From: Bacteroidota bacterium
Lineage (GTDB): Bacteria; Bacteroidota; Bacteroidia; Palsa-965
DNA length: 60,841 bases
Direction of reading: 5' to 3'
Assembly: GCA_013298545.1 (NCBI GenBank)
Contig: JAAFIA010000018.1
Span: forward strand, 1-60,841
Shown here piece after piece: positions 1 to 60,841 of the stretch. The notes below the pieces were generated by a model that did no database searches, had not been told where the DNA came from, and saw only the letters and a program-made list of their open reading frames with translations. Position 1 is the first letter of the stretch, and the number at the start of each line of letters is the position of its first letter. A program made the translations under genes and the position numbers.

Positions 1-50
1 CCGTCGGAAGAATTTATCCCTAATAGGTTGCTCCTCAGCAGAGCCTATGT

Positions 51-446
51 ATGTTTCAATTCTTCATCGCAAAATTCTTTTACAAAAACTATATTTACAA
101 CTTGTCGAAATTTCCAGCCACGTTCACGTCCATTAATACAGGAAATGGAATGAAAAACAAACATGCTAAAAGTGATAAATGGTTTGACGCAACAAAATAC
201 CCATCAATAACTTTTATATCAACCAAAATTTCAAAATCAGCAAACGGTTATCAAGTTGAAGGAACATTAGAAATGCATGGGATTAAAAAGCAAATTGCAT
301 TTCCTTTTACATTCTCTTCAAATGTATTTCAAGGGAATTTTAAAGTAAATAGGATGGATTATGGAGTAGGCACAATGCAAGGAATGTCAAAAGAAGTGGG
401 CAATGAGATTAATTTGGATATTTCTGTACCTGTAATTAAAAAATAA
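51..446 (+). pseudogene. YceI-family protein, 5'-truncated
   Basis: YceI proteins are periplasmic or secreted lipocalin-like barrels that bind isoprenoid-type lipids. From residue 27 onward the reading frame matches the second half of the family: an INTGNGM...H core, the WFDATKYPSITF strand, a GTLEMHG turn and the NRMDYGVG strand before a short C-terminal strand. The first 26 residues look unrelated, and there is no signal peptide and no first half of the barrel; the family is normally about 170-200 residues and this frame has 131. No YceI-like continuation is visible in the other frames of bases 1-130. It is therefore read as a gene fragment joined to foreign sequence, although a start lying before the window cannot be excluded. 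It is A+T-rich like the next gene, which begins 4 nt after its stop. Confidence 0.6.
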
Positions 447-450
447 TACA

Positions 451-861
451 ATGAAAAAAATATTTTTTCACGGAATTTCAGCAGGAATTTTATCTGCAAT
501 ACTATGTGTTGTGTATTTAAATCTGTATCAAACAGCATTAGGTACATCTTTTGACAAAATTGTCAATATTGGTTCAATAATAGGAGCATCATTATTTGGA
601 TGTATGCTTATGTCAATTAGTTATTTCCTTTTGCTGAAATTTAAGAAAGAGAAATTTAAGGGGCTTCTTAATTTGGTAATAGCACTGTTATCTTTTGTGA
701 GTATTATGAGTTCACTAACCTTTAGTTTACCATTAGATATTGAAGCACCTGAATTATTTCCGGGACTTTCTGTCCCAATGCACTTAATTCCAGCATTAGT
801 ATTCTTTGCTATTGAACCATTCTTTAGACAAAATGATGCAAACATTGACATCATAAAATAG
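451..861 (+). CDS. small four-helix membrane protein (DUF6069-like)
   Basis: A 136-residue protein with four predicted membrane helices at about residues 5-25, 40-63, 71-93 and 108-124. The spacing and the segment ELFPGLSVPMHLIPA resemble the DUF6069 family of uncharacterised Bacteroidota membrane proteins, which is recalled from family knowledge and not tested here. No catalytic motif is visible. It follows the YceI fragment by 4 nt, so the two were probably one transcript. A strong terminator hairpin follows at 885-925 and an attC-like repeat at 1032. The gene is clearly more A+T-rich than the core genes after 1600, which together with the repeat suggests acquisition as a cassette. Function unknown. 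Confidence 0.7.
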   Translation: MKKIFFHGISAGILSAILCVVYLNLYQTALGTSFDKIVNIGSIIGASLFGCMLMSISYFLLLKFKKEKFKGLLNLVIALLSFVSIMSSLTFSLPLDIEAPELFPGLSVPMHLIPALVFFAIEPFFRQNDANIDIIK

Positions 862-884
862 ACAACACATTTTATAAGTTTAGT

Positions 885-925
885 AAACCAACAAATGAAT
901 GCAAGCCACCCATTTGTTGGTTTTT
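885..925 (+). terminator. rho-independent terminator after the membrane protein gene
   Basis: A perfect 13-bp stem, AAACCAACAAATG with CATTTGTTGGTTT, closes a 13-nt loop and runs into a T tract. It ends the YceI/DUF6069-like transcript. Confidence 0.85.
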
Positions 926-1031
926 GCATTTTGCATTGTGTTCTGACAATGCAAAAGGATAAAATTCAGCACTGACTTTCTGGACAATTTAAAAGTTATA
1001 TCTTTGTAATACGACAGAGAGAAGGGCATCT

Positions 1032-1164
1032 GCTAACAGGGGTTTGGCAAAAGCAGGGCTGACGTGCTTCGTAGAAACATTTGTGCAAGGTTCAACATTT
1101 GTGCTTCGTATGAACAGTAGTGCTAATAATCCCCCACAACGCAAAGCCGCAAAACGTTAGCGGC
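1032..1164 (+). repeat. attC-like cassette repeat, copy 1
   Basis: This 133-bp element starts GCTAACAGGGG and ends CGTTAGCGGC, so its outer ends are a perfect GCTAAC/GTTAGC inverted pair resembling the RYYYAAC/GTTRRRY core sites of integron attC sites. Inside are GGGGTTTGGC and GCAAAGCCGC, which pair partly. The core TTGGCAAAAGCAGGG and ACATTTGTGCTTC recur in the element at 40311-40427. An internal direct repeat, AACATTTGTGC, occurs twice 18 bp apart. It lies downstream of, and in the same orientation as, the A+T-rich gene pair 51-861, as an attC lies after its cassette gene. No integrase gene is present in the window, so calling it a true attC is inference. Confidence 0.65.
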
Positions 1165-1613
1165 ATACTAAAAACGACAGGGAAGGCAAAACAACCAGAC
1201 CTCAAAGAAACAACATCGCTACAACAGTATCGGGATGCAATTGACTTTTTGCAGACACCTATTCAGCTGCTTGACGCATCACGAATTCAGACATCTAATG
1301 TTTTGCAATCGCAGGCTACCAAAGAACTTGACATAAATAACGCATTAGGTTTAAATGTTCAGACATTTGATAGATTAATCCACGCGACAAATCAAGCGCA
1401 ACCTGATCCTGATCAAACTGGTGTTGAATATCGGCGGGCAGCATGTTTAAAGAAGCGAATGCGGAATTAGGGAGAATTTGCGGGGAATGTGGTAAAGAAT
1501 GCTGTTTTACCAAAATTCGATCTATTGTCAAGTCGTAATGATGCACGACGTTACTTATTTGTTAAAAATCTGGCTTTAAAAAATCATTTTCCTCGTTTAC
1601 CTTTGCCCTCAGT
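1165..1613 (+). other. accessory spacer with an ORF relic
   Basis: This interval follows the attC-like repeat and precedes the SprT-like gene. One frame is open from the repeat to a stop at 1470 and encodes a plausible soluble segment (for example LDINNALGLNVQTFDRLIHA), but its only start codons lie inside the repeat. A second frame beginning with ATG at 1443 encodes a 31-residue cysteine-rich peptide (CGECGKECC) and could be the frameshifted continuation. I do not recognise the protein. The most economical reading is a decayed cassette gene. The last 16 bases hold the promoter of the next gene. Confidence 0.3.
1598..1605 (+). promoter_or_regulatory. TAnnTTTG promoter element for the SprT-like gene
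   Basis: TACCTTTG matches the Bacteroidota housekeeping -7 consensus and ends 8 nt before the ATG at 1614. No clear -33 TTG is seen. Confidence 0.65.
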
Positions 1614-2228
1614 ATGACGCATCAGGTAACCCGCAATCAAAACATTCTCGCGAAGTATATCCCCGCGCCTGCCGTCCCACTTATTTCTGACTGGATTTAC
1701 CACTTCAATTTCAAACTGAAAATCAAAAAAAGTCGGCAATCGAAGTATGGCGACTACCGCCCGCCCCTACCCGGAAAAAATCATCAGATTACCATCAACC
1801 ACGATCTCAATCAGTACGCTTTCTTACTGACACTCGTGCATGAAATTGCGCACTTGCTTTGCTACGAACGTTTCAAAAATCGGGTCAAACCACATGGCGA
1901 AGAATGGAAAGAATGTTTTCGCGAACTCATGCGTCCGATGATGCGCCTACCTGTTTTTCCCGACGATGTGCGTCAATCCATCATCACCTACATGCGCGAT
2001 CCCGCAGCTTCTAGTTGCTCCGATCCACAACTCATGCGCTTGCTTAAAAAATACGACAAGCCAAACGCAAAAAATCTTTTAGAAAGTTTGCCCGATGGCA
2101 CTCACTTTATTTTTGGCGAACAAGAATTTCGGAAAGGCCCAAAAATTCGCACACGCTACCGCTGCTTTCTAATTGGCACAAAACAGATTTACCTTTTTAG
2201 TGGATTGGCCGAAGTCGAATTGGTTTAA
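1614..2228 (+). CDS. SprT-like zinc metalloprotease-domain protein
   Basis: A 204-residue SprT-like domain protein. The zinc site HEIAH is at residues 76-80 and the third-ligand region HGEEWK at 94-99, the pattern of the SprT/Spartan metalloprotease fold. The N-terminal 70 residues fit the helix-strand lead-in of the domain (SRQSKYGDYRPPLPGKNHQITIN). The C-terminal 80 residues have no zinc-ribbon cysteines, unlike some SprT proteins. No signal peptide, so probably cytoplasmic. Relatives include the DNA-protein crosslink protease Spartan, but bacterial SprT roles are poorly known. The ATG sits 8 nt after a TAnnTTTG element. Its TAA stop is the first base of a 28-bp inverted repeat that belongs to the following 7-bp repeat array. 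Confidence 0.85.
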   Translation: MTHQVTRNQNILAKYIPAPAVPLISDWIYHFNFKLKIKKSRQSKYGDYRPPLPGKNHQITINHDLNQYAFLLTLVHEIAHLLCYERFKNRVKPHGEEWKECFRELMRPMMRLPVFPDDVRQSIITYMRDPAASSCSDPQLMRLLKKYDKPNAKNLLESLPDGTHFIFGEQEFRKGPKIRTRYRCFLIGTKQIYLFSGLAEVELV

Positions 2229-2535
2229 GTTCCAGATTCCAGGTTCCAAGTTCCAATGCACACACACTTCTAGAATTTGAATGCTTGACCCTTCAGCAAA
2301 AAAATGTACGTTCAGACCTTGGTCTCACAGCCGCGGCATTAGAATCCGAGATCTGGAACTTGGAATCTGGAACTTGGAATCTGGAATCTGGAACTTGGAA
2401 TCTGGAACTTGGAATCTGGAACCTGGAACTTGGAATCTGGAATCTGGAACTTGAAATCTGGAACTTGGAACCTGGAATCTGGAACTTGGAACTTGGAATC
2501 TGGAACTTGGAATCTGGAATCTGCAACTTGGAATT
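2228..2535. repeat. 7-bp tandem repeat array with inverted arm
   Basis: About 2351-2535 is built from head-to-tail 7-mers (TCTGGAA, CTTGGAA, CCTGGAA). At 2228-2255 a short block of the same units lies in reverse orientation; it is a perfect 28-bp inverted copy of 2459-2486, so a long stem can form. The array is free of stop codons in several frames on both strands, which creates false ORFs. It fills the gap between two converging genes and may act as a transcription barrier. Bases 2256-2350 are unique sequence with no gene. Confidence 0.9.
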
Positions 2536-3330
2536 TCACTCCGGTTTCTGCTTGCGAATGATGCGTCCAAACAATTTCGGGAAATGACGTTTGATCCAAA
2601 CCGCTTTTATTTCGCGGCCACCAATTAACACTTCTTCTTTTCCGGCTTGCGCAGCTTGAATAATTTGGTGGGCACAAGCTTCGGCACTAATTCCAGCAGC
2701 CGTTGCATCGTCCATTTTTTCATGGCGCGAACCATCGGCTTTGAGTGCGTTGACGGAGATATTGGTATTTATTTTTCCAGGACAAACGAGCAAAACGTTT
2801 ACGCCATGCTGTTCGGTTTCCATACGCAAAGACTCGTAAAACCCGTGCAAGGCGTGCTTTGCGGCAGAATATGCCGAACGAAACCAGAATCCAAATTTTC
2901 CGGCAATGCTACTGATGATGATAAATTGGCCACTTTTTTGGTTGAGGAAATACGGCAACACGGCTTTGGCAAGCGCAATGTTTCCAAAATAATTTACCTC
3001 CATAATTTTACGATCTACGTCGAGCGGAGAATCTTGCGCGAGGGCGCGTTGACTTACACCACCATTATTTACCAAAACATCAATGCGTCCAAAACGCGCA
3101 ACCACTTGCTCTGCAAATCCCGCATGCAATTCGGTTTGTGTAAGATCGAGTGGAAGAATAAAGATATGTTCAGCTGCAATGCTCAACGATTTTGCCACGC
3201 GTTCCAATTCATCCACACGCCGCGCCGATAAAACCAATTTAGCCCCTTGCTTTGCAAATGCTTGTGCCAAGGCTTCGCCGATGCCTGACGAAGCACCCGT
3301 GATCCAGACGATTTTATGTTGGTAGGTCAT
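2536..3330 (-). CDS. short-chain dehydrogenase/reductase
   Basis: A classical SDR of 264 residues. The nucleotide-binding motif TGASSGIGEA is at residues 11-20, NNGG at 88-91, the catalytic Ser in the IISSIAG strand near 140, and YSAAK with catalytic Tyr154 and Lys158. The SARR following strand 2 suggests an NADP(H) preference. Substrate unknown; close relatives are often annotated as general keto-reductases. The gene starts 1 nt after the stop of the DUF5723 gene, so both are on one minus-strand transcript. The stop codon lies at the edge of the 7-bp repeat array. Confidence 0.9.
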   Translation of the reverse strand: MTYQHKIVWITGASSGIGEALAQAFAKQGAKLVLSARRVDELERVAKSLSIAAEHIFILPLDLTQTELHAGFAEQVVARFGRIDVLVNNGGVSQRALAQDSPLDVDRKIMEVNYFGNIALAKAVLPYFLNQKSGQFIIISSIAGKFGFWFRSAYSAAKHALHGFYESLRMETEQHGVNVLLVCPGKINTNISVNALKADGSRHEKMDDATAAGISAEACAHQIIQAAQAGKEEVLIGGREIKAVWIKRHFPKLFGRIIRKQKPE

Positions 3331-3331
3331 A

Positions 3332-4765
3332 CTATTGCGCCCCGCTCGTTTCTTTATTGTCGAGCGGATTTTTCAAATTGAACCGCAACACACCAACCGC
3401 AACCGATAAGTTAGGATTCTTTGATTTATCAATAAACGTCAACACATCGCCCGTAGCTACATAAATTTCAAAAATACCAAACGTGCCAATGGTAAATCCA
3501 ACCGGAAGATTCCAACCCAAATCTGGATTACCCGAAAAACCGACATTGAGTTTTGCAGTGCCAAACAAATTCACTTCGCCACCAACCGCATAAAACGGCT
3601 GCGACAAATTAAACGATTCGTTATTCATTGGTACAACCACATCAGCACCAATTTGAATGCGTTCGCCAAGCGGCATACCGAAACCTAAACGCAAACGCGT
3701 GGGCAATTTTGTGTTGTAATCACTACCCGCATTGTAATTCATGATACCATTATTGCCAAACACAAAACCAGATTGGCCGCCCAAATCCCACGAGTTGATT
3801 CCAACCGCCGAAGTATCGAGCGCAGGCATGGTCGTATCGCTCGAAATCAACACATTGTTTGTCCAGTTAATCGAACCCGCATCCGTAATGGCCGCAGCGA
3901 AACGAAACTTGTCATTCAAAATCAATGAAGCACCTAAATCAATCGCCATTCCTTTTCCGGTTGCATCAAAAACCATCGATGTGCTCTGTGGTGTAAAATT
4001 CTGAATCGCACCATAATTGATGTCGTAATTGGTGGTAAACGAAGTATGCCCCACAAGTTGCCCGTCCTCAATTTTCACATCCATATTGCCAAGCCCCCAA
4101 ATGTATTTTGCACCAATTCCAACAAACAACTGAACGGGTTTAATGCCATCCGCATTTTCTGTCCCGAACGCCAGTAAACGTCGGCCATACGCCACATTCA
4201 ACTCGCGGTAATGCAAAAACGAAGCGTTTGTACCATCGAAAACAGACGAGATATTTTGCGTCAAAATAGAACTATCTTGATACGCTTGGGCATTGACCCC
4301 ATTGAATAAAATATCGGCACCGTTTTTATTGAGGCCCACATGTCCATAAGCCCTGTCGCGCAAGTTGATCGCTAAACCACCAAATTTTGGAAAGGCGATG
4401 GAGGCAGCCAACCAGTTCACGTTCATCTGTAAATTCAACCCATCGGGCGTGGTAAAGAGGTCGGCATATTTTTGTTTATCTGCCGTAGAAAATGAATCGT
4501 TCGGATTGGTCAACGCTTTGCGCAATGTTTTCACATCAATGGCTTTCGATTGCGCTGTAATACCAAAATTCAACACGCCAATAGAAAACTTATAGTTGTT
4601 TTCCCAACCCAAATTCGAAGGATTGACACCGATACATTCCCAATTGGTAAGCATGGCAGTAGAAGCACCGCCTTTGCCCGTTGCAGAAGGAATACCCATA
4701 TCAATCTGAGCAAAAGAACACGTTGCTAGAAAAGCAAAGAGGTTGAGAAGAAAAATTCGTTTCAT
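3332..4765 (-). CDS. DUF5723-type outer-membrane barrel protein
   Basis: A 477-residue exported protein. The ATG at 4765 is chosen because it opens a clean signal peptide (MKRIFLLNLFAFLATCSFAQ) and follows a TAnnTTTG element; a frame 8 codons longer is possible. The mature part starts with the conserved DMGIPSATGKGGAS...NPSNLGW segment of DUF5723, then alternating amphipathic strands with many Phe/Gly/Asn, ending in short strands (LSVAVGVLRFNL), as expected of an outer-membrane beta-barrel. DUF5723 proteins are widespread in Bacteroidota and have no assigned function. First gene of a two-gene operon with the SDR. Confidence 0.8.
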   Translation of the reverse strand: MKRIFLLNLFAFLATCSFAQIDMGIPSATGKGGASTAMLTNWECIGVNPSNLGWENNYKFSIGVLNFGITAQSKAIDVKTLRKALTNPNDSFSTADKQKYADLFTTPDGLNLQMNVNWLAASIAFPKFGGLAINLRDRAYGHVGLNKNGADILFNGVNAQAYQDSSILTQNISSVFDGTNASFLHYRELNVAYGRRLLAFGTENADGIKPVQLFVGIGAKYIWGLGNMDVKIEDGQLVGHTSFTTNYDINYGAIQNFTPQSTSMVFDATGKGMAIDLGASLILNDKFRFAAAITDAGSINWTNNVLISSDTTMPALDTSAVGINSWDLGGQSGFVFGNNGIMNYNAGSDYNTKLPTRLRLGFGMPLGERIQIGADVVVPMNNESFNLSQPFYAVGGEVNLFGTAKLNVGFSGNPDLGWNLPVGFTIGTFGIFEIYVATGDVLTFIDKSKNPNLSVAVGVLRFNLKNPLDNKETSGAQ

Positions 4766-4786
4766 ACGCCTAGTTTGGTTTAGAAA

Positions 4787-4794
4787 CAAAAATA
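4787..4794 (-). promoter_or_regulatory. TAnnTTTG promoter element for the DUF5723 gene
   Basis: On the minus strand this reads TATTTTTG and ends 21 nt before the ATG at 4765. It diverges from the hemJ promoter at 4849. Confidence 0.6.
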
Positions 4795-4848
4795 CGTTTT
4801 TAAAGCCAAAAGCGTATCAATCTATCCAAACAAGCAATCGAGAATGTT

Positions 4849-4856
4849 TACCTTTG
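4849..4856 (+). promoter_or_regulatory. TAnnTTTG promoter element for hemJ
   Basis: TACCTTTG ends only 4 nt before the ATG at 4861, so the transcript is predicted to be almost or fully leaderless. Confidence 0.65.
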
Positions 4857-4860
4857 ATAC

Positions 4861-5487
4861 ATGATTGATTACGTCAAAGCCTTGCACATTATTTTTGTGG
4901 TTTGCTGGTTTGCAGCCTTGTTTTACATGCCACGTTTATTGATTTACAACACCGAAGCAGCAGCCAAGCAAGAGCCAGAACGTTCCATTCTGAGTACTCA
5001 ATTTAAAATCATGCAACGCCGTCTATGGTATGGCATATCGTGGCCTGCGATGGTCTTGACGTATATTTTTGGGTTCTGGACTTCGTTTATGAATTTTAGT
5101 TTCTATTATACACAAGCTTGGTTTTACCTCAAACTCGCGTTTGTATTTGCGTTGACACTCTATCACCTTTACACACATATTTTATTTAAGCGTCAACAAA
5201 AAGATATTTTCACTTGGACTAGTATGCGTTTGCGTTTGTGGAATGAAATAGCAACGCTTTTACTTTTCATCATTGTTTTTTTGGTCGTCTTGAAGCAAAA
5301 CAATTCTTGGGTTTGGGGTGGCTTGGGCGTTATTCTGCTTGGTGCTACCTTGTACATTGCAACGCTCATCTACAAGCGATCGCGCGAAAATGATTTGAAA
5401 AAACAGGCACAGCAAACACCACAAATTCCTCAAGTAGCACAAACAAACACTACACCACCACCACCTGCTCCCCCATCAATTCCGTAG
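4861..5487 (+). CDS. hemJ: protoporphyrinogen oxidase HemJ
   Basis: HemJ oxidises protoporphyrinogen IX to protoporphyrin IX late in haem synthesis and sits in the inner membrane. The 208-residue protein has the family opening YVKALHIIFVVCWFAALFYMPRL, with conserved His9 and the first helix, followed by QFKIMQRRLWYGI, a helix pair around residues 60-100, LYHLY, and LRLWNE ahead of the last family helix. Five membrane segments are visible. The C-terminal tail is unusual: after a KKQAQQ segment come QxPQxP and a run of prolines (PPPPAPP) ending the protein. It converges with the hydroxylase gene at 5690 across a CGCAAAG repeat hairpin. Confidence 0.85.
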   Translation: MIDYVKALHIIFVVCWFAALFYMPRLLIYNTEAAAKQEPERSILSTQFKIMQRRLWYGISWPAMVLTYIFGFWTSFMNFSFYYTQAWFYLKLAFVFALTLYHLYTHILFKRQQKDIFTWTSMRLRLWNEIATLLLFIIVFLVVLKQNNSWVWGGLGVILLGATLYIATLIYKRSRENDLKKQAQQTPQIPQVAQTNTTPPPPAPPSIP

Positions 5488-5565
5488 AAACGGTCTAAAT
5501 TTTATAATTCTAGATGGCTTTTAATTTCGTGATGTCAACTGCTCTTTAAAAACAAAGCTATTTAA

Positions 5566-5687
5566 CCGCAAAGGCCGCAAAGGTTTACGCAAAGAGCGCA
5601 AAGGTTTTTGAGATTTTGTTCTTTGCGGACTTTGCGCCTTCTTAGTGCTCTTTGCGGTTATTTTTTTTTCGCAAAGCACGCTAAGGT
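5566..5687. repeat. CGCAAAG inverted tandem repeat / terminator-like hairpin
   Basis: The left arm holds repeated CGCAAAG units beginning AACCGCAAAG (5566-5575). The right arm holds the complement CTTTGCG units ending CTTTGCGGTT (5652-5661), followed by a run of nine T. One more unit, CGCAAAG, begins at 5672. The structure can fold into one long imperfect hairpin between two converging genes and probably ends transcription from the left. Similar short-unit repeats are common in Bacteroidota spacers. Confidence 0.75.
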
Positions 5688-5689
5688 TT

Positions 5690-6478
5690 TTAACTTTTCT
5701 CGCGCCGATCAACCACTTCTTCAAAATGTTTTTCGTAGTCGGCGTGATTGGTTCCCATAATTCGATCCCAGAAATTATAATACAAGCCAAAATTGCATTT
5801 CACCAAGCGATGATGCATGTTGTGGTGTGTTGACGTATTGCTCCATTTAAACAACCCATGCCGCACAAATTTTTTAGGGAATAATTCGTAACCCAAATGG
5901 CCCATCACATTCATGATCGTCATTAAAAACAGAAAAATTAAAATTGCAATGGGGTGTGCGGGAATCACTACCGCAACAAGTGGAATAATTCCGGCTTCAA
6001 TAACTGCTTCTGCTGGATGAAATGAAAACGAAGCCCAAGGCGAAGGATTGGTTGACAGGTGATGCACTTTATGCACGTACGGAAAAATAACTTTCCAATG
6101 CATGAACCGATGCGTCCAATAAAACCAAGTATCGTGCAGCACTAGCATCAAGGGAACACTCACCCAAAACCAAGTACAACCATATTCAGTAAGATCGGTA
6201 TATAAAAGTGTCCAGCCCTGCTTGCTCATCCAAGCTGTTAATACCGCCATGCAACCAAAAATAACAAACGTAGAAAGCGACCATAAAATCTCCATTCGAA
6301 TTTTAGCGTTTGATGGAAATGCTTTCTGAATGCGAAATCGCAACCAACGTTGCCGTCCAAGAACATAGAAAAACAGAAATGCACCACCTGCAATAAGTAA
6401 ATACCGCAACAAGGATGTGATGTAAACAATCACGGCCTGTTGCCAATACGACCATTCCGAAAAAAAATGATTATCCAT
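5690..6478 (-). CDS. sterol desaturase / fatty acid hydroxylase family protein
   Basis: A 262-residue membrane di-iron oxygenase. The histidine boxes are HDTWFYWTH (115-123), HKVHH (136-140), a later GH near 194 and THHNMHH (217-223), which form the eight-His di-iron site of the fatty acid hydroxylase superfamily. Membrane helices surround them (about 12-40, 68-90, 100-118 and 160-195). The family hydroxylates or desaturates lipids such as sterols, carotenoids or sphingolipid-like molecules; the substrate here cannot be told. It is transcribed alone, upstream of the rbfA/permease pair, and converges on hemJ. Confidence 0.85.
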   Translation of the reverse strand: MDNHFFSEWSYWQQAVIVYITSLLRYLLIAGGAFLFFYVLGRQRWLRFRIQKAFPSNAKIRMEILWSLSTFVIFGCMAVLTAWMSKQGWTLLYTDLTEYGCTWFWVSVPLMLVLHDTWFYWTHRFMHWKVIFPYVHKVHHLSTNPSPWASFSFHPAEAVIEAGIIPLVAVVIPAHPIAILIFLFLMTIMNVMGHLGYELFPKKFVRHGLFKWSNTSTHHNMHHRLVKCNFGLYYNFWDRIMGTNHADYEKHFEEVVDRREKS

Positions 6479-6526
6479 AGTGAATGATTTTATGCTTCAA
6501 TAATTATACGAAGCGAATTGAAACAC

Positions 6527-7747
6527 TCAAATTTTTACCGAAAGGTATTTGCGCGTATAAACACGAACCGGATACCAAGCCGCTAGCAATCCAATGCCCA
6601 GAACCGCCAGTACAATAAACAGCAAATCGCTACCGAAAACGTTTACGGGATAAGCATCCACCACAAATCCTTCGTCAAAACGCACAAATCCAAATTGCAT
6701 TTGCAGCCAACAAATCAACAAGCCAAGCCCCAGCCCAAGCAAAACACCCACAAACGAAATGAGTAACCCTTCGGTAAAAAATATCCGCTGAATCATTTTT
6801 TTGTCGGCGCCCATGCTCCATAACACACCAATGTCTTTTTTCTTTTCAATGATGAGCAAAGTCAACGAGCCGATGATGTTGAAGGTTGCGATGAATAAGA
6901 TGAATACAAGAATTACAAACGTCCACAACTTTTCCGATTGCAGCGTTTTGTACAGCAATTCATTTTGCTGAAACCGATTCTTCACCACAAATCCATTTCC
7001 CAGAATCGCTTTCACTTGTTCGGCAACCTCATCGCTATTTAATCCGTTTGTACCAATTTCTATTTTCGTACACTCGTTTGTGTAGTTCATCAATTCGCGC
7101 ACTGTTTCGAGCGGCACAATGGCAAATTTTCCATCAAAATCGCTACTCACGGTATAAAGACCAGAAACCGTTACCATGCTGCGATTGAACGGTTCTTCTT
7201 CTAAATTATTGAGATCAACACTTAAATTGCGATCGCGTTTGGGAACAAACACATTTACAGACGAATACTCGCCCACGCCCAGTCGCGTACCCACCTCGCG
7301 CCCAAGCACCGCACCTGCCATGCCATTGGGATGCAATTCGAGCGTGCCTTCCGAAACAACCGTATCAAATTGTGCAAGTTCTTCGTAAGCCGCATCAACA
7401 CCGCGAAGTGTAACAACGAGTTGTTGCTCATTGTATTCGAGCAACGCATTTTCCTCTACCACTTCTGCATAATAAACAAGTCCCGGAATTTTTTTGATGC
7501 GCGTTTTTTGCGTTTCGTTTAAGGTCAATGTTTTGCCTTTTTCGGCCACCACCAACACATCGGGATTGAAACAATTGTAAAGCGATCCAACCAAATCAGA
7601 AAGCCCATTCATAGCCGATAAAACAATGACGAGTGCCATGGTAACAACCGCAACACAAACAATCGAAATTCCCGTAACGATGTTAATCGCGTTGTGTGAT
7701 TTGCGCGAAAACAAATACCGACGAGCAACAAAAAAAGGGAATTTCAC
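6527..7747 (-). CDS. LolC/LolE-type ABC transporter permease
   Basis: A 406-residue FtsX-superfamily permease. It opens with FFVARRYLFSRKSHNAINIVTGIS, the start typical of lipoprotein-releasing LolC/E proteins, with membrane helix 1 at about 22-48, a large periplasmic MacB-like domain to about residue 270, and three helices near 275-300, 325-350 and 372-392. The start codon is GTG at 7747. LolCDE extracts lipoproteins from the inner membrane, but no LolD ATPase is adjacent. It lies 9 nt downstream of rbfA and should be co-transcribed with it. Confidence 0.85.
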   Translation of the reverse strand: MKFPFFVARRYLFSRKSHNAINIVTGISIVCVAVVTMALVIVLSAMNGLSDLVGSLYNCFNPDVLVVAEKGKTLTLNETQKTRIKKIPGLVYYAEVVEENALLEYNEQQLVVTLRGVDAAYEELAQFDTVVSEGTLELHPNGMAGAVLGREVGTRLGVGEYSSVNVFVPKRDRNLSVDLNNLEEEPFNRSMVTVSGLYTVSSDFDGKFAIVPLETVRELMNYTNECTKIEIGTNGLNSDEVAEQVKAILGNGFVVKNRFQQNELLYKTLQSEKLWTFVILVFILFIATFNIIGSLTLLIIEKKKDIGVLWSMGADKKMIQRIFFTEGLLISFVGVLLGLGLGLLICWLQMQFGFVRFDEGFVVDAYPVNVFGSDLLFIVLAVLGIGLLAAWYPVRVYTRKYLSVKI

Positions 7748-7756
7748 AGCACCTGA

Positions 7757-8101
7757 TTAAGGATTGTTTTTGAGCAATTCGTTGATGCGCTCGGCATAAT
7801 CAAGCGAATCATCCAAGAAGAACATCAACTCCGGAACGATACGCGCTTGTTTGCGGATGCGTTGTCCAAGGCGGTGGCGAATATCCCACGATTGCTCTTT
7901 GATTCTTTCCAGTAAGGCTTTTTTATCTTCTACAGGAAATAAACTGATGTAAATTTTGGCAACACCCAAATCAGGACTAACACGCACTTGTGTAACCGTG
8001 ATCATGACTTTACCAAAGGTATGTCCCATCTCCGATTGAAAAATATCGGCCATCTCTTTCTGAACGAGCCTTGCGTATTTCTGTTGGCGTGTGCTTTCCA
8101 T
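7757..8101 (-). CDS. rbfA: 30S ribosome-binding factor RbfA
   Basis: RbfA binds the 30S subunit during late 16S rRNA maturation. The 114-residue protein has the family layout: ESTRQQKYARLVQKEMADIF helix, a VMITVTQVRVSPDLGVAKIYIS strand pair, and the IRKQARIVPELMFFLDDSLDYAERI end, which is the KH-type core and signature. The ATG at 8101 is preferred to one 3 codons upstream because MESTRQ is the family start. It is the promoter-proximal gene of an rbfA/permease pair. Confidence 0.93.
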   Translation of the reverse strand: MESTRQQKYARLVQKEMADIFQSEMGHTFGKVMITVTQVRVSPDLGVAKIYISLFPVEDKKALLERIKEQSWDIRHRLGQRIRKQARIVPELMFFLDDSLDYAERINELLKNNP

Positions 8102-8145
8102 GATGTGCAAAAATACGATTATTTAATCATTCCCTTGGGCTTTAT

Positions 8146-8249
8146 AGACGAGAGACGTGAGACACGAGATTTGAGACGAGACTCGACAAAGGGGCGCAGC
8201 AACTGATGTGGTCTCAAATCTCAAGTCTCATGTCTAGTGTCTCATGTCT
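8146..8249. repeat. GAGAC-type inverted short-unit repeat
   Basis: The left arm (8146-8184) has GAGAC/GAGAG units, the right arm (8210-8249) the complementary GTCTC units. The core GAGATTTGAGAC (8166-8177) pairs perfectly with GTCTCAAATCTC (8211-8222). It lies between two diverging genes, so it is not a simple terminator; it could form a cruciform or a hairpin in long 5' leaders. Confidence 0.7.
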
Positions 8250-8319
8250 GCGTGGGCAATGCGGGAAGCCAAAGCCCCCATCTCGTAAAAAAACAAGCCC
8301 TCAAAACACACAGAAATCC

Positions 8320-8327
8320 TATCTTTG
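8320..8327 (+). promoter_or_regulatory. TAnnTTTG promoter element for the CBS-like gene
   Basis: TATCTTTG matches the -7 consensus. Its TTG is in frame with the gene and could be mistaken for the start; the GTG at 8349 lies 21 nt downstream and is the better start. Confidence 0.7.
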
Positions 8328-8348
8328 CACCCTAAAATCCAAACTACA

Positions 8349-9725
8349 GTGACACCCGAAAAACTTGTTTTTGACAACATCCTGCAAACGATTGGCCGAA
8401 CACCAATGGTACGCATCAACAGCATTACCAAATCGGTTAAGGCAAAAGTTTATGCCAAAATAGAAACCACCAACCCCGGCAACTCGATCAAAGACCGCAT
8501 GGCGCTCAAAATGATTGAAGATGCCGAAAAAGATGGACGCTTAAAACCAGGCGGAACAATCATCGAAGGAACGTCTGGAAATACGGGTATGGGCCTTGCC
8601 ATTGCTTCTGTCATCAAAGGCTACAAATGTATTTTCACTTCGACCGATAAGCAATCGAAAGAAAAATTTGATGCCTTGCGTGCGTTTGGTGCCGAAGTTA
8701 TTGTTTGCCCAACAAACGTCGATCCTGAAGATCCGCGCTCGTATTATTCCGTTTCTTCACGTCTTGAAAAAGAAGTTGAAAATTCGTGGAAACCCAATCA
8801 ATACGATAATCCGTCAAACGCTACCGCACACTACGAAACAACCGGCCCTGAAATTTGGGAACAAACCGAAGGGAAAATCACACACTTGGTTGTTGGTGTT
8901 GGTACAGGCGGTACAATTTCTGGAACAGGAAAATATTTGAAAGAAAAAAATCCAAACATTCAGGTTTGGGGCATTGATACTTACGGTTCTGTTTTTAAGA
9001 AATACAAGGAAACGGGCATCTTCGATAAAAACGAAATTTACCCCTACGTTACCGAAGGCATTGGCGAAGACTTTTTGCCACAGAACGTCGATTTCAATGT
9101 TATTGATTTATTTGAAAAAGTAACTGATAAAGATGCGGCATATATGACACGTCGCATTGCGCGTGAAGAAGGTATTTTTGCTGGAAACTCGGCAGGTTCT
9201 GCGATGGCCGGACTCATGCAATTGGCCGATTCGCTCAAAGAAGACGATGTGGTAGTGGTTATTTTCCACGATCACGGAACGCGTTATCTCGGCAAAATGT
9301 TTAACGATGATTGGATGCGTGAAAAAGGCTATTTAGATCGCAATGGATTTACCGCTAAAGATGTGGTTTCCACCATGAAAGCGGCTGATCTGCAAACCCT
9401 CGAAACAACCGATACAATTGGCCATGCCATCAAACTCATGAGCGGCAACGATTACTCGCAATTGCCCGTAACGCAACAGGGACGCATTGTAGGCTCGGTG
9501 AATGAACAGCATGTTTACCAAGCCCTCATTTCGAGTGCCAATGCCAAAGAACAAACCATTGAATCGATTATGCAGCCAGCGTTCCCGTTTGTCGATATTG
9601 CTACGCCGGTTGAATTGTTATCGACCATGATTACGGCTGCAAATCCGGCGGTATTGGTACGCGATTTCAAAACCGACAAAACGTATATCATCACGCGCCA
9701 CGACATCATGAAAATTTTGATGTAA
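8349..9725 (+). CDS. cystathionine beta-synthase-like PLP enzyme with CBS domains
   Basis: A 458-residue PLP fold-type II enzyme joined to a tandem CBS-domain module. The PLP lysine is in NSIKDR (Lys48), the substrate-carboxylate loop is GTSGNTG (74-80) and the phosphate loop GVGTGGTISG. The two CBS domains fill the last 120 residues (from about GFTAKDVV to ITRHDIMKIL). This architecture fits cystathionine beta-synthase (serine plus homocysteine) or a cysteine synthase variant; residues alone do not settle which. There is no ATG at the beginning. A TTG at 8325 lies inside the promoter, so the GTG at 8349 is chosen. A terminator follows at 9747. Confidence 0.88.
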   Translation: MTPEKLVFDNILQTIGRTPMVRINSITKSVKAKVYAKIETTNPGNSIKDRMALKMIEDAEKDGRLKPGGTIIEGTSGNTGMGLAIASVIKGYKCIFTSTDKQSKEKFDALRAFGAEVIVCPTNVDPEDPRSYYSVSSRLEKEVENSWKPNQYDNPSNATAHYETTGPEIWEQTEGKITHLVVGVGTGGTISGTGKYLKEKNPNIQVWGIDTYGSVFKKYKETGIFDKNEIYPYVTEGIGEDFLPQNVDFNVIDLFEKVTDKDAAYMTRRIAREEGIFAGNSAGSAMAGLMQLADSLKEDDVVVVIFHDHGTRYLGKMFNDDWMREKGYLDRNGFTAKDVVSTMKAADLQTLETTDTIGHAIKLMSGNDYSQLPVTQQGRIVGSVNEQHVYQALISSANAKEQTIESIMQPAFPFVDIATPVELLSTMITAANPAVLVRDFKTDKTYIITRHDIMKILM

Positions 9726-9746
9726 CGGATTTCAACTTTTGAACTT

Positions 9747-9779
9747 AAAATGCGACTGATTTTTGGTCGCATTTTTTTT
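9747..9779 (+). terminator. rho-independent terminator after the CBS-like gene
   Basis: AAAATGCGAC pairs with GTCGCATTTT around a 9-nt loop and runs into eight T. An ATG inside the stem could be mistaken for the start of the next gene. Confidence 0.9.
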
Positions 9780-9791
9780 GATCTTTACACC

Positions 9792-10586
9792 ATGCCCAGT
9801 TTCACCGATCAAATGCAACGCACCATCGCACTCGATGCTTTTCCAAAACGCATTGTGTCGCTTGTGCCATCGCAAACAGAATTGTTGTATGATTTGGGTT
9901 TGGAAGAAGAAGTCATCGGGATTACAAAATTTTGCATTCATCCTGAAAGCTGGTTTCGCACGAAAAAGCGTATTGGCGGCACCAAGCAAATCAACCGCGA
10001 AAGCATTGATGCGTTAAAACCCGATTTAATCATTGGCAACAAAGAAGAAAACGAACGCACACAGATTGAAGCACTCGCCGAAGCTTATCCGGTTTGGATG
10101 AGCGATATTGAAACGCTGGATGACGCACTAGACATGATGCGTAGCATTGGAACAATCACCAACCGCGAAGCAAAAGCCAAGCTATTTGCAGACGAAATCA
10201 AGAACCGTTTCCAACAAATCGAATCGTTGAAAAATCAATTTTCAGCAAAACGAACGGCTTATTTTATTTGGCGCAATCCGTGGATGGCTGCGGGAAACAA
10301 CACCTTCATCAATCACCTGCTCTTGCGGTGCAATTTTGAAAATGTATTTACAAATGAAGCAAGTCGCTATCCCGAAATCACAGACGAGATGCTTCGCGCA
10401 GCTAATCCCGAATTGGTTTTACTATCGTCAGAGCCTTATCCATTCAAGGAAAAGCACATCAACGAATTGCAGACCTTGTTGCCTCAAGCAAAAATAGAAT
10501 TGGTGGACGGCGAATTGTTTTCGTGGTACGGAACGCGTTTGCTCCACACACCACACTACTTAGAAGCTTTACGAAAAAAAGTGTGA
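9792..10586 (+). CDS. BtuF-like helical-backbone metal/cofactor-binding protein
   Basis: A 264-residue member of the TroA/BtuF substrate-binding superfamily. The opening PKRIVSLVPSQTELLYDLGLEEEVIGIT is typical, followed by the IGGTKQINRESIDALKPDLIIG lobe and the long connecting helix (DALDMMRSIGTIT...). No signal peptide or lipobox is visible, so it may be cytoplasmic or exported another way; family members normally capture cobalamin, haem or siderophores for ABC importers. No importer genes are adjacent. The ATG at 9792 is chosen because an upstream in-frame ATG at 9750 lies in the preceding terminator stem. It converges with the MsbA-like gene, with 9 nt between the stops. Confidence 0.8.
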   Translation: MPSFTDQMQRTIALDAFPKRIVSLVPSQTELLYDLGLEEEVIGITKFCIHPESWFRTKKRIGGTKQINRESIDALKPDLIIGNKEENERTQIEALAEAYPVWMSDIETLDDALDMMRSIGTITNREAKAKLFADEIKNRFQQIESLKNQFSAKRTAYFIWRNPWMAAGNNTFINHLLLRCNFENVFTNEASRYPEITDEMLRAANPELVLLSSEPYPFKEKHINELQTLLPQAKIELVDGELFSWYGTRLLHTPHYLEALRKKV

Positions 10587-10595
10587 TGCCTTGTT

Positions 10596-12455
10596 TTAGG
10601 CAAACGCTTGCATATCGTACAATTTCTTGTACGCACCACCTTGTTGAATCAAATCGGTGTGTGTGCCCCGCTCAATAATTTCGCCGCGTTGCATGACAAT
10701 GATTTCGTCGGCGTGTTGAATGGTGCTGAGGCGGTGCGCAATGATGATGGACGTGCGGTTGCGCATGAGGTTGTTGAGCGCATCTTGCACCAAACGCTCC
10801 GAATTGGTATCGAGTGCCGATGTGGCTTCGTCTAAAATTAAAATGGGTGGATTTTTCAGAATCGCGCGCGCAATAGCGATACGCTGGCGTTGCCCGCCCG
10901 ACATTTTGCCACCGCGATCACCGATATTGGTTTGGTAACCATCCGGCATCTCGGAAATAAATTCGTGTGCATGCGCAATTTTCGCGGCTTCAATCACCTG
11001 CGCTTCGGTTGTGTTTTCTACACCAAACGCAATGTTGTTGTAAACCGTATCGTTAAACAAAATCGACTCTTGCGAAACAAGTCCCATCAAAGAGCGCAGC
11101 TCGTGCATGTTGGCGTTACGAATGTTTACACCATCAATCAAAATTTCGCCTTCCGTAGCATCGTAAAAACGCGGCAACAAATCGGCAAGCGTTGTTTTCC
11201 CGGATCCTGATTGCCCAACGAGCGCAATGGTTTTTCCTTTTTGAATTTCCAGATTCACCTTCCGCAAGGCCCAACCCTGATCGCCACGCAGATATGCAAA
11301 CGAAACATTTTTATACTCAATGGATTTGGAAAACGAATTTAACGGCTCCGTATTTTTCGCATTCGTAATGGTTTCTTCTGCATCTAAAATCGCATTGATG
11401 CGATCTGCCGAAGCCAAACCTTTTTGCACATTGTTGTACGCTTGTGTAAGCTGACGAACGGGCGTAATCAGTTGCGAGAAAATAACGACGTAGCCAAAAA
11501 ACTGTTCCGGTTCTAGCTGTCCATTTCCGTACAACACCAAACGACCGCCGTAATACATCACAAACGTCATGACACATACAATCAAAAATTCGCTGAGTGG
11601 TGAGGCTAAATCTACACGGCGGTAATTTTTAATCATGATGCGCGTGTATTCGTCATTCTCCGCAGCAAAACGACCGTACACTTTTTTCTCCGCATTGAAT
11701 CCGCGGATGATGCGCAAGCCGCCAAGCATCTCGTCCATGAGCGAAAGCAACAAACCCAATTTATCTTTGGCTTTGTGCGACGTACGGCGCAAACTTTTTG
11801 AAACCAAGGCCAAAGCGCCACCCACCACAGGCGTTGTTGCGAGTACAAAAAGTGTCAATTCGGGACTTGTCCAAATCAAATACGCCAAAAACCCAACAAT
11901 GGTGAGCGGTTCGCGGAAAATCATTTCGAGCGAACTCATGATACTCCACTCTACTTCTTGTGCGTCAGCCGTCATGCGGCTCATGATATCGCCTTTGCGT
12001 TCATTGCTATGAAACGAAAGCGGCAGGTCTAATGATTTACGGAATAATTTATTGCGGATGTCGCGCACAACGCCGTTCCGAATGGCGGCCAGGGCGTGCA
12101 TGGCGAGGTAACGAAACAAACTTTTGAAAAAGATAAACACAACCGCCGCAACACAAATCATGACCAAGGCACGCATACGCGCCGCATTTGGATCGGGGCT
12201 ATGGACAACCATTTCGGCCAATTCGTAATTGACACGATTGAGCATGCCTTTAGGCGAATTCATGAGTGGTTGTCCGGCGGCAACAAGTTCTTGCAAACTT
12301 TTATTCTCGCCCGAAAACAAAAGTTTCAGCAACGGAATAACCGTAAGCAACGAAAACAAATTGAAAACAAAAGCGAGGATATTGAAAACGATGTTGAGCC
12401 AAGCCTTCGACCAATAGCCCTGAACATATTTCAATGCACCGAAAAAGTTTTTCAT
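10596..12455 (-). CDS. MsbA-like ABC exporter (fused permease and ATPase)
   Basis: A 619-residue half-transporter. The six-helix exporter domain covers about residues 17-330 and the nucleotide-binding domain 380-615, with Walker A GQSGSGKT (414-421), signature SGGQRQ (519-524), Walker B ILILDEA and the switch His574 in IIAHR. It works as a homodimer and resembles lipid A flippase MsbA and multidrug exporters; the substrate is not certain. It starts 7 nt after a TAnnTTTG element. It has no obvious operon partner. Confidence 0.88.
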   Translation of the reverse strand: MKNFFGALKYVQGYWSKAWLNIVFNILAFVFNLFSLLTVIPLLKLLFSGENKSLQELVAAGQPLMNSPKGMLNRVNYELAEMVVHSPDPNAARMRALVMICVAAVVFIFFKSLFRYLAMHALAAIRNGVVRDIRNKLFRKSLDLPLSFHSNERKGDIMSRMTADAQEVEWSIMSSLEMIFREPLTIVGFLAYLIWTSPELTLFVLATTPVVGGALALVSKSLRRTSHKAKDKLGLLLSLMDEMLGGLRIIRGFNAEKKVYGRFAAENDEYTRIMIKNYRRVDLASPLSEFLIVCVMTFVMYYGGRLVLYGNGQLEPEQFFGYVVIFSQLITPVRQLTQAYNNVQKGLASADRINAILDAEETITNAKNTEPLNSFSKSIEYKNVSFAYLRGDQGWALRKVNLEIQKGKTIALVGQSGSGKTTLADLLPRFYDATEGEILIDGVNIRNANMHELRSLMGLVSQESILFNDTVYNNIAFGVENTTEAQVIEAAKIAHAHEFISEMPDGYQTNIGDRGGKMSGGQRQRIAIARAILKNPPILILDEATSALDTNSERLVQDALNNLMRNRTSIIIAHRLSTIQHADEIIVMQRGEIIERGTHTDLIQQGGAYKKLYDMQAFA

Positions 12456-12462
12456 GGAAGGT

Positions 12463-12470
12463 CAAAGATA
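12463..12470 (-). promoter_or_regulatory. TAnnTTTG promoter element for the MsbA-like gene
   Basis: Reads TATCTTTG on the minus strand, 7 nt before the ATG at 12455. Very short leader predicted. Confidence 0.65.
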
Positions 12471-12555
12471 GGATTTCTTGCGCTTGCCGATTTGCGTTGT
12501 CGTTGATAACGAAAGGAATGAAACGAACAAGAAAAATTCTGCGCGTTGTTTGCCT

Positions 12556-12984
12556 CTATTTTTTTACGGCGTTCTGCGCTTGTCGGCGGCTGAGTTCCGT
12601 AATTACGCCCGAATAAATTTCGTTATACACTTCGGGTTGCGCAGCATACCACGTAATACTGCTTTCGTATTGTTTCTGTGTTACGCCATGTTTTTTGAAA
12701 ATATTGTAATACGGAATTTTTTTAGCTACGGTAACAACATTGGCTTCTTCTTCCAATTCATTTCCATTGGCACGAACTCCGGGGAAATTATTGGGGTTTT
12801 TGGAGGTATGATTAGACAAAGCAGCTTCCAGCAAATGAACATCGGCCAATACCTGAATCATTTTTTCTTTTGCAATCAAATCGGTTGGTTGATCGGGGAG
12901 TTTTACTTTTTCTGCTTCGTTTTGACAAGCGATTACCAAAACGAGTAAAAGAAGTAGCATTCCAAGGCGTTGGTTGAAAAACAT
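12556..12984 (-). CDS. DUF4296 lipoprotein
   Basis: A 142-residue lipoprotein. The signal sequence ends LVIAC, with Cys20 as the likely lipidated residue. The DUF4296 pattern follows: KEKMIQVLADVHLLEAAL, then FKKHGVTQKQYESSITWYAAQPEVYNEIYSGVITEL. The function of DUF4296 is unknown; it is common in Bacteroidota. The ATG at 12984 is used; a TTG two codons upstream belongs to the -7 element. Predicted transcription start and ATG nearly coincide, so this mRNA is likely leaderless. Confidence 0.8.
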   Translation of the reverse strand: MFFNQRLGMLLLLLVLVIACQNEAEKVKLPDQPTDLIAKEKMIQVLADVHLLEAALSNHTSKNPNNFPGVRANGNELEEEANVVTVAKKIPYYNIFKKHGVTQKQYESSITWYAAQPEVYNEIYSGVITELSRRQAQNAVKK

Positions 12985-12987
12985 ACG

Positions 12988-12995
12988 CAAAGATA
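12988..12995 (-). promoter_or_regulatory. TAnnTTTG promoter element for the DUF4296 gene
   Basis: Reads TATCTTTG on the minus strand and ends 3 nt before the ATG, the shortest spacing in the window. Confidence 0.65.
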
Positions 12996-13041
12996 CTTTT
13001 TTGGGTGGTTTGCAAAATGACTTGGAAAGGAAAAGAACGCG

Positions 13042-13049
13042 TAGCTTTG
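13042..13049 (+). promoter_or_regulatory. TAnnTTTG promoter element for the thioesterase operon
   Basis: TAGCTTTG ends 17 nt before the ATG at 13067 and should drive the three-gene operon 13067-15595. Confidence 0.65.
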
Positions 13050-13066
13050 TGTTAAATATTGTTTTT

Positions 13067-13582
13067 ATGAAACCGAAATTTGCCCGAGAGTCGCTCTCGA
13101 TCTCTACACATCATGTTTTACCCAACGACACGAATAACCTCCAAAATCTTTTTGGTGGGCGTTTGTTGGAATGGATGGATGTGATTGCTGCTGTTTCTGC
13201 GCATCGCCATTGCCGCCGCGTGGTGGTTACGGCTACGGTAAACCATGTTGCTTTTCATTCACCAATCAAATACGCGAGTATTGTTACGCTCGAAGCAAAG
13301 GTTTCGCGGGCATTCACGTCTTCGATGGAGATTTTTATCGATGTATTTGTAGAAGATCCTGTAACTGGCGAAAAAGAAAAAAGTAACGAAGCGATTTATA
13401 CGTTTGTTGCGGTTGACCAAAACGGATCGCCACTTCCTGTTCCACCTGTTGTTCCAGAAACAGAAGAAGAGCAAAAGCGTTTCGACTCGGCATTGCGTCG
13501 CCGCCAATTGGCGTTGATTCTAGCCGGAAAAATGAATCCTGAAGACGCAACCGAATTGCGTCGCTTGTTTATCAGCGAATAA
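13067..13582 (+). CDS. acyl-CoA thioesterase (hotdog fold)
   Basis: A 171-residue hotdog-fold thioesterase of the YciA/BFIT type, which hydrolyses acyl-CoA to free CoA. The conserved active-site region is VLPNDTNNLQNLFGGRLLEWMD, with the family's Asn and Asp/Glu positions, followed by the HVAFHSPIKYASIVTLEAKV strand pair. A 40-residue C-terminal helical tail is present. The ATG at 13067 is chosen because it follows the promoter; a longer frame from 12974 runs through the promoter. The next gene starts 3 nt after the stop. Confidence 0.88.
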   Translation: MKPKFARESLSISTHHVLPNDTNNLQNLFGGRLLEWMDVIAAVSAHRHCRRVVVTATVNHVAFHSPIKYASIVTLEAKVSRAFTSSMEIFIDVFVEDPVTGEKEKSNEAIYTFVAVDQNGSPLPVPPVVPETEEEQKRFDSALRRRQLALILAGKMNPEDATELRRLFISE

Positions 13583-13585
13583 GTC

Positions 13586-14386
13586 ATGTTGCGCTTGGCG
13601 TTTTTGCTCATTACGCTTTGCAGCATCTTGGTTGGATGCAATTCATCGGCGTCGCATCCAAAAGAAAAAACAGATTCTTCTGCAGAACAAGCTGCTGGTG
13701 CAAGCGATACCACGCCTACTGGATTTCGCCGCGACTGGTTAGCCTTGTCGCCCGAAAAACGGCAAACCTACTATACAAATTTATGCAGCCGCGTTGAAGC
13801 ACATCGCTTAAAACTGGCTGCGCGTTGGAAAAAAGCGACTACTGAAAATACGCAGCAACAAATTTTGCGCGAAAGCAGAACGTATATTTTCACCGTGCTT
13901 ACCGATACGATTTTGGTCTGTTGGTACAATACGCCTTGGGATTTTAATGGCGTAAGTGAGCAACCTGGACAAGGCACGATTGCTTGCGGTTATTTTGTTA
14001 CAACAACCTTACAGGACGCGGGATTTCGGCTGGAACGCATTTGGCTTTCGCAACAGGCATCGAGTATTTTGATTAAAAAATTTGCCGACAAAGCGTATAT
14101 TAAAACGGTAACGAATAAACAAACCGATAAAATCCTGCGCTTTCTCGATGAGCAAGAGCAAAGTTTATTCATCATTGGCCTCGATATTCATACCGGATTT
14201 GTAGTGCGACAGAACGAGAAAACGGATATGTTGCATGCGAGTTTCTGGCCGCAACGCAAAGTGGTACGCGAACCGATGAAAACTTCGGCAATCATTAACG
14301 AGAGTAAATTTTTCATGACGGGCGATATTTTAAAGACGGATAGTACGATTATCAAATGGTTAGAAGGGAAAACGTTTGGTCAATAA
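13586..14386 (+). CDS. lipoprotein with a possible papain/NlpC-like core
   Basis: A 266-residue lipoprotein: signal sequence with lipobox LVGC (Cys18), then a low-complexity Ser/Thr/Ala linker to about residue 45. The mature domain has WDFNGVSEQPGQGTIACGYF with Cys134 at a helix start, then DIHTGFV (His202) and MLHASF (His217). A Cys in G-x-I-A-C-G-Y-F followed by a His on a strand is how NlpC/P60-type cysteine peptidases and amidases look, so a cell-wall hydrolase is possible. This is inference from motif order only; I cannot assign a known family. It sits between a thioesterase and a YcaQ-like gene with 3- and 6-nt gaps. Confidence 0.65.
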   Translation: MLRLAFLLITLCSILVGCNSSASHPKEKTDSSAEQAAGASDTTPTGFRRDWLALSPEKRQTYYTNLCSRVEAHRLKLAARWKKATTENTQQQILRESRTYIFTVLTDTILVCWYNTPWDFNGVSEQPGQGTIACGYFVTTTLQDAGFRLERIWLSQQASSILIKKFADKAYIKTVTNKQTDKILRFLDEQEQSLFIIGLDIHTGFVVRQNEKTDMLHASFWPQRKVVREPMKTSAIINESKFFMTGDILKTDSTIIKWLEGKTFGQ

Positions 14387-14392
14387 ATTGCG

Positions 14393-15595
14393 ATGAAAAA
14401 GATTATTGAAAAACCAATTGAAATGGAGTGTTTAGATGCGGCACGCGGTGTTTTGCATGCTCAAGGCTTGACAGGAAAACCCGTTGGAAGAGGTAAAATT
14501 GGTGCGCTGAAAACGATCCATCAATTAGGCTACATCCAACTCGATACGCTTGCCGTTGTTGCCCGCGCACACCACCACACTCTCTACACACGCACCCACG
14601 CGTACACCGAAAATCACTTGGCCGAATTGCTCCGCGAACGAAAAATATTTGAATACTGGTCGCATGCTGCTTCGTATTTGCCCATGGAAGATTTTCGGTT
14701 CAGCCTGATTCGCAAATCGCTTTATCGGAATCAAGACAAATCGCATTGGTTTGCGAAGAATAAAAAAATCATGCAATACGTTTTAGATCGCATTCGTGCC
14801 GAAGGTGCTTTGCAGTCGGGCGATTTTGAAACGGATCGCAAGCGTGGTTCTTGGTTTGATTGGAAACCCGCCAAGGTTGCGCTAGAACAATTATTTATGG
14901 ATGGCACCTTGATGGTTGCCGAACGCAAAGGATTTCAGAAAGTTTACGACCTCTCCGAACGCATCATTCCTGCACATGTGGATACACGCATGCCCGATAA
15001 CGATGCGTATGCGCGTTACCTCATTACCAAAACACTTCAAGCACAAGGCATTGCCACACTCCGCGAAATCACCTACCTGCGCAGACATGCCGAAAAAGAT
15101 ACGGCTAGAACGTTACATCAAATGTTGGAAGCTGGTGAAATTATTCCACTCAAACTTGCTGGTGTAAAAAACGATTATGTAACACTTCCCGAATTTTTAA
15201 AACAGAAAACTCAAGCTCCTTCGGAGAAAGTACATCTTCTTTCGCCCTTCGATAATGTGCTGATTCAACGCAACCGCGGCAAACAAATTTTCGGCTACGA
15301 TTATCAAGTAGAATGCTACATCCCAGAACCTCGAAGACGTTTCGGCTATTTCTGCTTACCCATTTTGTTTGGCGATACATTTGTAGGCCGATTTGATCCG
15401 AAGGCTGATCGCGCAACGGGTGTGTTTACCATCAAAAATATGTTCATCGAAAACAAGCCGAAAGACATGACTGCGTTCCTCGATGCGTTTATGATATCCT
15501 TGCACGATTTTGCGCAATTCAATGGTTGTACTGCTATCAAGATTGCCAATGCCGAAACCGCAACCTTGAAACGGGAAATAAAAAAACGGCTGTAA
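14393..15595 (+). CDS. YcaQ/AlkZ-like winged-helix DNA glycosylase family protein
   Basis: A 400-residue protein of the HTH_42 family, which includes E. coli YcaQ and Streptomyces AlkZ, glycosylases that unhook interstrand crosslinks. Key features are YIQLDTLAVVARAHHHTLYTR with the QxD catalytic pair at Gln49 and Asp51, FEYWSHAASYLP near residue 90, three winged-helix regions, and the C-terminal beta-barrel core with LLSPFDNVLIQRNRG and FVGRFDPKADR. Length and motifs fit the family well. It ends the operon, and its stop codon lies in the stem of a bidirectional terminator. Confidence 0.87.
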   Translation: MKKIIEKPIEMECLDAARGVLHAQGLTGKPVGRGKIGALKTIHQLGYIQLDTLAVVARAHHHTLYTRTHAYTENHLAELLRERKIFEYWSHAASYLPMEDFRFSLIRKSLYRNQDKSHWFAKNKKIMQYVLDRIRAEGALQSGDFETDRKRGSWFDWKPAKVALEQLFMDGTLMVAERKGFQKVYDLSERIIPAHVDTRMPDNDAYARYLITKTLQAQGIATLREITYLRRHAEKDTARTLHQMLEAGEIIPLKLAGVKNDYVTLPEFLKQKTQAPSEKVHLLSPFDNVLIQRNRGKQIFGYDYQVECYIPEPRRRFGYFCLPILFGDTFVGRFDPKADRATGVFTIKNMFIENKPKDMTAFLDAFMISLHDFAQFNGCTAIKIANAETATLKREIKKRL

Positions 15596-15615
15596 GCAAA
15601 AGCAAACAGCCGTTT
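15584..15615. terminator. bidirectional terminator
   Basis: AAACGGCTGT (15584-15593) pairs with ACAGCCGTTT (15606-15615) around a 12-nt loop between converging genes. The stem includes the stop codon of the YcaQ-like gene. Confidence 0.8.
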
Positions 15616-15632
15616 GAAACAAGACTTGCAAT

Positions 15633-16547
15633 TTATTTCGCTACGCTAAATTTTCCGCGATTGATGACTTGTTCGTTTTCATCGAGCACGGCATAAGCGT
15701 AAATGCCTGTGGCAAATTTATAACTATCAATTTTGGCTTCGCGGTTTTCAACGCTATAACGTCCGGCTTCGCGGCCAGCAACATCATATACAACAACCGT
15801 TTTAGCAACCGTTGTATTGAAACGGAAATTGGTAAAATCGCTAGATGGATTTGGGAATACTTTTACTTCATTGACGATGTTGGCGGTTTCTGTTACATCC
15901 ACATAACCTGTAAATGAAATATCATCAACCCAAAGAAATCCACCCGGACGTGGAACATCATCATCTGTTGGCGTAAAGGCAATTAGCATGGTATCTGGAA
16001 TCAGGTTATTGAAAGCCGGATCGTAATAAAACTGATCGCTAAATCCTTGCCAAGAACCCACAGGGCCGTTGAGTACACGTCCAGCAAAAGCAATGGTATC
16101 TGAACTTGTGCCATTCCATTTGGTCAATACACAAAAAGCAAAAGCCGAATCGGCATTGTAAGCGGGAACATATTTTCCGTACCAATTAAAAAATTGCGGA
16201 CGATTGGTATAAGGAAAACCTTGTGTAATTCCGTTCAGTCCAACAGATCCTGTAAACGCAATCCCAAGTGTATCGGGAAGCGAAAAATTATTGGTGGTTA
16301 AAGCAATGCTTTGAATGAGCATAGCCGCTTGTCCGCCATGCGGTGTTGTAATATCTTTTGTTACACTCAATTGATTGCTACCACCAAAGAGGGTATAGAG
16401 AATATTAAATGTGCCCCATCCTTGCGGATCTTCATAGCTTGGCGGTCCAGCCTGTGTTGTCCAATTCTCAAAATCGAACGTTACTTGGGCTTGTGTGGCG
16501 GTTGTCAGAGAGCATGTTGTAACTAATGCAAGTAAAAGTTTTTTCAT
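15633..16547 (-). CDS. secreted protein with T9SS type A sorting domain
   Basis: A 304-residue protein with a signal peptide (about residues 1-20, ending TQAQ). The central 200 residues resemble a PCMD/jelly-roll-like carbohydrate-binding fold (DFENW at the start, LWVDDISFTG at the end), as often seen in Bacteroidota cargo proteins. The C-terminal 80 residues are a type A sorting domain: VFPNPSSDFTNF, VVYDVAGREAGRYS, FATGIYAYAV, and a final basic strand. It is expected to be exported through the outer membrane by the type IX system and fixed to the surface. Single gene with its own promoter. Confidence 0.85.
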   Translation of the reverse strand: MKKLLLALVTTCSLTTATQAQVTFDFENWTTQAGPPSYEDPQGWGTFNILYTLFGGSNQLSVTKDITTPHGGQAAMLIQSIALTTNNFSLPDTLGIAFTGSVGLNGITQGFPYTNRPQFFNWYGKYVPAYNADSAFAFCVLTKWNGTSSDTIAFAGRVLNGPVGSWQGFSDQFYYDPAFNNLIPDTMLIAFTPTDDDVPRPGGFLWVDDISFTGYVDVTETANIVNEVKVFPNPSSDFTNFRFNTTVAKTVVVYDVAGREAGRYSVENREAKIDSYKFATGIYAYAVLDENEQVINRGKFSVAK

Positions 16548-16569
16548 TGCGGAGTTTTTTTGTTGAATT

Positions 16570-16577
16570 CAAATATA
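16570..16577 (-). promoter_or_regulatory. TAnnTTTG promoter element for the T9SS cargo gene
   Basis: Reads TATATTTG on the minus strand, 22 nt before the ATG at 16547. Confidence 0.6.
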
Positions 16578-16629
16578 CTTAATTTGCATGGCCTGATAAA
16601 GCCGATTGTTCTTGATCTTTCCCTAGTTA

Positions 16630-17526
16630 TCAGACGCTCTGACTACCTGCATCGGTTGTTTGCGTTGCTGTGCGAAACAGCAAAAACATACCTACAAGCA
16701 TTAAAACGCCACCCGCAATACCCGCCGCAACACTTCCGCCAATAGCAATGACTTCTGATTGTGGATAATGTTGCATGTGGTGAACAAAACCTATTTCAAT
16801 GGCATTGTATAAAAAATGAAGCAGGATACTGAGTTGCAGCGAGCCTGACCAGATGAAGACATAGCCAAGAGCAACGCCCATCACAAAGCGCGGAATTAAT
16901 CCCGAAAAATGAAAATGCAAGAGCGTAAATACACCCGCCGTAATTAAGACAGCCAAGTGCTTGTTGCGCGTCCAGTCGCCCACAACCTGTTGCATGGCTC
17001 CGCGGAAAAATAATTCTTCACAGACTGCCGGAACAAAGGCAAAAACAAAAATATTAGCAAGCAAATCCGAAGCAAAAGGCATTTGCAATAATTTTTGCGT
17101 TTCCTTTTCCGCCAAGACATCCGCCGCGCGCAAAGCCGTCCCTTCTAGTAGCGTGATGTTGATGTTGGCTAGCAATTCGGTAAAAAAAGTACTTCCAATA
17201 ACGACAAGCACTAAGGGGAAAATGAACCGTGTAGCAGGTCGCTGTTGAACGCGAAGCCACTCAAAGCGGTTTTCGGGAAAAACATTGGCAAACAGCAGCG
17301 CAGGAATTAAAAACACCAAACTGTTGATGATGTATGATAGGCGTATCATGGTCATCGACCCACCTGCATCGAGATCGGTACGCAGGAAAGCAAACGACTC
17401 GAAGCTAGATAGCCCGATCATAATCATGCCACAGGCAATGTAGAGGGCAATGAGCAGCCAGAGGCGGAATCCATGTCCGAAACGCATATAAAACGGTTCG
17501 GGATTTTGGTCAAAAGAATCATTCAC
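16630..17526 (-). CDS. CPBP-family intramembrane protease
   Basis: An integral membrane protein of the CAAX protease/bacteriocin-processing (ABI) family. The catalytic signature CEELFFRG (EExxxR) is followed by FTLLHFHFSG with the second His region and LLHFLYNAIEIG (HxxxN) near the C-terminus; seven or eight membrane helices are visible. Substrates of bacterial members are mostly unknown. The start is uncertain: no ATG lies near the promoter. A GTG at 17526 (298 residues) sits 29 nt after the -7 element and is preferred; an ATG at 17487 would give 285 residues. It diverges from dusB over a shared promoter block. Confidence 0.82.
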   Translation of the reverse strand: MNDSFDQNPEPFYMRFGHGFRLWLLIALYIACGMIMIGLSSFESFAFLRTDLDAGGSMTMIRLSYIINSLVFLIPALLFANVFPENRFEWLRVQQRPATRFIFPLVLVVIGSTFFTELLANINITLLEGTALRAADVLAEKETQKLLQMPFASDLLANIFVFAFVPAVCEELFFRGAMQQVVGDWTRNKHLAVLITAGVFTLLHFHFSGLIPRFVMGVALGYVFIWSGSLQLSILLHFLYNAIEIGFVHHMQHYPQSEVIAIGGSVAAGIAGGVLMLVGMFLLFRTATQTTDAGSQSV

Positions 17527-17545
17527 AACAGCGGAGTGTTTTCGG

Positions 17546-17563
17546 TAACTTTGCACAAAAGTA
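17546..17563. promoter_or_regulatory. back-to-back divergent -7 elements (CPBP gene / dusB)
   Basis: TAACTTTG (plus, 17546-17553) serves dusB and TACTTTTG (minus, 17563-17556) serves the CPBP gene. Only 2 bp separate them, making an 18-bp near-palindrome. Confidence 0.6.
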
Positions 17564-17573
17564 CAATTAATCA

Positions 17574-18566
17574 ATGGTTAGAATCGATTCTATCGAATTG
17601 GGTGAATTTCCGCTCTTGCTTGCGCCAATGGAAGACGTGAGCGATCCGCCGTTTCGGTATGTGTGCAAACAACATGGCGCGGACCTGATGTTTACGGAGT
17701 TTATTTCATCGGAAGGCTTGATTCGCGATGCGATTAAGAGCCGCCAGAAGCTGGATATTTTCGATTATGAAAAGCCTATTGGGATTCAAATTTTTGGAGG
17801 CGATGAGGAAGCGATGGCCATGTCGGCACGTATTGTTGATGCTACCAATCCTGATATTTTAGACATTAATTTTGGTTGCCCCGTAAAGAAAGTGGTGTGT
17901 AAGGGCGCGGGGGCGGGCGTTTTGAAAGATATTGATTTGATGGTGCGGCTTACAAAAGCGGTTGTCAATTCAACCAAACTTCCGGTAACGGTAAAAACGC
18001 GTTTGGGTTGGGACGAAAAATCCATCAACATCATGGAAGTGGCCGAACGTTTGCAGGATGTGGGCATCAAAGCCTTGAGCATTCACGGGCGCACGCGGGC
18101 GCAGATGTACAAAGGTCAAGCCGATTGGTCGTGGATTGCGAAAGTGAAAGAAAATCCGCGCATTCAGATCCCAATTTTTGGCAACGGCGATGTGGACTCG
18201 CCCGAAAAAGCAAAACTAATGCGCGATACCTATGGCGTTGACGGAATTATGATTGGGCGCGCAAGCATTGGCCATCCTTGGATTTTCAATGAAATCAAAC
18301 ATTTTATGAAAACTGGAGAACATTTGCCGCCACCTACTATCGAAGATCGGGTTTTGGTATGCCGCACGCATCTGGAAAGATCGGTAGCCTGGAAAGGCGA
18401 ACGTTTGGGCTTGATTGAAATGCGCCGCCATTACGCCAACTATTTTAAAGGAATGCCCAATTTCAAAGAGTACCGCACCAAATTTGTAACGGAAGAAAAT
18501 CTTGGCATTTTATATGCTACGCTGGATGAAATTGTAGATAAGTATAGCGCGCTGACGCGCGTATAA
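17574..18566 (+). CDS. dusB: tRNA-dihydrouridine synthase DusB
   Basis: Reduces uridine to dihydrouridine in the tRNA D-loop, using FMN and NADPH. The 330-residue protein shows LLLAPMEDVSDPPFR at the start of the TIM barrel, the catalytic motif INFGCPVKKVV with Cys102, PVTVKTRLGWD, LSIHGRTRAQMY with the FMN-contact His and Arg, IFGNGDVDSPEKA, and GIMIGRASIGHPWIF. A C-terminal helical domain with MRRHYANYFKG completes the family layout. The residue order matches the DusB subgroup. Start ATG lies 20 nt after its -7 element. Confidence 0.93.
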   Translation: MVRIDSIELGEFPLLLAPMEDVSDPPFRYVCKQHGADLMFTEFISSEGLIRDAIKSRQKLDIFDYEKPIGIQIFGGDEEAMAMSARIVDATNPDILDINFGCPVKKVVCKGAGAGVLKDIDLMVRLTKAVVNSTKLPVTVKTRLGWDEKSINIMEVAERLQDVGIKALSIHGRTRAQMYKGQADWSWIAKVKENPRIQIPIFGNGDVDSPEKAKLMRDTYGVDGIMIGRASIGHPWIFNEIKHFMKTGEHLPPPTIEDRVLVCRTHLERSVAWKGERLGLIEMRRHYANYFKGMPNFKEYRTKFVTEENLGILYATLDEIVDKYSALTRV

Positions 18567-18617
18567 TTTGTGTCTGACGAACAATGTCTTTATTCAACTA
18601 AAATCTTCCCGATTGCG

Positions 18618-18625
18618 TACTTTTG
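18618..18625 (+). promoter_or_regulatory. TAnnTTTG promoter element for the Kazal gene
   Basis: TACTTTTG ends 4 nt before the ATG at 18630. Confidence 0.65.
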
Positions 18626-18629
18626 AACA

Positions 18630-19091
18630 ATGAAAAAACTGGTGCTGTTTTTATTTCTTGTACTGCCTTTTTGCCAAAGCGCAAAAGCGCAATGCATCGA
18701 CAGCACGATGATTCAATACGGTGCTTACTGCGATCCACGCTGGGAGCCTGTTTGTGGCTGCGATGGCCTCACCTACCGAAATGATTGTTTTACCCGCAAT
18801 CTTGGCATGACCACGTGGCAATACGGAATTTGCGATGCCCTTGATTTTGACTTCAACCCCAATCCGGTTTTCGATTTCATCAACATTGATGCGATTCTTC
18901 GCATTCAAGGAACGTTGTATGTCGAATTGGTTGACCGTTTCGGACGGGTGTATTACCGCAATCTTTTTCCAAGTGTTACGCGTTACCAGTTTCAGATCAG
19001 TGTCAATGGCTTTCCGCCGGGCTTGTATTTGCTTAATCTATACTGCGACGACGGTTACCGCGTAAAAAAAGTAGTTATTCCAGAACGCTAG
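18630..19091 (+). CDS. secreted Kazal-domain protein with a sorting-like C-terminus
   Basis: A 153-residue exported protein. The signal peptide ends KAQ at about residue 21. Residues 22-68 form a Kazal-type inhibitor domain: Cys22, 34, 42, 44, 53 and 68 around VCGCDGLTYRNDC, the six-cysteine arrangement that holds the reactive loop of serine protease inhibitors. The rest (DFNPNPVFDFINI, VELVDRFGRVYYRN, GFPPGLYLLNL, VKKVVIPE) follows the strand pattern of a T9SS type A sorting domain but is divergent. Predicted role is a secreted or surface-held protease inhibitor; this is inference. It is transcribed alone. Confidence 0.8.
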   Translation: MKKLVLFLFLVLPFCQSAKAQCIDSTMIQYGAYCDPRWEPVCGCDGLTYRNDCFTRNLGMTTWQYGICDALDFDFNPNPVFDFINIDAILRIQGTLYVELVDRFGRVYYRNLFPSVTRYQFQISVNGFPPGLYLLNLYCDDGYRVKKVVIPER

Positions 19092-19142
19092 GTTTAACAC
19101 ATTCCGACTACCGATTTCTTTGATTTTTCAATTGCTGTGGAG

Positions 19143-19309
19143 AGAGAATCTGTTTAAACTTTATCCTTTGAGTTTGTTATGCGTCTTTTTGCACCATACT
19201 TCGTTGCGTTTTTCGACCTTAGTCGCACTGCTATGGCCTTCAAAACGCGCCTCGTCTGGCACAAAAATCCATCATAACAATTCTCAAAAACAAATTTTAA
19301 ACAGATTCT
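19143..19309. repeat. MITE-like fold-back element, copy A
   Basis: A 167-bp element with perfect 14-bp terminal inverted repeats, AGAATCTGTTTAAA and TTTAAACAGATTCT. Further inner inverted pairs (TTGTTATG/CATAACAA and GCGTTTT/AAAACGC) suggest the whole unit folds back. About 90% of its bases match copy B at 58013-58177. No transposase is encoded. It occupies most of the spacer between the Kazal gene and tolC-like gene. No target duplication is visible at this copy. Confidence 0.8.
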
Positions 19310-19318
19310 AAAACTAAA

Positions 19319-19326
19319 TACCTTTG
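19319..19326 (+). promoter_or_regulatory. TAnnTTTG promoter element for the TolC operon
   Basis: TACCTTTG ends 8 nt before the ATG at 19335 and starts only 10 bp after the end of fold-back element copy A. Confidence 0.65.
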
Positions 19327-19334
19327 CATCCATC

Positions 19335-20780
19335 ATGAAACGTATTCTCATTTTCGTTTTATTTCTTGTATTGCATAGCGTATTGCTTGCGCAAGATAGT
19401 GCTACTTTTTTTATGCCGCTTGCTGGCCAGCCGTGGACGTTGCAACAGTGTATCTTACAGGCACAGACAAGCAACCTACAAGTGCGTCAAGCCCAACTCA
19501 ACGCACAAAATGCACAAATCAATTTGCAGCAGAGCAAGGCCAACCTTTTGCCTAATGTCAATGCCAATGCTTCGCACACCTATCAGTACGGACGTACGGT
19601 AGATCGCTTCACCAACTCATTTGCTAATGATCGTGTCTTGTCGCAAAACTTTTATTTGTCGAGCAATTTGGTCTTGTTTAGTGGTATGCAGAATTACAAT
19701 GCGATTCAGCAAAACCGCTACAACTTTCAATCGGGCATGTTGCAGGTAGAGCAAACGCAGTACGACATTGGGATGAATGTGGCGAGCGCTTACTTAAACA
19801 TTTTGTATGCCGAAGAGCAGTTACATGTTGCCGAAACACAAGTCAAAATAACTGCCGACCAAGTGGCGCGCATGCAAAAAATGGTTGATGCTGGTGCAGT
19901 TGCCAAAGGAAATTTACTTTCGCTGCAATCGCAATTAGCACAAGAAGAACTGGCCTTGGTCAATGCTAAAAACAATGTGATGCTGGCGTATTTAACGCTC
20001 ACACAATTATTGAACTTGGATTCTGCGGCAGGATTTGCCATTGTGAAACCCGATTTAGCGGCACCTGTGGGCAATATGCTGACAACATCGCCGGAACAGA
20101 TTTACCAGTCTGCCTTACAAGCACAACCAGCCATTAAAAAAGCGGAGGTTGATTTCATGAGTGCTGACAAAGGCGTTGACATTGCGTATGGAGGCTTAAG
20201 CCCAACACTTTCGGTAACCGGATCTATCGGAACAGGTTATTCGGGTTTGTCCAAAACCGTTGAGTCTTCAACGTATTCCGGCAATGATACAGTTGGTGTA
20301 ACAACGGGTGGCGATTTTGTTTTAGTCCCTACTTTCAACAATACCTTTCAGGTTGTGCCATTTTCCGATCAACTTGATAATAATTTAAACAAGGCAATTG
20401 GCTTGCAGTTGACGGTTCCGATTTTCAACCGCATGCAAACGAGCAGCAATATTTCGCGTGCAAAAATTCAGCGCGAAAGCGCACAGGTGAACATTGATTT
20501 GGCACAGCAACAGTTGCGGAAAAATGTTGAGCAGGCGTATGCTGATGCGAACGCGGCGTGGTTGCGTTGGCAAGCTTCCGAAAAAGCGGTTCAGGCACAA
20601 CAAGAAGCCTTTCGTTATACCGAAGAAAAGTTCAATGCGGGTGTGTTGAATGCGGTTGATTACAATACCGAAAAAAACAAACTCGCTAAAGCGCAAGCCG
20701 ATCTCATTCAAGCAAAATTCGATTACATTTTCCGGTTAAAAGTTTTGGATTACTACCAAGGCAAACCGATCACTTTCTGA
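19335..20780 (+). CDS. TolC-family outer-membrane efflux protein
   Basis: A 481-residue outer-membrane channel subunit. The signal peptide ends LLAQ near residue 20. The two structurally repeated OEP halves are visible: WTLQQCILQAQTSNLQVRQAQLNAQNAQINLQQ at the start, the helical hairpin VASAYLNILYAEEQL...GNLLSLQSQLA, and the second repeat AIGLQLTVPIFNRMQTSS...NVEQAYADANAAW...GVLNAVDYNTEKNKLAKAQADL. It forms a trimeric tunnel across the periplasm for an inner-membrane exporter. The adaptor gene follows after 10 nt. No inner-membrane pump gene is in the operon. Confidence 0.9.
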   Translation: MKRILIFVLFLVLHSVLLAQDSATFFMPLAGQPWTLQQCILQAQTSNLQVRQAQLNAQNAQINLQQSKANLLPNVNANASHTYQYGRTVDRFTNSFANDRVLSQNFYLSSNLVLFSGMQNYNAIQQNRYNFQSGMLQVEQTQYDIGMNVASAYLNILYAEEQLHVAETQVKITADQVARMQKMVDAGAVAKGNLLSLQSQLAQEELALVNAKNNVMLAYLTLTQLLNLDSAAGFAIVKPDLAAPVGNMLTTSPEQIYQSALQAQPAIKKAEVDFMSADKGVDIAYGGLSPTLSVTGSIGTGYSGLSKTVESSTYSGNDTVGVTTGGDFVLVPTFNNTFQVVPFSDQLDNNLNKAIGLQLTVPIFNRMQTSSNISRAKIQRESAQVNIDLAQQQLRKNVEQAYADANAAWLRWQASEKAVQAQQEAFRYTEEKFNAGVLNAVDYNTEKNKLAKAQADLIQAKFDYIFRLKVLDYYQGKPITF

Positions 20781-20790
20781 TTTATTCGCT

Positions 20791-22173
20791 ATGAAACGCT
20801 TATTACTCATTGGTGGCGCATTGGTCGTCATATTGGTTTTGGTTGTCATCTTCAAAGGCTCGAAAGGCAACGAGCTTGAAGTGGCCACAGAGAAAGCCAC
20901 AAAACGCGACATTACAGAATTGGTTTCTGCGAGCGGTAAAATTCAACCAGAAACAGAAGTTAAAATTGGTTCTGATGTTTCTGGCGAAATCGTTGAATTG
21001 CTCGTCAAAGAAGGCGATACCGTGCGAAAAGGCGATTTGCTGTTGCGCATCAATCCCGATTTATACCAATCTTCATTAGACCGCGCACAAGCTACATTAA
21101 ACAATTCGCGCGCGGGCCTTGCAAGCAGCATGGCGCGTTTAGAACAAGCGAAGGCACAATTTGCAAATGCGGAATCGTCGTTTAACCGCAACAAAAAATT
21201 ATTTGACCAAAGCGCCATTTCGGCTTCTGAGTTTGATGCGGCAAAGGCAAATTATGGTAGCGCCAAAGCTGAAGTTGATGCGGCTAACGAAACTGTTCGC
21301 AGCGGACAATTCAATGTAAACAGCATGGAGGCATCGGTACGCGAAGCCAGCGACAATTTGCGCAAAACAAGTATTTATGCGCCTGTAAGCGGAACGATTT
21401 CTAAACTTTCTAAACGCATTGGCGAGCGTGTTTTGGGAACGGTACAAATGGCGGGCGATGTGATTCTCGTCATCGCAAACCTCAACGGCATGGAAGTATT
21501 GGTGGATGTGAATGAAAATGATATTCTGCGTGTTCACCTCAACGATACGGCCTTGATTGAAGTGGATGCGCACGACAACCGAAAATTCAAAGGCATTGTT
21601 ACCGAAGTTTCCAACTCGGCCAATACATCAGGAATGAGCGCCGATCAAGTAACCAATTTTCAAGTGCACATTCGTATTCTCCGCGATTCGTATCAAGATT
21701 TGATTGATCCGAAAATGCCGGAACGGTATGCGTTTTTGCCGGGCATGTCGGCAACGGTTGATATTCAAACCAAATCGGTGCGCGGTGTAGTTGCGGTTCC
21801 AATTCAATCCGTTACAACACGCACCGATACGACAACGAAGAAAGACAAGGCGGGTGTGAAAATTGAAACGTCTTCTGAAAAAGAAAATGAAGGACAACCT
21901 GAATTGGTGAAGAAAGATGCGCGCAATAAAGATTCACAAACTAAAGCTCCTGAGCCGATTGAATGTGTTTTTATTTACCGCGATGGCAAAGCCAAATTGG
22001 TAGCTGTGAAAACAGGTATTCAAGATGCTGAATACATTGAAATCATCAGTGGTCTAAAAGAGGGCGACGAAGTGATTGCCGCGCCTTACAGTGCAATACG
22101 CACACATTTAGCAAATGGTAAAGCGGTGAAGAAAGTGGCGAAGGAAGATTTATCAAAAACAGAGGACGAGTAG
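20791..22173 (+). CDS. efflux pump periplasmic adaptor (HlyD/MacA-like)
   Basis: A 460-residue membrane-fusion protein: one N-terminal membrane anchor (about residues 4-22), a split biotinyl-lipoyl domain (VKIGSDVSGEIVELLVKEGDTVRKGDLL and later TSIYAPVSGTISKLSKRIGERV), a coiled-coil hairpin of about 95 residues between them, then beta-barrel and membrane-proximal domains. An inserted charged, Lys/Glu-rich segment near residues 345-385 is less typical. It should link a TolC-like channel to a MacB- or RND-type pump, which is not encoded next to it. The next gene, tsaB, starts 4 nt after its stop. Confidence 0.88.
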   Translation: MKRLLLIGGALVVILVLVVIFKGSKGNELEVATEKATKRDITELVSASGKIQPETEVKIGSDVSGEIVELLVKEGDTVRKGDLLLRINPDLYQSSLDRAQATLNNSRAGLASSMARLEQAKAQFANAESSFNRNKKLFDQSAISASEFDAAKANYGSAKAEVDAANETVRSGQFNVNSMEASVREASDNLRKTSIYAPVSGTISKLSKRIGERVLGTVQMAGDVILVIANLNGMEVLVDVNENDILRVHLNDTALIEVDAHDNRKFKGIVTEVSNSANTSGMSADQVTNFQVHIRILRDSYQDLIDPKMPERYAFLPGMSATVDIQTKSVRGVVAVPIQSVTTRTDTTTKKDKAGVKIETSSEKENEGQPELVKKDARNKDSQTKAPEPIECVFIYRDGKAKLVAVKTGIQDAEYIEIISGLKEGDEVIAAPYSAIRTHLANGKAVKKVAKEDLSKTEDE

Positions 22174-22177
22174 TGTT

Positions 22178-22858
22178 GTGATTTTGCATCTTGAAACATC
22201 GACAAGTGTTTGTTCTGTGGCGATTTCGCACAATGGAAAAATATTGTCGTTGGTTGAGTTGGATGAGCCGAATAAACATGCGGAGGTTTTAACGCTTTTT
22301 TGTGCGCAGGCCATGCGCGAGGCGGGAATCAGCGCGCGCGATTTGCAGGCGGTAAGTGTGAGTGGTGGGCCGGGTTCTTATACCGGATTGCGCATTGGTG
22401 TTTCGGCTGCAAAAGGATTTTGCTATGCACTTAATATTCCGCTAATCGCCGTTGATACCTTGCAAGCGATGGCCGCAGGAATGGTTTCAATCATAAACGA
22501 TCGCAATGCGTTATTTTGTCCGATGATTGATGCGCGGCGCATGGAAGTGTATTGTGCGTTTTACGATGCGGGGCTACAAGCGGTGCAAGAAGTTAAGCCC
22601 GTTGTGATGGATGCGGATTCATTTTCTGATCTCTTAAAAAATAATGTGGTTTGGTTTTCGGGCGACGGTATGCCGAAGTGTAAAGAACTTTTGAGTCAAC
22701 ACGCCAATGCCCGTTTTACGGATGCGGGTACTCCTTCGGCACAACATCTCGCAGGTTTAGCAGAACAAAAATTTGCGCAGCACTTATTTGTTGATTTGGC
22801 GTATTACGAGCCATTTTATTTGAAAACATTCCAGCCTGGCCCGAAACGTTCTGCCTGA
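22178..22858 (+). CDS. tsaB: tRNA t6A biosynthesis protein TsaB
   Basis: TsaB supports TsaD in making threonylcarbamoyladenosine at position 37 of ANN-decoding tRNAs. The 226-residue protein has the ASKHA start ILHLETSTSVCSVAI, the conserved VSGGPGSYTGLRIGVSAAKG loop, LIAVDTLQAMA, and PMIDARRMEVYCAFY, all typical of TsaB, which lacks the metal-binding histidines of TsaD. The start codon is GTG. It forms the end of the TolC/adaptor operon, an unrelated function, with a 4-nt gap. Confidence 0.92.
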   Translation: MILHLETSTSVCSVAISHNGKILSLVELDEPNKHAEVLTLFCAQAMREAGISARDLQAVSVSGGPGSYTGLRIGVSAAKGFCYALNIPLIAVDTLQAMAAGMVSIINDRNALFCPMIDARRMEVYCAFYDAGLQAVQEVKPVVMDADSFSDLLKNNVVWFSGDGMPKCKELLSQHANARFTDAGTPSAQHLAGLAEQKFAQHLFVDLAYYEPFYLKTFQPGPKRSA

Positions 22859-22958
22859 TTTGACGGTTCAGGGTTCAATTTCTACGTTTCACGTATTCTC
22901 TTCTTGTGTCTGATTTTATATTGATGGATGTTTGCATCGTTCAATCAACAAACAGCGT

Positions 22959-23543
22959 ATGTCAGGCAAAAAAATACTTATTCTTCTTGGCCATCCCGAT
23001 TCCACGAGTTTCAATGCGGCTTTGGCCGATGCTTACAAAAAAGGAGCACTTGCATCGGGTGCTGAAGTTCGAGAAATAAAAATGGGTGAATTAAATTTCG
23101 ACTTGAGTTTAAAATCGGGTTATCGCGAACGCATGGAATTAGAAGCCGATTTGCGCGATGCGCAGGAAAAAATTCTATGGGCAGATCATCTGGTTTGGGT
23201 TTATCCCGTTTGGTGGGGAAGTGTTCCGGCTGTTATGAAAGGTTTTTTAGATCGGGTATTGCTCCCGGGTTTTGCTTTTCAGAAGCGCGAAAATTCGGTG
23301 TGGTGGGATAAATTACTCGCCGGAAAATCGGCGCGGTTGATTTGTACGATGGATCAACCACCGTGGTATTACCGCTTCATCAATCATGCACCTACACATT
23401 TCATGATGAAGAAAATGGTGATGCAGTTTTGTGGTGTGCAACAAGTTGGGATTACCTCTTTTGGCGTTATTCGCAACTCTCCTGCGCAAAAAAGGATGGA
23501 TTGGTTGCTGAAAACGGAGGAATTGGGTCGTAAAAACAAGTAA
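22959..23543 (+). CDS. NAD(P)H quinone oxidoreductase-like flavoprotein
   Basis: A 194-residue flavodoxin-fold protein of the NQO/KefF/MdaB family, which transfers two electrons from NAD(P)H to quinones through FMN or FAD. ILILLGHPDSTSFNAALADAY provides the phosphate loop, WADHLVWVYPVWWGSVPAVMKGFLDRVLLPGFAF the flavin-contact region with the family's YPVWW motif. The ATG at 22959 gives a normal N-terminus; a TTG at 22932 lies in a near-consensus -7 element (GATGTTTG) and is rejected. The TonB receptor gene begins 21 nt downstream and may be co-transcribed. Confidence 0.85.
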   Translation: MSGKKILILLGHPDSTSFNAALADAYKKGALASGAEVREIKMGELNFDLSLKSGYRERMELEADLRDAQEKILWADHLVWVYPVWWGSVPAVMKGFLDRVLLPGFAFQKRENSVWWDKLLAGKSARLICTMDQPPWYYRFINHAPTHFMMKKMVMQFCGVQQVGITSFGVIRNSPAQKRMDWLLKTEELGRKNK

Positions 23544-23564
23544 TTTTAATCTTTCAAAATTCTT

Positions 23565-25928
23565 ATGAAAAACATTTTCGCATTTTTTCTGCTTCTACTA
23601 ACGGGTTCTGTTTTTGCGCAAGTGCCTACGCAAACCATTCGCGGAACCGTTGTTGACAATCAAACCAAGGCGGGATTGCCCGGTGCAATTGTCATCATAG
23701 CCGATTCGGGTAGTTTTAAAAATACGGCTGCCGACGTAAACGGAAAATTTCGTTTCGATAATATTCCGGTGGGTCGTCATGTGATTCAGGTAAAAATGAC
23801 GGGGTACAAAGAACGTTCGCTTACCGTTATTTTGAGTGCTGGAAAAGAAGTGGTGTTGACCATTGAGGTGGAAGAATCTGTTTATGAAGGAAAAGAAGTG
23901 GTGATTACTGCCGAAACGCAGAAGGCAAAACCGAATAATGAAATGAGTACGGTAAGTTCGCGTTCGTTTACCATTGAAGAAACACAAAAATATGCGGGTA
24001 GTCTCGGCGACCCATCACGCATGGCGGCCAATTATGCGGGCGTGAGTGGTGCCAATGATTCGCGCAACGACATTGTAATTCGTGGCAATTCGCCGCAGGG
24101 TTTGTTGTGGCGTTTGAATGGTACAGATATTCCGAATCCAAACCACTTTGGTTCGTTTGGAAGTACGGGTGGCCCTGTCAGTATTTTGAACAATAACGTT
24201 TTGGATAATTCCGATTTTATGACGAGTGCGTTTCCGGCTGAATATGGCAATGCGTTGGCGGGTGCATTCGACTTGCGTTTGCGTAAAGGGAATAACGAGC
24301 GTTTTGAATTTTTGGGACAAGTTGGTTTCAATGGTTTTGAAGGTGGTATTGAAGGGCCATTTTCTAAAAAACACAATGGTTCTTTTTTGATCAATTACCG
24401 CTATTCGACGTTGGTGTTGTTTCAAAAAATTGGTGTCGATTTTGGAACAGGTACGGCAATTCCGAAGTATCAGGATGTGTCGTTTAACTTTAATTTGCCC
24501 ACAGAAAAAGCAGGAACGTTTTCGTGGTGGGGCGTGGGTGGCTTGAGTAATGTGAATTTGTTGGACAGCGAACGCGATACAACAAAATTGGATTTATATA
24601 CCATTGGTGGTTACGACACGTATTATACAACACGCATGGGCGTTACGGGGCTTTCGCATGTGTATCCGTTTGGGGAGCGCGCGTGGGGGCGTTTGAATAT
24701 CGGTGTGAATCTTTCGCAAAATCTGGTGCAGCTCGATTCGTTTTCGTTTCAAGATCGTTCTACTTGGGCAAATTATGGTAGTAATTTCCGCCAAACAAAA
24801 ATCAATTTCAATTATACGTTTGTCGAAAAATTCAATGCGCGCAATACGCTTAAATCGGGTGTGTTTGTAGATCGGATTGATTATTTATTGCTCGATAGCA
24901 CAGCCCTTTCTACAACCGTTTTTCGTCGCATTCGCGATGTAAAAGGTTCTACGTTTTTAGTTCAGGCATTCACGCAGTGGCAGCATAAGTTTACCGATTT
25001 GCTGACCTTAAATTTGGGTGTACATTACCAAGAATTGATGTTGAATCATTCGCGCGCCATTGAGCCGCGCATGGGCTTGCGCTGGCAGGTGAACGAAAAG
25101 CAATTCCTGAGTTTTGGCGCAGGTTTGCACAGTCAAATGCTAACGATATTTACTTATTTCAATCAGACGTTATTACCGGATGGTTCGTATTTGCAAACCA
25201 ATCGCAACCTCGATTTCTCGAAAAGTGCGCACGGTGTTGTGGCCTGGGACTGGAACTTGACTTCGCAAATGCGTTTGAAAGCAGAAGTGTATTACCAACA
25301 CTTGTACAATATTCCGATAGAGCGTAAATCAAGTATTTTCTCTTTCCTCAATGAGGGCGCTGATTTCAATGCACCGGGAATTGATAGTTTGATTAACAAT
25401 GGTACTGGACGTAATTATGGTTTAGAATTTACATTGGAGAAATTTTACAGCAAAGGTTTTTATTTCTTAGCAACGGCATCGTTGTTTGAATCAAAATATA
25501 CAGGCAGTGATAACGTGGAACGGAATACAGCGTTCAACGGAAATTATGTGTTCAATTTATTGGGTGGTTATGAATTTAAAATTGGCCAACGCAGTCGTTT
25601 ATCGTTCGATATTAAAGGCAATTTGGCAGGAGGAAAACGTTATGTGCCAATTGATATAAACGCATCGGCTTTGGCGCAAGAAGAAGTATATGACCCGACG
25701 AATGCTTATGAGCAGCGTTATGCCGATTATTTCCGTATCGATTTCAAAGTGGGGTATGTGATGGAGAGTAAAAAGTGGAAAATGACACAAACGTGGATGC
25801 TTGAATTTATGAATCTAACGGATCATAAAAATGTATTTACGCAAGTATATGACAAAGACAGCAACACACTCAAGACAAATTACCAAACGGGCTTGTTGAT
25901 GATTCCGAAATACATCATTACGTTTTAA
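23565..25928 (+). CDS. TonB-dependent receptor with carboxypeptidase-like domain
   Basis: A 787-residue outer-membrane receptor. Signal peptide to about residue 18 (VFAQ), then a CarboxypepD_reg-like domain (TIRGTVVDNQTKAGLPGAIV...DVNGKFRFDNIPVGRH), a plug domain with DIVIRGNSPQGLLWRLNGTDIPNPNHF and the EYGNALAGAFDLRLRKGN end, then about 550 residues of beta-barrel ending in a final strand YIITF. The ligand is unknown. No TonB-box is obvious. The histidine kinase gene starts 3 nt after the stop, which ties expression of the receptor to that two-component pair. Confidence 0.88.
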   Translation: MKNIFAFFLLLLTGSVFAQVPTQTIRGTVVDNQTKAGLPGAIVIIADSGSFKNTAADVNGKFRFDNIPVGRHVIQVKMTGYKERSLTVILSAGKEVVLTIEVEESVYEGKEVVITAETQKAKPNNEMSTVSSRSFTIEETQKYAGSLGDPSRMAANYAGVSGANDSRNDIVIRGNSPQGLLWRLNGTDIPNPNHFGSFGSTGGPVSILNNNVLDNSDFMTSAFPAEYGNALAGAFDLRLRKGNNERFEFLGQVGFNGFEGGIEGPFSKKHNGSFLINYRYSTLVLFQKIGVDFGTGTAIPKYQDVSFNFNLPTEKAGTFSWWGVGGLSNVNLLDSERDTTKLDLYTIGGYDTYYTTRMGVTGLSHVYPFGERAWGRLNIGVNLSQNLVQLDSFSFQDRSTWANYGSNFRQTKINFNYTFVEKFNARNTLKSGVFVDRIDYLLLDSTALSTTVFRRIRDVKGSTFLVQAFTQWQHKFTDLLTLNLGVHYQELMLNHSRAIEPRMGLRWQVNEKQFLSFGAGLHSQMLTIFTYFNQTLLPDGSYLQTNRNLDFSKSAHGVVAWDWNLTSQMRLKAEVYYQHLYNIPIERKSSIFSFLNEGADFNAPGIDSLINNGTGRNYGLEFTLEKFYSKGFYFLATASLFESKYTGSDNVERNTAFNGNYVFNLLGGYEFKIGQRSRLSFDIKGNLAGGKRYVPIDINASALAQEEVYDPTNAYEQRYADYFRIDFKVGYVMESKKWKMTQTWMLEFMNLTDHKNVFTQVYDKDSNTLKTNYQTGLLMIPKYIITF

Positions 25929-25931
25929 CGC

Positions 25932-26963
25932 ATGACGGAGAAGAAGAAAATTCCTTATCCCAAAGACTTGCTGGCGCGCTTGATTGGTGTGCCAGCAATA
26001 GCTTTGCTAACGCTATTGATTCCGGCTGAGAGCGACGATTTTTCGTTATCGTTTTTTACTCGTCTTTGTATTGCGTTTATCATTACGGCATGCGTTTGGG
26101 AAGGCAACCGATTTTTAGTTGTTTATTTCCGCAATCGTTTTCCAAGTGTTGCCGAAACATGGAAACGTATTTTGTGGCAGTTTACGGTAAGTATGATTTT
26201 ATCCGCCTTGTTTATGGCTTTGTCTTGCGAAGTATTGACACAACTCATTCATGGCACTTGGTCATCTCCAACAATGCTGATTGCGAATATGCTAGTTGGG
26301 TTGATGATTACATTCATTGCATCGATTATTTATGAATGTGTGTATTTTTTTGTGCGTTGGCGCGAAGCGATTGTAGAAGCAGAGGAATTGAAAAGACAAC
26401 AACTGCATTGGCAACTAGAAACGTTGAAAACACAAGTCAATCCACATTTTTTATTCAATAGCTTGAATACTTTAACGTCGTTGATTGAAGAACATCCACC
26501 ACAAGCGGTGGACTTTGTGCAACAATTATCGCAAGTCTATCGGTATATTTTAGCGGGGCGAGATCGGCAAACGGTAAGGCTTTCGGAAGAGTTGGCTTTT
26601 ATCAAATCGTATGTTTTTTTGTTGAAGATGCGTTTTGGCGAAAATTTTTGTGTGCGTATTGCTATTCCAGAATCGTTGCACAATACGCAAATCCCTCCAC
26701 TAGTTTTACAATTGCTGATTGAGAATGCCATCAAGCACAATATTGTCTCGCGTGAAAAGCCGCTTCAGGTAGAAATCAAAACAACAGATATTTTAGAATT
26801 GGTTGTTGAAAATCAACTTAGTCCTAAAAAAACAGTTGAGTCATCGAGTGGATTTGGGCTTGACAATATTGTGAATCGGTATAAATTATTGAGTTCGCAA
26901 GAAGTAAAAATTGACCGTGTTGATGCGGTATTTCGGGTTACACTTCCATTACTCCAAGACTAG
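25932..26963 (+). CDS. LytS-type sensor histidine kinase
   Basis: A 343-residue sensor kinase with four membrane helices (about 17-31, 40-57, 80-100 and 115-140) and no extracytoplasmic sensor domain. The His_kinase motif QVNPHFLFNSLNTLTSLIE carries the phospho-acceptor His172. The ATPase part has PPLVLQLLIENAIKHN (N box) and SGFGLDNIVNRY (G box). It phosphorylates a LytTR regulator, here the gene starting 5 nt downstream. The tight link with a TonB receptor gene is less usual than the stand-alone pair. Confidence 0.9.
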   Translation: MTEKKKIPYPKDLLARLIGVPAIALLTLLIPAESDDFSLSFFTRLCIAFIITACVWEGNRFLVVYFRNRFPSVAETWKRILWQFTVSMILSALFMALSCEVLTQLIHGTWSSPTMLIANMLVGLMITFIASIIYECVYFFVRWREAIVEAEELKRQQLHWQLETLKTQVNPHFLFNSLNTLTSLIEEHPPQAVDFVQQLSQVYRYILAGRDRQTVRLSEELAFIKSYVFLLKMRFGENFCVRIAIPESLHNTQIPPLVLQLLIENAIKHNIVSREKPLQVEIKTTDILELVVENQLSPKKTVESSSGFGLDNIVNRYKLLSSQEVKIDRVDAVFRVTLPLLQD

Positions 26964-26968
26964 GACGT

Positions 26969-27730
26969 ATGCGCATTTTAATTGTCGAAGACGAACCTGC
27001 TGCGGCGCGACGTTTGCAAAAAATAATTTTGGAACTTGCGCCCCAAGCAACGATTGTGGGTGTATGCGAGAGCGTGAAGGAAAGTGTACACTGGTTAAAA
27101 ACCAATACACATCCCGATTTATTTTTGTTTGACATTCAATTAGCGGATGGATTGAGTTTTGAAATTTTTTCGCAAGTGGAAACAAGTGTTCCCGTGATTT
27201 TTACAACGGCGTATGATGAATATGCTTTACGCGCCTTTAAAGTAAACAGTGTAGATTATTTACTCAAACCGATTGATCGCGAAGCCCTGCGTCAAAGTGT
27301 AGAGAAATACCGGAAAATACAATCCAACATAACCAATCCGGCATTCGACATGCAAACCATACTGGCGCAAATGATGTCGGGCAAAACGATTTACAAAACG
27401 CGCTTTTTAGTTAGTAAAGGTGCACAGCTGATTCCCATCGATCAAAGCGAAGTGGCTTGGTTGCGAACAGAAGAACGAATTGTGTTTCTGCATACACACG
27501 ATGGCAAGCGGTATTTGACAGAGCATACCTTGGATGAACTAGAAGAGCAGCTTGATCCCACACATTTTTTTAGAGCCAATCGACAGTACTTAATTGCTAC
27601 ACGAGCCGTACATCATGCGAGTCCAGGTGTAAATGGTAAACTGAATTTATACTTAAACCCGCAAACCGAAGAAGAGGTGGTGGTTAGCCGCGAAAAAGCG
27701 ATGGCATTCCGACGTTGGCTCGAACGTTAG
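26969..27730 (+). CDS. LytTR-family response regulator
   Basis: A 253-residue regulator. The receiver domain (1-120) has the acidic pair in VEDEP, the phospho-acceptor Asp55 in LFDIQL, TTAYDEYALRAF and the KPID lysine. The LytTR DNA-binding domain (about 145-250) shows FLVSKGAQLIPIDQSEVAWLRTEER, LDELEEQLDPTHFFRANRQYLI and the closing VVVSREKAMAFRRWL. Such regulators bind short direct repeats near promoters; no such repeat was identified upstream of this operon. Last gene of the receptor/kinase/regulator operon. Confidence 0.92.
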   Translation: MRILIVEDEPAAARRLQKIILELAPQATIVGVCESVKESVHWLKTNTHPDLFLFDIQLADGLSFEIFSQVETSVPVIFTTAYDEYALRAFKVNSVDYLLKPIDREALRQSVEKYRKIQSNITNPAFDMQTILAQMMSGKTIYKTRFLVSKGAQLIPIDQSEVAWLRTEERIVFLHTHDGKRYLTEHTLDELEEQLDPTHFFRANRQYLIATRAVHHASPGVNGKLNLYLNPQTEEEVVVSREKAMAFRRWLER

Positions 27731-27743
27731 TTGAAACGAAAAG

Positions 27744-28418
27744 TCAATCGCGGTTGATTGGGAAAGTAAGCGTTGTTGTTCCTATTTTAAGTGTTCGTTT
27801 CAAGATAGAAACAATGGTTGTAGCAAGGATTGCACCGAGCGTAGCCAAAAACATATCTTTCTGTGCGTCCCAAATATCACCTTGAGAACCTAAATAAGCT
27901 TCGCCTTGAGCGGGAAAAAACACATCGGCCACAGCCCATTCAACAAGTTCGTACAAGCCACTGACCGAAAGTGTAATTTCAATGGGCAAAGCCCAACCCA
28001 CCCAAGAAGGAAAACGATACCACGAAATAAATAATTCGCGCATAGGGTATGCGAGCAAAAATCCAAAACTAAAATGGACGATACGGTCGTAATGATTGCG
28101 TTCCGTATCGAGTACATCTTGCAACCAATAGCCAAACGGATTTTCGGAATAGGAATACATAGATCCGTAAACATGGCCAGCCAGATAAACGGCAAACAAC
28201 AAATAACTCAGATCGCTAAACTGGTGTTTTTTGTAGGTCAGTAGCAGAAATCCGAGAAAGATAAATACAAGTGTGTTTTCTAAAACCCAATTGCTGATGT
28301 TGCTGGTTTTGAAAAGTGTGGTGAGCCAAATGGTAAGAAAGCCGACTAGAAAAACTTGCAACCACCGGTTTTTAGTAAAAGGTGTACGAAAGTTTGATAC
28401 CGCGTTGGAAAAAGGCAT
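27744..28418 (-). CDS. DUF2238 (YjdF-like) membrane protein
   Basis: A 224-residue membrane protein with about six helices. The C-terminal segment LYELVEWAVADVFFP...YLGSQGDIWDAQKDMFLATLGAI is the hallmark of DUF2238, where the conserved QGDxWDxQxDM motif lies before the last helix. The first 25 residues are polar. The function is unknown; the family is broad and often lone. It converges with the response regulator gene (13 nt between stops). Upstream, TATCTTTC is a one-mismatch version of the -7 element. Confidence 0.82.
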   Translation of the reverse strand: MPFSNAVSNFRTPFTKNRWLQVFLVGFLTIWLTTLFKTSNISNWVLENTLVFIFLGFLLLTYKKHQFSDLSYLLFAVYLAGHVYGSMYSYSENPFGYWLQDVLDTERNHYDRIVHFSFGFLLAYPMRELFISWYRFPSWVGWALPIEITLSVSGLYELVEWAVADVFFPAQGEAYLGSQGDIWDAQKDMFLATLGAILATTIVSILKRTLKIGTTTLTFPINRD

Positions 28419-28480
28419 AGGAGTTTTTTTGGGAAAGATAGGTTTTTATTGATTTTGTATCCCCTAACGGATTCTTCCGA

Positions 28481-29470
28481 TCAATAAAGCGTATAACTCA
28501 ATTTCACAATATCAATCCCCGCTTCTTGATGGCGGCGATTGACCCATGCGTAGGCACTTGGAGCTTCGGCATTGTAGAGGTAACTAAATTCTTCGCGTAA
28601 AATTTCGTTGCGGTAAAATTTTAAAGCCGTTGTTCGACCAATCGAATCATAGGTGAGCACCGATTTTTCGATCAAATCTTGATTGGCATTGCTCGTAAAA
28701 ATACGTTCCGTCAATCGTCCTTGTGCATCGTACTGATAGGTAACTTGATTGCGCAAACCGCCTACAATATAGGCTTGTCGTTCATCGACCAAATGCCCTT
28801 GTGAATCGTAATTGAGCATGGTTTCCTTATATACTTTGCCTTCGTCGTTCAAGCAGCGTTGTTTGACTTGCGCAGTGCCAAATTTCTCATAGCCAAAAAC
28901 TTCTTGCGATAAAACAGTTTGCACATCGAGAAAAAAATTGAGGTGAGAAGTATTGCGGTTGGTTTCGCGGCAATGGGTTTGCCGCGATATGGTTCCATCT
29001 AAATTGTATTCGTAATACCACGTATTGTAATAATCGCCATCGCACATGCGGCGCATATCGAGCCGTTTGAGGGAATCGTAGCGGTAATAGACGAAAATAG
29101 AATCGTGAACATAAACCGTTTTGGTTTCTGTCCATGCTTTGGCCACACGTTTGCCGCGCCGATAAACCGCAGGATGCTCAATGGTTTGTGTTGCTTGCCC
29201 TTTGATGCGCGTTTTCATGTAACGCACCAAACGGCCGAGTGTATCAAACATAAATTGTTCTTGCACACCGCGATCTTGAATGATCTGATTATCGGGTTTG
29301 TATTGGTAATCGGTGGTAATGGTGCGAATATGACGAGCACGAATACTGTCGGAATTAAAACGCAATGGCACACCAAATGGATCGTCGGTGATATAAACAA
29401 ACAATTGCGCACGCAATTCGGGCGCAAACAAACATAGACTCAAAATAATTACTCGAACAATTCGCTTCAT
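28481..29470 (-). CDS. exported YD-repeat-like protein
   Basis: A 329-residue protein with a signal peptide ending LRAQ (about residue 22). At least five short units match the YD/RHS repeat pattern: [52 protein letters not shown] and [14 protein letters not shown]. These beta-hairpin repeats build shells in RHS toxins, but here there is no RHS core or toxin end, so it is more like the small periplasmic or surface YD proteins of Bacteroidota. Its ATG overlaps the stop of the DUF255 gene by 4 nt, so translation is probably coupled. Confidence 0.7.
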
Positions 29471-31479
29471 TTGCTTTGCAAGCGTTGCAGCGCATCGTCA
29501 ACCGATGTAACCGGAACTTCGCAAGTACCATTTTCGCAGATATAAATCAACGTTTGGTTTTGCTGAAAGCGGTTTTTAAACAAGGGTAACTGACTTGCCA
29601 CAGGACTTCCTGCAAAGATTTGATTCGTTAGGCCATGTTTGAGCAGCTCATGCCGGATATTTTCAACAGCCTTACCAACAATCGCCACTTCGCGAAAGGG
29701 CAGGGTAAAATGCAATTGCAATTGCATCCACCGCGAATAGCCCGCGCCATAATTGATAATATCTGGCTGCATCACCTTTAACATCCGCTCTGCGCGCGCA
29801 ATCCATTCGGGTAAACCATACACTTGACCCAACAAAAACAAATGCTCGGCAATGACTGAATTGGAGGCTGGAATCACATTGTCGCTGATTTCATGCTTTC
29901 GGGCAATGAGTGATGGATCGTCTGATGAGGTAAAGAAAAAGAAATCACTTTCGGTATCGACGAATTTCTCCAGAACGGTTTCCATCAACATCCGAGCATC
30001 ATCAAGCCACGATTCATCCATAGAAATTTGCCACAAGGCAAAAAACGCTTCGATGGTAAACGCATAATCTTCCAGAAACCCATTGATGGTAGAGCGGCCA
30101 TTTTTCCAACTATGCCAGAGCAAATGCCCCTCGCGCAACTGCTGCCCACGAATAAATTTTCCGTTTTTCAATGCGGCTAGCAAATATTCTTTTTCGCCAA
30201 GCGTATCGTACGCGTCGCAATACGCTTTGAGTTGCATTGCATTCCATGACGTAAGCGATTTGTCATCGAGACCGGGACGAATGCGTTTGCTTCGGGCTTG
30301 CAGCAATACTGATTTTGCAGCCACAATTTTCTGTTGCAATTCATCTTCTGTGAATCCGTGCTTATTTGCCAAAACGGCATTGCGTTCGCGGCGCAATAAA
30401 ATATAATTGTCGTGTTCCCAAAACCCAATGCTATTGATGTTAAACACATTGGCAAACCAAGAAAAATCTTCGCCAAGCAATTCTTGTAACTCGTCTTTTT
30501 TCCAGACATAAAATTTCCCCTCTTCACCTTCCGAATCGGCATCGAGCGCAGCATAAAACGCACCTTCTGGCGAAGTAAGCTCACGCGCCACAAAGTCTAA
30601 TGTTTCAACAATCACCTCGCGGTAAACAGGATCTTTTGTTTCGCGGAAAGCTTCGCAATAAAGCGAAACCAATTGCGCATTGTCGTAGAGCATTTTTTCA
30701 AAATGTGGCACTTTCCACAACATATCAGTTGCATACCGCGCAAAGCCGCCGCCAACTTGATCGTAAATTCCGCCAAATGCCAATTTATCAAGTGTGAGCA
30801 AAACCTGCTTGCGCACAACCGCATCGCGTGTGAGTTGCGCGTAGCGAAGGAGAAATTTATAATTATCGGGTAATGGAAATTTCGGTGCGCGGTTGGGACC
30901 GCCTTCCGCCGTATCGAAACGCAACATCCATTGTTCTACCGAAAGGCCAAGCGTATTGAGCGTGAGCTTTTCTTCACTCGAATCGCGCAACAGTTTATCG
31001 GCACGGCGAACACCATCGGTTAATTCTTGCGCATATTCGTTGCACTTGTCCGGCTCATTCGCCCATAGATCGGCGAGGTTAATTAAAATTTGTTTCCAAC
31101 GCTCTTTCTGGAAATACGTCCCGCCATAAATTGGTCTTCCATCGGGCAACACGAAACAATTGAGTGGCCATCCACCTTGGCCTGTCATCAACTGCACAGC
31201 AAGCATATACACTTGATCTATATCAGGACGTTCTTCGCGATCTACTTTGATGCAGATGAATAAATCGTTCATGATCTGTGCCACGCCTTCGTCTTCAAAC
31301 GATTCATGCTCCATCACATGACACCAGTGGCAAGCCGAATAGCCGACGCTGACGAGGATTAATTTATTTTCTGTCTTTGCACGTTGCAATGCTTCTTCCG
31401 ACCACGGATACCAATCGACGGGATTGTTGGCGTGTTGCAATAAATAAGGACTTGTTTCGAACTGAAGGCGGTTGGGCAT
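29467..31479 (-). CDS. DUF255 thioredoxin-domain protein (YyaL/SPATA20-like)
   Basis: A 670-residue protein. The N-terminal 160 residues are a thioredoxin-like DUF255 domain that starts [23 protein letters not shown] and has the redox motif CHWC (Cys50 and Cys53) in [14 protein letters not shown]. The rest is an alpha/alpha toroid resembling glycoside hydrolase barrels, with [24 protein letters not shown] and [16 protein letters not shown]. The family occurs from bacteria to mammals and has no firm biochemical role. It lies 10 nt after the LEA2 gene and overlaps the YD-repeat gene. Confidence 0.9.
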
Positions 31480-31489
31480 ATTTAGTTAC

Positions 31490-31960
31490 TTATTTTTTCT
31501 CTGTATTTTCTACTGGAACATCTTTTTGAACGATGTCGATTGGAAATGTTTTTCTTACGCCTAGTGTTCCTGCTTTGACCCAGCCTTTAACCGTAACATT
31601 GGATTGCTTTTTGGCGATGGTAGCAATGAGTGTAGGCAAACCCGTAAGAATGTCTTTGAGTTGTGCCGTTACTTTCACGCGGTAAACATCTTCTTTTTTC
31701 CGTTTGATTTTGATTTTATCGGTCATACTTACTTTACCGAGCGGTGTCTTACCGACGGTAATGTCCAATTCAGAACCATAAATCGTGAGTGCGAGCGCGT
31801 TTGGATTATCGATTTTTAGGCCCATATCGAGTGTTACGAGGCCCTTCATAAAATCGAAATTACTAAACTTCACATCCTGAACACCCGTAGGCACAATAGG
31901 TTTGAGGCCACAAGAGGTAAGCAGCAGCAAGAGTGGCAGAAAAAGGAAAATACGTTTCAT
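31490..31960 (-). CDS. LEA2 (LEA14-like) lipoprotein
   Basis: A 156-residue lipoprotein: signal sequence with lipobox LLTSC (Cys17). The mature part matches the LEA type 2 / WHy beta-sandwich: VKFSNFDFMKGLVTLDMGLKIDNPNALALTIYGSELDITVG, then GKVSMTDKIKIKRKK and the late strands. These domains occur in desiccation-related plant proteins and in many bacterial lipoproteins; the role is not known. The ATG at 31960 is preferred because it begins the signal sequence; an in-frame ATG 10 codons upstream lies in the terminator region. Heads a three-gene minus-strand operon. Confidence 0.8.
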   Translation of the reverse strand: MKRIFLFLPLLLLLTSCGLKPIVPTGVQDVKFSNFDFMKGLVTLDMGLKIDNPNALALTIYGSELDITVGKTPLGKVSMTDKIKIKRKKEDVYRVKVTAQLKDILTGLPTLIATIAKKQSNVTVKGWVKAGTLGVRKTFPIDIVQKDVPVENTEKK

Positions 31961-31962
31961 AG

Positions 31963-32014
31963 CAAAAAAATGTGGTTGATGGTTTTGCAAGATTACTGCA
32001 AATCATCAACCACA
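31963..32014 (-). terminator. terminator after the dipeptidase gene, with promoter-like loop
   Basis: TGTGGTTGATG (31971-31981) pairs perfectly with CATCAACCACA (32004-32014), and inner bases extend the stem. On the minus strand it runs into seven T, so it terminates the M20 gene. The loop holds TAATCTTG, a one-mismatch -7 element for the LEA2 operon. Confidence 0.8.
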
Positions 32015-32033
32015 AACCGAGATGATGTGTTAA

Positions 32034-33422
32034 TTATTGTTTAGCGCCTGTATAAAACTGGTAAAACTGCGGAATCGTTTCAATGCCTTTGAGGTAATTG
32101 AAAACGCCGTAGTGTTCGTTTGGCGAATGAAGCGCGTCGCTATCCAGACCAAAGCCAAACAATACAGAATCTAGTCCAAGAACCGATTTGAAGAGTGCGA
32201 CAATTGGAATACTTCCGCCACCACGTGTTGGGATTGGTTTTTTGCCATACGTTGTTTCCATTGCGCGACTAGCGGCGCGGTATGCGTTAGAATTAGTTGA
32301 TACAACAACTGGTTCGCCGCCGTGATGGTACGATACTTTTACCTTTACGCCTTTGGGTGCAATGCTGTTGAAATGCGCATCGAATAATTTAGAGATTTTC
32401 TCAGACGATTGGTTAGGAACAAGACGCATCGAAATTTTCGCGTAGGCTTTTGACGGAAGTACCGTTTTTGCGCCTTCGCCCGTGTAACCGCCCCAAATTC
32501 CATTTACATCGCATGTTGGACGAATGCCCGTGCGCTCAATGGTAGAATAACCCGCTTCGCCCATAATATCGTCAATGGCCAAATCTTTTTTGTACTCATC
32601 GAGATTAAACGGAGCACGGCTCATTTCTTCGCGTTCTTCGGCACTGAGTTCAACAACATCGTCGTAAAAACCAGGAATCGTAATGTGTTTGTTTTCGTCG
32701 TGCAAAGACGCAATCATTTTGCAAAGCACATTGATTGGATTGGCGACAGCACCGCCATACACACCAGAGTGCAAATCGCGGTTTGGTCCAACCACTTCAA
32801 CTTCCATGTACGAAAGTCCGCGTAAGCCAACGTCAATAGAAGGCGTATCGTTTGCGATGATTGAAGTATCGGAAATCAGGATAACATCGGCTTTGAGTTT
32901 CTCTTTATTTTTTTGAAGGAAGGCACCGAGATTGGCCGAACCTACTTCTTCTTCGCCCTCAATCATAAATTTCACGTTGCAAGGAAGCGTGTTGGTATTC
33001 AACATGACTTCGAGAGCTTTAACGTGCATGTAAAATTGGCCTTTGTCATCGCACGATCCACGCGCAAAAATTGCACCTTCAGGATGAATTGGCGTGGTAC
33101 GAATCACTGGTTCAAACGGCGGTGTTGTCCAGAGATCAATTGGATCGGCTGGTTGAACATCATAATGACCGTAAACAAGAACAGTTGGTTTTGCGGGATC
33201 AATGATTTTTTCGCCATAGACAACGGGATAACCATCGGTTGGGCAAAGTTCTACGTTTGTAGCACCCGCGGCTTCTAGTTTTGCTTTTACCGCATCGGCT
33301 GTGCGAAGCACATCGGCTTTGTATTGTGGATCGGCACTCACAGAAGGAATGCGTAGAAGTTCGAAAAGTTCGTCGAGGAAACGTTGGCGGTTGGCCGCGA
33401 TGTAGTCTTGGTGCGCTTGCAT
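32034..33422 (-). CDS. M20-family dipeptidase
   Basis: A 462-residue cytoplasmic metallopeptidase of the M20A/CNDP type. The first metal site is GHYDVQPAD (His86, Asp88), then RGSCDDKGQ with the bridging Asp, and EGEEEVGS with the catalytic Glu pair (around 155-159). The lid domain contains LHSGVYGGAVANP, and the C-terminal metal ligand lies in LHSPNEHYG. It should cleave small peptides, probably with broad specificity. No -7 element was found close upstream. It is separated from the LEA2 operon by a terminator. Confidence 0.92.
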   Translation of the reverse strand: MQAHQDYIAANRQRFLDELFELLRIPSVSADPQYKADVLRTADAVKAKLEAAGATNVELCPTDGYPVVYGEKIIDPAKPTVLVYGHYDVQPADPIDLWTTPPFEPVIRTTPIHPEGAIFARGSCDDKGQFYMHVKALEVMLNTNTLPCNVKFMIEGEEEVGSANLGAFLQKNKEKLKADVILISDTSIIANDTPSIDVGLRGLSYMEVEVVGPNRDLHSGVYGGAVANPINVLCKMIASLHDENKHITIPGFYDDVVELSAEEREEMSRAPFNLDEYKKDLAIDDIMGEAGYSTIERTGIRPTCDVNGIWGGYTGEGAKTVLPSKAYAKISMRLVPNQSSEKISKLFDAHFNSIAPKGVKVKVSYHHGGEPVVVSTNSNAYRAASRAMETTYGKKPIPTRGGGSIPIVALFKSVLGLDSVLFGFGLDSDALHSPNEHYGVFNYLKGIETIPQFYQFYTGAKQ

Positions 33423-33547
33423 AGTTATGTTTGAATAAGGAACTGCGAATTTGCAATAAAAGGATGGAGAATGGAAACAGAAATTGGATTTTTCGGGGAT
33501 GAAATAGAAAAAAACGACTTTTCGCTCGGAAAACAGGTAGATTCGAT

Positions 33548-33555
33548 TATATTTG
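33548..33555 (+). promoter_or_regulatory. TAnnTTTG promoter element for the choice-of-anchor L gene
   Basis: TATATTTG ends 35 nt before the ATG at 33591, the longest leader among the elements found here. Confidence 0.6.
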
Positions 33556-33590
33556 TTAAGGCAAATACATCATTCCGAATACTTTTTACC

Positions 33591-35471
33591 ATGAAACAGA
33601 CCTACATCCGTCTTCTGCTGTGTGCATTTTTGGCTTGCGGTAGCTATACCGCTAGTCGTGCGCAACTCACAACCGACAATACTTATACTCCAACACAACT
33701 TGTTCAAGATGTACTTCTTGGATCGGGTATTCAGGCGTTTAATATCACCTATACAGGTGCGCCGCAAGCCCTTGGTTTTTTTAGTGGCGGAAATAACGGA
33801 ACGCCTGCCTTGGGAATTGATAGTGGTGTTGTGATGACAACAGGAACGGTTTTGAATAACGGAAATGGTCCGCAAGGTCCTAATAACTCAACTGGATCTG
33901 GCGAAGATAACCTCGCTCCCGGCGACACGTATCTGGATGGTGTTGCGAATGCGTCAACATTTAACGCAGCGATTCTTGAGTTTGATTTTATTCCGCTTTC
34001 CGATTCTGTGAAATTCAATTATTCCTTCGGTAGTGAAGAATATATGGAATGGATTGCGGGTGGTTTTGCCGATGTGTTTGCATTTGTGTTGAGTGGTGTA
34101 ACGGTTGCGCTTTCGCCAACCAACATTGCGCTTATTCCCAATACAACAACGGCGGTAACTGCGTTGAACGTGAATGCAAACATCAACTCGCAATACTATG
34201 TTGACAATGAAAATCCACCCGGAACTGCGGTTCAGTATGATGGATTTACAACTGTTTTACAAGCTATTTATCCCGTACAATGTGGCGAAACCTACCACAT
34301 TCGTCTTGCTATTGCCGATGCGCTCGATGGTATCGTAGATGCAGGTGTGTTTTTGGAAGCAGGTTCATTCACAACTGGCGCAATCAACGTTTCTTCTGAA
34401 ATCAGTTATGGTGGACCAAACGACTCTACACTTTTTGAAGGATGTGGTCAGGCTTGTTTGATTTTTGCCCGTCAAGGAAATTTATCGGCTGCTGATACGG
34501 TTCAATTAAATTTCACAGGTAGTGCTATTAATGGTGGCGATTTCATTCCAGCCATTCCCAATCAAGTGATTTTTCAACCGGGCCAAGACACCGTTGTGAT
34601 TTGCATTTCGGCTGTTCAGGATTTGATTACAGAAGGTTTAGACACGTTGAATATCTCTACCACCGTTTCTGGACCTTGTGTGCAAAGTGTTTCGGGCGCA
34701 ACCATTTACATTGGCGATTTTTTACCACTAACAGCCAATGCTGGTCCTGATACGGCTTTGTGTTCTGCCAATTCAGTAACCATTACAGCCAATGGCGGCG
34801 GTGGCGTTCAGCCTTATACCTATTCTTGGAGTACGGGCGATACAACGCAATCCATCGTCGTTTCTCCGTCTCAAACCACTTCCTACATCGTAGAAATTAC
34901 AGATCCTTGTGGTTCGCCAATTGGTTACGATACGGTAACGGTTTATCTGCCGTCAAACGATCCACTTTCCATCATCGTTTCGCCTGATTATGAGATTTGC
35001 GAAGGCGATCCGGTCATCCTTGATGTTACGGCATCAGGTGGTTCTAGCCCTTATACCTATTCTTGGACAACCGTTTCAGGAAACGATTTAGTCGCTAATC
35101 CCAATCAACCAACCAACCAACTTGTACCAACATCAAACGGCACATTTTTGGTTCTGGTAGAAGAGGGCTGCGGCGCAACACGACTCGATTCGATTACCGT
35201 TATTCTCGATGGTTGCGATGTTATTCCACCAAATGTATTTACACCAAATGGCGACGGAACAAACGATGTCCTCGTCTTCCAAGGTCTTGATGATTTTCCG
35301 GGAAGCCGTTTGTATTTATACAACCGTTGGGGAAATAAAATTTATGAGAATACCGATTACACCAATAACTGGAATGGCGATGGTGTATCAGATGGAACGT
35401 ACTATTATGTACTCGACCTTTCTGATGGACGCAGCCTTCATGGATTCGTAATGATTTTAAAAGATAAATAA
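33591..35471 (+). CDS. choice-of-anchor L surface protein with T9SS type B domain
   Basis: A 626-residue surface protein. Signal peptide ends SRAQ. Residues 25-290 match the choice-of-anchor L domain (LVQDVLLGSGI, NVTYTG-like, SGVVMTTGTV, FDFIPLSDSVKFNYSFGSEEYMEWI). Then follow a Calx-like or Ig-like domain, two PKD/SprB-like repeats (TYSWSTGDTTQSI, TYSWTTVSGND) and the gliding-associated C-terminal domain: NVFTPNGDGTNDVL, LYNRWGNKIYE, WNGDGVSDGTYYYVL. That tail directs type IX secretion (type B). ATG 33591 opens the signal peptide; the longer frame runs through the promoter. Possibly an adhesin. Confidence 0.87.
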   Translation: MKQTYIRLLLCAFLACGSYTASRAQLTTDNTYTPTQLVQDVLLGSGIQAFNITYTGAPQALGFFSGGNNGTPALGIDSGVVMTTGTVLNNGNGPQGPNNSTGSGEDNLAPGDTYLDGVANASTFNAAILEFDFIPLSDSVKFNYSFGSEEYMEWIAGGFADVFAFVLSGVTVALSPTNIALIPNTTTAVTALNVNANINSQYYVDNENPPGTAVQYDGFTTVLQAIYPVQCGETYHIRLAIADALDGIVDAGVFLEAGSFTTGAINVSSEISYGGPNDSTLFEGCGQACLIFARQGNLSAADTVQLNFTGSAINGGDFIPAIPNQVIFQPGQDTVVICISAVQDLITEGLDTLNISTTVSGPCVQSVSGATIYIGDFLPLTANAGPDTALCSANSVTITANGGGGVQPYTYSWSTGDTTQSIVVSPSQTTSYIVEITDPCGSPIGYDTVTVYLPSNDPLSIIVSPDYEICEGDPVILDVTASGGSSPYTYSWTTVSGNDLVANPNQPTNQLVPTSNGTFLVLVEEGCGATRLDSITVILDGCDVIPPNVFTPNGDGTNDVLVFQGLDDFPGSRLYLYNRWGNKIYENTDYTNNWNGDGVSDGTYYYVLDLSDGRSLHGFVMILKDK

Positions 35472-35544
35472 TCCGCGGGCCGGCCCCGCAACGATCATCC
35501 CCCGTTGCCCGTCCGACGCAGGGTTCTTTGGAAAACCAAAAGCC
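35472..35544. other. GC-rich spacer between two surface protein genes
   Basis: This 73-bp spacer is much more G+C-rich than anything around it. It contains GCGGG/CCCGC and GCAACG/CGTTGC inverted pairs in succession. No T tract follows, so a terminator is not clear; no promoter element is seen, so the next gene may be read through from 33591. Confidence 0.5.
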
Positions 35545-37698
35545 ATGCATATTAGACGTATTCTATTGCTTCTGTTCTTCGGGCTATTCTCGTCCGAGAT
35601 TCAGGCTACCCATATTGTAGGTGGCGAAATTTACTACGATTGTTTGGGCAACAACAATTACCTCATCACGCTCAAAGTCTATCGCGATTGTTTCAATGGC
35701 CAAGCACCGTATGACAATCCGGCTTCTGTTGGTGTTTTTGACATCAACGGAAATTTACTTCAAAATTTACAAGTTCCTTTTCCAGGTTCAGCGCTCGTTC
35801 CCCCAACGATTAACAGTCCTTGTTATCAGCCGCCTGGGAATGTTTGTGTCGAGGAAGCGATTTATACCTATACCGTAAATCTCCCCCCAATTCCTGGCGG
35901 ATATGTGCTCACTTACCAACGTTGTTGCCGCAATGGAACAATCCTGAACCTCAACAATCCGGGCAATGTAGGCTCTACTTACACCATCAACATTCCCGAC
36001 CAGACATTGGCCATTTGTAACAGCAGTCCACGATACAGCAATTTTCCGCCCATCTTTATTTGCGAAGGCGCACCGCTTACATTTGACCATTCGGCAACTG
36101 AGCCTGACGGCGATTCGCTCGTATATGAATTATGCGATCCATACGATGGCGCAACAGCGCAAACTCCGCAACCCAACCCGCCCGCCGGCCCACCTTATCA
36201 ATTTGTCCCTTTTCTTCCACCCTACAATGGACAATATCCGATGAGTTCCAATCCCGCCATGAGCATCGATCCGCAAACAGGCATACTTACCGGAACACCA
36301 AACCTTTCGGGCCAATGGGTTGTTGGTGTTTGCTGCAAAGAATACCGCAATGGACAGCTCATCAGTGTCAACAAGCGCGATTTTCAGTTCAATGTTGTGC
36401 CGTGTCCCTTGCTTACGGTTAGTTCTGTTCCATCGCAACAGGTTTTCTGTTTTGGGTACAATGTGCAATTCATCAACAACAGTTTCAATGCACAAACATA
36501 TCATTGGGATTTCGGCGATCCGAATGCTACAAACGATACATCAAATTTAGTCGCGCCATCATGGACGTACCAAGATAGCGGTGTGTATGTAGTTACGCTC
36601 ATCTGCAATCCGGGTACAGCGTGCGCCGATACGGGAACAACAACGTTCTATATTTATCCGCTGCTAGATCCGAATTTTGCACAACCTGCGGGGCAATGTG
36701 TTGTCGGAAATAATTTTTCATTTCAAGCAGCGGGAGCATTTTTAGGCAACGGTACATTCTCGTGGAATTTTGGGCCGAATGCAACTCCTTCCTCATCCAA
36801 TCAACAAAACCCGAATAATATTGTCTGGGACACTTCGGGGGTTTTTCTTGTAACGTTGACCGTAGATGAAAATGGTTGTACAGAAACCTATACAGATACC
36901 GTATTTGTTTATCCGATGCCCGAAGCAAATTTTTCGCCTGTTGCTTCGACTGGCTGTGTTCCATTTACGGTTCAGTTTTCGGATAGTTCGATTGCAGGAA
37001 CGCAACTGACCTACTTCTGGGATTTTGGCGATGGCTATACCTCTAACATGGCTAATCCGCAACACACCTATACCATGGTTGGCACCTATGATGTAACCTT
37101 GATTGTAACCACGATTAATGGTTGTATTGCGTCCGATACGTTCTTTTCGCCTGGTTTAATTACGGTACTTCCGATTCCAACAGCAGGTTTTACAGTCGAT
37201 TTTCAATCGGTTTCCATTTTCGATCCGGTGATTACGGTATTTGATCAAAGTATTAACGCTGACAGTTGCTATTTAAATTTTGGCGACGGCTATACGGTAA
37301 CGAATGCTTGCGATCAAGCGCACACGTATGGCAATCATGGTGATTATACGATCACACAAATTGTTTGGAATGAGTTTGGATGTTCTGATACCGCGCAATT
37401 AGTTGTTGAAGTTCGACCCGAATTTCGATTCTACATTCCAAACACATTTACGCCAAATGGCGATGGCTTGAATGATGTATTTTATCCGTCGATCATGGGC
37501 GTAGAAGATTATCATTTCATGATTTTTGATCGTTGGGGCGAATTGATTTTTGAAACTCACGATATTTATACGGGCTGGGATGGTCGTTACAAAGGCAATA
37601 AATGCCAGCAAGATGTGTATGTGTGGAAAGTATCCTTTACGGATCTCACTACCGAAGAAGGTGCGAAGTATATTGGGCATGTAACGTTAGTTCGGTAA
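35545..37698 (+). CDS. PKD-repeat surface protein with T9SS type B domain
   Basis: A 717-residue surface protein. Signal peptide ends IQA (about residue 21) and leads into THIVGGEIYYDCLGNNNYLITLKVYRDCFNG, a start shared by many gliding-motility-associated Bacteroidota proteins. Four PKD-like domains carry HWDFGDPNA, SWNFGPNA, YFWDFGDGYTSN and NFGDGYTV. The C-terminus (NTFTPNGDGLNDVF, FDRWGELIFE, GWDGRYKGNKCQQDVYVWKV) is the type B T9SS tail. Paired with the gene just upstream; the two could form one surface layer or adhesin unit, but no direct evidence shows this. Confidence 0.87.
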   Translation: MHIRRILLLLFFGLFSSEIQATHIVGGEIYYDCLGNNNYLITLKVYRDCFNGQAPYDNPASVGVFDINGNLLQNLQVPFPGSALVPPTINSPCYQPPGNVCVEEAIYTYTVNLPPIPGGYVLTYQRCCRNGTILNLNNPGNVGSTYTINIPDQTLAICNSSPRYSNFPPIFICEGAPLTFDHSATEPDGDSLVYELCDPYDGATAQTPQPNPPAGPPYQFVPFLPPYNGQYPMSSNPAMSIDPQTGILTGTPNLSGQWVVGVCCKEYRNGQLISVNKRDFQFNVVPCPLLTVSSVPSQQVFCFGYNVQFINNSFNAQTYHWDFGDPNATNDTSNLVAPSWTYQDSGVYVVTLICNPGTACADTGTTTFYIYPLLDPNFAQPAGQCVVGNNFSFQAAGAFLGNGTFSWNFGPNATPSSSNQQNPNNIVWDTSGVFLVTLTVDENGCTETYTDTVFVYPMPEANFSPVASTGCVPFTVQFSDSSIAGTQLTYFWDFGDGYTSNMANPQHTYTMVGTYDVTLIVTTINGCIASDTFFSPGLITVLPIPTAGFTVDFQSVSIFDPVITVFDQSINADSCYLNFGDGYTVTNACDQAHTYGNHGDYTITQIVWNEFGCSDTAQLVVEVRPEFRFYIPNTFTPNGDGLNDVFYPSIMGVEDYHFMIFDRWGELIFETHDIYTGWDGRYKGNKCQQDVYVWKVSFTDLTTEEGAKYIGHVTLVR

Positions 37699-37815
37699 TT
37701 TTTTCTGCATTCAAATGCATTCGAGTGAAGCGCAAAAATATTTGCGTGAATCTGCTTGTATCTTTTTTTGAGCCTGTCGTTATGGAAGTGTAAATCTCCC
37801 CAATACACTTTACTT

Positions 37816-38421
37816 ATGCGACACTTTATTTGCGCAGCGCTGACGCTGCTCCTGCTCGACTCATGCTGTAAACCACCGATTGCCACGAATGCGTTAAGCG
37901 ATCGTTTAGACATGCGCAAACCATTAATCTCGGTGGCGTGTGTGCGCTGCAACATGGAAAACAGTTTTGATCTTTATCCGGGCCTTGAATTGGGCGGGCC
38001 GATGGGTCGTTACCAAACATTTTTAGCTTACGGCTATAACTGGCACGTGTTTGGCCTTTATGGGCAGAGCGGTGTTTCGTTTCAGCCCAAAGCCTTGCCA
38101 CGCGCAGGTCTTACGCAAACACTAGCCCTAGCACTAGGTTCGCCGAATGCCTACATAAGACCTGAAGCTGGTTTTGGCGTGGCACGGTGGTTTTCGCCCG
38201 AAGCGCCAAGTGGTTCTTACAAACAACATCCGGCATTTGGAGGAAGCATGAATTTATCACGCAATCAAAACATCCTTTATCCATTTGTTGGTTTGCGTTT
38301 TTCTTTCCCCGAAACGCCTGTCATGCTTGGGGTAAGAGCCTACAAACTTCAACATGAATCAGGAAAAAGTGCCTACTATGGTGGTGTAAACATCTCGTTC
38401 GGAATAGGACGTTTCGAATAA
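37816..38421 (+). CDS. hypothetical lipoprotein
   Basis: A 201-residue lipoprotein: short signal sequence ending LLLLDSCCK, with Cys17 (or Cys18) as lipid site. The mature part has alternating aromatic and glycine-rich strands (FLAYGYNWHVFGLYGQSGVSF, ALALGSPNAYIRPEAGFGVARWF, ILYPFVGLRFSF, YYGGVNISFGIG), which suggests an eight-strand outer-membrane barrel fold. I do not recognise the family. Start ATG 37816 is set by the lipoprotein signal. It is preceded by a CGCAAA/TTTGCG hairpin at 37731-37746 that may end the previous transcript. Confidence 0.65.
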   Translation: MRHFICAALTLLLLDSCCKPPIATNALSDRLDMRKPLISVACVRCNMENSFDLYPGLELGGPMGRYQTFLAYGYNWHVFGLYGQSGVSFQPKALPRAGLTQTLALALGSPNAYIRPEAGFGVARWFSPEAPSGSYKQHPAFGGSMNLSRNQNILYPFVGLRFSFPETPVMLGVRAYKLQHESGKSAYYGGVNISFGIGRFE

Positions 38422-38519
38422 ACGTGCAAAAAAAATTAACGCGGAAATAAAAACCACAACGTTTATCCGTCAAAACGCATCTTTCGCAAAAAGAAATGTG
38501 CTGCGGTGCTTGTTTTGTC

Positions 38520-38527
38520 TAAATTTG
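38520..38527 (+). promoter_or_regulatory. TAnnTTTG promoter element for the L,D-transpeptidase gene
   Basis: TAAATTTG ends 16 nt before the ATG at 38544. Confidence 0.6.
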
Positions 38528-38543
38528 CACGGCAACGCAATAC

Positions 38544-40304
38544 ATGAAATACCTTCTTCCCCTACTCGCTTCTTCCACACTACTTGGTTGGTATGGTTGT
38601 ACCTCCTCGCCCGATGCTGCGAATCAAATTGTCGCAGACGATCCTGTCGATGTGCAACCACTTTTGGTCAATTGGATTACTGAAAACGTAAATGCAATTG
38701 ATACATCAAAAACGTTTGTCGTTGCAAAAGATACTTGCTTTGCTTCGCGTTGGACGAAAGAAGTTTATGCCGCTGAAAAATTTTCTCCGCGTTGGTCAGA
38801 CCAAGGAAAATTTTCTGCTGCTGCGGATAGTTTTTTATTTGTTTTGCGTAATGCCGAAGATTGGGGCTTGATACCGGAAGATTATCACGCGCCATTGCTT
38901 GACAGTTTGGTGCATACGGCTTACGATTCTACAAAAGAACAATTTAACATTACTCATCTGGCACAGGCCGATCTGCTGCTCACCGATGCTTATTTTACAT
39001 TTGCGGTACACGTGGCTACCGGACGATTGCCGCACGATAGTTCGGACGTTCGCGAATGGCATCCACAAAAATTAGACACCAATATTGTTGCGCTTTTTGC
39101 TGCCGATGTCAAAGCAAAAAGTTTTCGCAAAACATTCGATGCACTTGAGCCGCAGAAATTAGAATATCAATTGGTTAAAAAAATGCTGTATCAATTTCGC
39201 AGGCAATGGAAAGATGACGCATGGAAACGCATTCCATCCATTGAAAAAGACACCAACGCATTTTACGAGGCCGTCAAACAACGACTCATTGTAACGGGCG
39301 AATACGATACAACGCTTCGTGAAGGTTCCGATTCGCTTCGACTTTCTGCGGCAATTAAAGTCTTTCAGAAAAAATTGGCACTTGAAATTGATGGTAAGTT
39401 GGGCAAGAATACGTTGAAAGCACTCAACATGACCGTTGTTGATCGCAAGCGTCAGATGGCTATCAACATGGAGCGTTGGCGACTTGAACCAGCATCGTAT
39501 GGCAACCGGTATTTGTTTGTCAATATTCCTGCATTTACAATGAAAGTGATTGAAGCGGATACACTTGTTATGCAATCGCGCATTGTTGTGGGTGCAGTAA
39601 AAACACAAACGCCTGAGTTGACGAGCCGCATTACAGACATGACATTATATCCCTACTGGACAGTTCCATACAGCATTGCATGGAAAGAAATTTTACCAGC
39701 AGTTCAGCGCGACACAAACTATTTGCACAAAAAACATTTTGAAGTGATTGGACGTAATGGCGAAGTCATTCCACCATCGCAAATCAATTGGAAAAAATTG
39801 AGTAAAAACAATTTACCGTATAAGTTTCGTCAGAATATCGGTGAAGACAATTCGCTTGGTGTATTGAAATTCAATTTCGCGAATCGGTTTGGTGTGTATA
39901 TGCACGACACCAATTCAAAAGGGTATTTCAGCCGCGATTCACGCGCGCTAAGTCATGGCTGTATGCGTCTTGAAAAATTTAAAGATTTAGCCCATTTTCT
40001 AATTCGCGAGGACAGTACGCGTCTTCCCGCCGATACGTTTGATATTTGGCTTGGTCAGCAGCAACAACGGAAAATTGGCGTTCGGAAACCGTTGACACTC
40101 TATGTTCGTTATTTTACTTGCAAGCTCAACGAAGATAGCACCGCTATTGTTCCAATGAATGATGTATATGACCGCGACCTACGCTTGATGAATACGCTCT
40201 ACGCCAAAGTGAATCGCGACCATCCAGAACTTGCACCTGTAGTATCACCAGCAAATGCTGACAAACCGAAAGCTGTTGCTACTGAACAAAAGAAAAAGAA
40301 GTAG
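38544..40304 (+). CDS. L,D-transpeptidase (YcbB/LdtD-like)
   Basis: Forms 3-3 crosslinks in peptidoglycan or attaches proteins to it. The 586-residue protein has a lipoprotein-like start (LLGWYGC), a scaffold domain with the YcbB pattern (WSDQGKFSAAADSFLFVLRNAEDWGL, DLLLTDAYFTFAVHVATGRL), a peptidoglycan-binding motif near residue 270 (AIKVFQKKLALEIDGKLGKNTL), NMERWR, and the YkuD domain with His454 in HDTNSKG and SHGCMRLE (catalytic Cys473). All catalytic residues are present. The C-terminus ends in a Lys-rich run. An attC-like repeat starts 7 nt after the stop. Confidence 0.92.
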   Translation: MKYLLPLLASSTLLGWYGCTSSPDAANQIVADDPVDVQPLLVNWITENVNAIDTSKTFVVAKDTCFASRWTKEVYAAEKFSPRWSDQGKFSAAADSFLFVLRNAEDWGLIPEDYHAPLLDSLVHTAYDSTKEQFNITHLAQADLLLTDAYFTFAVHVATGRLPHDSSDVREWHPQKLDTNIVALFAADVKAKSFRKTFDALEPQKLEYQLVKKMLYQFRRQWKDDAWKRIPSIEKDTNAFYEAVKQRLIVTGEYDTTLREGSDSLRLSAAIKVFQKKLALEIDGKLGKNTLKALNMTVVDRKRQMAINMERWRLEPASYGNRYLFVNIPAFTMKVIEADTLVMQSRIVVGAVKTQTPELTSRITDMTLYPYWTVPYSIAWKEILPAVQRDTNYLHKKHFEVIGRNGEVIPPSQINWKKLSKNNLPYKFRQNIGEDNSLGVLKFNFANRFGVYMHDTNSKGYFSRDSRALSHGCMRLEKFKDLAHFLIREDSTRLPADTFDIWLGQQQQRKIGVRKPLTLYVRYFTCKLNEDSTAIVPMNDVYDRDLRLMNTLYAKVNRDHPELAPVVSPANADKPKAVATEQKKKK

Positions 40305-40310
40305 AGCAAA

Positions 40311-40427
40311 ACGGTTTGGGTATTGGCGAAGGTAGTAATTAGAAGCACAAATGTATAATGGGATTCCAAATGTTGAATATAGCACTTCAACCCTGCTTTT
40401 GCCAATACCCTGTTAGCCGTTCGTTGT
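40311..40427 (-). repeat. attC-like cassette repeat, copy 2
   Basis: Read on the minus strand, it starts GGCTAACAGGG and continues TATTGGCAAAAGCAGGG, TGAAGTGCT and ACATTTGTGCTTC, matching copy 1 at 1032-1164 in its first 37 bases with about four differences. GGGTATTGGC (40318-40327) and GCCAATACCC (40401-40410) form a perfect 10-bp inverted pair near its ends. The far end lacks a GTTAGC. It lies downstream of, and in the same orientation as, the SDR/AraC pair. Confidence 0.65.
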
Positions 40428-40442
40428 TTATTTAAGGCTTTG

Positions 40443-41180
40443 TTACCAAGCAATTTCGCCAGTTACTGGGTTATTTTCTTCGCTAAAAAACTTTCCTGTT
40501 GGTCCATCTTTGTCAATTAAGGCGTATTTTAGAATACGCCTTCCTGCATCTTCCAAAGTTCCCGTTCCTCTGTGTCCATTAAAATCTGTTTTTGTATAAC
40601 CTGGACAAATGGCGTTTACTTTAAAGTTGGTGTCTTTTAGTTCGTATGCTAAAACAACTGTGTACATATTCATTGCTGACTTTGAAGAAAGATAAACAAC
40701 TCCTTTGTAATCGTAATACTTGTATGATGGGTCGCTGTGCAATGTGATTGAACCTTGACTTGAACTTACATTTACGATACGAGGTTCAGAAGCATTTCTT
40801 AATAAATCAATAAATGCTTGTGTAACCCTTACAACACCAAATACATTTGTATCGAATGTATCTTTAAACTGTTCGATTTTGGCAGTAAGTGCTTCTTGTG
40901 GATAGCCACCATAAACTCCTGCATTGTTTATAAGGATGTCCAATTTTTTTGATTTTTTGCCAATTTCTGTTCTTGCACTTTTTACTGATTCGTAGTTTGT
41001 AATATCAAGCTGAATGGCTTCTACATTATTTAGTCCTGCAGCTTTTAATTTATTAACGGCTTCTATACCGCTTTCTAAATTACGACTGCCGAGATAAACA
41101 TAAATTCCTTTTTGGGCAAGTTGCCTTGCAACTTCAAAGCCAATGCTTTTGTTTGCCCCTGTTACTAATGCTGATTTCAT
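40443..41180 (-). CDS. short-chain dehydrogenase (carbonyl reductase-like)
   Basis: A 245-residue SDR. VTGANKSIGFEVARQL gives the nucleotide-binding motif, LINNAGVYGG the NNAG motif, VNVSSSQGS the catalytic Ser region, and YLSSKSAMN the YxxxK pair; GSRN after strand 2 suggests NADPH. The pattern resembles carbonyl reductases that act on small aldehydes or ketones. It is distinctly A+T-rich compared with the neighbouring ldt and hflX genes, and it lies in a probable mobile cassette with the AraC regulator upstream and the attC-like repeat downstream. Confidence 0.88.
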   Translation of the reverse strand: MKSALVTGANKSIGFEVARQLAQKGIYVYLGSRNLESGIEAVNKLKAAGLNNVEAIQLDITNYESVKSARTEIGKKSKKLDILINNAGVYGGYPQEALTAKIEQFKDTFDTNVFGVVRVTQAFIDLLRNASEPRIVNVSSSQGSITLHSDPSYKYYDYKGVVYLSSKSAMNMYTVVLAYELKDTNFKVNAICPGYTKTDFNGHRGTGTLEDAGRRILKYALIDKDGPTGKFFSEENNPVTGEIAW

Positions 41181-41205
41181 TTTTTGTTTTTTAAAATTTG
41201 AATCG

Positions 41206-41213
41206 CAAAAGTA
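41206..41213 (-). promoter_or_regulatory. TAnnTTTG promoter element for the cassette SDR
   Basis: Reads TACTTTTG on the minus strand, 25 nt before the ATG at 41180, so the SDR has its own promoter inside the araC-SDR spacer. Confidence 0.6.
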
Positions 41214-41248
41214 GAAAGGTGAAAAACAGAGTAGATGGACAAATCAAT

Positions 41249-42100
41249 TTATTCTCTTGACAAATCTTGCCGATTCTCTAAAACTTCACTCACACTCTTT
41301 CCTGTACATTTTTTGAAAAGCCGCGAAAAATAATCAGGGTCATTAAAACCCAATTCATAAGCTAATTCTTTTACAGAAAGATTTGAATAATGTAGCTTTC
41401 GTTGTGCTTCTATCATCAAACGATTAGTGAGAAAATTTTTGGGTGATGTGCCTGAATACTCCTTTACAATGCGATATAAGCTATTGGTGGTTAAAGCTAA
41501 CTTTTCAGCTATCGCATTGATTGACGGTTGCTGTGTTAATTGTGTTTCAACAACTAATTTGAACTCAATAAATTTTGAAAGATTGGCGTTTAAAATATTG
41601 GTCTGCTCTTTGCTTTTGAAATATGTAATGTTCAATTCTACTAAAAGTGAGTTCAAATAAGCCAATACTATTTCTATGTCGGTTGGCTGGTTGTCAATAT
41701 GAATAATTTGGTTTAAAATCTCAAAGTTCTTTGTTATTCGTTGCCTTGTAGTGTCGTCAAAATTTATTGTTTGTGAGTTTAAAGGATTGGCTAAGAAAGG
41801 AAATTGTTGGGGTAACAATGCCAATGTATTTTCATCAAATAATATTTTGAAATATTTTAGATTATCTGTTTTAGTAGGTGGTGTAAAAACTTGGTTAGGC
41901 ATAGCAAAAAGCAATTGCCCGTCTGTTAGTGCAATTTCTTGCAAATCCAATTTATATGTAATTGTCCCGCTTTCAATAAGCACAATGAAGTATGAAGCTA
42001 ATCTTCTTGGTTGAGTATTTTTTTGCTCAATGTCAGCAGATTGATAAGGATTTTCGTCTGAATTAATTTTAACCTTCAACTTGTCATTCATTTCTTGCAT
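41249..42100 (-). CDS. AraC-family transcriptional regulator
   Basis: A 283-residue regulator. The N-terminal cupin-like part (ASYFIVLIESGTITYKLDLQEIALTDGQLLFAMPNQVF) may bind an effector. The last 100 residues hold two helix-turn-helix units: SINAIAEKLALTTNSLYRIVKEYSG and LSVKELAYELGFNDPDYFSRLFKKCTG, the latter the AraC signature. The start used is the ATG at 42100; a TTG four codons upstream is less likely. It lies directly upstream of the SDR in the same direction and likely controls it. A+T-rich, consistent with transfer. Confidence 0.88.
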   Translation of the reverse strand: MQEMNDKLKVKINSDENPYQSADIEQKNTQPRRLASYFIVLIESGTITYKLDLQEIALTDGQLLFAMPNQVFTPPTKTDNLKYFKILFDENTLALLPQQFPFLANPLNSQTINFDDTTRQRITKNFEILNQIIHIDNQPTDIEIVLAYLNSLLVELNITYFKSKEQTNILNANLSKFIEFKLVVETQLTQQPSINAIAEKLALTTNSLYRIVKEYSGTSPKNFLTNRLMIEAQRKLHYSNLSVKELAYELGFNDPDYFSRLFKKCTGKSVSEVLENRQDLSRE

Positions 42101-42146
42101 TTGGCTACTCAATGTTTGTAGTGCGTCGATTTACAATGAGGGCAAG

Positions 42147-42176
42147 ATATATTAATTGATCTATCAACGAATATAT
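42147..42176. promoter_or_regulatory. dyad-rich A+T block upstream of araC
   Basis: ATATATT (42147-42153) and AATATAT (42170-42176) flank TTGATCTATCAA (42156-42167), giving nested dyads between araC and the hflX stop. It may be an operator of the AraC regulator or a terminator for hflX. It could also mark the other edge of the cassette. Confidence 0.35.
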
Positions 42177-43372
42177 CAATATAAAAAACTATTGTAGGGG
42201 TAACGCTTCACATGCAAAGCCTTTACACGTTCGTACAGCATATCGCGAAGCTCGTCGATATTTTCTTTATTGGCAGCTGAAATAAAAATACACGGATCGT
42301 TGAGTTTACTCATCCAACTGCGCTTCATTTCTTCCAAGGTTAAAGGTGTTTTTGCAGACGGATCCAATTCGTATTCGTGTTCTACTTCAACGGGTTCGCG
42401 GTAGGCATCAATTTTATTAAACACCAGAATTGTTGGTTTATTTACAGCACCAATATCGGCAAGTGTTGTGTTGACCACATGAATATGATCTTCAAAATTC
42501 GGATGCGAAACATCAACCACATGAATGAGTAAATCAGCTTCGCGCACCTCATCGAGTGTTGATTTAAACGATTCGACAAGCAACGTCGGTAATTTGCGAA
42601 TAAACCCAACCGTATCGGAAAGCAAAAAAGGTAAATTTCCGAGCACTACTTTTCGAACCGTTGTATCGAGTGTTGCAAACAATTTATTTTCGGCAAAGAC
42701 GGTAGATTTACTCAACATATTCATCATCGTTGATTTGCCTACATTGGTATAACCTACCAAAGCCACCCGAATCAACTCGCCCCGATTTTTGCGTTGCGTT
42801 GCCATTACACGATCAATATCTTTCAATTCGTGTTTCAGGAAAGCAATTTTATCGCGAATGATACGACGGTCGGTTTCAATTTCTTTTTCACCAGCACCTT
42901 TCATACCAATCCCCCCTTTTACACGGTCTAAGTGCGTCCACATACCGGTTAGGCGCGGCAGCAAGTATTCGTATTGTGCGAGTTGCACTTGTGCTTTGGC
43001 GTGCGATGTGCGTGCGCGGCCAGCAAAAATATCGAGGATGAGCAAATTGCGATCGAGCACTTTTTTGCCGAGTGCTTTTTCCAAATTGCGTTGTTGCGAT
43101 GGCGAAAGTTCGTCATCAAAAATCACGGTATCGCCTTGATTTTCTTCGAGCCACGATTTTATCTCTTCAACTTTTCCTGAACCGATGTAGGTGCGCGGGT
43201 CGGGACGGTCGATGCGTTGTGTAAAACGTTTTGCAGGAATTGCGCCTGCCGTTTCGGTAAGGAATGCTAATTCGTCGAGGTATTCTTGAATGGCAAGCAT
43301 ATCTTGACGCGCGTTAATCACGCCCACCAACACCACTTTCTCTTTCGGATTAACCGTTTGGAGCATATCCAT
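42176..43372 (-). CDS. hflX: GTPase HflX
   Basis: A ribosome-associated GTPase that can split stalled or hibernating ribosomes. The 398-residue protein has the HflX N-terminal domain (DPRTYIGSGKVEEIKSWL, FDDELSPSQQRNLEKAL, DRNLLILDIFAGRARTSHAK, GGIGMKGAGEKEIETDRR) and the G domain: GYTNVGKST (G1), DTTVRKV (G2), DTVGFI (G3), FNKID (G4) and ISA (G5). Length and motifs are standard. It is probably transcribed with the two cytochrome-type genes upstream, 29 nt away. Confidence 0.94.
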   Translation of the reverse strand: MDMLQTVNPKEKVVLVGVINARQDMLAIQEYLDELAFLTETAGAIPAKRFTQRIDRPDPRTYIGSGKVEEIKSWLEENQGDTVIFDDELSPSQQRNLEKALGKKVLDRNLLILDIFAGRARTSHAKAQVQLAQYEYLLPRLTGMWTHLDRVKGGIGMKGAGEKEIETDRRIIRDKIAFLKHELKDIDRVMATQRKNRGELIRVALVGYTNVGKSTMMNMLSKSTVFAENKLFATLDTTVRKVVLGNLPFLLSDTVGFIRKLPTLLVESFKSTLDEVREADLLIHVVDVSHPNFEDHIHVVNTTLADIGAVNKPTILVFNKIDAYREPVEVEHEYELDPSAKTPLTLEEMKRSWMSKLNDPCIFISAANKENIDELRDMLYERVKALHVKRYPYNSFLY

Positions 43373-43401
43373 AAAAATCGATCAGATTAAAAAAAGATAA
43401 A

Positions 43402-43725
43402 TTATTTACGCAAGGTCATGATGTACTTGATCACAGCATCTGTTTCAGCAGCACTCATTTCTTGTCCATAAGCACGCATGCCACCACGACCATTTTTCAC
43501 CACAGCCGTAGCCGTAGCGACATCAATTTTGCTCACTGAAAGGTCGAGTGCGCCCGAAGCGCCTAATTTACCATCACTTCCGTGGCAGACTTGACATTTA
43601 TCGCTGTACAATTCGGCACCATCGGGTGATTGGGCTGTATCTTTTGTTTTCTCGCCACCTCCGCAAGAGAGCAAAGCAACAAAACTCGTAAGCAGCAACC
43701 CAACAAGAAAGAAATTTGTTTTCAT
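43402..43725 (-). CDS. lipoprotein c-type cytochrome
   Basis: A 107-residue class I cytochrome c. The signal sequence ends VALLSCGGG, so it is lipid-anchored through that Cys. A single haem site CQVCH is followed by GSDGKLGASGALDLS and a distal Met in GGMRAYGQEM, then the final helix AVIKYIMTLR. It should carry electrons at the periplasmic face, perhaps with the neighbouring membrane protein. The ATG at 43725 lies 2 nt after that gene's stop, so the two are co-translated or closely coupled. Confidence 0.88.
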   Translation of the reverse strand: MKTNFFLVGLLLTSFVALLSCGGGEKTKDTAQSPDGAELYSDKCQVCHGSDGKLGASGALDLSVSKIDVATATAVVKNGRGGMRAYGQEMSAAETDAVIKYIMTLRK

Positions 43726-43727
43726 GT

Positions 43728-44177
43728 TTAAAACCACCCGCGTGTTGCAAATTTTTCAAGAAACGGCCAAGGAATCATCATCAGAATCAAAAGCAAACCA
43801 ATGAGAAAAAACCAAGCAATGTGTTTGTGCTTGGTCGTATCGTCTGCTGCACGTTTTGCTTTTGCACCACCGATGGTAATCAAAACAATAGCAAGCAACA
43901 TACCGATGGTATGCTCAACTGTAAAAAACCGTAAAACCTTATCGCTCATCGAAACACTGAAATCGAAATTTACGTTTGGACTGATGAAGAAAAGAATTAA
44001 GCCGATTAGAAATTGTGTATGAATGGAAATGGTGGTAAAAGTTGCCAGCTTCCGATCAAGTGGTTGGTATGTTTTTTTACCAAGATAACCACCAAGCGAT
44101 TTGAATGCGGTGAAAACGAGTAAAAGCAAAGCAATCCAGCGTAAGCCAGAATGGGTGTGAAGTAAGGCGTTGTACAT
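43728..44177 (-). CDS. small membrane protein (Bacteroidota 'cytochrome B' type)
   Basis: A 149-residue protein with four membrane helices (about 8-27, 44-66, 85-105 and 118-138). Conserved histidines LLHTHSGLRW (residues 7 and 9), TISIHTQF and FFTVEHTIG lie in or next to helices in pairs, as in haem-binding four-helix cytochromes. Bacteroidota relatives are often labelled cytochrome B, but haem binding is not proven. It is the first gene of a likely operon with the cytochrome c and hflX. Confidence 0.75.
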   Translation of the reverse strand: MYNALLHTHSGLRWIALLLLVFTAFKSLGGYLGKKTYQPLDRKLATFTTISIHTQFLIGLILFFISPNVNFDFSVSMSDKVLRFFTVEHTIGMLLAIVLITIGGAKAKRAADDTTKHKHIAWFFLIGLLLILMMIPWPFLEKFATRGWF

Positions 44178-44332
44178 GTGCGTTTATTTTTGTGGGTTAA
44201 AATTAGGGAAAAACTAAGGAGTATCTACAAGTTCGATGGATTGATTTTAACTATTCTCAACCGAACAAATAATTTTATAAAATTCTTATTTTTAGCAAAA
44301 AAACGTACAAACGAACAGATTCAATTGCGTCA

Positions 44333-46384
44333 ATGGTATTAGCTGAACCCCAAAATGAAATTTTCAAACAAAAGACTCGTAAAGCTGTTTGGTCAATCGT
44401 TTTGTTTATTTTTTCATACCTCCTTTTAATCGCATTGAGCTTAGTGTTGACAATAGCTAGTGTTTATTTGGGATTCCGCCTCATTGCCTTTGTTCCATCG
44501 TTTTTATCGATTCTTTTAGGTATCAGTATAGCAAGCATTGGCGTTTTAATTTCGGTTTTCTTATTCAAGTTCTTTTTTTACATAACAAAGGCAGACTACT
44601 CTAATTTAATTGAAATTACCAAAGAAGAGCAACCCCGTATTTTTCGGTTGATTGATGAATTAGTAGTTGAAATTGGGACGGAATCTCCCAAGAAAGTTTA
44701 CCTCACTACGGATGTTAATGCTGCTGTTTTTTACAATTCGAGTTTCTGGAGTATGTTTTTCCCTGTTCGGAAAAATTTAGTCATTGGCTTAGGCTTGATA
44801 AATACGCTAAGTGTTGATGAATTAAAAGCTGTTCTCGCGCATGAATTTGGCCACTTCTCGCAACGGTCAATGCGTGTAGGGAGTTATGTATATCAAGTAA
44901 ATCGCGTTTTATACAACCTCCTTTTTGAGAACACATCGTATAGCAACTTGATGCAAAAGTGGGCAAGTATTTCTCAGATAACTCATTTCTTTGTTGTGAT
45001 AACAGTAGAAATCATCAAAGGCATTCAATGGATTTTGCGCAAAATGTATGAGTTTGTCAATAGCAATTACATGGAATTGTCGCAAGAAATGGAGTTTCAT
45101 GCTGATGAGATTGCAGCAAAAACCGTTGGCTCCGTTTCGTTAAAAACTGCCTTACTCCGTTCAAATTTTGCAGAGCATACATTCAACGCTACGCTATCAT
45201 ATTATGATAGAAATATTGTCAAAAACACCAAAACAGATAATGTTTATCCGAAGCATTTTTTTGTGCTTAATTTTTATGCCAAAGAAGAAAAATACGCCAT
45301 TGAAAATAATCTACCACAACTCTCTCTCGCTATTTTAAACAAGTACAATAAGTCGAAATTATTCATCAAAGATCAATGGGCTTCGCATCCAAGTACAGAA
45401 GATCGTGTACTTCGTTTAGAGCAATTAAACATTCCGAATAAATCCAACAACACAGCATTAGCAAGCACTTTATTCGATCGTATCGATTACTATCAGACAA
45501 AAGCAACTGCGATCATGTTTCGATCGGTAGTCTATAAAGAAAGCCCCATAGATCAATCCACAGCGATTTTTGAGCGCGACTTTGAAAAAGAATTTTTCGC
45601 TAACTCGTTTGATCGGAGTTATAATGGGTATTATGACAATAGATCGCCTTTAGCTTTTGATTTGATGCAAATCGACCCGCTTGCTACTGATGTAAACAAT
45701 GAAGACTTATTTTCCCCGTCCAAGGTTGAGTTTGCAGATATGTGTGTTGTATTAAAAAACGACATTGACTTTATTTCAAAAATTGCACGCAACGAATTCG
45801 AAGTCAAAAGCTTTGATTATGATGGCAAACGTTATGCTCAAAAAGACAGCCTTGAATTGGCAGAAAAATTAAAAAAAGAATTAGCAGAACAGGAACATGT
45901 ATTATTAGCTCACGATAAAATCATTTTTTCATTTTACTATGCCCTTGAGCCTAAAACAGGAAACGAAAGCAGGTTGATGCAATTGTACAAAGAGCTTTTT
46001 GATTTCGAAAAAAACACACAAGAAAAAACAGCTTTTTTGACACGCATTCATTCTGACCTACAGTTTATCCATTTTCAAACACCGAATGATATTATTCGAG
46101 AGCATTTCTCAAGATTTCAGATCGAAGAAAGCAAACTAAAAAAACATATTCGCGAATTGTTGTCAATTGAACGAAATACAAAAGACTTAGATATTGATAA
46201 ACGCGAAAATTTCGAAAAATACCTTGTTGCCGATTTGATTTATTTCAGCTACGAAAAGTATAACGAACCCAACTTACAAATTCTTTTTAAGGCGATTGAT
46301 GATGCCTTCACTACAACAATTCGTGGGCATTTTCTACTCAAGCTCGAATTATTAAACTACCAAAAAAGTCTTGACCTAAATTGA
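44333..46384 (+). CDS. M48-family membrane metalloprotease
   Basis: A 683-residue M48 peptidase. Two N-terminal helices (about 17-45 and 55-85) precede a peptidase domain with HEFGH (170-174) and the third zinc ligand Glu254 in MEFHADE. A further hydrophobic stretch lies between these (around 215-235). The C-terminal 350 residues are long, mostly helical and rich in Lys/Glu; I do not recognise a domain there. HtpX/Ste24-type members degrade membrane proteins, but this long form is undefined. The gene is somewhat A+T-rich. No clear promoter was found. Confidence 0.82.
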   Translation: MVLAEPQNEIFKQKTRKAVWSIVLFIFSYLLLIALSLVLTIASVYLGFRLIAFVPSFLSILLGISIASIGVLISVFLFKFFFYITKADYSNLIEITKEEQPRIFRLIDELVVEIGTESPKKVYLTTDVNAAVFYNSSFWSMFFPVRKNLVIGLGLINTLSVDELKAVLAHEFGHFSQRSMRVGSYVYQVNRVLYNLLFENTSYSNLMQKWASISQITHFFVVITVEIIKGIQWILRKMYEFVNSNYMELSQEMEFHADEIAAKTVGSVSLKTALLRSNFAEHTFNATLSYYDRNIVKNTKTDNVYPKHFFVLNFYAKEEKYAIENNLPQLSLAILNKYNKSKLFIKDQWASHPSTEDRVLRLEQLNIPNKSNNTALASTLFDRIDYYQTKATAIMFRSVVYKESPIDQSTAIFERDFEKEFFANSFDRSYNGYYDNRSPLAFDLMQIDPLATDVNNEDLFSPSKVEFADMCVVLKNDIDFISKIARNEFEVKSFDYDGKRYAQKDSLELAEKLKKELAEQEHVLLAHDKIIFSFYYALEPKTGNESRLMQLYKELFDFEKNTQEKTAFLTRIHSDLQFIHFQTPNDIIREHFSRFQIEESKLKKHIRELLSIERNTKDLDIDKRENFEKYLVADLIYFSYEKYNEPNLQILFKAIDDAFTTTIRGHFLLKLELLNYQKSLDLN

Positions 46385-46410
46385 CACGAATCAATTCCGG
46401 CAATTTTAAA

Positions 46411-46440
46411 TTGACTGTTTAACGATTTCTTATATATTTG
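46411..46440 (+). promoter_or_regulatory. complete -33/-7 promoter for the glycine-rich protein gene
   Basis: TTG at 46411 and TATATTTG at 46433-46440 are separated by 19 bp, the usual Bacteroidota spacing. The ATG is 28 nt downstream. Confidence 0.7.
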
Positions 46441-46468
46441 TTTTGAAACACTTCAAACCCATAAACAC

Positions 46469-49171
46469 ATGAAAAAACTTCTACTTCTAAACTTATTGCT
46501 TTGGGGAAGTATGGATGCAAACGCACAATGCGTAGCTCCTGCGGCTCCAACACCGGCTTCGGCTTCGCCCAACTCGGTATGTTCTAACGTGAGCGGCACA
46601 TTTACACTTACCGCTACATCAGCGGGCAACAATATTGCTTGGTACACCACATCTTCTGGCGGTACTCCTTTTGCTACCACAGCTAGCAATGGAACCGTTA
46701 CGGTTACCACACCTACCTCGACTGTGTATTATGCAGAAGCGGTTTCGGGTGGAGGAAGTACCACAACCACATACAATTATACGGGTGCTGTTCAAACCTT
46801 TACTGTTCCGGCAGGTGTCGATACCATTACACTCCAAGCTTGGGGCGCGCAAGGCAATTCCAATCCCTTAGGAGTTCAAGGAGGTCTTGGTGGTTACGCA
46901 ACGGGCAAAATTTTAGTCAGTGCAGGTGATGTCTTGAGTATTTATGTGGGTGGTGGCGCAGTTGTCAGTACTGCTGGCGGCTACAATGGCGGTGGCGCGA
47001 GTGGTTCTGTTGGATGCGCAACGGCATTCGGCGGCGGCGGCGGCGGCGCAACAGACATTCGCTTGAATGGTGTTGCATTAGCCAATCGTGTGATTGTTGC
47101 AGGTGGCGGCGGCGGTGCGGCTGGCAATCGCGTGTCGGCCTGTGGGCGTGGCAATGGCGGCGGCGGTGGCGGTGGCTATTATGGCGGCGGTGGCGGTGCG
47201 GCTTGGCCTTCTTCGAGCGTTATCCTTCCAATTGGAGGATCGCAAGTTTCAGGTGGCGCAGGTGGTACCTCTACTTATACGAGTGCTCCAAACAACAATG
47301 GACTTCCCGGAGTTTTAGGCATTGGTGGAAAAGGTGGCGATGAGGTTACGAGCAATCAAGCTGGTTCGCAAACGGCTACTGTTGGTGCTGCTGGCGGCGG
47401 CAACAACGGTGGGCCAGGAACATACGCAGGTAATTTTGCCGGACAAAGCGGCGCTGGTGGTTCTGGTTATACCGGAACATTACTCAATCCTTCGATGACA
47501 TTTGGTATTCGCTCTGGAAATGGTCAAGTCATTCTTACCTACAATAGCGGCTGCCCAAGTACTACACGTACACCTGTGTTTGTAACCGTTAACCCATTAC
47601 CAAACGTAACGGCTACCGTAACCAGTTCGACCATTTGCGCAAACACAACAGACACACTCATCTCTACGGGTGCGCTCACGTATGCTTGGTCTAGCGGTGG
47701 CACAAATAGCGTTGAATACGTTACACCAAGCACAACCACAACATATACCGTAACAGGAACTGACGGTAATGGATGTACTGCATCTAGCACCGTAACGGTA
47801 AACGTCAATCCGGCTCCCGTTCTCACAACATCGGTAAGTAGTTCAACTATTTGCAGTTTGAGTAACGATACACTTTCTGCATCTGGCGCAGTGTCTTATG
47901 TTTGGTCAAGCGGTGGTACGAGCAATATTGAAATTGTTGCACCAACAACAACGACTACTTATTATGTAACCGGAACAGATTCGTCTGGATGTTCTGCAAC
48001 CGACTCCATTTTGGTTAACGTAAATCCATTGCCCGTTCTAACGTCTTCAGCAGACATGGCCATTTGCTTTGGCGATACCGCAATGCTGATGACTTCTGGT
48101 GCAGTAAATTATATTTGGTCTAGCGGTGGTAATACCGCTATGGAAAATGTTGTGCCAACCGTTACCACGACTTATTTTGTTACTGGTACAGATTCGGCTG
48201 GCTGCTCATCTACAGATTCAGTTATGGTTACTGTAAATGCGTTGCCTGTTGTAGCCGCTTCTGCATCAAGCACAACCATTTGCTCTGGTGTGATGGACAC
48301 GCTTACCGCTTCTGGCGCAACAAACTACAGTTGGTCAAGTGGTGGCAATGCAGCTACAGAGATTGTTACACCAAATACAACCACAACTTATTTTGTAACC
48401 GGAACGGATAGTGTTACAGGCTGCTCTGCGATGGATTCTATTTTGGTTAACGTGAATGCAAGTCCTGATGTTCTTTTCCAACCCACAACCACCATCATCT
48501 GCGCGGGCGATTCGCTTTTCCTGACAGCTTCTGGTGCGGTAAGCTATTTGTGGTCAACTGGCGGAACAAATGCAACCGAAATGGTTGCCCCAACAACAAC
48601 CACAACTTATACCGTAACAGGTACTGCGGCTAACGGCTGTACCGATTCAAATTCAATTACAGTGTCTGTCAACCCACCACCAGTTGTTACACTCACCTTG
48701 GCTGATGCAGCCGCTTGTACAACCGACCCCATCATTGGTCTTGCTGGTGGAAGTCCTAGTGGTGGTACATGGAGTGGAACAGCAGTAAGTGGTTCAACCT
48801 TCAATCCTGCGGTTGCTGGTGTTGGAACATTCCCTATTGTTTATACATACGTTGATGGTAATGGTTGTACGGCATCTGCCACACAAAACATTGTTGTAAG
48901 TCCGTGCGTCGGTATTACAGAAAATGCTGTTGCTGGTTCAATTTCTGTTTTCCCAAATCCAGCAAACAATCAGTTGTTTGTTTCTTGGAACACAACGCTT
49001 GCTGTAAAACAAGTTCAACTTGTTGATGCAACAGGCCGCGTAGTGATGACCGAAAACACAACCACCGGAAACACCCTTGAACTCAATATTACGGAGTTGC
49101 CTGTTGGCATGTACAACATGATTATTGTTACTGACTCAGGAAATCAAGTAACCCGATTCATCAAAAACTAG
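46469..49171 (+). CDS. glycine-rich repeat surface protein with T9SS type A domain
   Basis: A 900-residue surface protein. Signal peptide ends ANAQ. An Ig-like domain (to about 90) leads into a glycine-rich domain (about 105-360) with runs such as GGGGGGATDIRLNG. Next come five near-identical units of 71-73 residues (SSTIC...DTL.ASGA..Y.WSSGGT...VTPTTTTTY.VTGTD..GC....S..VNVNP.P), a diverged sixth unit, and a type A sorting tail (ISVFPNPANNQLFVSW, LPVGMYNMIIV). The units are rich in Thr and have paired cysteines. The GGC-rich DNA and the unit repeats are prone to recombination. Likely a long, extended adhesin. Confidence 0.88.
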   Translation: MKKLLLLNLLLWGSMDANAQCVAPAAPTPASASPNSVCSNVSGTFTLTATSAGNNIAWYTTSSGGTPFATTASNGTVTVTTPTSTVYYAEAVSGGGSTTTTYNYTGAVQTFTVPAGVDTITLQAWGAQGNSNPLGVQGGLGGYATGKILVSAGDVLSIYVGGGAVVSTAGGYNGGGASGSVGCATAFGGGGGGATDIRLNGVALANRVIVAGGGGGAAGNRVSACGRGNGGGGGGGYYGGGGGAAWPSSSVILPIGGSQVSGGAGGTSTYTSAPNNNGLPGVLGIGGKGGDEVTSNQAGSQTATVGAAGGGNNGGPGTYAGNFAGQSGAGGSGYTGTLLNPSMTFGIRSGNGQVILTYNSGCPSTTRTPVFVTVNPLPNVTATVTSSTICANTTDTLISTGALTYAWSSGGTNSVEYVTPSTTTTYTVTGTDGNGCTASSTVTVNVNPAPVLTTSVSSSTICSLSNDTLSASGAVSYVWSSGGTSNIEIVAPTTTTTYYVTGTDSSGCSATDSILVNVNPLPVLTSSADMAICFGDTAMLMTSGAVNYIWSSGGNTAMENVVPTVTTTYFVTGTDSAGCSSTDSVMVTVNALPVVAASASSTTICSGVMDTLTASGATNYSWSSGGNAATEIVTPNTTTTYFVTGTDSVTGCSAMDSILVNVNASPDVLFQPTTTIICAGDSLFLTASGAVSYLWSTGGTNATEMVAPTTTTTYTVTGTAANGCTDSNSITVSVNPPPVVTLTLADAAACTTDPIIGLAGGSPSGGTWSGTAVSGSTFNPAVAGVGTFPIVYTYVDGNGCTASATQNIVVSPCVGITENAVAGSISVFPNPANNQLFVSWNTTLAVKQVQLVDATGRVVMTENTTTGNTLELNITELPVGMYNMIIVTDSGNQVTRFIKN

Positions 49172-49198
49172 TTACCGATTACAAACGTTTCGTTTCAA

Positions 49199-49236
49199 AA
49201 ACTGCCGCATCTTAAACAGGTGCGGCAGTTTTTTTA
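49199..49236 (+). terminator. rho-independent terminator after the glycine-rich gene
   Basis: AAACTGCCGCA pairs with TGCGGCAGTTT, with a further C-G pair inside, and a run of T follows. Confidence 0.9.
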
Positions 49237-49309
49237 TCCAGCCCTATCCTCCTCAAAATATGGATTCAACCGTTTATCCCGAAAACATGAATAGCCCAAG
49301 AGAAATTGA

Positions 49310-49317
49310 TACATTTG
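49310..49317 (+). promoter_or_regulatory. TAnnTTTG promoter element for the amidohydrolase pair
   Basis: TACATTTG ends 24 nt before the ATG at 49342. An in-frame TTG at 49306 overlaps it and is rejected as a start. Confidence 0.65.
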
Positions 49318-49341
49318 CCTGTTACGGAAATTTCCAATCGT

Positions 49342-52300
49342 ATGAAAAAAATCATTGCCGTTTTCTCGGCATTCATAACCGGATTTACGCTTCAAGCGCA
49401 AATCACTTCATTTCCCAATACGGAAGTCAGCGATAACCGCCATACTGTTTTTGCATTTACCAATGCGCACATTCAGGTAGATGCTGAAACAGTGATTGAC
49501 AAAGGTACTTTGCTCATCAAAGATGGTCTTGTTCTCGATGTTGGTGCGGCTGTAGTTGTTCCTGCGGGAGCAGTAGTTACCGATATGCAAGGCAAATGGA
49601 TTTATCCTTCCTTCATAGATCCGTATTCAACATACGGCATGCCTGAAATCAAACGTCGTCCGTGGAGCGATGTGCCGCAATACACCACAAACCGTCCAGG
49701 CCCGTATGCTTGGAATGACGCGTTGAAGCCAGAAACAGAAGCCATTAAAACGTATGCTGCAAATGCGGAAACAGCCGGAGCATACCGCAATTTGGGTTTT
49801 GGTTCAGTCATGACGTTTTCGCGCGATGGCATTGCGCGTGGAACTTCGGCCTGTGTATCGCTCAATGCCGAAGACGGCGACAACGCAACCATTCTCAAAG
49901 ACAAAGCAGCGGCTTGTTACTCCTTCAGTAAAGGAACATCGGGCATGGAATATCCTTCGTCGCTCATGGGTGCTATTGCTTTGCTCCGCCAAACCTATGC
50001 CGATGCTGATTGGTACAAAAATGATAAGGCCAAACAAGAGTACAACATTGGTCTTGAATCGTGGAACATGAATCAACTGTTGCCACAGATTTTTGAAACT
50101 TCGGATAAATGGAATGTATTGCGCGCCGATAAAATTGGTGATGAGTTTAAAGTGCAATATATATTTAAAGGAAGCGGAAACGAATATCAGCGTATGGACG
50201 AAATGAAAGCTACACGCGGTTCATTTATTTTACCAATTAATTTCCCAGAAGCGTTTGATGTAGAAGATCCATACGATGCAGAACTGATTGCTTACGAAGA
50301 TTTAAAACATTGGGAACTTGCACCACTCAATTTGGGTGCATTTGAAAAGTATCAGATTCCATTTGCCATTACGGCTTCTGATTTGAAAGATAAAAAAGCA
50401 TTTTGGCCCAATTTGCGCAAAGCCATTCAGTATGGTTTAACCGAAAAAGGTGCGTTGAAAGCCATGACTTCAACACCCGCTCAAATGCTCGGTATTGCCG
50501 ACAAAGTTGGTGCTTTGAAAAAAGGAATGCTCGCCAATTTCCTCATTGTTTCAGGAAATGTATTTGCAGAAAAATCGGCTATTTACGAAAATTGGATTCG
50601 CGGCCATCGGTATATTTTATCGGATTACAATGCACCAGATTTGCGCGGTACTTATGCACTCAATCTCAGCAATGAATCTACGGCGCGCATACTTCGCATG
50701 GGTGGCGATGTGCACAAAATCAAAGCCAACCTCATGAAAGGCGATTCTGCAAAAGAAAGCGTTTCAGTAAGTGTACTGAGCAATCAAGTTACACTCACCT
50801 ATCAACTCAAAAGCGAAGAAGGCGCAACACGTCTCTCTGGTGCGATTGATCCCGCTACAAAAAATATCACAGGTCGTGGTCAACTACCCGATGGCAAATG
50901 GATTAGCTGGACGGCAACATTCCAATCAGCATTCAAAGCCGAAGAAGAAAAACCAGACTCCACAAAATATGAATATCCTACGCTAGATGATGTCATCTAT
51001 CCGTTTTCGGCGTATGGCATTCGTCGCTCCGACACCGCAATCATCGAGCGTTTGAAGCACCGTTACGATGCCATTCTGATTAAAAACATCACCGTTTGGA
51101 CAAACGAAAAAGACAGTATTCTTCCCGATATGGATGTGTATATTGTGGATGGAAAAATTGTTCGTATCGCTAAAAATATTGATGCGCCTAAAGGTGCTTT
51201 TGCGATGGTGATTGACGGAACAGGAAAACACCTGACTGCTGGAATCATTGATGAACACTCGCACATAGCCATTTCGGGAGGTGTGAATGAAGCGGCACAA
51301 ATGTCGAGTGCCGAAGTACGCATTGGCGATGTTTTAAATCCAGACGATGTCAATATCTATCGTCAACTTGCTGGTGGTGTAACCGCTTCGCAATTGTTGC
51401 ACGGCTCGGCCAATCCAATTGGTGGGCAGTCGGCATTGGTCAAACTGCGTTGGGGCGCAAGTGCGGAGGGCATGAAGATTGATGGTGCGCCAGGATTCAT
51501 CAAATTTGCTTTGGGCGAAAATGTTAAACAGAGCAATTGGGGCGACAATTACCGCAGTCGTTTCCCGCAGTCGCGCATGGGCGTTGAGCAAGTGTATTAC
51601 GATTATTTTACACGCGCAAAAGAATACAACGAAAAATGGCAAGCATGGAAAGCGCTTCCGCAAAAAGAAAAAGAGAAAGCAAGTGCTCCACGCCGCGATC
51701 TTGAACTGGAAACACTGGTAGAAATTTTAGCTCATACACGATTCATCACTTGTCACTCGTATGTGCAATCAGAAATCAATATGCTCATGCACGTAGCTGA
51801 TTCGATGGGCTTTCAGGTAAATACATTTACGCACATTCTCGAAGGATACAAAGTTGCCGATAAGATGAAGGCACATGGCGCTGGCGGTTCGTCCTTCTCT
51901 GATTGGTGGTCGTATAAATACGAAGTAAAAGATGCTATTCCATACAATGCTGCACTCATGACGCGTATGGGCATTGTTGTTTCTATCAATTCGGATGATG
52001 CAGAAATGGCACGTCGCTTGAATCAAGAAGCAGCTAAAAGTGTGAAGTATGGCGGACTTACCGAAGAACAAGCCTTGAAACTAGTTACACTCAATCCGGC
52101 AAAACTACTGCGCTTAGATAAGCGCATGGGAAGTATTGCCGTAGGAAAAGATGCCGACGTTGTGATCTGGAACGACAATCCGCTCTCTATTTACGCACGT
52201 CCAGAAAAAACAATCGTTGATGGTAAAGTCATGTACGATACGGAAGAAGATGCGCAACGCCGTGATGCGATGAACAAAGATCGCAACAGGTTGATCCAAC

Positions 52301-52419
52301 TCATGATCAACGAAAAAAATGGTGGCGCACCTGTTCGTAAAGCACCTTCGCGCAAACCTAAACTTTGGGATTGCGAAGACTTTGACATGACGGGCGATTA
52401 CCTCGATGATTCACATTAA
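49342..52419 (+). CDS. exported double amidohydrolase-like protein
   Basis: A 1025-residue protein with a signal peptide (ending LQAQ). It has two amidohydrolase-type halves. In the first, the position of the HxH metal motif reads FIDPYSTYG, with no histidines, though TASDL and MLGIADKVGALKKGM are kept. In the second, IIDEHSHIAISGG has the HxH pair, and CHSYVQSE, THILEGYK and INSDDAE supply the other His and Asp ligands, so that half should be active. It resembles imidazolonepropionase-like periplasmic amidohydrolases. Substrate unknown. The first half may be a structural pseudo-enzyme. A second member follows after 15 nt. Confidence 0.85.
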   Translation: MKKIIAVFSAFITGFTLQAQITSFPNTEVSDNRHTVFAFTNAHIQVDAETVIDKGTLLIKDGLVLDVGAAVVVPAGAVVTDMQGKWIYPSFIDPYSTYGMPEIKRRPWSDVPQYTTNRPGPYAWNDALKPETEAIKTYAANAETAGAYRNLGFGSVMTFSRDGIARGTSACVSLNAEDGDNATILKDKAAACYSFSKGTSGMEYPSSLMGAIALLRQTYADADWYKNDKAKQEYNIGLESWNMNQLLPQIFETSDKWNVLRADKIGDEFKVQYIFKGSGNEYQRMDEMKATRGSFILPINFPEAFDVEDPYDAELIAYEDLKHWELAPLNLGAFEKYQIPFAITASDLKDKKAFWPNLRKAIQYGLTEKGALKAMTSTPAQMLGIADKVGALKKGMLANFLIVSGNVFAEKSAIYENWIRGHRYILSDYNAPDLRGTYALNLSNESTARILRMGGDVHKIKANLMKGDSAKESVSVSVLSNQVTLTYQLKSEEGATRLSGAIDPATKNITGRGQLPDGKWISWTATFQSAFKAEEEKPDSTKYEYPTLDDVIYPFSAYGIRRSDTAIIERLKHRYDAILIKNITVWTNEKDSILPDMDVYIVDGKIVRIAKNIDAPKGAFAMVIDGTGKHLTAGIIDEHSHIAISGGVNEAAQMSSAEVRIGDVLNPDDVNIYRQLAGGVTASQLLHGSANPIGGQSALVKLRWGASAEGMKIDGAPGFIKFALGENVKQSNWGDNYRSRFPQSRMGVEQVYYDYFTRAKEYNEKWQAWKALPQKEKEKASAPRRDLELETLVEILAHTRFITCHSYVQSEINMLMHVADSMGFQVNTFTHILEGYKVADKMKAHGAGGSSFSDWWSYKYEVKDAIPYNAALMTRMGIVVSINSDDAEMARRLNQEAAKSVKYGGLTEEQALKLVTLNPAKLLRLDKRMGSIAVGKDADVVIWNDNPLSIYARPEKTIVDGKVMYDTEEDAQRRDAMNKDRNRLIQLMINEKNGGAPVRKAPSRKPKLWDCEDFDMTGDYLDDSH

Positions 52420-52434
52420 TTTCTTGCTACTCTG

Positions 52435-53739
52435 ATGAAAAACTATATCCTCCTTGCGTTGGCGTTTGTTCCGGGAATTGCATTTGCACAAAATCCAATT
52501 CCGGCAAAGCCACAAACGAAAAGTATTTTGTTGCTCAATGGCACAGCGCATTTGGGCAATGGACAAGTCATTGAAAATGCCGCTATTGGTTTCCGCAATG
52601 GAAAAATTGATTTGGTGGCCGATGCGCGTACCATTCGGTTGGCTGCAAATGCGTACGACACAACCATCAATTGCGCTGGAAAAGAATTGTATCCAGGTTT
52701 TATCGCGCCCAATTCTACTTTAGGATTGAGTGAAATAGAATCTATTCGTGCAACAAATGACAATTACGAAGTAGGTGCGTTTAATCCAGAAATACGCTCG
52801 TTGATTGCGTACAATACGGATTCAAAAGTTATTCCAACCGTTCGCACCAATGGTGTTTTAACCGGACAAATTACACCGCGTGGTGGTTATATTTCTGGCA
52901 CGTCTTCCATTGTTTCATTCGATGCGTGGAACTGGGAAGATGCGGCATTGAAAACAGACGATGGCGTACACATCAACTGGCCACAACCGATTCAAGAATC
53001 GTGGTCAGAGAATGGCATGTCTTATGACCAGAACAAAGAATACATGACACAACGCCGCGACTTGGAGAAATTTTTCATGGAAGCCAAAGCGTATTGCGAA
53101 CAAGCAAAACCGCAAGAAAAGAATTTACGTTTCGAAGCCATGCGTGGTTTATTCAATGGTTCAAAAACAGCATTCTTCCATGTCGATCAGGTGAAACAAA
53201 TTCAGGAAGCCATCAGTTTTGCCAAACGTATGCAATTGTCGAAAGTGGTTTTGGTGGGTTGCGACGATGCGTGGAAATGTACTGATGCCATTAAGGCTTC
53301 GGGCTTTCCGGTTATGCTTGGCCGTGTTCACCGCTTACCCGATCAGAGCCACGATGATGTTGATCAGCCTTACAAGACACCAGCCGCTTTACAAAAAGCT
53401 GGCATTTTGTTCTGCTTGCAAAATGAAGGTGATATGGACAATACCAACACACGCAACTTGCCATTTCAAGCTGGAACAGCATGTGCTTATGGTTTGACAA
53501 AAGAAGAAGCGATTGCTTCTATTTCACTCAATGCTGCAAAAATTTTAGGCATTGCCGCGCAAACCGGATCGATTGAAGTGGGTAAAGATGCTACGCTATT
53601 TATCTCCGAAGGCGATGCGTTGGATATGCGCACAAACAATGTTACTTATGCGTTTATTCAAGGCAAAACAATTCGTTTGCGCAATGAACAACAGGTTTTG
53701 TATGAGACGTATTCGGACAAGTACGGCACTAAAAAATAA
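52435..53739 (+). CDS. amidohydrolase-like protein without HxH site
   Basis: A 434-residue exported protein (signal peptide ending AFAQ). Strand order and the C-terminal SISLNAAKILGIAAQTGSIEVGKDATLFI are those of the amidohydrolase superfamily, but the metal site is replaced: YPGFIAPNSTLGLSE in place of DxHxH. The Asp motif near the end is also altered (FCLQNEGDMDN). It therefore looks like a catalytically dead paralogue that may partner the double protein encoded just upstream. The alternative, a different metal-independent reaction, cannot be excluded. Ends in a strong terminator. Confidence 0.8.
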   Translation: MKNYILLALAFVPGIAFAQNPIPAKPQTKSILLLNGTAHLGNGQVIENAAIGFRNGKIDLVADARTIRLAANAYDTTINCAGKELYPGFIAPNSTLGLSEIESIRATNDNYEVGAFNPEIRSLIAYNTDSKVIPTVRTNGVLTGQITPRGGYISGTSSIVSFDAWNWEDAALKTDDGVHINWPQPIQESWSENGMSYDQNKEYMTQRRDLEKFFMEAKAYCEQAKPQEKNLRFEAMRGLFNGSKTAFFHVDQVKQIQEAISFAKRMQLSKVVLVGCDDAWKCTDAIKASGFPVMLGRVHRLPDQSHDDVDQPYKTPAALQKAGILFCLQNEGDMDNTNTRNLPFQAGTACAYGLTKEEAIASISLNAAKILGIAAQTGSIEVGKDATLFISEGDALDMRTNNVTYAFIQGKTIRLRNEQQVLYETYSDKYGTKK

Positions 53740-53756
53740 ATCGTTTTGATTTCAAC

Positions 53757-53798
53757 AATAAGCGCGGATACTTGATTGTATGCGCGCTTATTTTTTTT
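53757..53798 (+). terminator. rho-independent terminator after the amidohydrolase pair
   Basis: AATAAGCGCG (53757-53766) pairs with CGCGCTTATT (53783-53792) and runs into T residues. Confidence 0.85.
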
Positions 53799-53799
53799 G

Positions 53800-54140
53800 A
53801 TTTAATTATAGGGCTGTTTGGTGTTTTTGGCGTGTTTTTTCCTTTTATCCCATGATACAATTCGCCTGCGGCGGGCTGACTTGGTTGGTGTAGAAAAAGG
53901 AAGTTTTTTCTTTACTTTCTTTGTTTGCCCAAAGAAAGTAACAAAGAAATGGCACCACGAAAACCAAATTGCAATGAAAAAAGGCTAACCGGATGCCCGC
54001 CTAAGGCGGGCATCCGGTTAGCCTTTTTTCAAATGCAACTTCGCACTTTTCGCGGCCGTCTTCGCGCGAGTTTTCTTGACATGCTAGGTTTGATTCGCAC
54101 GCTAGTCCTCGTTTGCAACGAGGACTTTTGAGATTTGCGT
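53800..54140. repeat. non-coding palindrome-rich spacer
   Basis: No gene is seen in this 340-bp stretch. It holds three separate palindromes: ACTTTCTTTG/CAAAGAAAGT at 53914-53939, a perfect 55-bp palindrome at 53976-54030, and a REP-like hairpin GTCCTCGT/ACGAGGAC with a 5-nt loop at 54105-54125. The ACTTTCTTTG...CAAAGAAAGT motif recurs in many bacterial spacers. A mobile or REP-type origin is likely, but no transposase is present. Confidence 0.65.
53976..54030. repeat. 55-bp perfect palindrome
   Basis: The 27-base arm beginning GAAAAAAGGCTAACCGG is repeated exactly in reverse complement around a single A at 54003. With the A tract at the left and T tract at the right, it would act as a strong terminator on both strands. 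Confidence 0.9.
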
Positions 54141-54149
54141 TTACAACGT

Positions 54150-54215
54150 GAGTTTAAAGTAAATACTATTCGCGTGGTAAGAATCAGACATAAAAGTAGA
54201 GAGCCTTTGGGCTAT
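54150..54215 (+). pseudogene. remnant of a ParE/RelE toxin gene (3' end only)
   Basis: This frame encodes EFKVNTIRVVRIRHKSREPLGY, which matches the C-terminus of the intact toxin at 54648-54962 in 13 of the last 16 residues (IRVLRIRHTSREPFGY). Nothing upstream resembles the rest of a toxin, and the frame runs on past the usual end. The DNA differs at many codons, so it comes from a different, older ParE gene rather than a recent copy of its neighbour. Confidence 0.65.
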
Positions 54216-54284
54216 TCACTTTCTATTGCAAGAATAAACCGTCTAATCAAAATAGGCAAAAAATACAGATACGTTTTTGATCAC

Positions 54285-54367
54285 TTAATCAATCTTCACC
54301 AGAAAATTTTTCTGCTTGCCCTGTCCAAGTAAAATGAATTTATCGTTGAGTAGATGCGTTGTGTTTA
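54285..54367 (-). pseudogene. detached duplicate of the tyrS 3' end
   Basis: Bases 54287-54367 match 55042-55122, inside tyrS, at 79 of 81 positions with a constant offset of 755. Both substitutions are synonymous in the tyrS frame, and the copy still ends in an in-frame stop (TAA here, TGA in the gene). It codes for the last 26-27 residues of TyrRS. With the gene's own end it brackets the toxin-antitoxin unit as an 83-bp direct repeat. Confidence 0.85.
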
Positions 54368-54373
54368 AGCAAG

Positions 54374-54404
54374 TTGCTTTTAATTCTAGTTTTCCTTAAA
54401 TTTG
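54374..54404 (+). promoter_or_regulatory. promoter of the toxin-antitoxin pair
   Basis: TTG at 54374 and TAAATTTG at 54397-54404 lie 20 bp apart, a full -33/-7 promoter, just inside the left tyrS-tail repeat. The ATG is 19 nt after it. Confidence 0.7.
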
Positions 54405-54423
54405 TTTCTTAATCGCAAAGCAT

Positions 54424-54654
54424 ATGACTCCTTCAGCAATAAAAAAACAGTTCGACGATTACCTTCCTTTACTATCAGCTAAACAACAGACATTATTGCT
54501 TGAGATGGTTAAGAGTTTCTTAAATGTGGATCAAGGAACAAAACGAATTACAAGGAAACAATACAACAAGGAAATAGACGATGCTGTTGCCCAGATAGAA
54601 AATGGCGACGCTGTTTCCCACAAAGATGCGCTTAAAGAATTGTCGAAATGGTAA
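54424..54654 (+). CDS. antitoxin of a ParE/RelE-type module
   Basis: A 76-residue protein directly before a ParE/RelE toxin and overlapping it by 7 nt. The C-terminal half, ITRKQYNKEIDDAVAQIENGDAVSHKDALKELSKW, is like small Bacteroidota antitoxins in which this part wraps the toxin. The N-terminal half is helical (SAIKKQFDDYLPLLSAKQQTLLLEMVKSFL) and may dimerise and bind DNA; no ribbon-helix-helix or Phd motif is clear. It should neutralise the toxin and repress the shared promoter. Confidence 0.75.
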   Translation: MTPSAIKKQFDDYLPLLSAKQQTLLLEMVKSFLNVDQGTKRITRKQYNKEIDDAVAQIENGDAVSHKDALKELSKW

Positions 54655-54962
54655 AATCAACTCCTTTTGATATTGTTTGGGGCAGAAAAGCTCTGGATAA
54701 TTTTAAGGAGATATTAAATTACCTTGCTACACAAAGCGATCAAGCACCAAAAATTGTTAAAGATGCAATTGTTGATAGGCTTGAAACGATCAAAGCGAAT
54801 CCTCAAATTTGCGAGCTTGACAAACTAAAAGATCGCCCGAATAAAGACTACCGAGCATTTGTTGTTTATAGCTATCGCGTAACGTATCAAATTAAATCTT
54901 CTGCCAAAGAAATTCGCGTATTGAGAATTAGGCACACCAGTCGAGAGCCGTTCGGCTATTAA
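54648..54962 (+). CDS. ParE/RelE-superfamily toxin
   Basis: A 104-residue toxin. It has the fold's pattern: FDIVWGRKALDNFKEILNYLATQS helices, DAIVDRLETIKANPQICELDKL, then the antiparallel strands YRAFVVYSYRVTYQIKSSAKEIRVLRIRHTSREPFGY. Conserved basic and aromatic residues of the RelE/ParE core are in place. Targets differ in the superfamily (gyrase for ParE, ribosome-bound mRNA for RelE), and the sequence does not decide. It is intact. The 83-bp tyrS-tail repeats lie 56 nt before the antitoxin and 77 nt after this gene. Confidence 0.85.
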   Translation: MVKSTPFDIVWGRKALDNFKEILNYLATQSDQAPKIVKDAIVDRLETIKANPQICELDKLKDRPNKDYRAFVVYSYRVTYQIKSSAKEIRVLRIRHTSREPFGY

Positions 54963-55039
54963 TCCTAGCAAAGGAAACTCACAAAACGCTGAATGCAATA
55001 ACACTCCAAACGTACAGTTGTAACCAACGGCACAAACAC

Positions 55040-56347
55040 TCAATCAATCTTCACCAGAAAATTTTTTTGCTTGCCCTGTCCGAGTAAAATGAATTTATCG
55101 TTGAGTAGATGCGTTGTGTTTACAACCAAACCAATATCCGTTGTCTTTTCTTTATTCAACGAAAAACCATTTTGTTGAACAAGCTTTCGAGCATCGCCCC
55201 GCGATTCTTGGAATCCAGTTTTATCGGCAAGCAATTCGAGTAACGGAATACCGGCTTCCAATTCGGCGCGTAAAATGACTTTAGATGGAACGCCTTCAAA
55301 AACACTTTCCATGTCTTCTACACTCAATTTGCGAAGCGTTTCGATTGTGCCTTTTCCGAATAAAATTCCAGCAGCTTCAATAGCCATGTCAACCGCTTCG
55401 GGCGAATGCACACGCGCAGTAATATCGGCAGCTAATGCCTTCTGCAATTTGCGTTGGCCCGGATCAAGTGCATGTTCGGCTTCTAGTGCTTCAATTTCTT
55501 CCTTTGTTTTGAGTGTAAAAATGCGGATGTAATTTTTTGCATCGTCATCAAACGCATTCAACCAAAACTGGTAAAACTGGTAAGGCGATGTGCGTTTGGG
55601 ATCGAGCCAGATATTGCCGCTTTCTGTTTTTCCAAATTTTGTACCGTCCGATTTTTTAATCAGGGGCGTTGTGAGTGCCCATGCTTTTCCACTGTCTTTA
55701 CGTTTGATGAGTTCGGTTCCGGTGGTAATATTTCCCCACTGATCGGAACCACCCATTTGCAATTTGACGTTTTTATTTTTCCAGAGGTAGTAAAAATCGT
55801 AGCCTTGAACGAGTTGGTAGGTAAATTCGGTAAACGACATGCCTTCCGAAGCATCGTCGCCATCGCCGCGCTCCAATCGCTTCTTTACCGAATCTTTGGC
55901 TTTCATGTAATTGACGGTAATGTGTTTGCCAACATCGCGGATAAATTCGAGAAACGACATTTCTTTGAACCAATCGTAATTATTGACAATAGAGGCCGAA
56001 TTTTCGCCGCAATTGAAATCCAGAAATTTTTCGAGTTGTGCCTGTTGGCAATTTTGATTGTGGCGCAGCGTAGTTTCGTCGAGCAAATTACGTTCTGCCG
56101 ATTTTCCAGAAGGATCGCCCACCATGCCGGTTGCGCCACCAACAAGTGCAATGGGTTTATGCCCCGCGCGCTGAAAATGCAGCAAGGTCATAATCTGAAC
56201 CAAATTGCCCACGCCCAATGAATCGGCTGTTGGATCAAATCCAATATACCCCGTAACCATTTCAGACGTTAGAATTTCTTCAGCACCAGGAGTCATATCG
56301 TGGAGCATATTGCGCCAGCGGAGTTCTTCGACAAAATTTGTTTTCAT
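55040..56347 (-). CDS. tyrS: tyrosyl-tRNA synthetase
   Basis: A 435-residue class I synthetase. The Rossmann core has [37 protein letters not shown], the tyrosine pocket [28 protein letters not shown] and KFGKTESGN (KMSKS loop). The C-terminal S4 RNA-binding domain ([15 protein letters not shown]...[16 protein letters not shown]) is complete. The HIGH-type motif reads GVGN, so the first histidine, which stabilises the transition state in Bacillus TyrRS, is absent; some TyrRS variants tolerate changes here. Its 3' end is duplicated at 54285. Confidence 0.93.
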
Positions 56348-56377
56348 AAAACAGGTAGTTCAATTGGATTTGGCCGA

Positions 56378-56405
56378 CAAAAATAAGGCTTTAACAGCAA
56401 AGATA
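56378..56405 (-). promoter_or_regulatory. two candidate -7 elements for tyrS
   Basis: On the minus strand TATCTTTG (56405-56398) and TATTTTTG (56385-56378) both match the consensus, 30 nt or more before the ATG at 56347. Either or both may be used. Confidence 0.5.
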
Positions 56406-56423
56406 TTCAGTCGCCGCAATGAT

Positions 56424-56431
56424 TACCTTTG
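56424..56431 (+). promoter_or_regulatory. TAnnTTTG promoter element for the epimerase gene
   Basis: TACCTTTG ends 6 nt before the ATG at 56438. Its TTG is in frame and could be mistaken for the start. Confidence 0.65.
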
Positions 56432-56437
56432 TCGTGT

Positions 56438-57442
56438 ATGATTCTTCTCACTGGCGGTACTGGGCTTTTAGGTTCGCATCTGGCTTATCGGCTTTGTTCT
56501 TCGGGGCAAAATGTCCGCTTGCTTGTACGCGCACAAAGCGATCGGAAACTAATTGAGGAGATTTTCAGTTATTATAGTGCCGAGGGATTATCGCTCACCA
56601 AACACATCGAATGGGTAGAAGGAAATTTGGAAGATGTTTTTTCGCTGGAAGCTGCGCTAGAAGGTGTTGAATATGTTTATCATGCGGCAGCTGTTGTTTC
56701 TTTTTTGCCCAAAGACCGTCAAACCTTATTAAAAGTAAACATCGAAGGCACCTCCAATTTGGTCAATGCGGCTTTAGAAAAAGGCGTACGCAAATTTTGC
56801 CACATCAGTTCGGTTGCTTCACTAGGCCGTCCGGTTCATGCCGAGAAAATTGTGGAAGAACATTGGTGGAAAACCGATCCGAGCAATTCGTGGTACGCCA
56901 TCAGTAAATACGGTGCAGAACGCGAAGTTTGGCGCGCGAGCGAAGAAGGACTCGATGTTGTCATCTTAAATCCATCCTTCATCCTTGGACCAGGGGATGT
57001 ACACAAAAGCAGCAATGCCGTTTTTGGATTGGCCAAAAAAGGAATGTCTTGGTTTACCAAAGGCGTTACGGGTTATGTCGATGTGCGTGATGTGGCCGAA
57101 GCAGCTGTACGCCTGATGCAAAGCGATAGTTGCAATCAGCGTTTCATTTTAAATGCGGCAAACCTGAGTTTTCAGAATTTCCTCGATCAAGTATTAACGA
57201 CCATGAATCGGCCAAAGACTTCGCGTTATGCGCGTCCGTGGATGACTGCACTCGCATGGCGTTTCGAGCAAGTGCGCGCTATGTTTGGTAAACATACGCC
57301 TCAATTGACCAAAGAAACGCACCAAGCGGCTCATGCCATCAATCGTTTTGGAGGTGAAAAAATTAAAACGGTTTTACCCGATTTTGAATACCGGAAAATC
57401 GAAGATACCATTCGTGAAGTAAGTGCTTACTATTCGCGCTAA
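56438..57442 (+). CDS. NAD-dependent epimerase/dehydratase family protein
   Basis: A 334-residue extended SDR. LLTGGTGLLGSHLAYRL gives the GxxGxxG motif (from residue 6), LVRAQSDRKLIEE the cofactor strand, YVYHAAAVVSF, ISSVASLG, and NSWYAISKYGAE the YxxxK pair; ILNPSFILGPGD and GYVDVRDVAEAAV complete the pattern. It is nearest to dihydroflavonol-reductase-like and 3-beta-hydroxysteroid-like members acting on lipid or isoprenoid intermediates. Exact substrate unknown. It diverges from tyrS. Confidence 0.88.
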   Translation: MILLTGGTGLLGSHLAYRLCSSGQNVRLLVRAQSDRKLIEEIFSYYSAEGLSLTKHIEWVEGNLEDVFSLEAALEGVEYVYHAAAVVSFLPKDRQTLLKVNIEGTSNLVNAALEKGVRKFCHISSVASLGRPVHAEKIVEEHWWKTDPSNSWYAISKYGAEREVWRASEEGLDVVILNPSFILGPGDVHKSSNAVFGLAKKGMSWFTKGVTGYVDVRDVAEAAVRLMQSDSCNQRFILNAANLSFQNFLDQVLTTMNRPKTSRYARPWMTALAWRFEQVRAMFGKHTPQLTKETHQAAHAINRFGGEKIKTVLPDFEYRKIEDTIREVSAYYSR

Positions 57443-57533
57443 GTCTATTTTTTCCCCATACCTCTTTTTCTTGTCTTTTTTTTTGCTCGGAAAAGCCCGT
57501 CAACAGGGCATTTTAATTTTTTTAATTTTTTCC

Positions 57534-57563
57534 TGTAACTAATTTTTACTTGGTGGCGTCTTA
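57534..57563 (+). promoter_or_regulatory. ECF-sigma-like promoter of small exported protein copy 1
   Basis: TGTAAC (57534-57539) and CGTCTTA (57557-57563) are 17 nt apart, the look of an extracytoplasmic-function sigma promoter. Copy 2 has the same two elements and spacing with a different spacer. No TAnnTTTG is present. Confidence 0.55.
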
Positions 57564-57607
57564 TGCATGAAAACCAACCAGAACTGCACATTTAAAAACG
57601 CCACACC

Positions 57608-57940
57608 ATGAAAAAGATCACTACCCTCCTCGCTTTCTTCCTGCTCATCGCAACAGCTTCTTTTGCTAATAACAGCAAAGACAAATACACATTGATGCTT
57701 GCAAAAATCCAAAAGCAACTCGCTTTCTCTGCTGCTGAAAAAGCGGAACTTGGAACAGGTATGGCCGTAGTAACATTCACCATCACAGAAAAAGGTGAAA
57801 TCGAAATCATTCAATTAGATGCAACAACCGATGCACAAGCCCAAGCTGTTCAGAAAAAATTACAACACTTCTATTTGCAAAATGCTCCGGTAAAAGTTGG
57901 TGCGACCTATACCCTCCGCGTCAACTTCCGACCTGAATAA
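57608..57940 (+). CDS. small exported protein, copy 1
   Basis: A 110-residue protein. Signal peptide ends ASFAN (about residue 20). The mature 90 residues consist of a helix rich in Lys/Ala (DKYTLMLAKIQKQLAFSAAEKA), then MAVVTFTITEKGEIEIIQLDATT, a second helix, and a final strand YTLRVNF. The strand-turn-strand with a Gly-Glu turn resembles the C-terminal fold of TonB-type proteins and related small periplasmic proteins of Bacteroidota. Function unknown. It is 98% identical in protein to copy 2 at 58289, differing at residues 79 and 104. Confidence 0.8.
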   Translation: MKKITTLLAFFLLIATASFANNSKDKYTLMLAKIQKQLAFSAAEKAELGTGMAVVTFTITEKGEIEIIQLDATTDAQAQAVQKKLQHFYLQNAPVKVGATYTLRVNFRPE

Positions 57941-57960
57941 ATTATACGTTCCTCGTTTAT

Positions 57961-57992
57961 AAAAACCATCGGCTTAGGCAGGTGGTTTTTTT
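57961..57992 (+). terminator. terminator after small exported protein copy 1
   Basis: AAAAACCATC pairs with GGTGGTTTTT (one G-T pair) around a 10-nt loop and continues in T. Confidence 0.8.
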
Positions 57993-58012
57993 GTTTGTTA
58001 TAAAACCGATTT

Positions 58013-58177
58013 AGAAGCTGTTTAAATTTCATCCTTTGATTTTGTTATGTGTCTTTTTGCACCATACTTCGTTGCGTTTTTTGACCGTAGTCGTTCTAAT
58101 ATGGCCTGCAAAACGCGCCTCGTCTGGCACAAAAATCCATCATAACAATTCTCAAAAACAAATTTTAAACAGCTTCT
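58013..58177. repeat. MITE-like fold-back element, copy B
   Basis: A 165-bp element with perfect 14-bp terminal inverted repeats, AGAAGCTGTTTAAA and TTTAAACAGCTTCT. Relative to copy A the fifth base is G instead of T on one side and C instead of A on the other, so pairing is kept. It lies between the two copies of the small exported protein gene. Confidence 0.8.
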
Positions 58178-58214
58178 TAGATTGAAAATTTTTTCCAGAA
58201 AAGTGATTTCTTCC

Positions 58215-58244
58215 TGTAACAAATCTTTTTCGGCATGCGTCTTA
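58215..58244 (+). promoter_or_regulatory. ECF-sigma-like promoter of small exported protein copy 2
   Basis: TGTAAC (58215-58220), a 17-nt spacer, then CGTCTTA (58238-58244). The leader up to the ATG is almost the same as in copy 1. Confidence 0.55.
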
Positions 58245-58288
58245 TGCATGAAAACCAACCAGAACTGCACATTTAAAAACACCACACC

Positions 58289-58621
58289 ATGAAAAAGATC
58301 ACTACCCTCCTCGCTTTCTTCCTGCTCATCGCAACAGCTTCTTTTGCTAACAACAGCAAAGACAAATACACGCTGATGCTTGCAAAAATCCAAAAGCAAC
58401 TCGCTTTCTCTGCTGCTGAAAAAGCTGAACTTGGAACAGGTATGGCCGTAGTAACATTCACCATCACAGAAAAAGGTGAAATCGAAATCATTCAATTAGA
58501 TGCAACAACCGACGCACAAGCTGCGGCAGTTCAAAAAAAATTGCAACACTTCTATTTGCAAAATGCTCCGGTAAAAGTTGGTGCGACCTATACCCTCCAC
58601 GTCAACTTCCGACCTGAATAA
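58289..58621 (+). CDS. small exported protein, copy 2
   Basis: Second copy of the 110-residue exported protein at 57608, offset by 681 bp. Only two residues differ (Ala79 for Gln79, His104 for Arg104), with several extra synonymous changes, so the duplication is recent or kept homogeneous by gene conversion. Promoter elements and the 5' leader were copied along with the gene; the fold-back element lies between the two units. Function unknown; ECF-type control would suggest an envelope-stress role, which is inference. Confidence 0.8.
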   Translation: MKKITTLLAFFLLIATASFANNSKDKYTLMLAKIQKQLAFSAAEKAELGTGMAVVTFTITEKGEIEIIQLDATTDAQAAAVQKKLQHFYLQNAPVKVGATYTLHVNFRPE

Positions 58622-58641
58622 ATTTTATAACATACAGGAGT

Positions 58642-58672
58642 AAAACCATCGATCGTTGATCGGTGGTTTTTT
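58642..58672. terminator. bidirectional terminator
   Basis: AAAACCATCGATC pairs with GATCGGTGGTTTT (one G-T pair) around GTT, with T following on the plus strand and the minus-strand gene ending at 58675. Confidence 0.85.
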
Positions 58673-58674
58673 GT

Positions 58675-58791
58675 TTATAATCCAAAAACAATCCAACAGA
58701 TCACAAAGCCAACAATAATAATTAGGTATTGCCAGATATCGGGAAAATAAAAAAGGTATTTGTTGTAAAATTTCTTAATCTTTTCTTTCAT
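58675..58791 (-). CDS. 38-residue single-pass membrane protein
   Basis: The ATG at 58791 opens a 38-residue frame, MKEKIKKFYNKYLFYFPDIW followed by one membrane helix (QYLIIIVGFVICWIVFGL) that reaches the C-terminus. The basic N-terminus and aromatic belt are typical of a real small inner-membrane protein. It begins just after TCAATTTG, a one-mismatch -7 element, and ends at a shared terminator. It diverges from the CcoI-type ATPase, and a link with cytochrome oxidase assembly is possible but unproven. A longer frame back to 58881 adds an implausible N-terminus. Confidence 0.55.
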   Translation of the reverse strand: MKEKIKKFYNKYLFYFPDIWQYLIIIVGFVICWIVFGL

Positions 58792-58903
58792 GTGCGGCCA
58801 AATTGATAAGCGTTTTGGGCATGTAAAAATACAGAAGTTTTGGAAACCATTTCTCCGTAAAAACAGGCCGACCGAAAGCATACACTGCGAGAAATTGATT
58901 GTG

Positions 58904-58921
58904 ATATGACGAAGATCATAT
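58904..58921. promoter_or_regulatory. FNR/CRP-like dyad upstream of the CcoI gene
   Basis: ATATGA-CGAAGA-TCATAT is a perfect 6-bp dyad; its core TGAC-GAAG-ATCA differs from the FNR core TGAT-N4-ATCA by one base. The centre lies about 62 bp before the expected transcription start of the ATPase gene. Confidence 0.4.
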
Positions 58922-58963
58922 TTTCGACCTATTTGTGTCAGGTGCTATTCTTTATGTGCCTGT

Positions 58964-58971
58964 TAGTTTTG
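58964..58971 (+). promoter_or_regulatory. TAnnTTTG promoter element for the CcoI gene
   Basis: TAGTTTTG ends 7 nt before the ATG at 58979. Confidence 0.65.
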
Positions 58972-58978
58972 TTGCGAT

Positions 58979-60841
58979 ATGATTCCCGAAACAGTACAGG
59001 CAACATGTTGTTATCACTGCGGTGAAACTTCTCCTACAAGCGGATTTTATAGTCAAGACAAATACTTTTGTTGTCTCGGTTGCAAAACGGTTTACGATGT
59101 ACTCAATCAGGTTGATCTATGCGATTACTATACGCTTAACCGCAATCCGGGGCTTAGTCAGAAAACAGGTATTCGTCCAGAGAAATTTGCGTTTCTCGAC
59201 GATGCGTTGGTTCAATCCAAACTCATTCATTTTAAAGATACCACACAAAGTCATGCATCGTTTTACTTGCCGCAGATGCATTGTAGTTCGTGCATTTGGT
59301 TGCTAGAGCATTTATCAAAACTTAATCGGGCGATTGTTGTTTCGCAGGTTAATTTTTTGAAAAAAGAAATTCGTGTTGTTTTTAATCACGATACCATTTC
59401 GTTGCGCGGCGTTGTTGAATTACTGGCAACCATTGGCTATGAACCGCATTTTAGTTTAAATAATTTATCGGGGAAAAAAGTCAGCACCTACGACAAGACG
59501 CGTATTTATAAAATCGGGATTACTGGTTTTTGTTTTGCGAATATTATGTTATTGAGTTTCCCCGAATACTTTTCTTCGGGCGACATCAACGAGCATATTC
59601 TTAAAGAATTATTTGCGTATTTGATTTTGGGCTTATCGTTGCCTGTATTCTTTTACGGCGCATCCGAATTTTTTATTTCGGCATGGAAAAGTTTTCAGCA
59701 ACGTTTTTTGAACATCGATGCACCCATTGCACTTGCTATCCTGATTACGTTTCTGCGAAGTGTTTACGAAATACTGACACAGACGGGCGAAGGTTATATG
59801 GACTCGATGAGCGGTATCGTTTTTTTCATGCTGATTGGTCGTTACTTTCAAAACAAAACCTACAACGCCCTTACGTTTGACCGCGATTACACATCGTATT
59901 TTCCACTCGGAATAAGTCGATTGAATGCCAATGGCAAGGAAGAACAAATCAGTCTATCCAATTTAAAAAGTGGCAACCTGATTAAAATCCACAGCCATGA
60001 AATTATTCCGGCCGATTGTGTCATTCGTCAAGGAGAAGCCTTGATTGATTATGGTTTTGTAACGGGCGAATCGAATCCAGTAAAAATTCAATCTGGCGAA
60101 ATCATTTATGCTGGCGGCAAACAAATGGGCGGCGTGCTTGTACTTGAAGTAGTCAAAGAAGTTTCGCAAAGTTATTTGACACAATTGTGGAACAACGATG
60201 CGTTTCAGAAACAAGAACAAGATGATTCATACATTCATCGCGTAAGTAAATACTTCACCATTGTCTTGTTTACGATTGCTGCTATTGCTGCTGCCTATTG
60301 GTACACGCATGATGCTTCGCGGGTTTGGAATACAGTTACAGCTATTCTGATTGTGGCTTGTCCGTGCGCGTTATTGTTATCGTCCACATTTACCAATGGC
60401 AATATGCTTCGTTTGCTACAACGGTGCGGTTTTTATGCACGCAATGCGCAGGTGATTGAACAAATTTCGAATATCGACACATTAGTTTTCGACAAAACAG
60501 GAACCCTCACTCAGCACGGCGAATCGGAAGTAGCTTACGTGGGCAAAGCGTTAGATGCCGAAACGACCACGTTGATTCGTTCGCTCGTCAATCAATCGCG
60601 GCATCCGTTGAGTAAATCCATTGGCGAATTTCTTCCGGTTTCAGATGTGTGGCCCGTAACCGATTTTCACGAAGAACCCGGAAGTGGTATTCAAGCAACC
60701 ATTCAAGGACATACGGTGCAACTTGGTTCTGCAAATTTTATTCAAGAACAAACAACATCGGTTGGTAGCGGCAGTCGTGTGTACTTGAAGACGGATGGCA
60801 TTTTGTTGGGGCATTTCATCATTCAACCGAAATACCGGAAG
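58979..60841 (+). CDS. ccoI: CcoI/FixI-type copper-translocating P-type ATPase (3' end outside window)
   Basis: The frame is open for 621 codons and runs off the window. Residues 10-40 hold a Cys-rich putative metal-binding domain (CCYHCG, then FCCLGC), as in pfam12156-type ATPases. An HMA-like domain follows with MHCSSC (Cys102, Cys105). Helices then lead to the membrane copper motif CPC (461-463) and the phosphorylation motif DKTGT with Asp505. The last visible part is the start of the nucleotide-binding domain; TGES and GDGxND are partly outside or altered. Such pumps supply copper for cbb3 oxidase assembly. Upstream lie an FNR-like dyad and a small membrane protein gene. Confidence 0.88.
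   Translation, partial: MIPETVQATCCYHCGETSPTSGFYSQDKYFCCLGCKTVYDVLNQVDLCDYYTLNRNPGLSQKTGIRPEKFAFLDDALVQSKLIHFKDTTQSHASFYLPQMHCSSCIWLLEHLSKLNRAIVVSQVNFLKKEIRVVFNHDTISLRGVVELLATIGYEPHFSLNNLSGKKVSTYDKTRIYKIGITGFCFANIMLLSFPEYFSSGDINEHILKELFAYLILGLSLPVFFYGASEFFISAWKSFQQRFLNIDAPIALAILITFLRSVYEILTQTGEGYMDSMSGIVFFMLIGRYFQNKTYNALTFDRDYTSYFPLGISRLNANGKEEQISLSNLKSGNLIKIHSHEIIPADCVIRQGEALIDYGFVTGESNPVKIQSGEIIYAGGKQMGGVLVLEVVKEVSQSYLTQLWNNDAFQKQEQDDSYIHRVSKYFTIVLFTIAAIAAAYWYTHDASRVWNTVTAILIVACPCALLLSSTFTNGNMLRLLQRCGFYARNAQVIEQISNIDTLVFDKTGTLTQHGESEVAYVGKALDAETTTLIRSLVNQSRHPLSKSIGEFLPVSDVWPVTDFHEEPGSGIQATIQGHTVQLGSANFIQEQTTSVGSGSRVYLKTDGILLGHFIIQPKYRK

Follow-up and report, generated by a model that had tools for sequence, protein, structure and literature searches.

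Pairs of an ECF sigma factor and an anti-sigma factor, with promoters that combine an AAC-containing -35 element and a -10 element of the CGTC type, are a kind of system that is known already, and the system described here resembles them in a sigma factor with region 2 and region 4 only, in a spacing of 16–17 nt, in the motif at the sigma gene's own promoter and in an adjacent membrane-anchored partner. It differs from them in that their anti-sigma factors have one module, whereas the partner found here has two to five tandem anti-sigma-like modules, and in that the targets are scattered envelope genes. In Bacteroides, an ECF21 sigma factor is found together with Dma, a dual membrane-spanning anti-sigma factor (Das/Dma; PMC13088901), and a pair resembling ECF21/Dma also appears in PMC9308784. 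Shared with that system are the Bacteroidota host, the order of a sigma gene followed by the gene of a large membrane anti-sigma factor (a putative one in the present case), a disordered periplasmic stretch and the envelope theme. For flavobacteria, PMC9723704 gives TAnnTTTG as the primary-sigma consensus and assigns promoters with a CGT box to ECF factors. Its SM6 promoters of Flavobacterium psychrophilum agree with those reported below in the CGT -10 element, in the ECF type and in including one sigma/anti-sigma operon, whereas the SM6 targets listed there include T9SS and band-7 genes and not the families found here. This particular regulon appears to be undescribed, and so do its multi-module partner and its free-standing TonB/TolA-like product: neither the element nor the regulon was found in the open literature searched, the main ECF classification papers lying outside that scope, and no Bacteroidota paper describing the motif was found by its text.

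The window, i.e. the whole stretch of 60,841 nt that was analysed, contains a tandem pair of genes on the + strand, copy 1 at 57608..57940 and copy 2 at 58289..58621, each encoding an exported protein of 110 aa with a signal peptide and, from profile and fold searches, a predicted TonB/TolA C-terminal-like domain. The preliminary description of this DNA had called the genes nearly identical, with TGTAAC, exactly 17 nt and CGTCTTA before each of them, and both statements hold: 108 of the 110 residues agree, the exceptions being Q79A and R104H, and a motif search places the -35 element TGTAAC at 57534..57539 and 58215..58220 and the -10 element CGTCTTA, behind a 17-nt spacer, at 57557..57563 and 58238..58244, in both copies on the + strand and 44 nt upstream of the CDS. 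Both sites match the consensus derived from the sigma promoters (CTGTAACWWW and CGTCHTA), including the triplet of only A or T after TGTAAC. When the window was searched for TGTAAC-N15..19-CGTC, only these two sites and one minus-strand site at 15897 were obtained. The -10 element of both copies, CGTCTTA, differs from the TAnnTTTG -7 box of the primary sigma factor, a pattern which occurs 89 times on both strands of the window, presumably mostly by chance; the contrast which the preliminary description drew between the promoters of this pair and TAnnTTTG promoters is in line with the promoter classes of PMC9723704.

Each -10 element is followed by an unstructured untranslated leader of 44 nt (57564..57607 and 58245..58288, + strand), and each CDS by a terminator-like hairpin with a T run, at 57961..57990 for copy 1 (AAAACCATCG...GGTGGTTTTTTT; folding z -2.8) and at 58643..58670 for copy 2 (folding z -5.0), likewise on the + strand. 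The arms of the two hairpins are common to both copies (AAAACCATCG ... GGTGGTTTT) and the loops differ. As each copy has its own promoter, leader, CDS and terminator-like hairpin, each is a complete single-gene unit. Between the two units lies a MITE-like element of 165 bp (58013..58177), which has terminal inverted repeats (AGAAGCTGTTTAAA...TTTAAACAGCTTCT), shows an apparent TTA target duplication, is present in at least 40 genomic copies (40 scored ones and further candidates) and is not part of the regulon. A second copy of it in the window, also of 165 bp, was seen at 19145-19309, and the element generates spurious open reading frames such as the one at 58022-58495 (-).

Divergence between the two copies is distributed unevenly. 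The CDS differ at 13 of 333 nucleotides (11 codons, 9 of them synonymous; synonymous sites, too, are little diverged) and the leaders at one of 44, and the spacers at 9 of 17 positions and the 3' flanks, in a gapped alignment, in about 40% of the columns are far more diverged. The spacers are indeed quite different, as had been said, and their divergence is unexpected at the rate of CDS and leader (P 2e-9). The simplest account is probably that the duplication is older and that gene conversion has since made leader and CDS alike. The -10 box borders the block homogenised in this way, which leaves the -35 box, with the TTCC preceding it, and the terminator arms as the only independent evidence of selection within the pair. 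The argument of the preliminary description, that elements conserved against a changed spacer point to function, therefore stands for the -35 box and falls for the -10 box, which is contiguous with the block, and it is here replaced by comparative data.

Alternatively, the conserved block could be the mere residue of a very recent duplication, with the likeness of the promoters inherited and not selected; leader and CDS are 96–98% identical, the -10 box adjoins them, and the related genome G006 has a plainly recent duplication of its own, in which the homologous unit was copied from promoter to terminator. Such a reading is, however, largely refuted already and is to be considered most improbable, since the -35 box has been kept across a spacer of the divergence given above, the terminator arms have been kept while the loops are new, and homologues of only 25–47% identity in other genomes retain both boxes. 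The separate and recent event in G006 means that duplication of this gene is recurrent, and the gene was probably duplicated for dosage. The two G006 copies, on contigs C23 and C8 (L093, L065), are 98% identical over the sequenced CDS, and the contigs break at the repeat.

The near-constant leader had also been suggested to work at the RNA level. It is near-constant, although the 38 unchanged nucleotides reported earlier are in fact 36 after CGTCTTA, followed by one change and seven more identical positions. That it acts as an attenuator, a small-RNA target or a structured switch would fit with this single change in 44 nt and with a loose likeness to the leaders of a diverged paralogue in the same genome (contig C122) and of the G006 homologue. 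We consider such a role very unlikely, as the leaders fold no better than shuffled sequences (z +0.5 to +1.2), their identity is hardly above that of the neighbouring CDS, and the leaders of other homologues vary in sequence as well as length.

The exact motif TGTAAC-N17-CGTCTTA occurs three times in the 4.53-Mb genome (once for the reversed control), namely at the two sites of the window and, on a different contig, upstream of an ECF sigma gene; the short form TGTAAC-N16..18-CGTC is not enriched genome-wide over its reversed pattern (27 against 28), and neither is the relaxed form TGTAAC-N16..18-MGTCHHA in the same genome (15 against 13). As the looser patterns occur about as often as their reversed controls, they are unusable alone, and specificity rests on the longer -10 element, the 17-nt spacing, the position before genes and the conservation. 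When TGTAAC-N7..27-CGTCTYA was searched for in 12 genomes, spacer lengths peaked at 17 with 22 of 42 sites, and 31 of the 42 fell on spacers of 16–18 out of 21 possible spacings (binomial probability about 2e-18 when only 17 is counted, 5e-18 when 16–18 are). The motif of the window pair is not due to chance.

The ECF sigma gene lies at G000:C46:21409-21891, in the same genome as the window, and the exact motif starts 52 nt before its ATG. Its 161-aa product scores above the Pfam cut-offs for PF04542 (46.7 bits) and PF08281 (71.7 bits) and has Sigma70 region 2 and region 4 with no other sigma region, as is characteristic of ECF factors; the nearest NCBIfam model is NF058625, with 118 of 130 bits. 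The sigma factor is present in 97 of 198 genomes of the class, in most of them as a single copy, and the nearest named relatives of the locus belong to metagenome-assembled Bacteroidetes. TGTAAC-N16/17-CGT precedes seven of eight sigma orthologues of the family, and TGTAAC is found at the own promoter in 68 of 72 sigma loci of a wider set. In an independent scan, TGTAAC-N16/17-CGT was located upstream of 79 of 80 named Bacteroidota sigma loci (shuffles 0.05 of 80), the 79 sites coming from a search that required TGTAAC. The consensus of these own promoters is CTGTAACWWW, a spacer of 16 or 17 and CGTC[T/A/C]TA, and, judged from the 79 of 80 orthologues, the sigma promoter is apparently autoregulated. 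The gene after the sigma operon (L091:4995-5519, -) encodes an exported protein which by eye resembles methionine sulfoxide reductase B.

There is strong support for the earlier proposal that these genes belong to a separate sigma-ECF regulon, as the element stands before a conserved ECF sigma gene, before orthologues of the window protein and before envelope genes, and the comparative evidence supports narrowing it to one candidate sigma factor, the 161-aa product. The promoter might instead serve several ECF sigma factors whose specificities overlap, and the 161-aa protein would then be one activator among others. PMC9723704 suggests overlapping ECF regulons for the CGT-box motif SM6, and in our genome another ECF sigma gene (L266, G000:C119) is preceded by the same CGTCTTA box together with GGCAAC/GGAAAC, so that cross-recognition is possible. 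We regard this sharing as unlikely, though as an alternative to be reckoned with, because TGTAAC is invariant in the 79 own-promoter sites, again in a set whose search required it, and because the arrangement is absent from the other 19 of the 20 sigma-region-2 loci of the genome, none of which shows TGTAAC-N15..19-CGT within 200 nt of upstream sequence. The C119 site suggests that the ECF factors of this organism may differ in -35 rather than in -10 recognition.

Five nucleotides after the sigma gene starts a partner gene, whose product has 581 aa here and roughly 250–470 aa elsewhere. In the genome of the window (L091:5656-7401, -; contig C46), five tandem anti-sigma-like modules precede a transmembrane helix. 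Counted with a profile of the first about 65 residues, there are two modules in 45 proteins, three in 29, one in 2 and five in our own genome. The partner protein of a relative, with 425 aa, was modelled from an alignment of 38 rows; the model shows confident repeated three-helix modules and one transmembrane helix, followed by a disordered region and, at the C terminus, a small alpha/beta part. Matches to zf-HC2, a domain that occurs in zinc-finger anti-sigma factors, were obtained for 3 of 38 members (best 5e-6). Among the fold matches of highest probability are the anti-sigma factors RslA and ChrR, with E values of at least 2, which is not significant; the structure search gave no match below E 0.8, and the partner profile gave only chance hits against PDB sequences. 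The natural reading is that the partner looks like a putative anti-sigma factor with tandem modules, an assignment that scores below the curated family cut-offs. Its identification as a Dma protein was rejected, as the model contains no barrel: the anti-sigma factor of ECF21/Dma ends in an outer-membrane beta-barrel, whereas the relative's model has three strands after its long disordered stretch, of low confidence there, and the partner here has repeated N-terminal modules.

Besides the window pair, sites in the same genome precede the diverged paralogue (C122), the adjacent DUF2807/beta-barrel gene, the genes of three further proteins, of the types CarboxypepD_reg/DUF5686 (C57), CarboxypepD_reg/Plug/OMP_b-brl_3 (C64) and OMP_b-brl_2 (C122:53209), and an ORF of 206 aa on C136, and similar-looking genes in G001, G003, G004, G006 and G007 bear the same site. 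In addition, 34 of the 74 named loci have a second site directly behind the partner gene (shuffles 0.03), and the products of all ten genes tested there are DUF2807 or OMP_b-brl_2 proteins. Among homologues of the window protein, the site is present in G006, G002, G007 and G001, in the C122 paralogue and in G092 and G063, the last two representing two other families, and these sites end 28–49 nt before the start codon. The site is kept in all family members found; 7 of the 16 homologues examined are without it, all of them outside the family and more distant. No homologue of the window protein was found beside the sigma gene in the named loci at E 0.1. In the G002 homologue (L010:595-765) the promoter is kept and similarity is lost after about residue 57, possibly by a frameshift or an assembly error. 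The promoter-bearing genes would constitute a putative envelope regulon conserved across Bacteroidota, and its content makes envelope stress a plausible signal.

The window protein itself has a signal-peptide-like N terminus (MKKITTLLAFFLLIATASFA) without a lipobox, followed by about 88 residues. Its AlphaFold2 model, from a single sequence, has a pLDDT of 79, and in the VIA comparison each of the top 23 rows is a C-terminal domain of the TonB or TolA type (Z 7.9 to 4.4; next unrelated 3.8). Foldseek and profile search agree with this fold, the top profile hit being TonB (E 0.0024), and TonB_C hits with E up to 0.1 were obtained for 5 of 14 homologues. Assignment to a Pfam or NCBIfam family was rejected, as TonB_C (PF03544, 15.7 bits against a cut-off of 24.6), SMP and others all remained below threshold. 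The protein is thus predicted to be a periplasmic domain which resembles TonB/TolA C-terminal domains in predicted fold and weak profile similarity. TonB has an inner-membrane anchor and a proline-rich spacer, whereas the window protein, with its 110 aa, lacks both and appears to be a stand-alone secreted domain, most likely serving in docking to outer-membrane receptors or to Tol/Ton-type partners.

The best explanation of the whole, which we hold to be very probable, is that the two copies are self-contained units read by one specific ECF sigma factor and belong to its envelope regulon. The basis for it is computational and consists of the promoter and its conservation, the link to the sigma gene, the gene content of the putative regulon and the fold. 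RNA polymerase with the 161-aa sigma factor would read CTGTAACWWW-N-CGTCHTA at each copy, and the same sigma factor would also drive its own operon. The single-span membrane partner, by its tandem cytoplasmic anti-sigma-like modules, would probably hold the sigma factor inactive until an envelope signal leads to its release. The released factor would then raise a dispersed set of envelope proteins, namely the two window copies and their diverged paralogue, with periplasmic TonB/TolA-C-terminal-like domains, as well as the DUF2807 adhesin-head/beta-barrel protein, the CarboxypepD_reg proteins and beta-barrel outer-membrane proteins, and gene conversion would keep the duplicated copies alike.

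An anonymous duplicated gene is hereby tied to a defined regulator, a promoter sequence and a conserved set of targets, and the regulon becomes legible from sequence alone in many uncultured Bacteroidota. A bolder generalisation, offered only tentatively and rather doubtful at present, is that of a Bacteroidota-wide envelope regulon in which the number of anti-sigma domains, two to five, would set the buffering of the sigma factor and free-standing TonB/TolA-C-terminal-like proteins would modulate the Ton/Tol-energised outer-membrane machinery. With the near-invariant TGTAAC-N16/17-CGTC as a guide, the regulon can be mapped in species that are in culture, among which Perlabentimonas gracilis M08_MB (L233) carries the locus, and the multi-module partner makes it possible to ask directly if a stress response is tuned by the valency of its anti-sigma factor.
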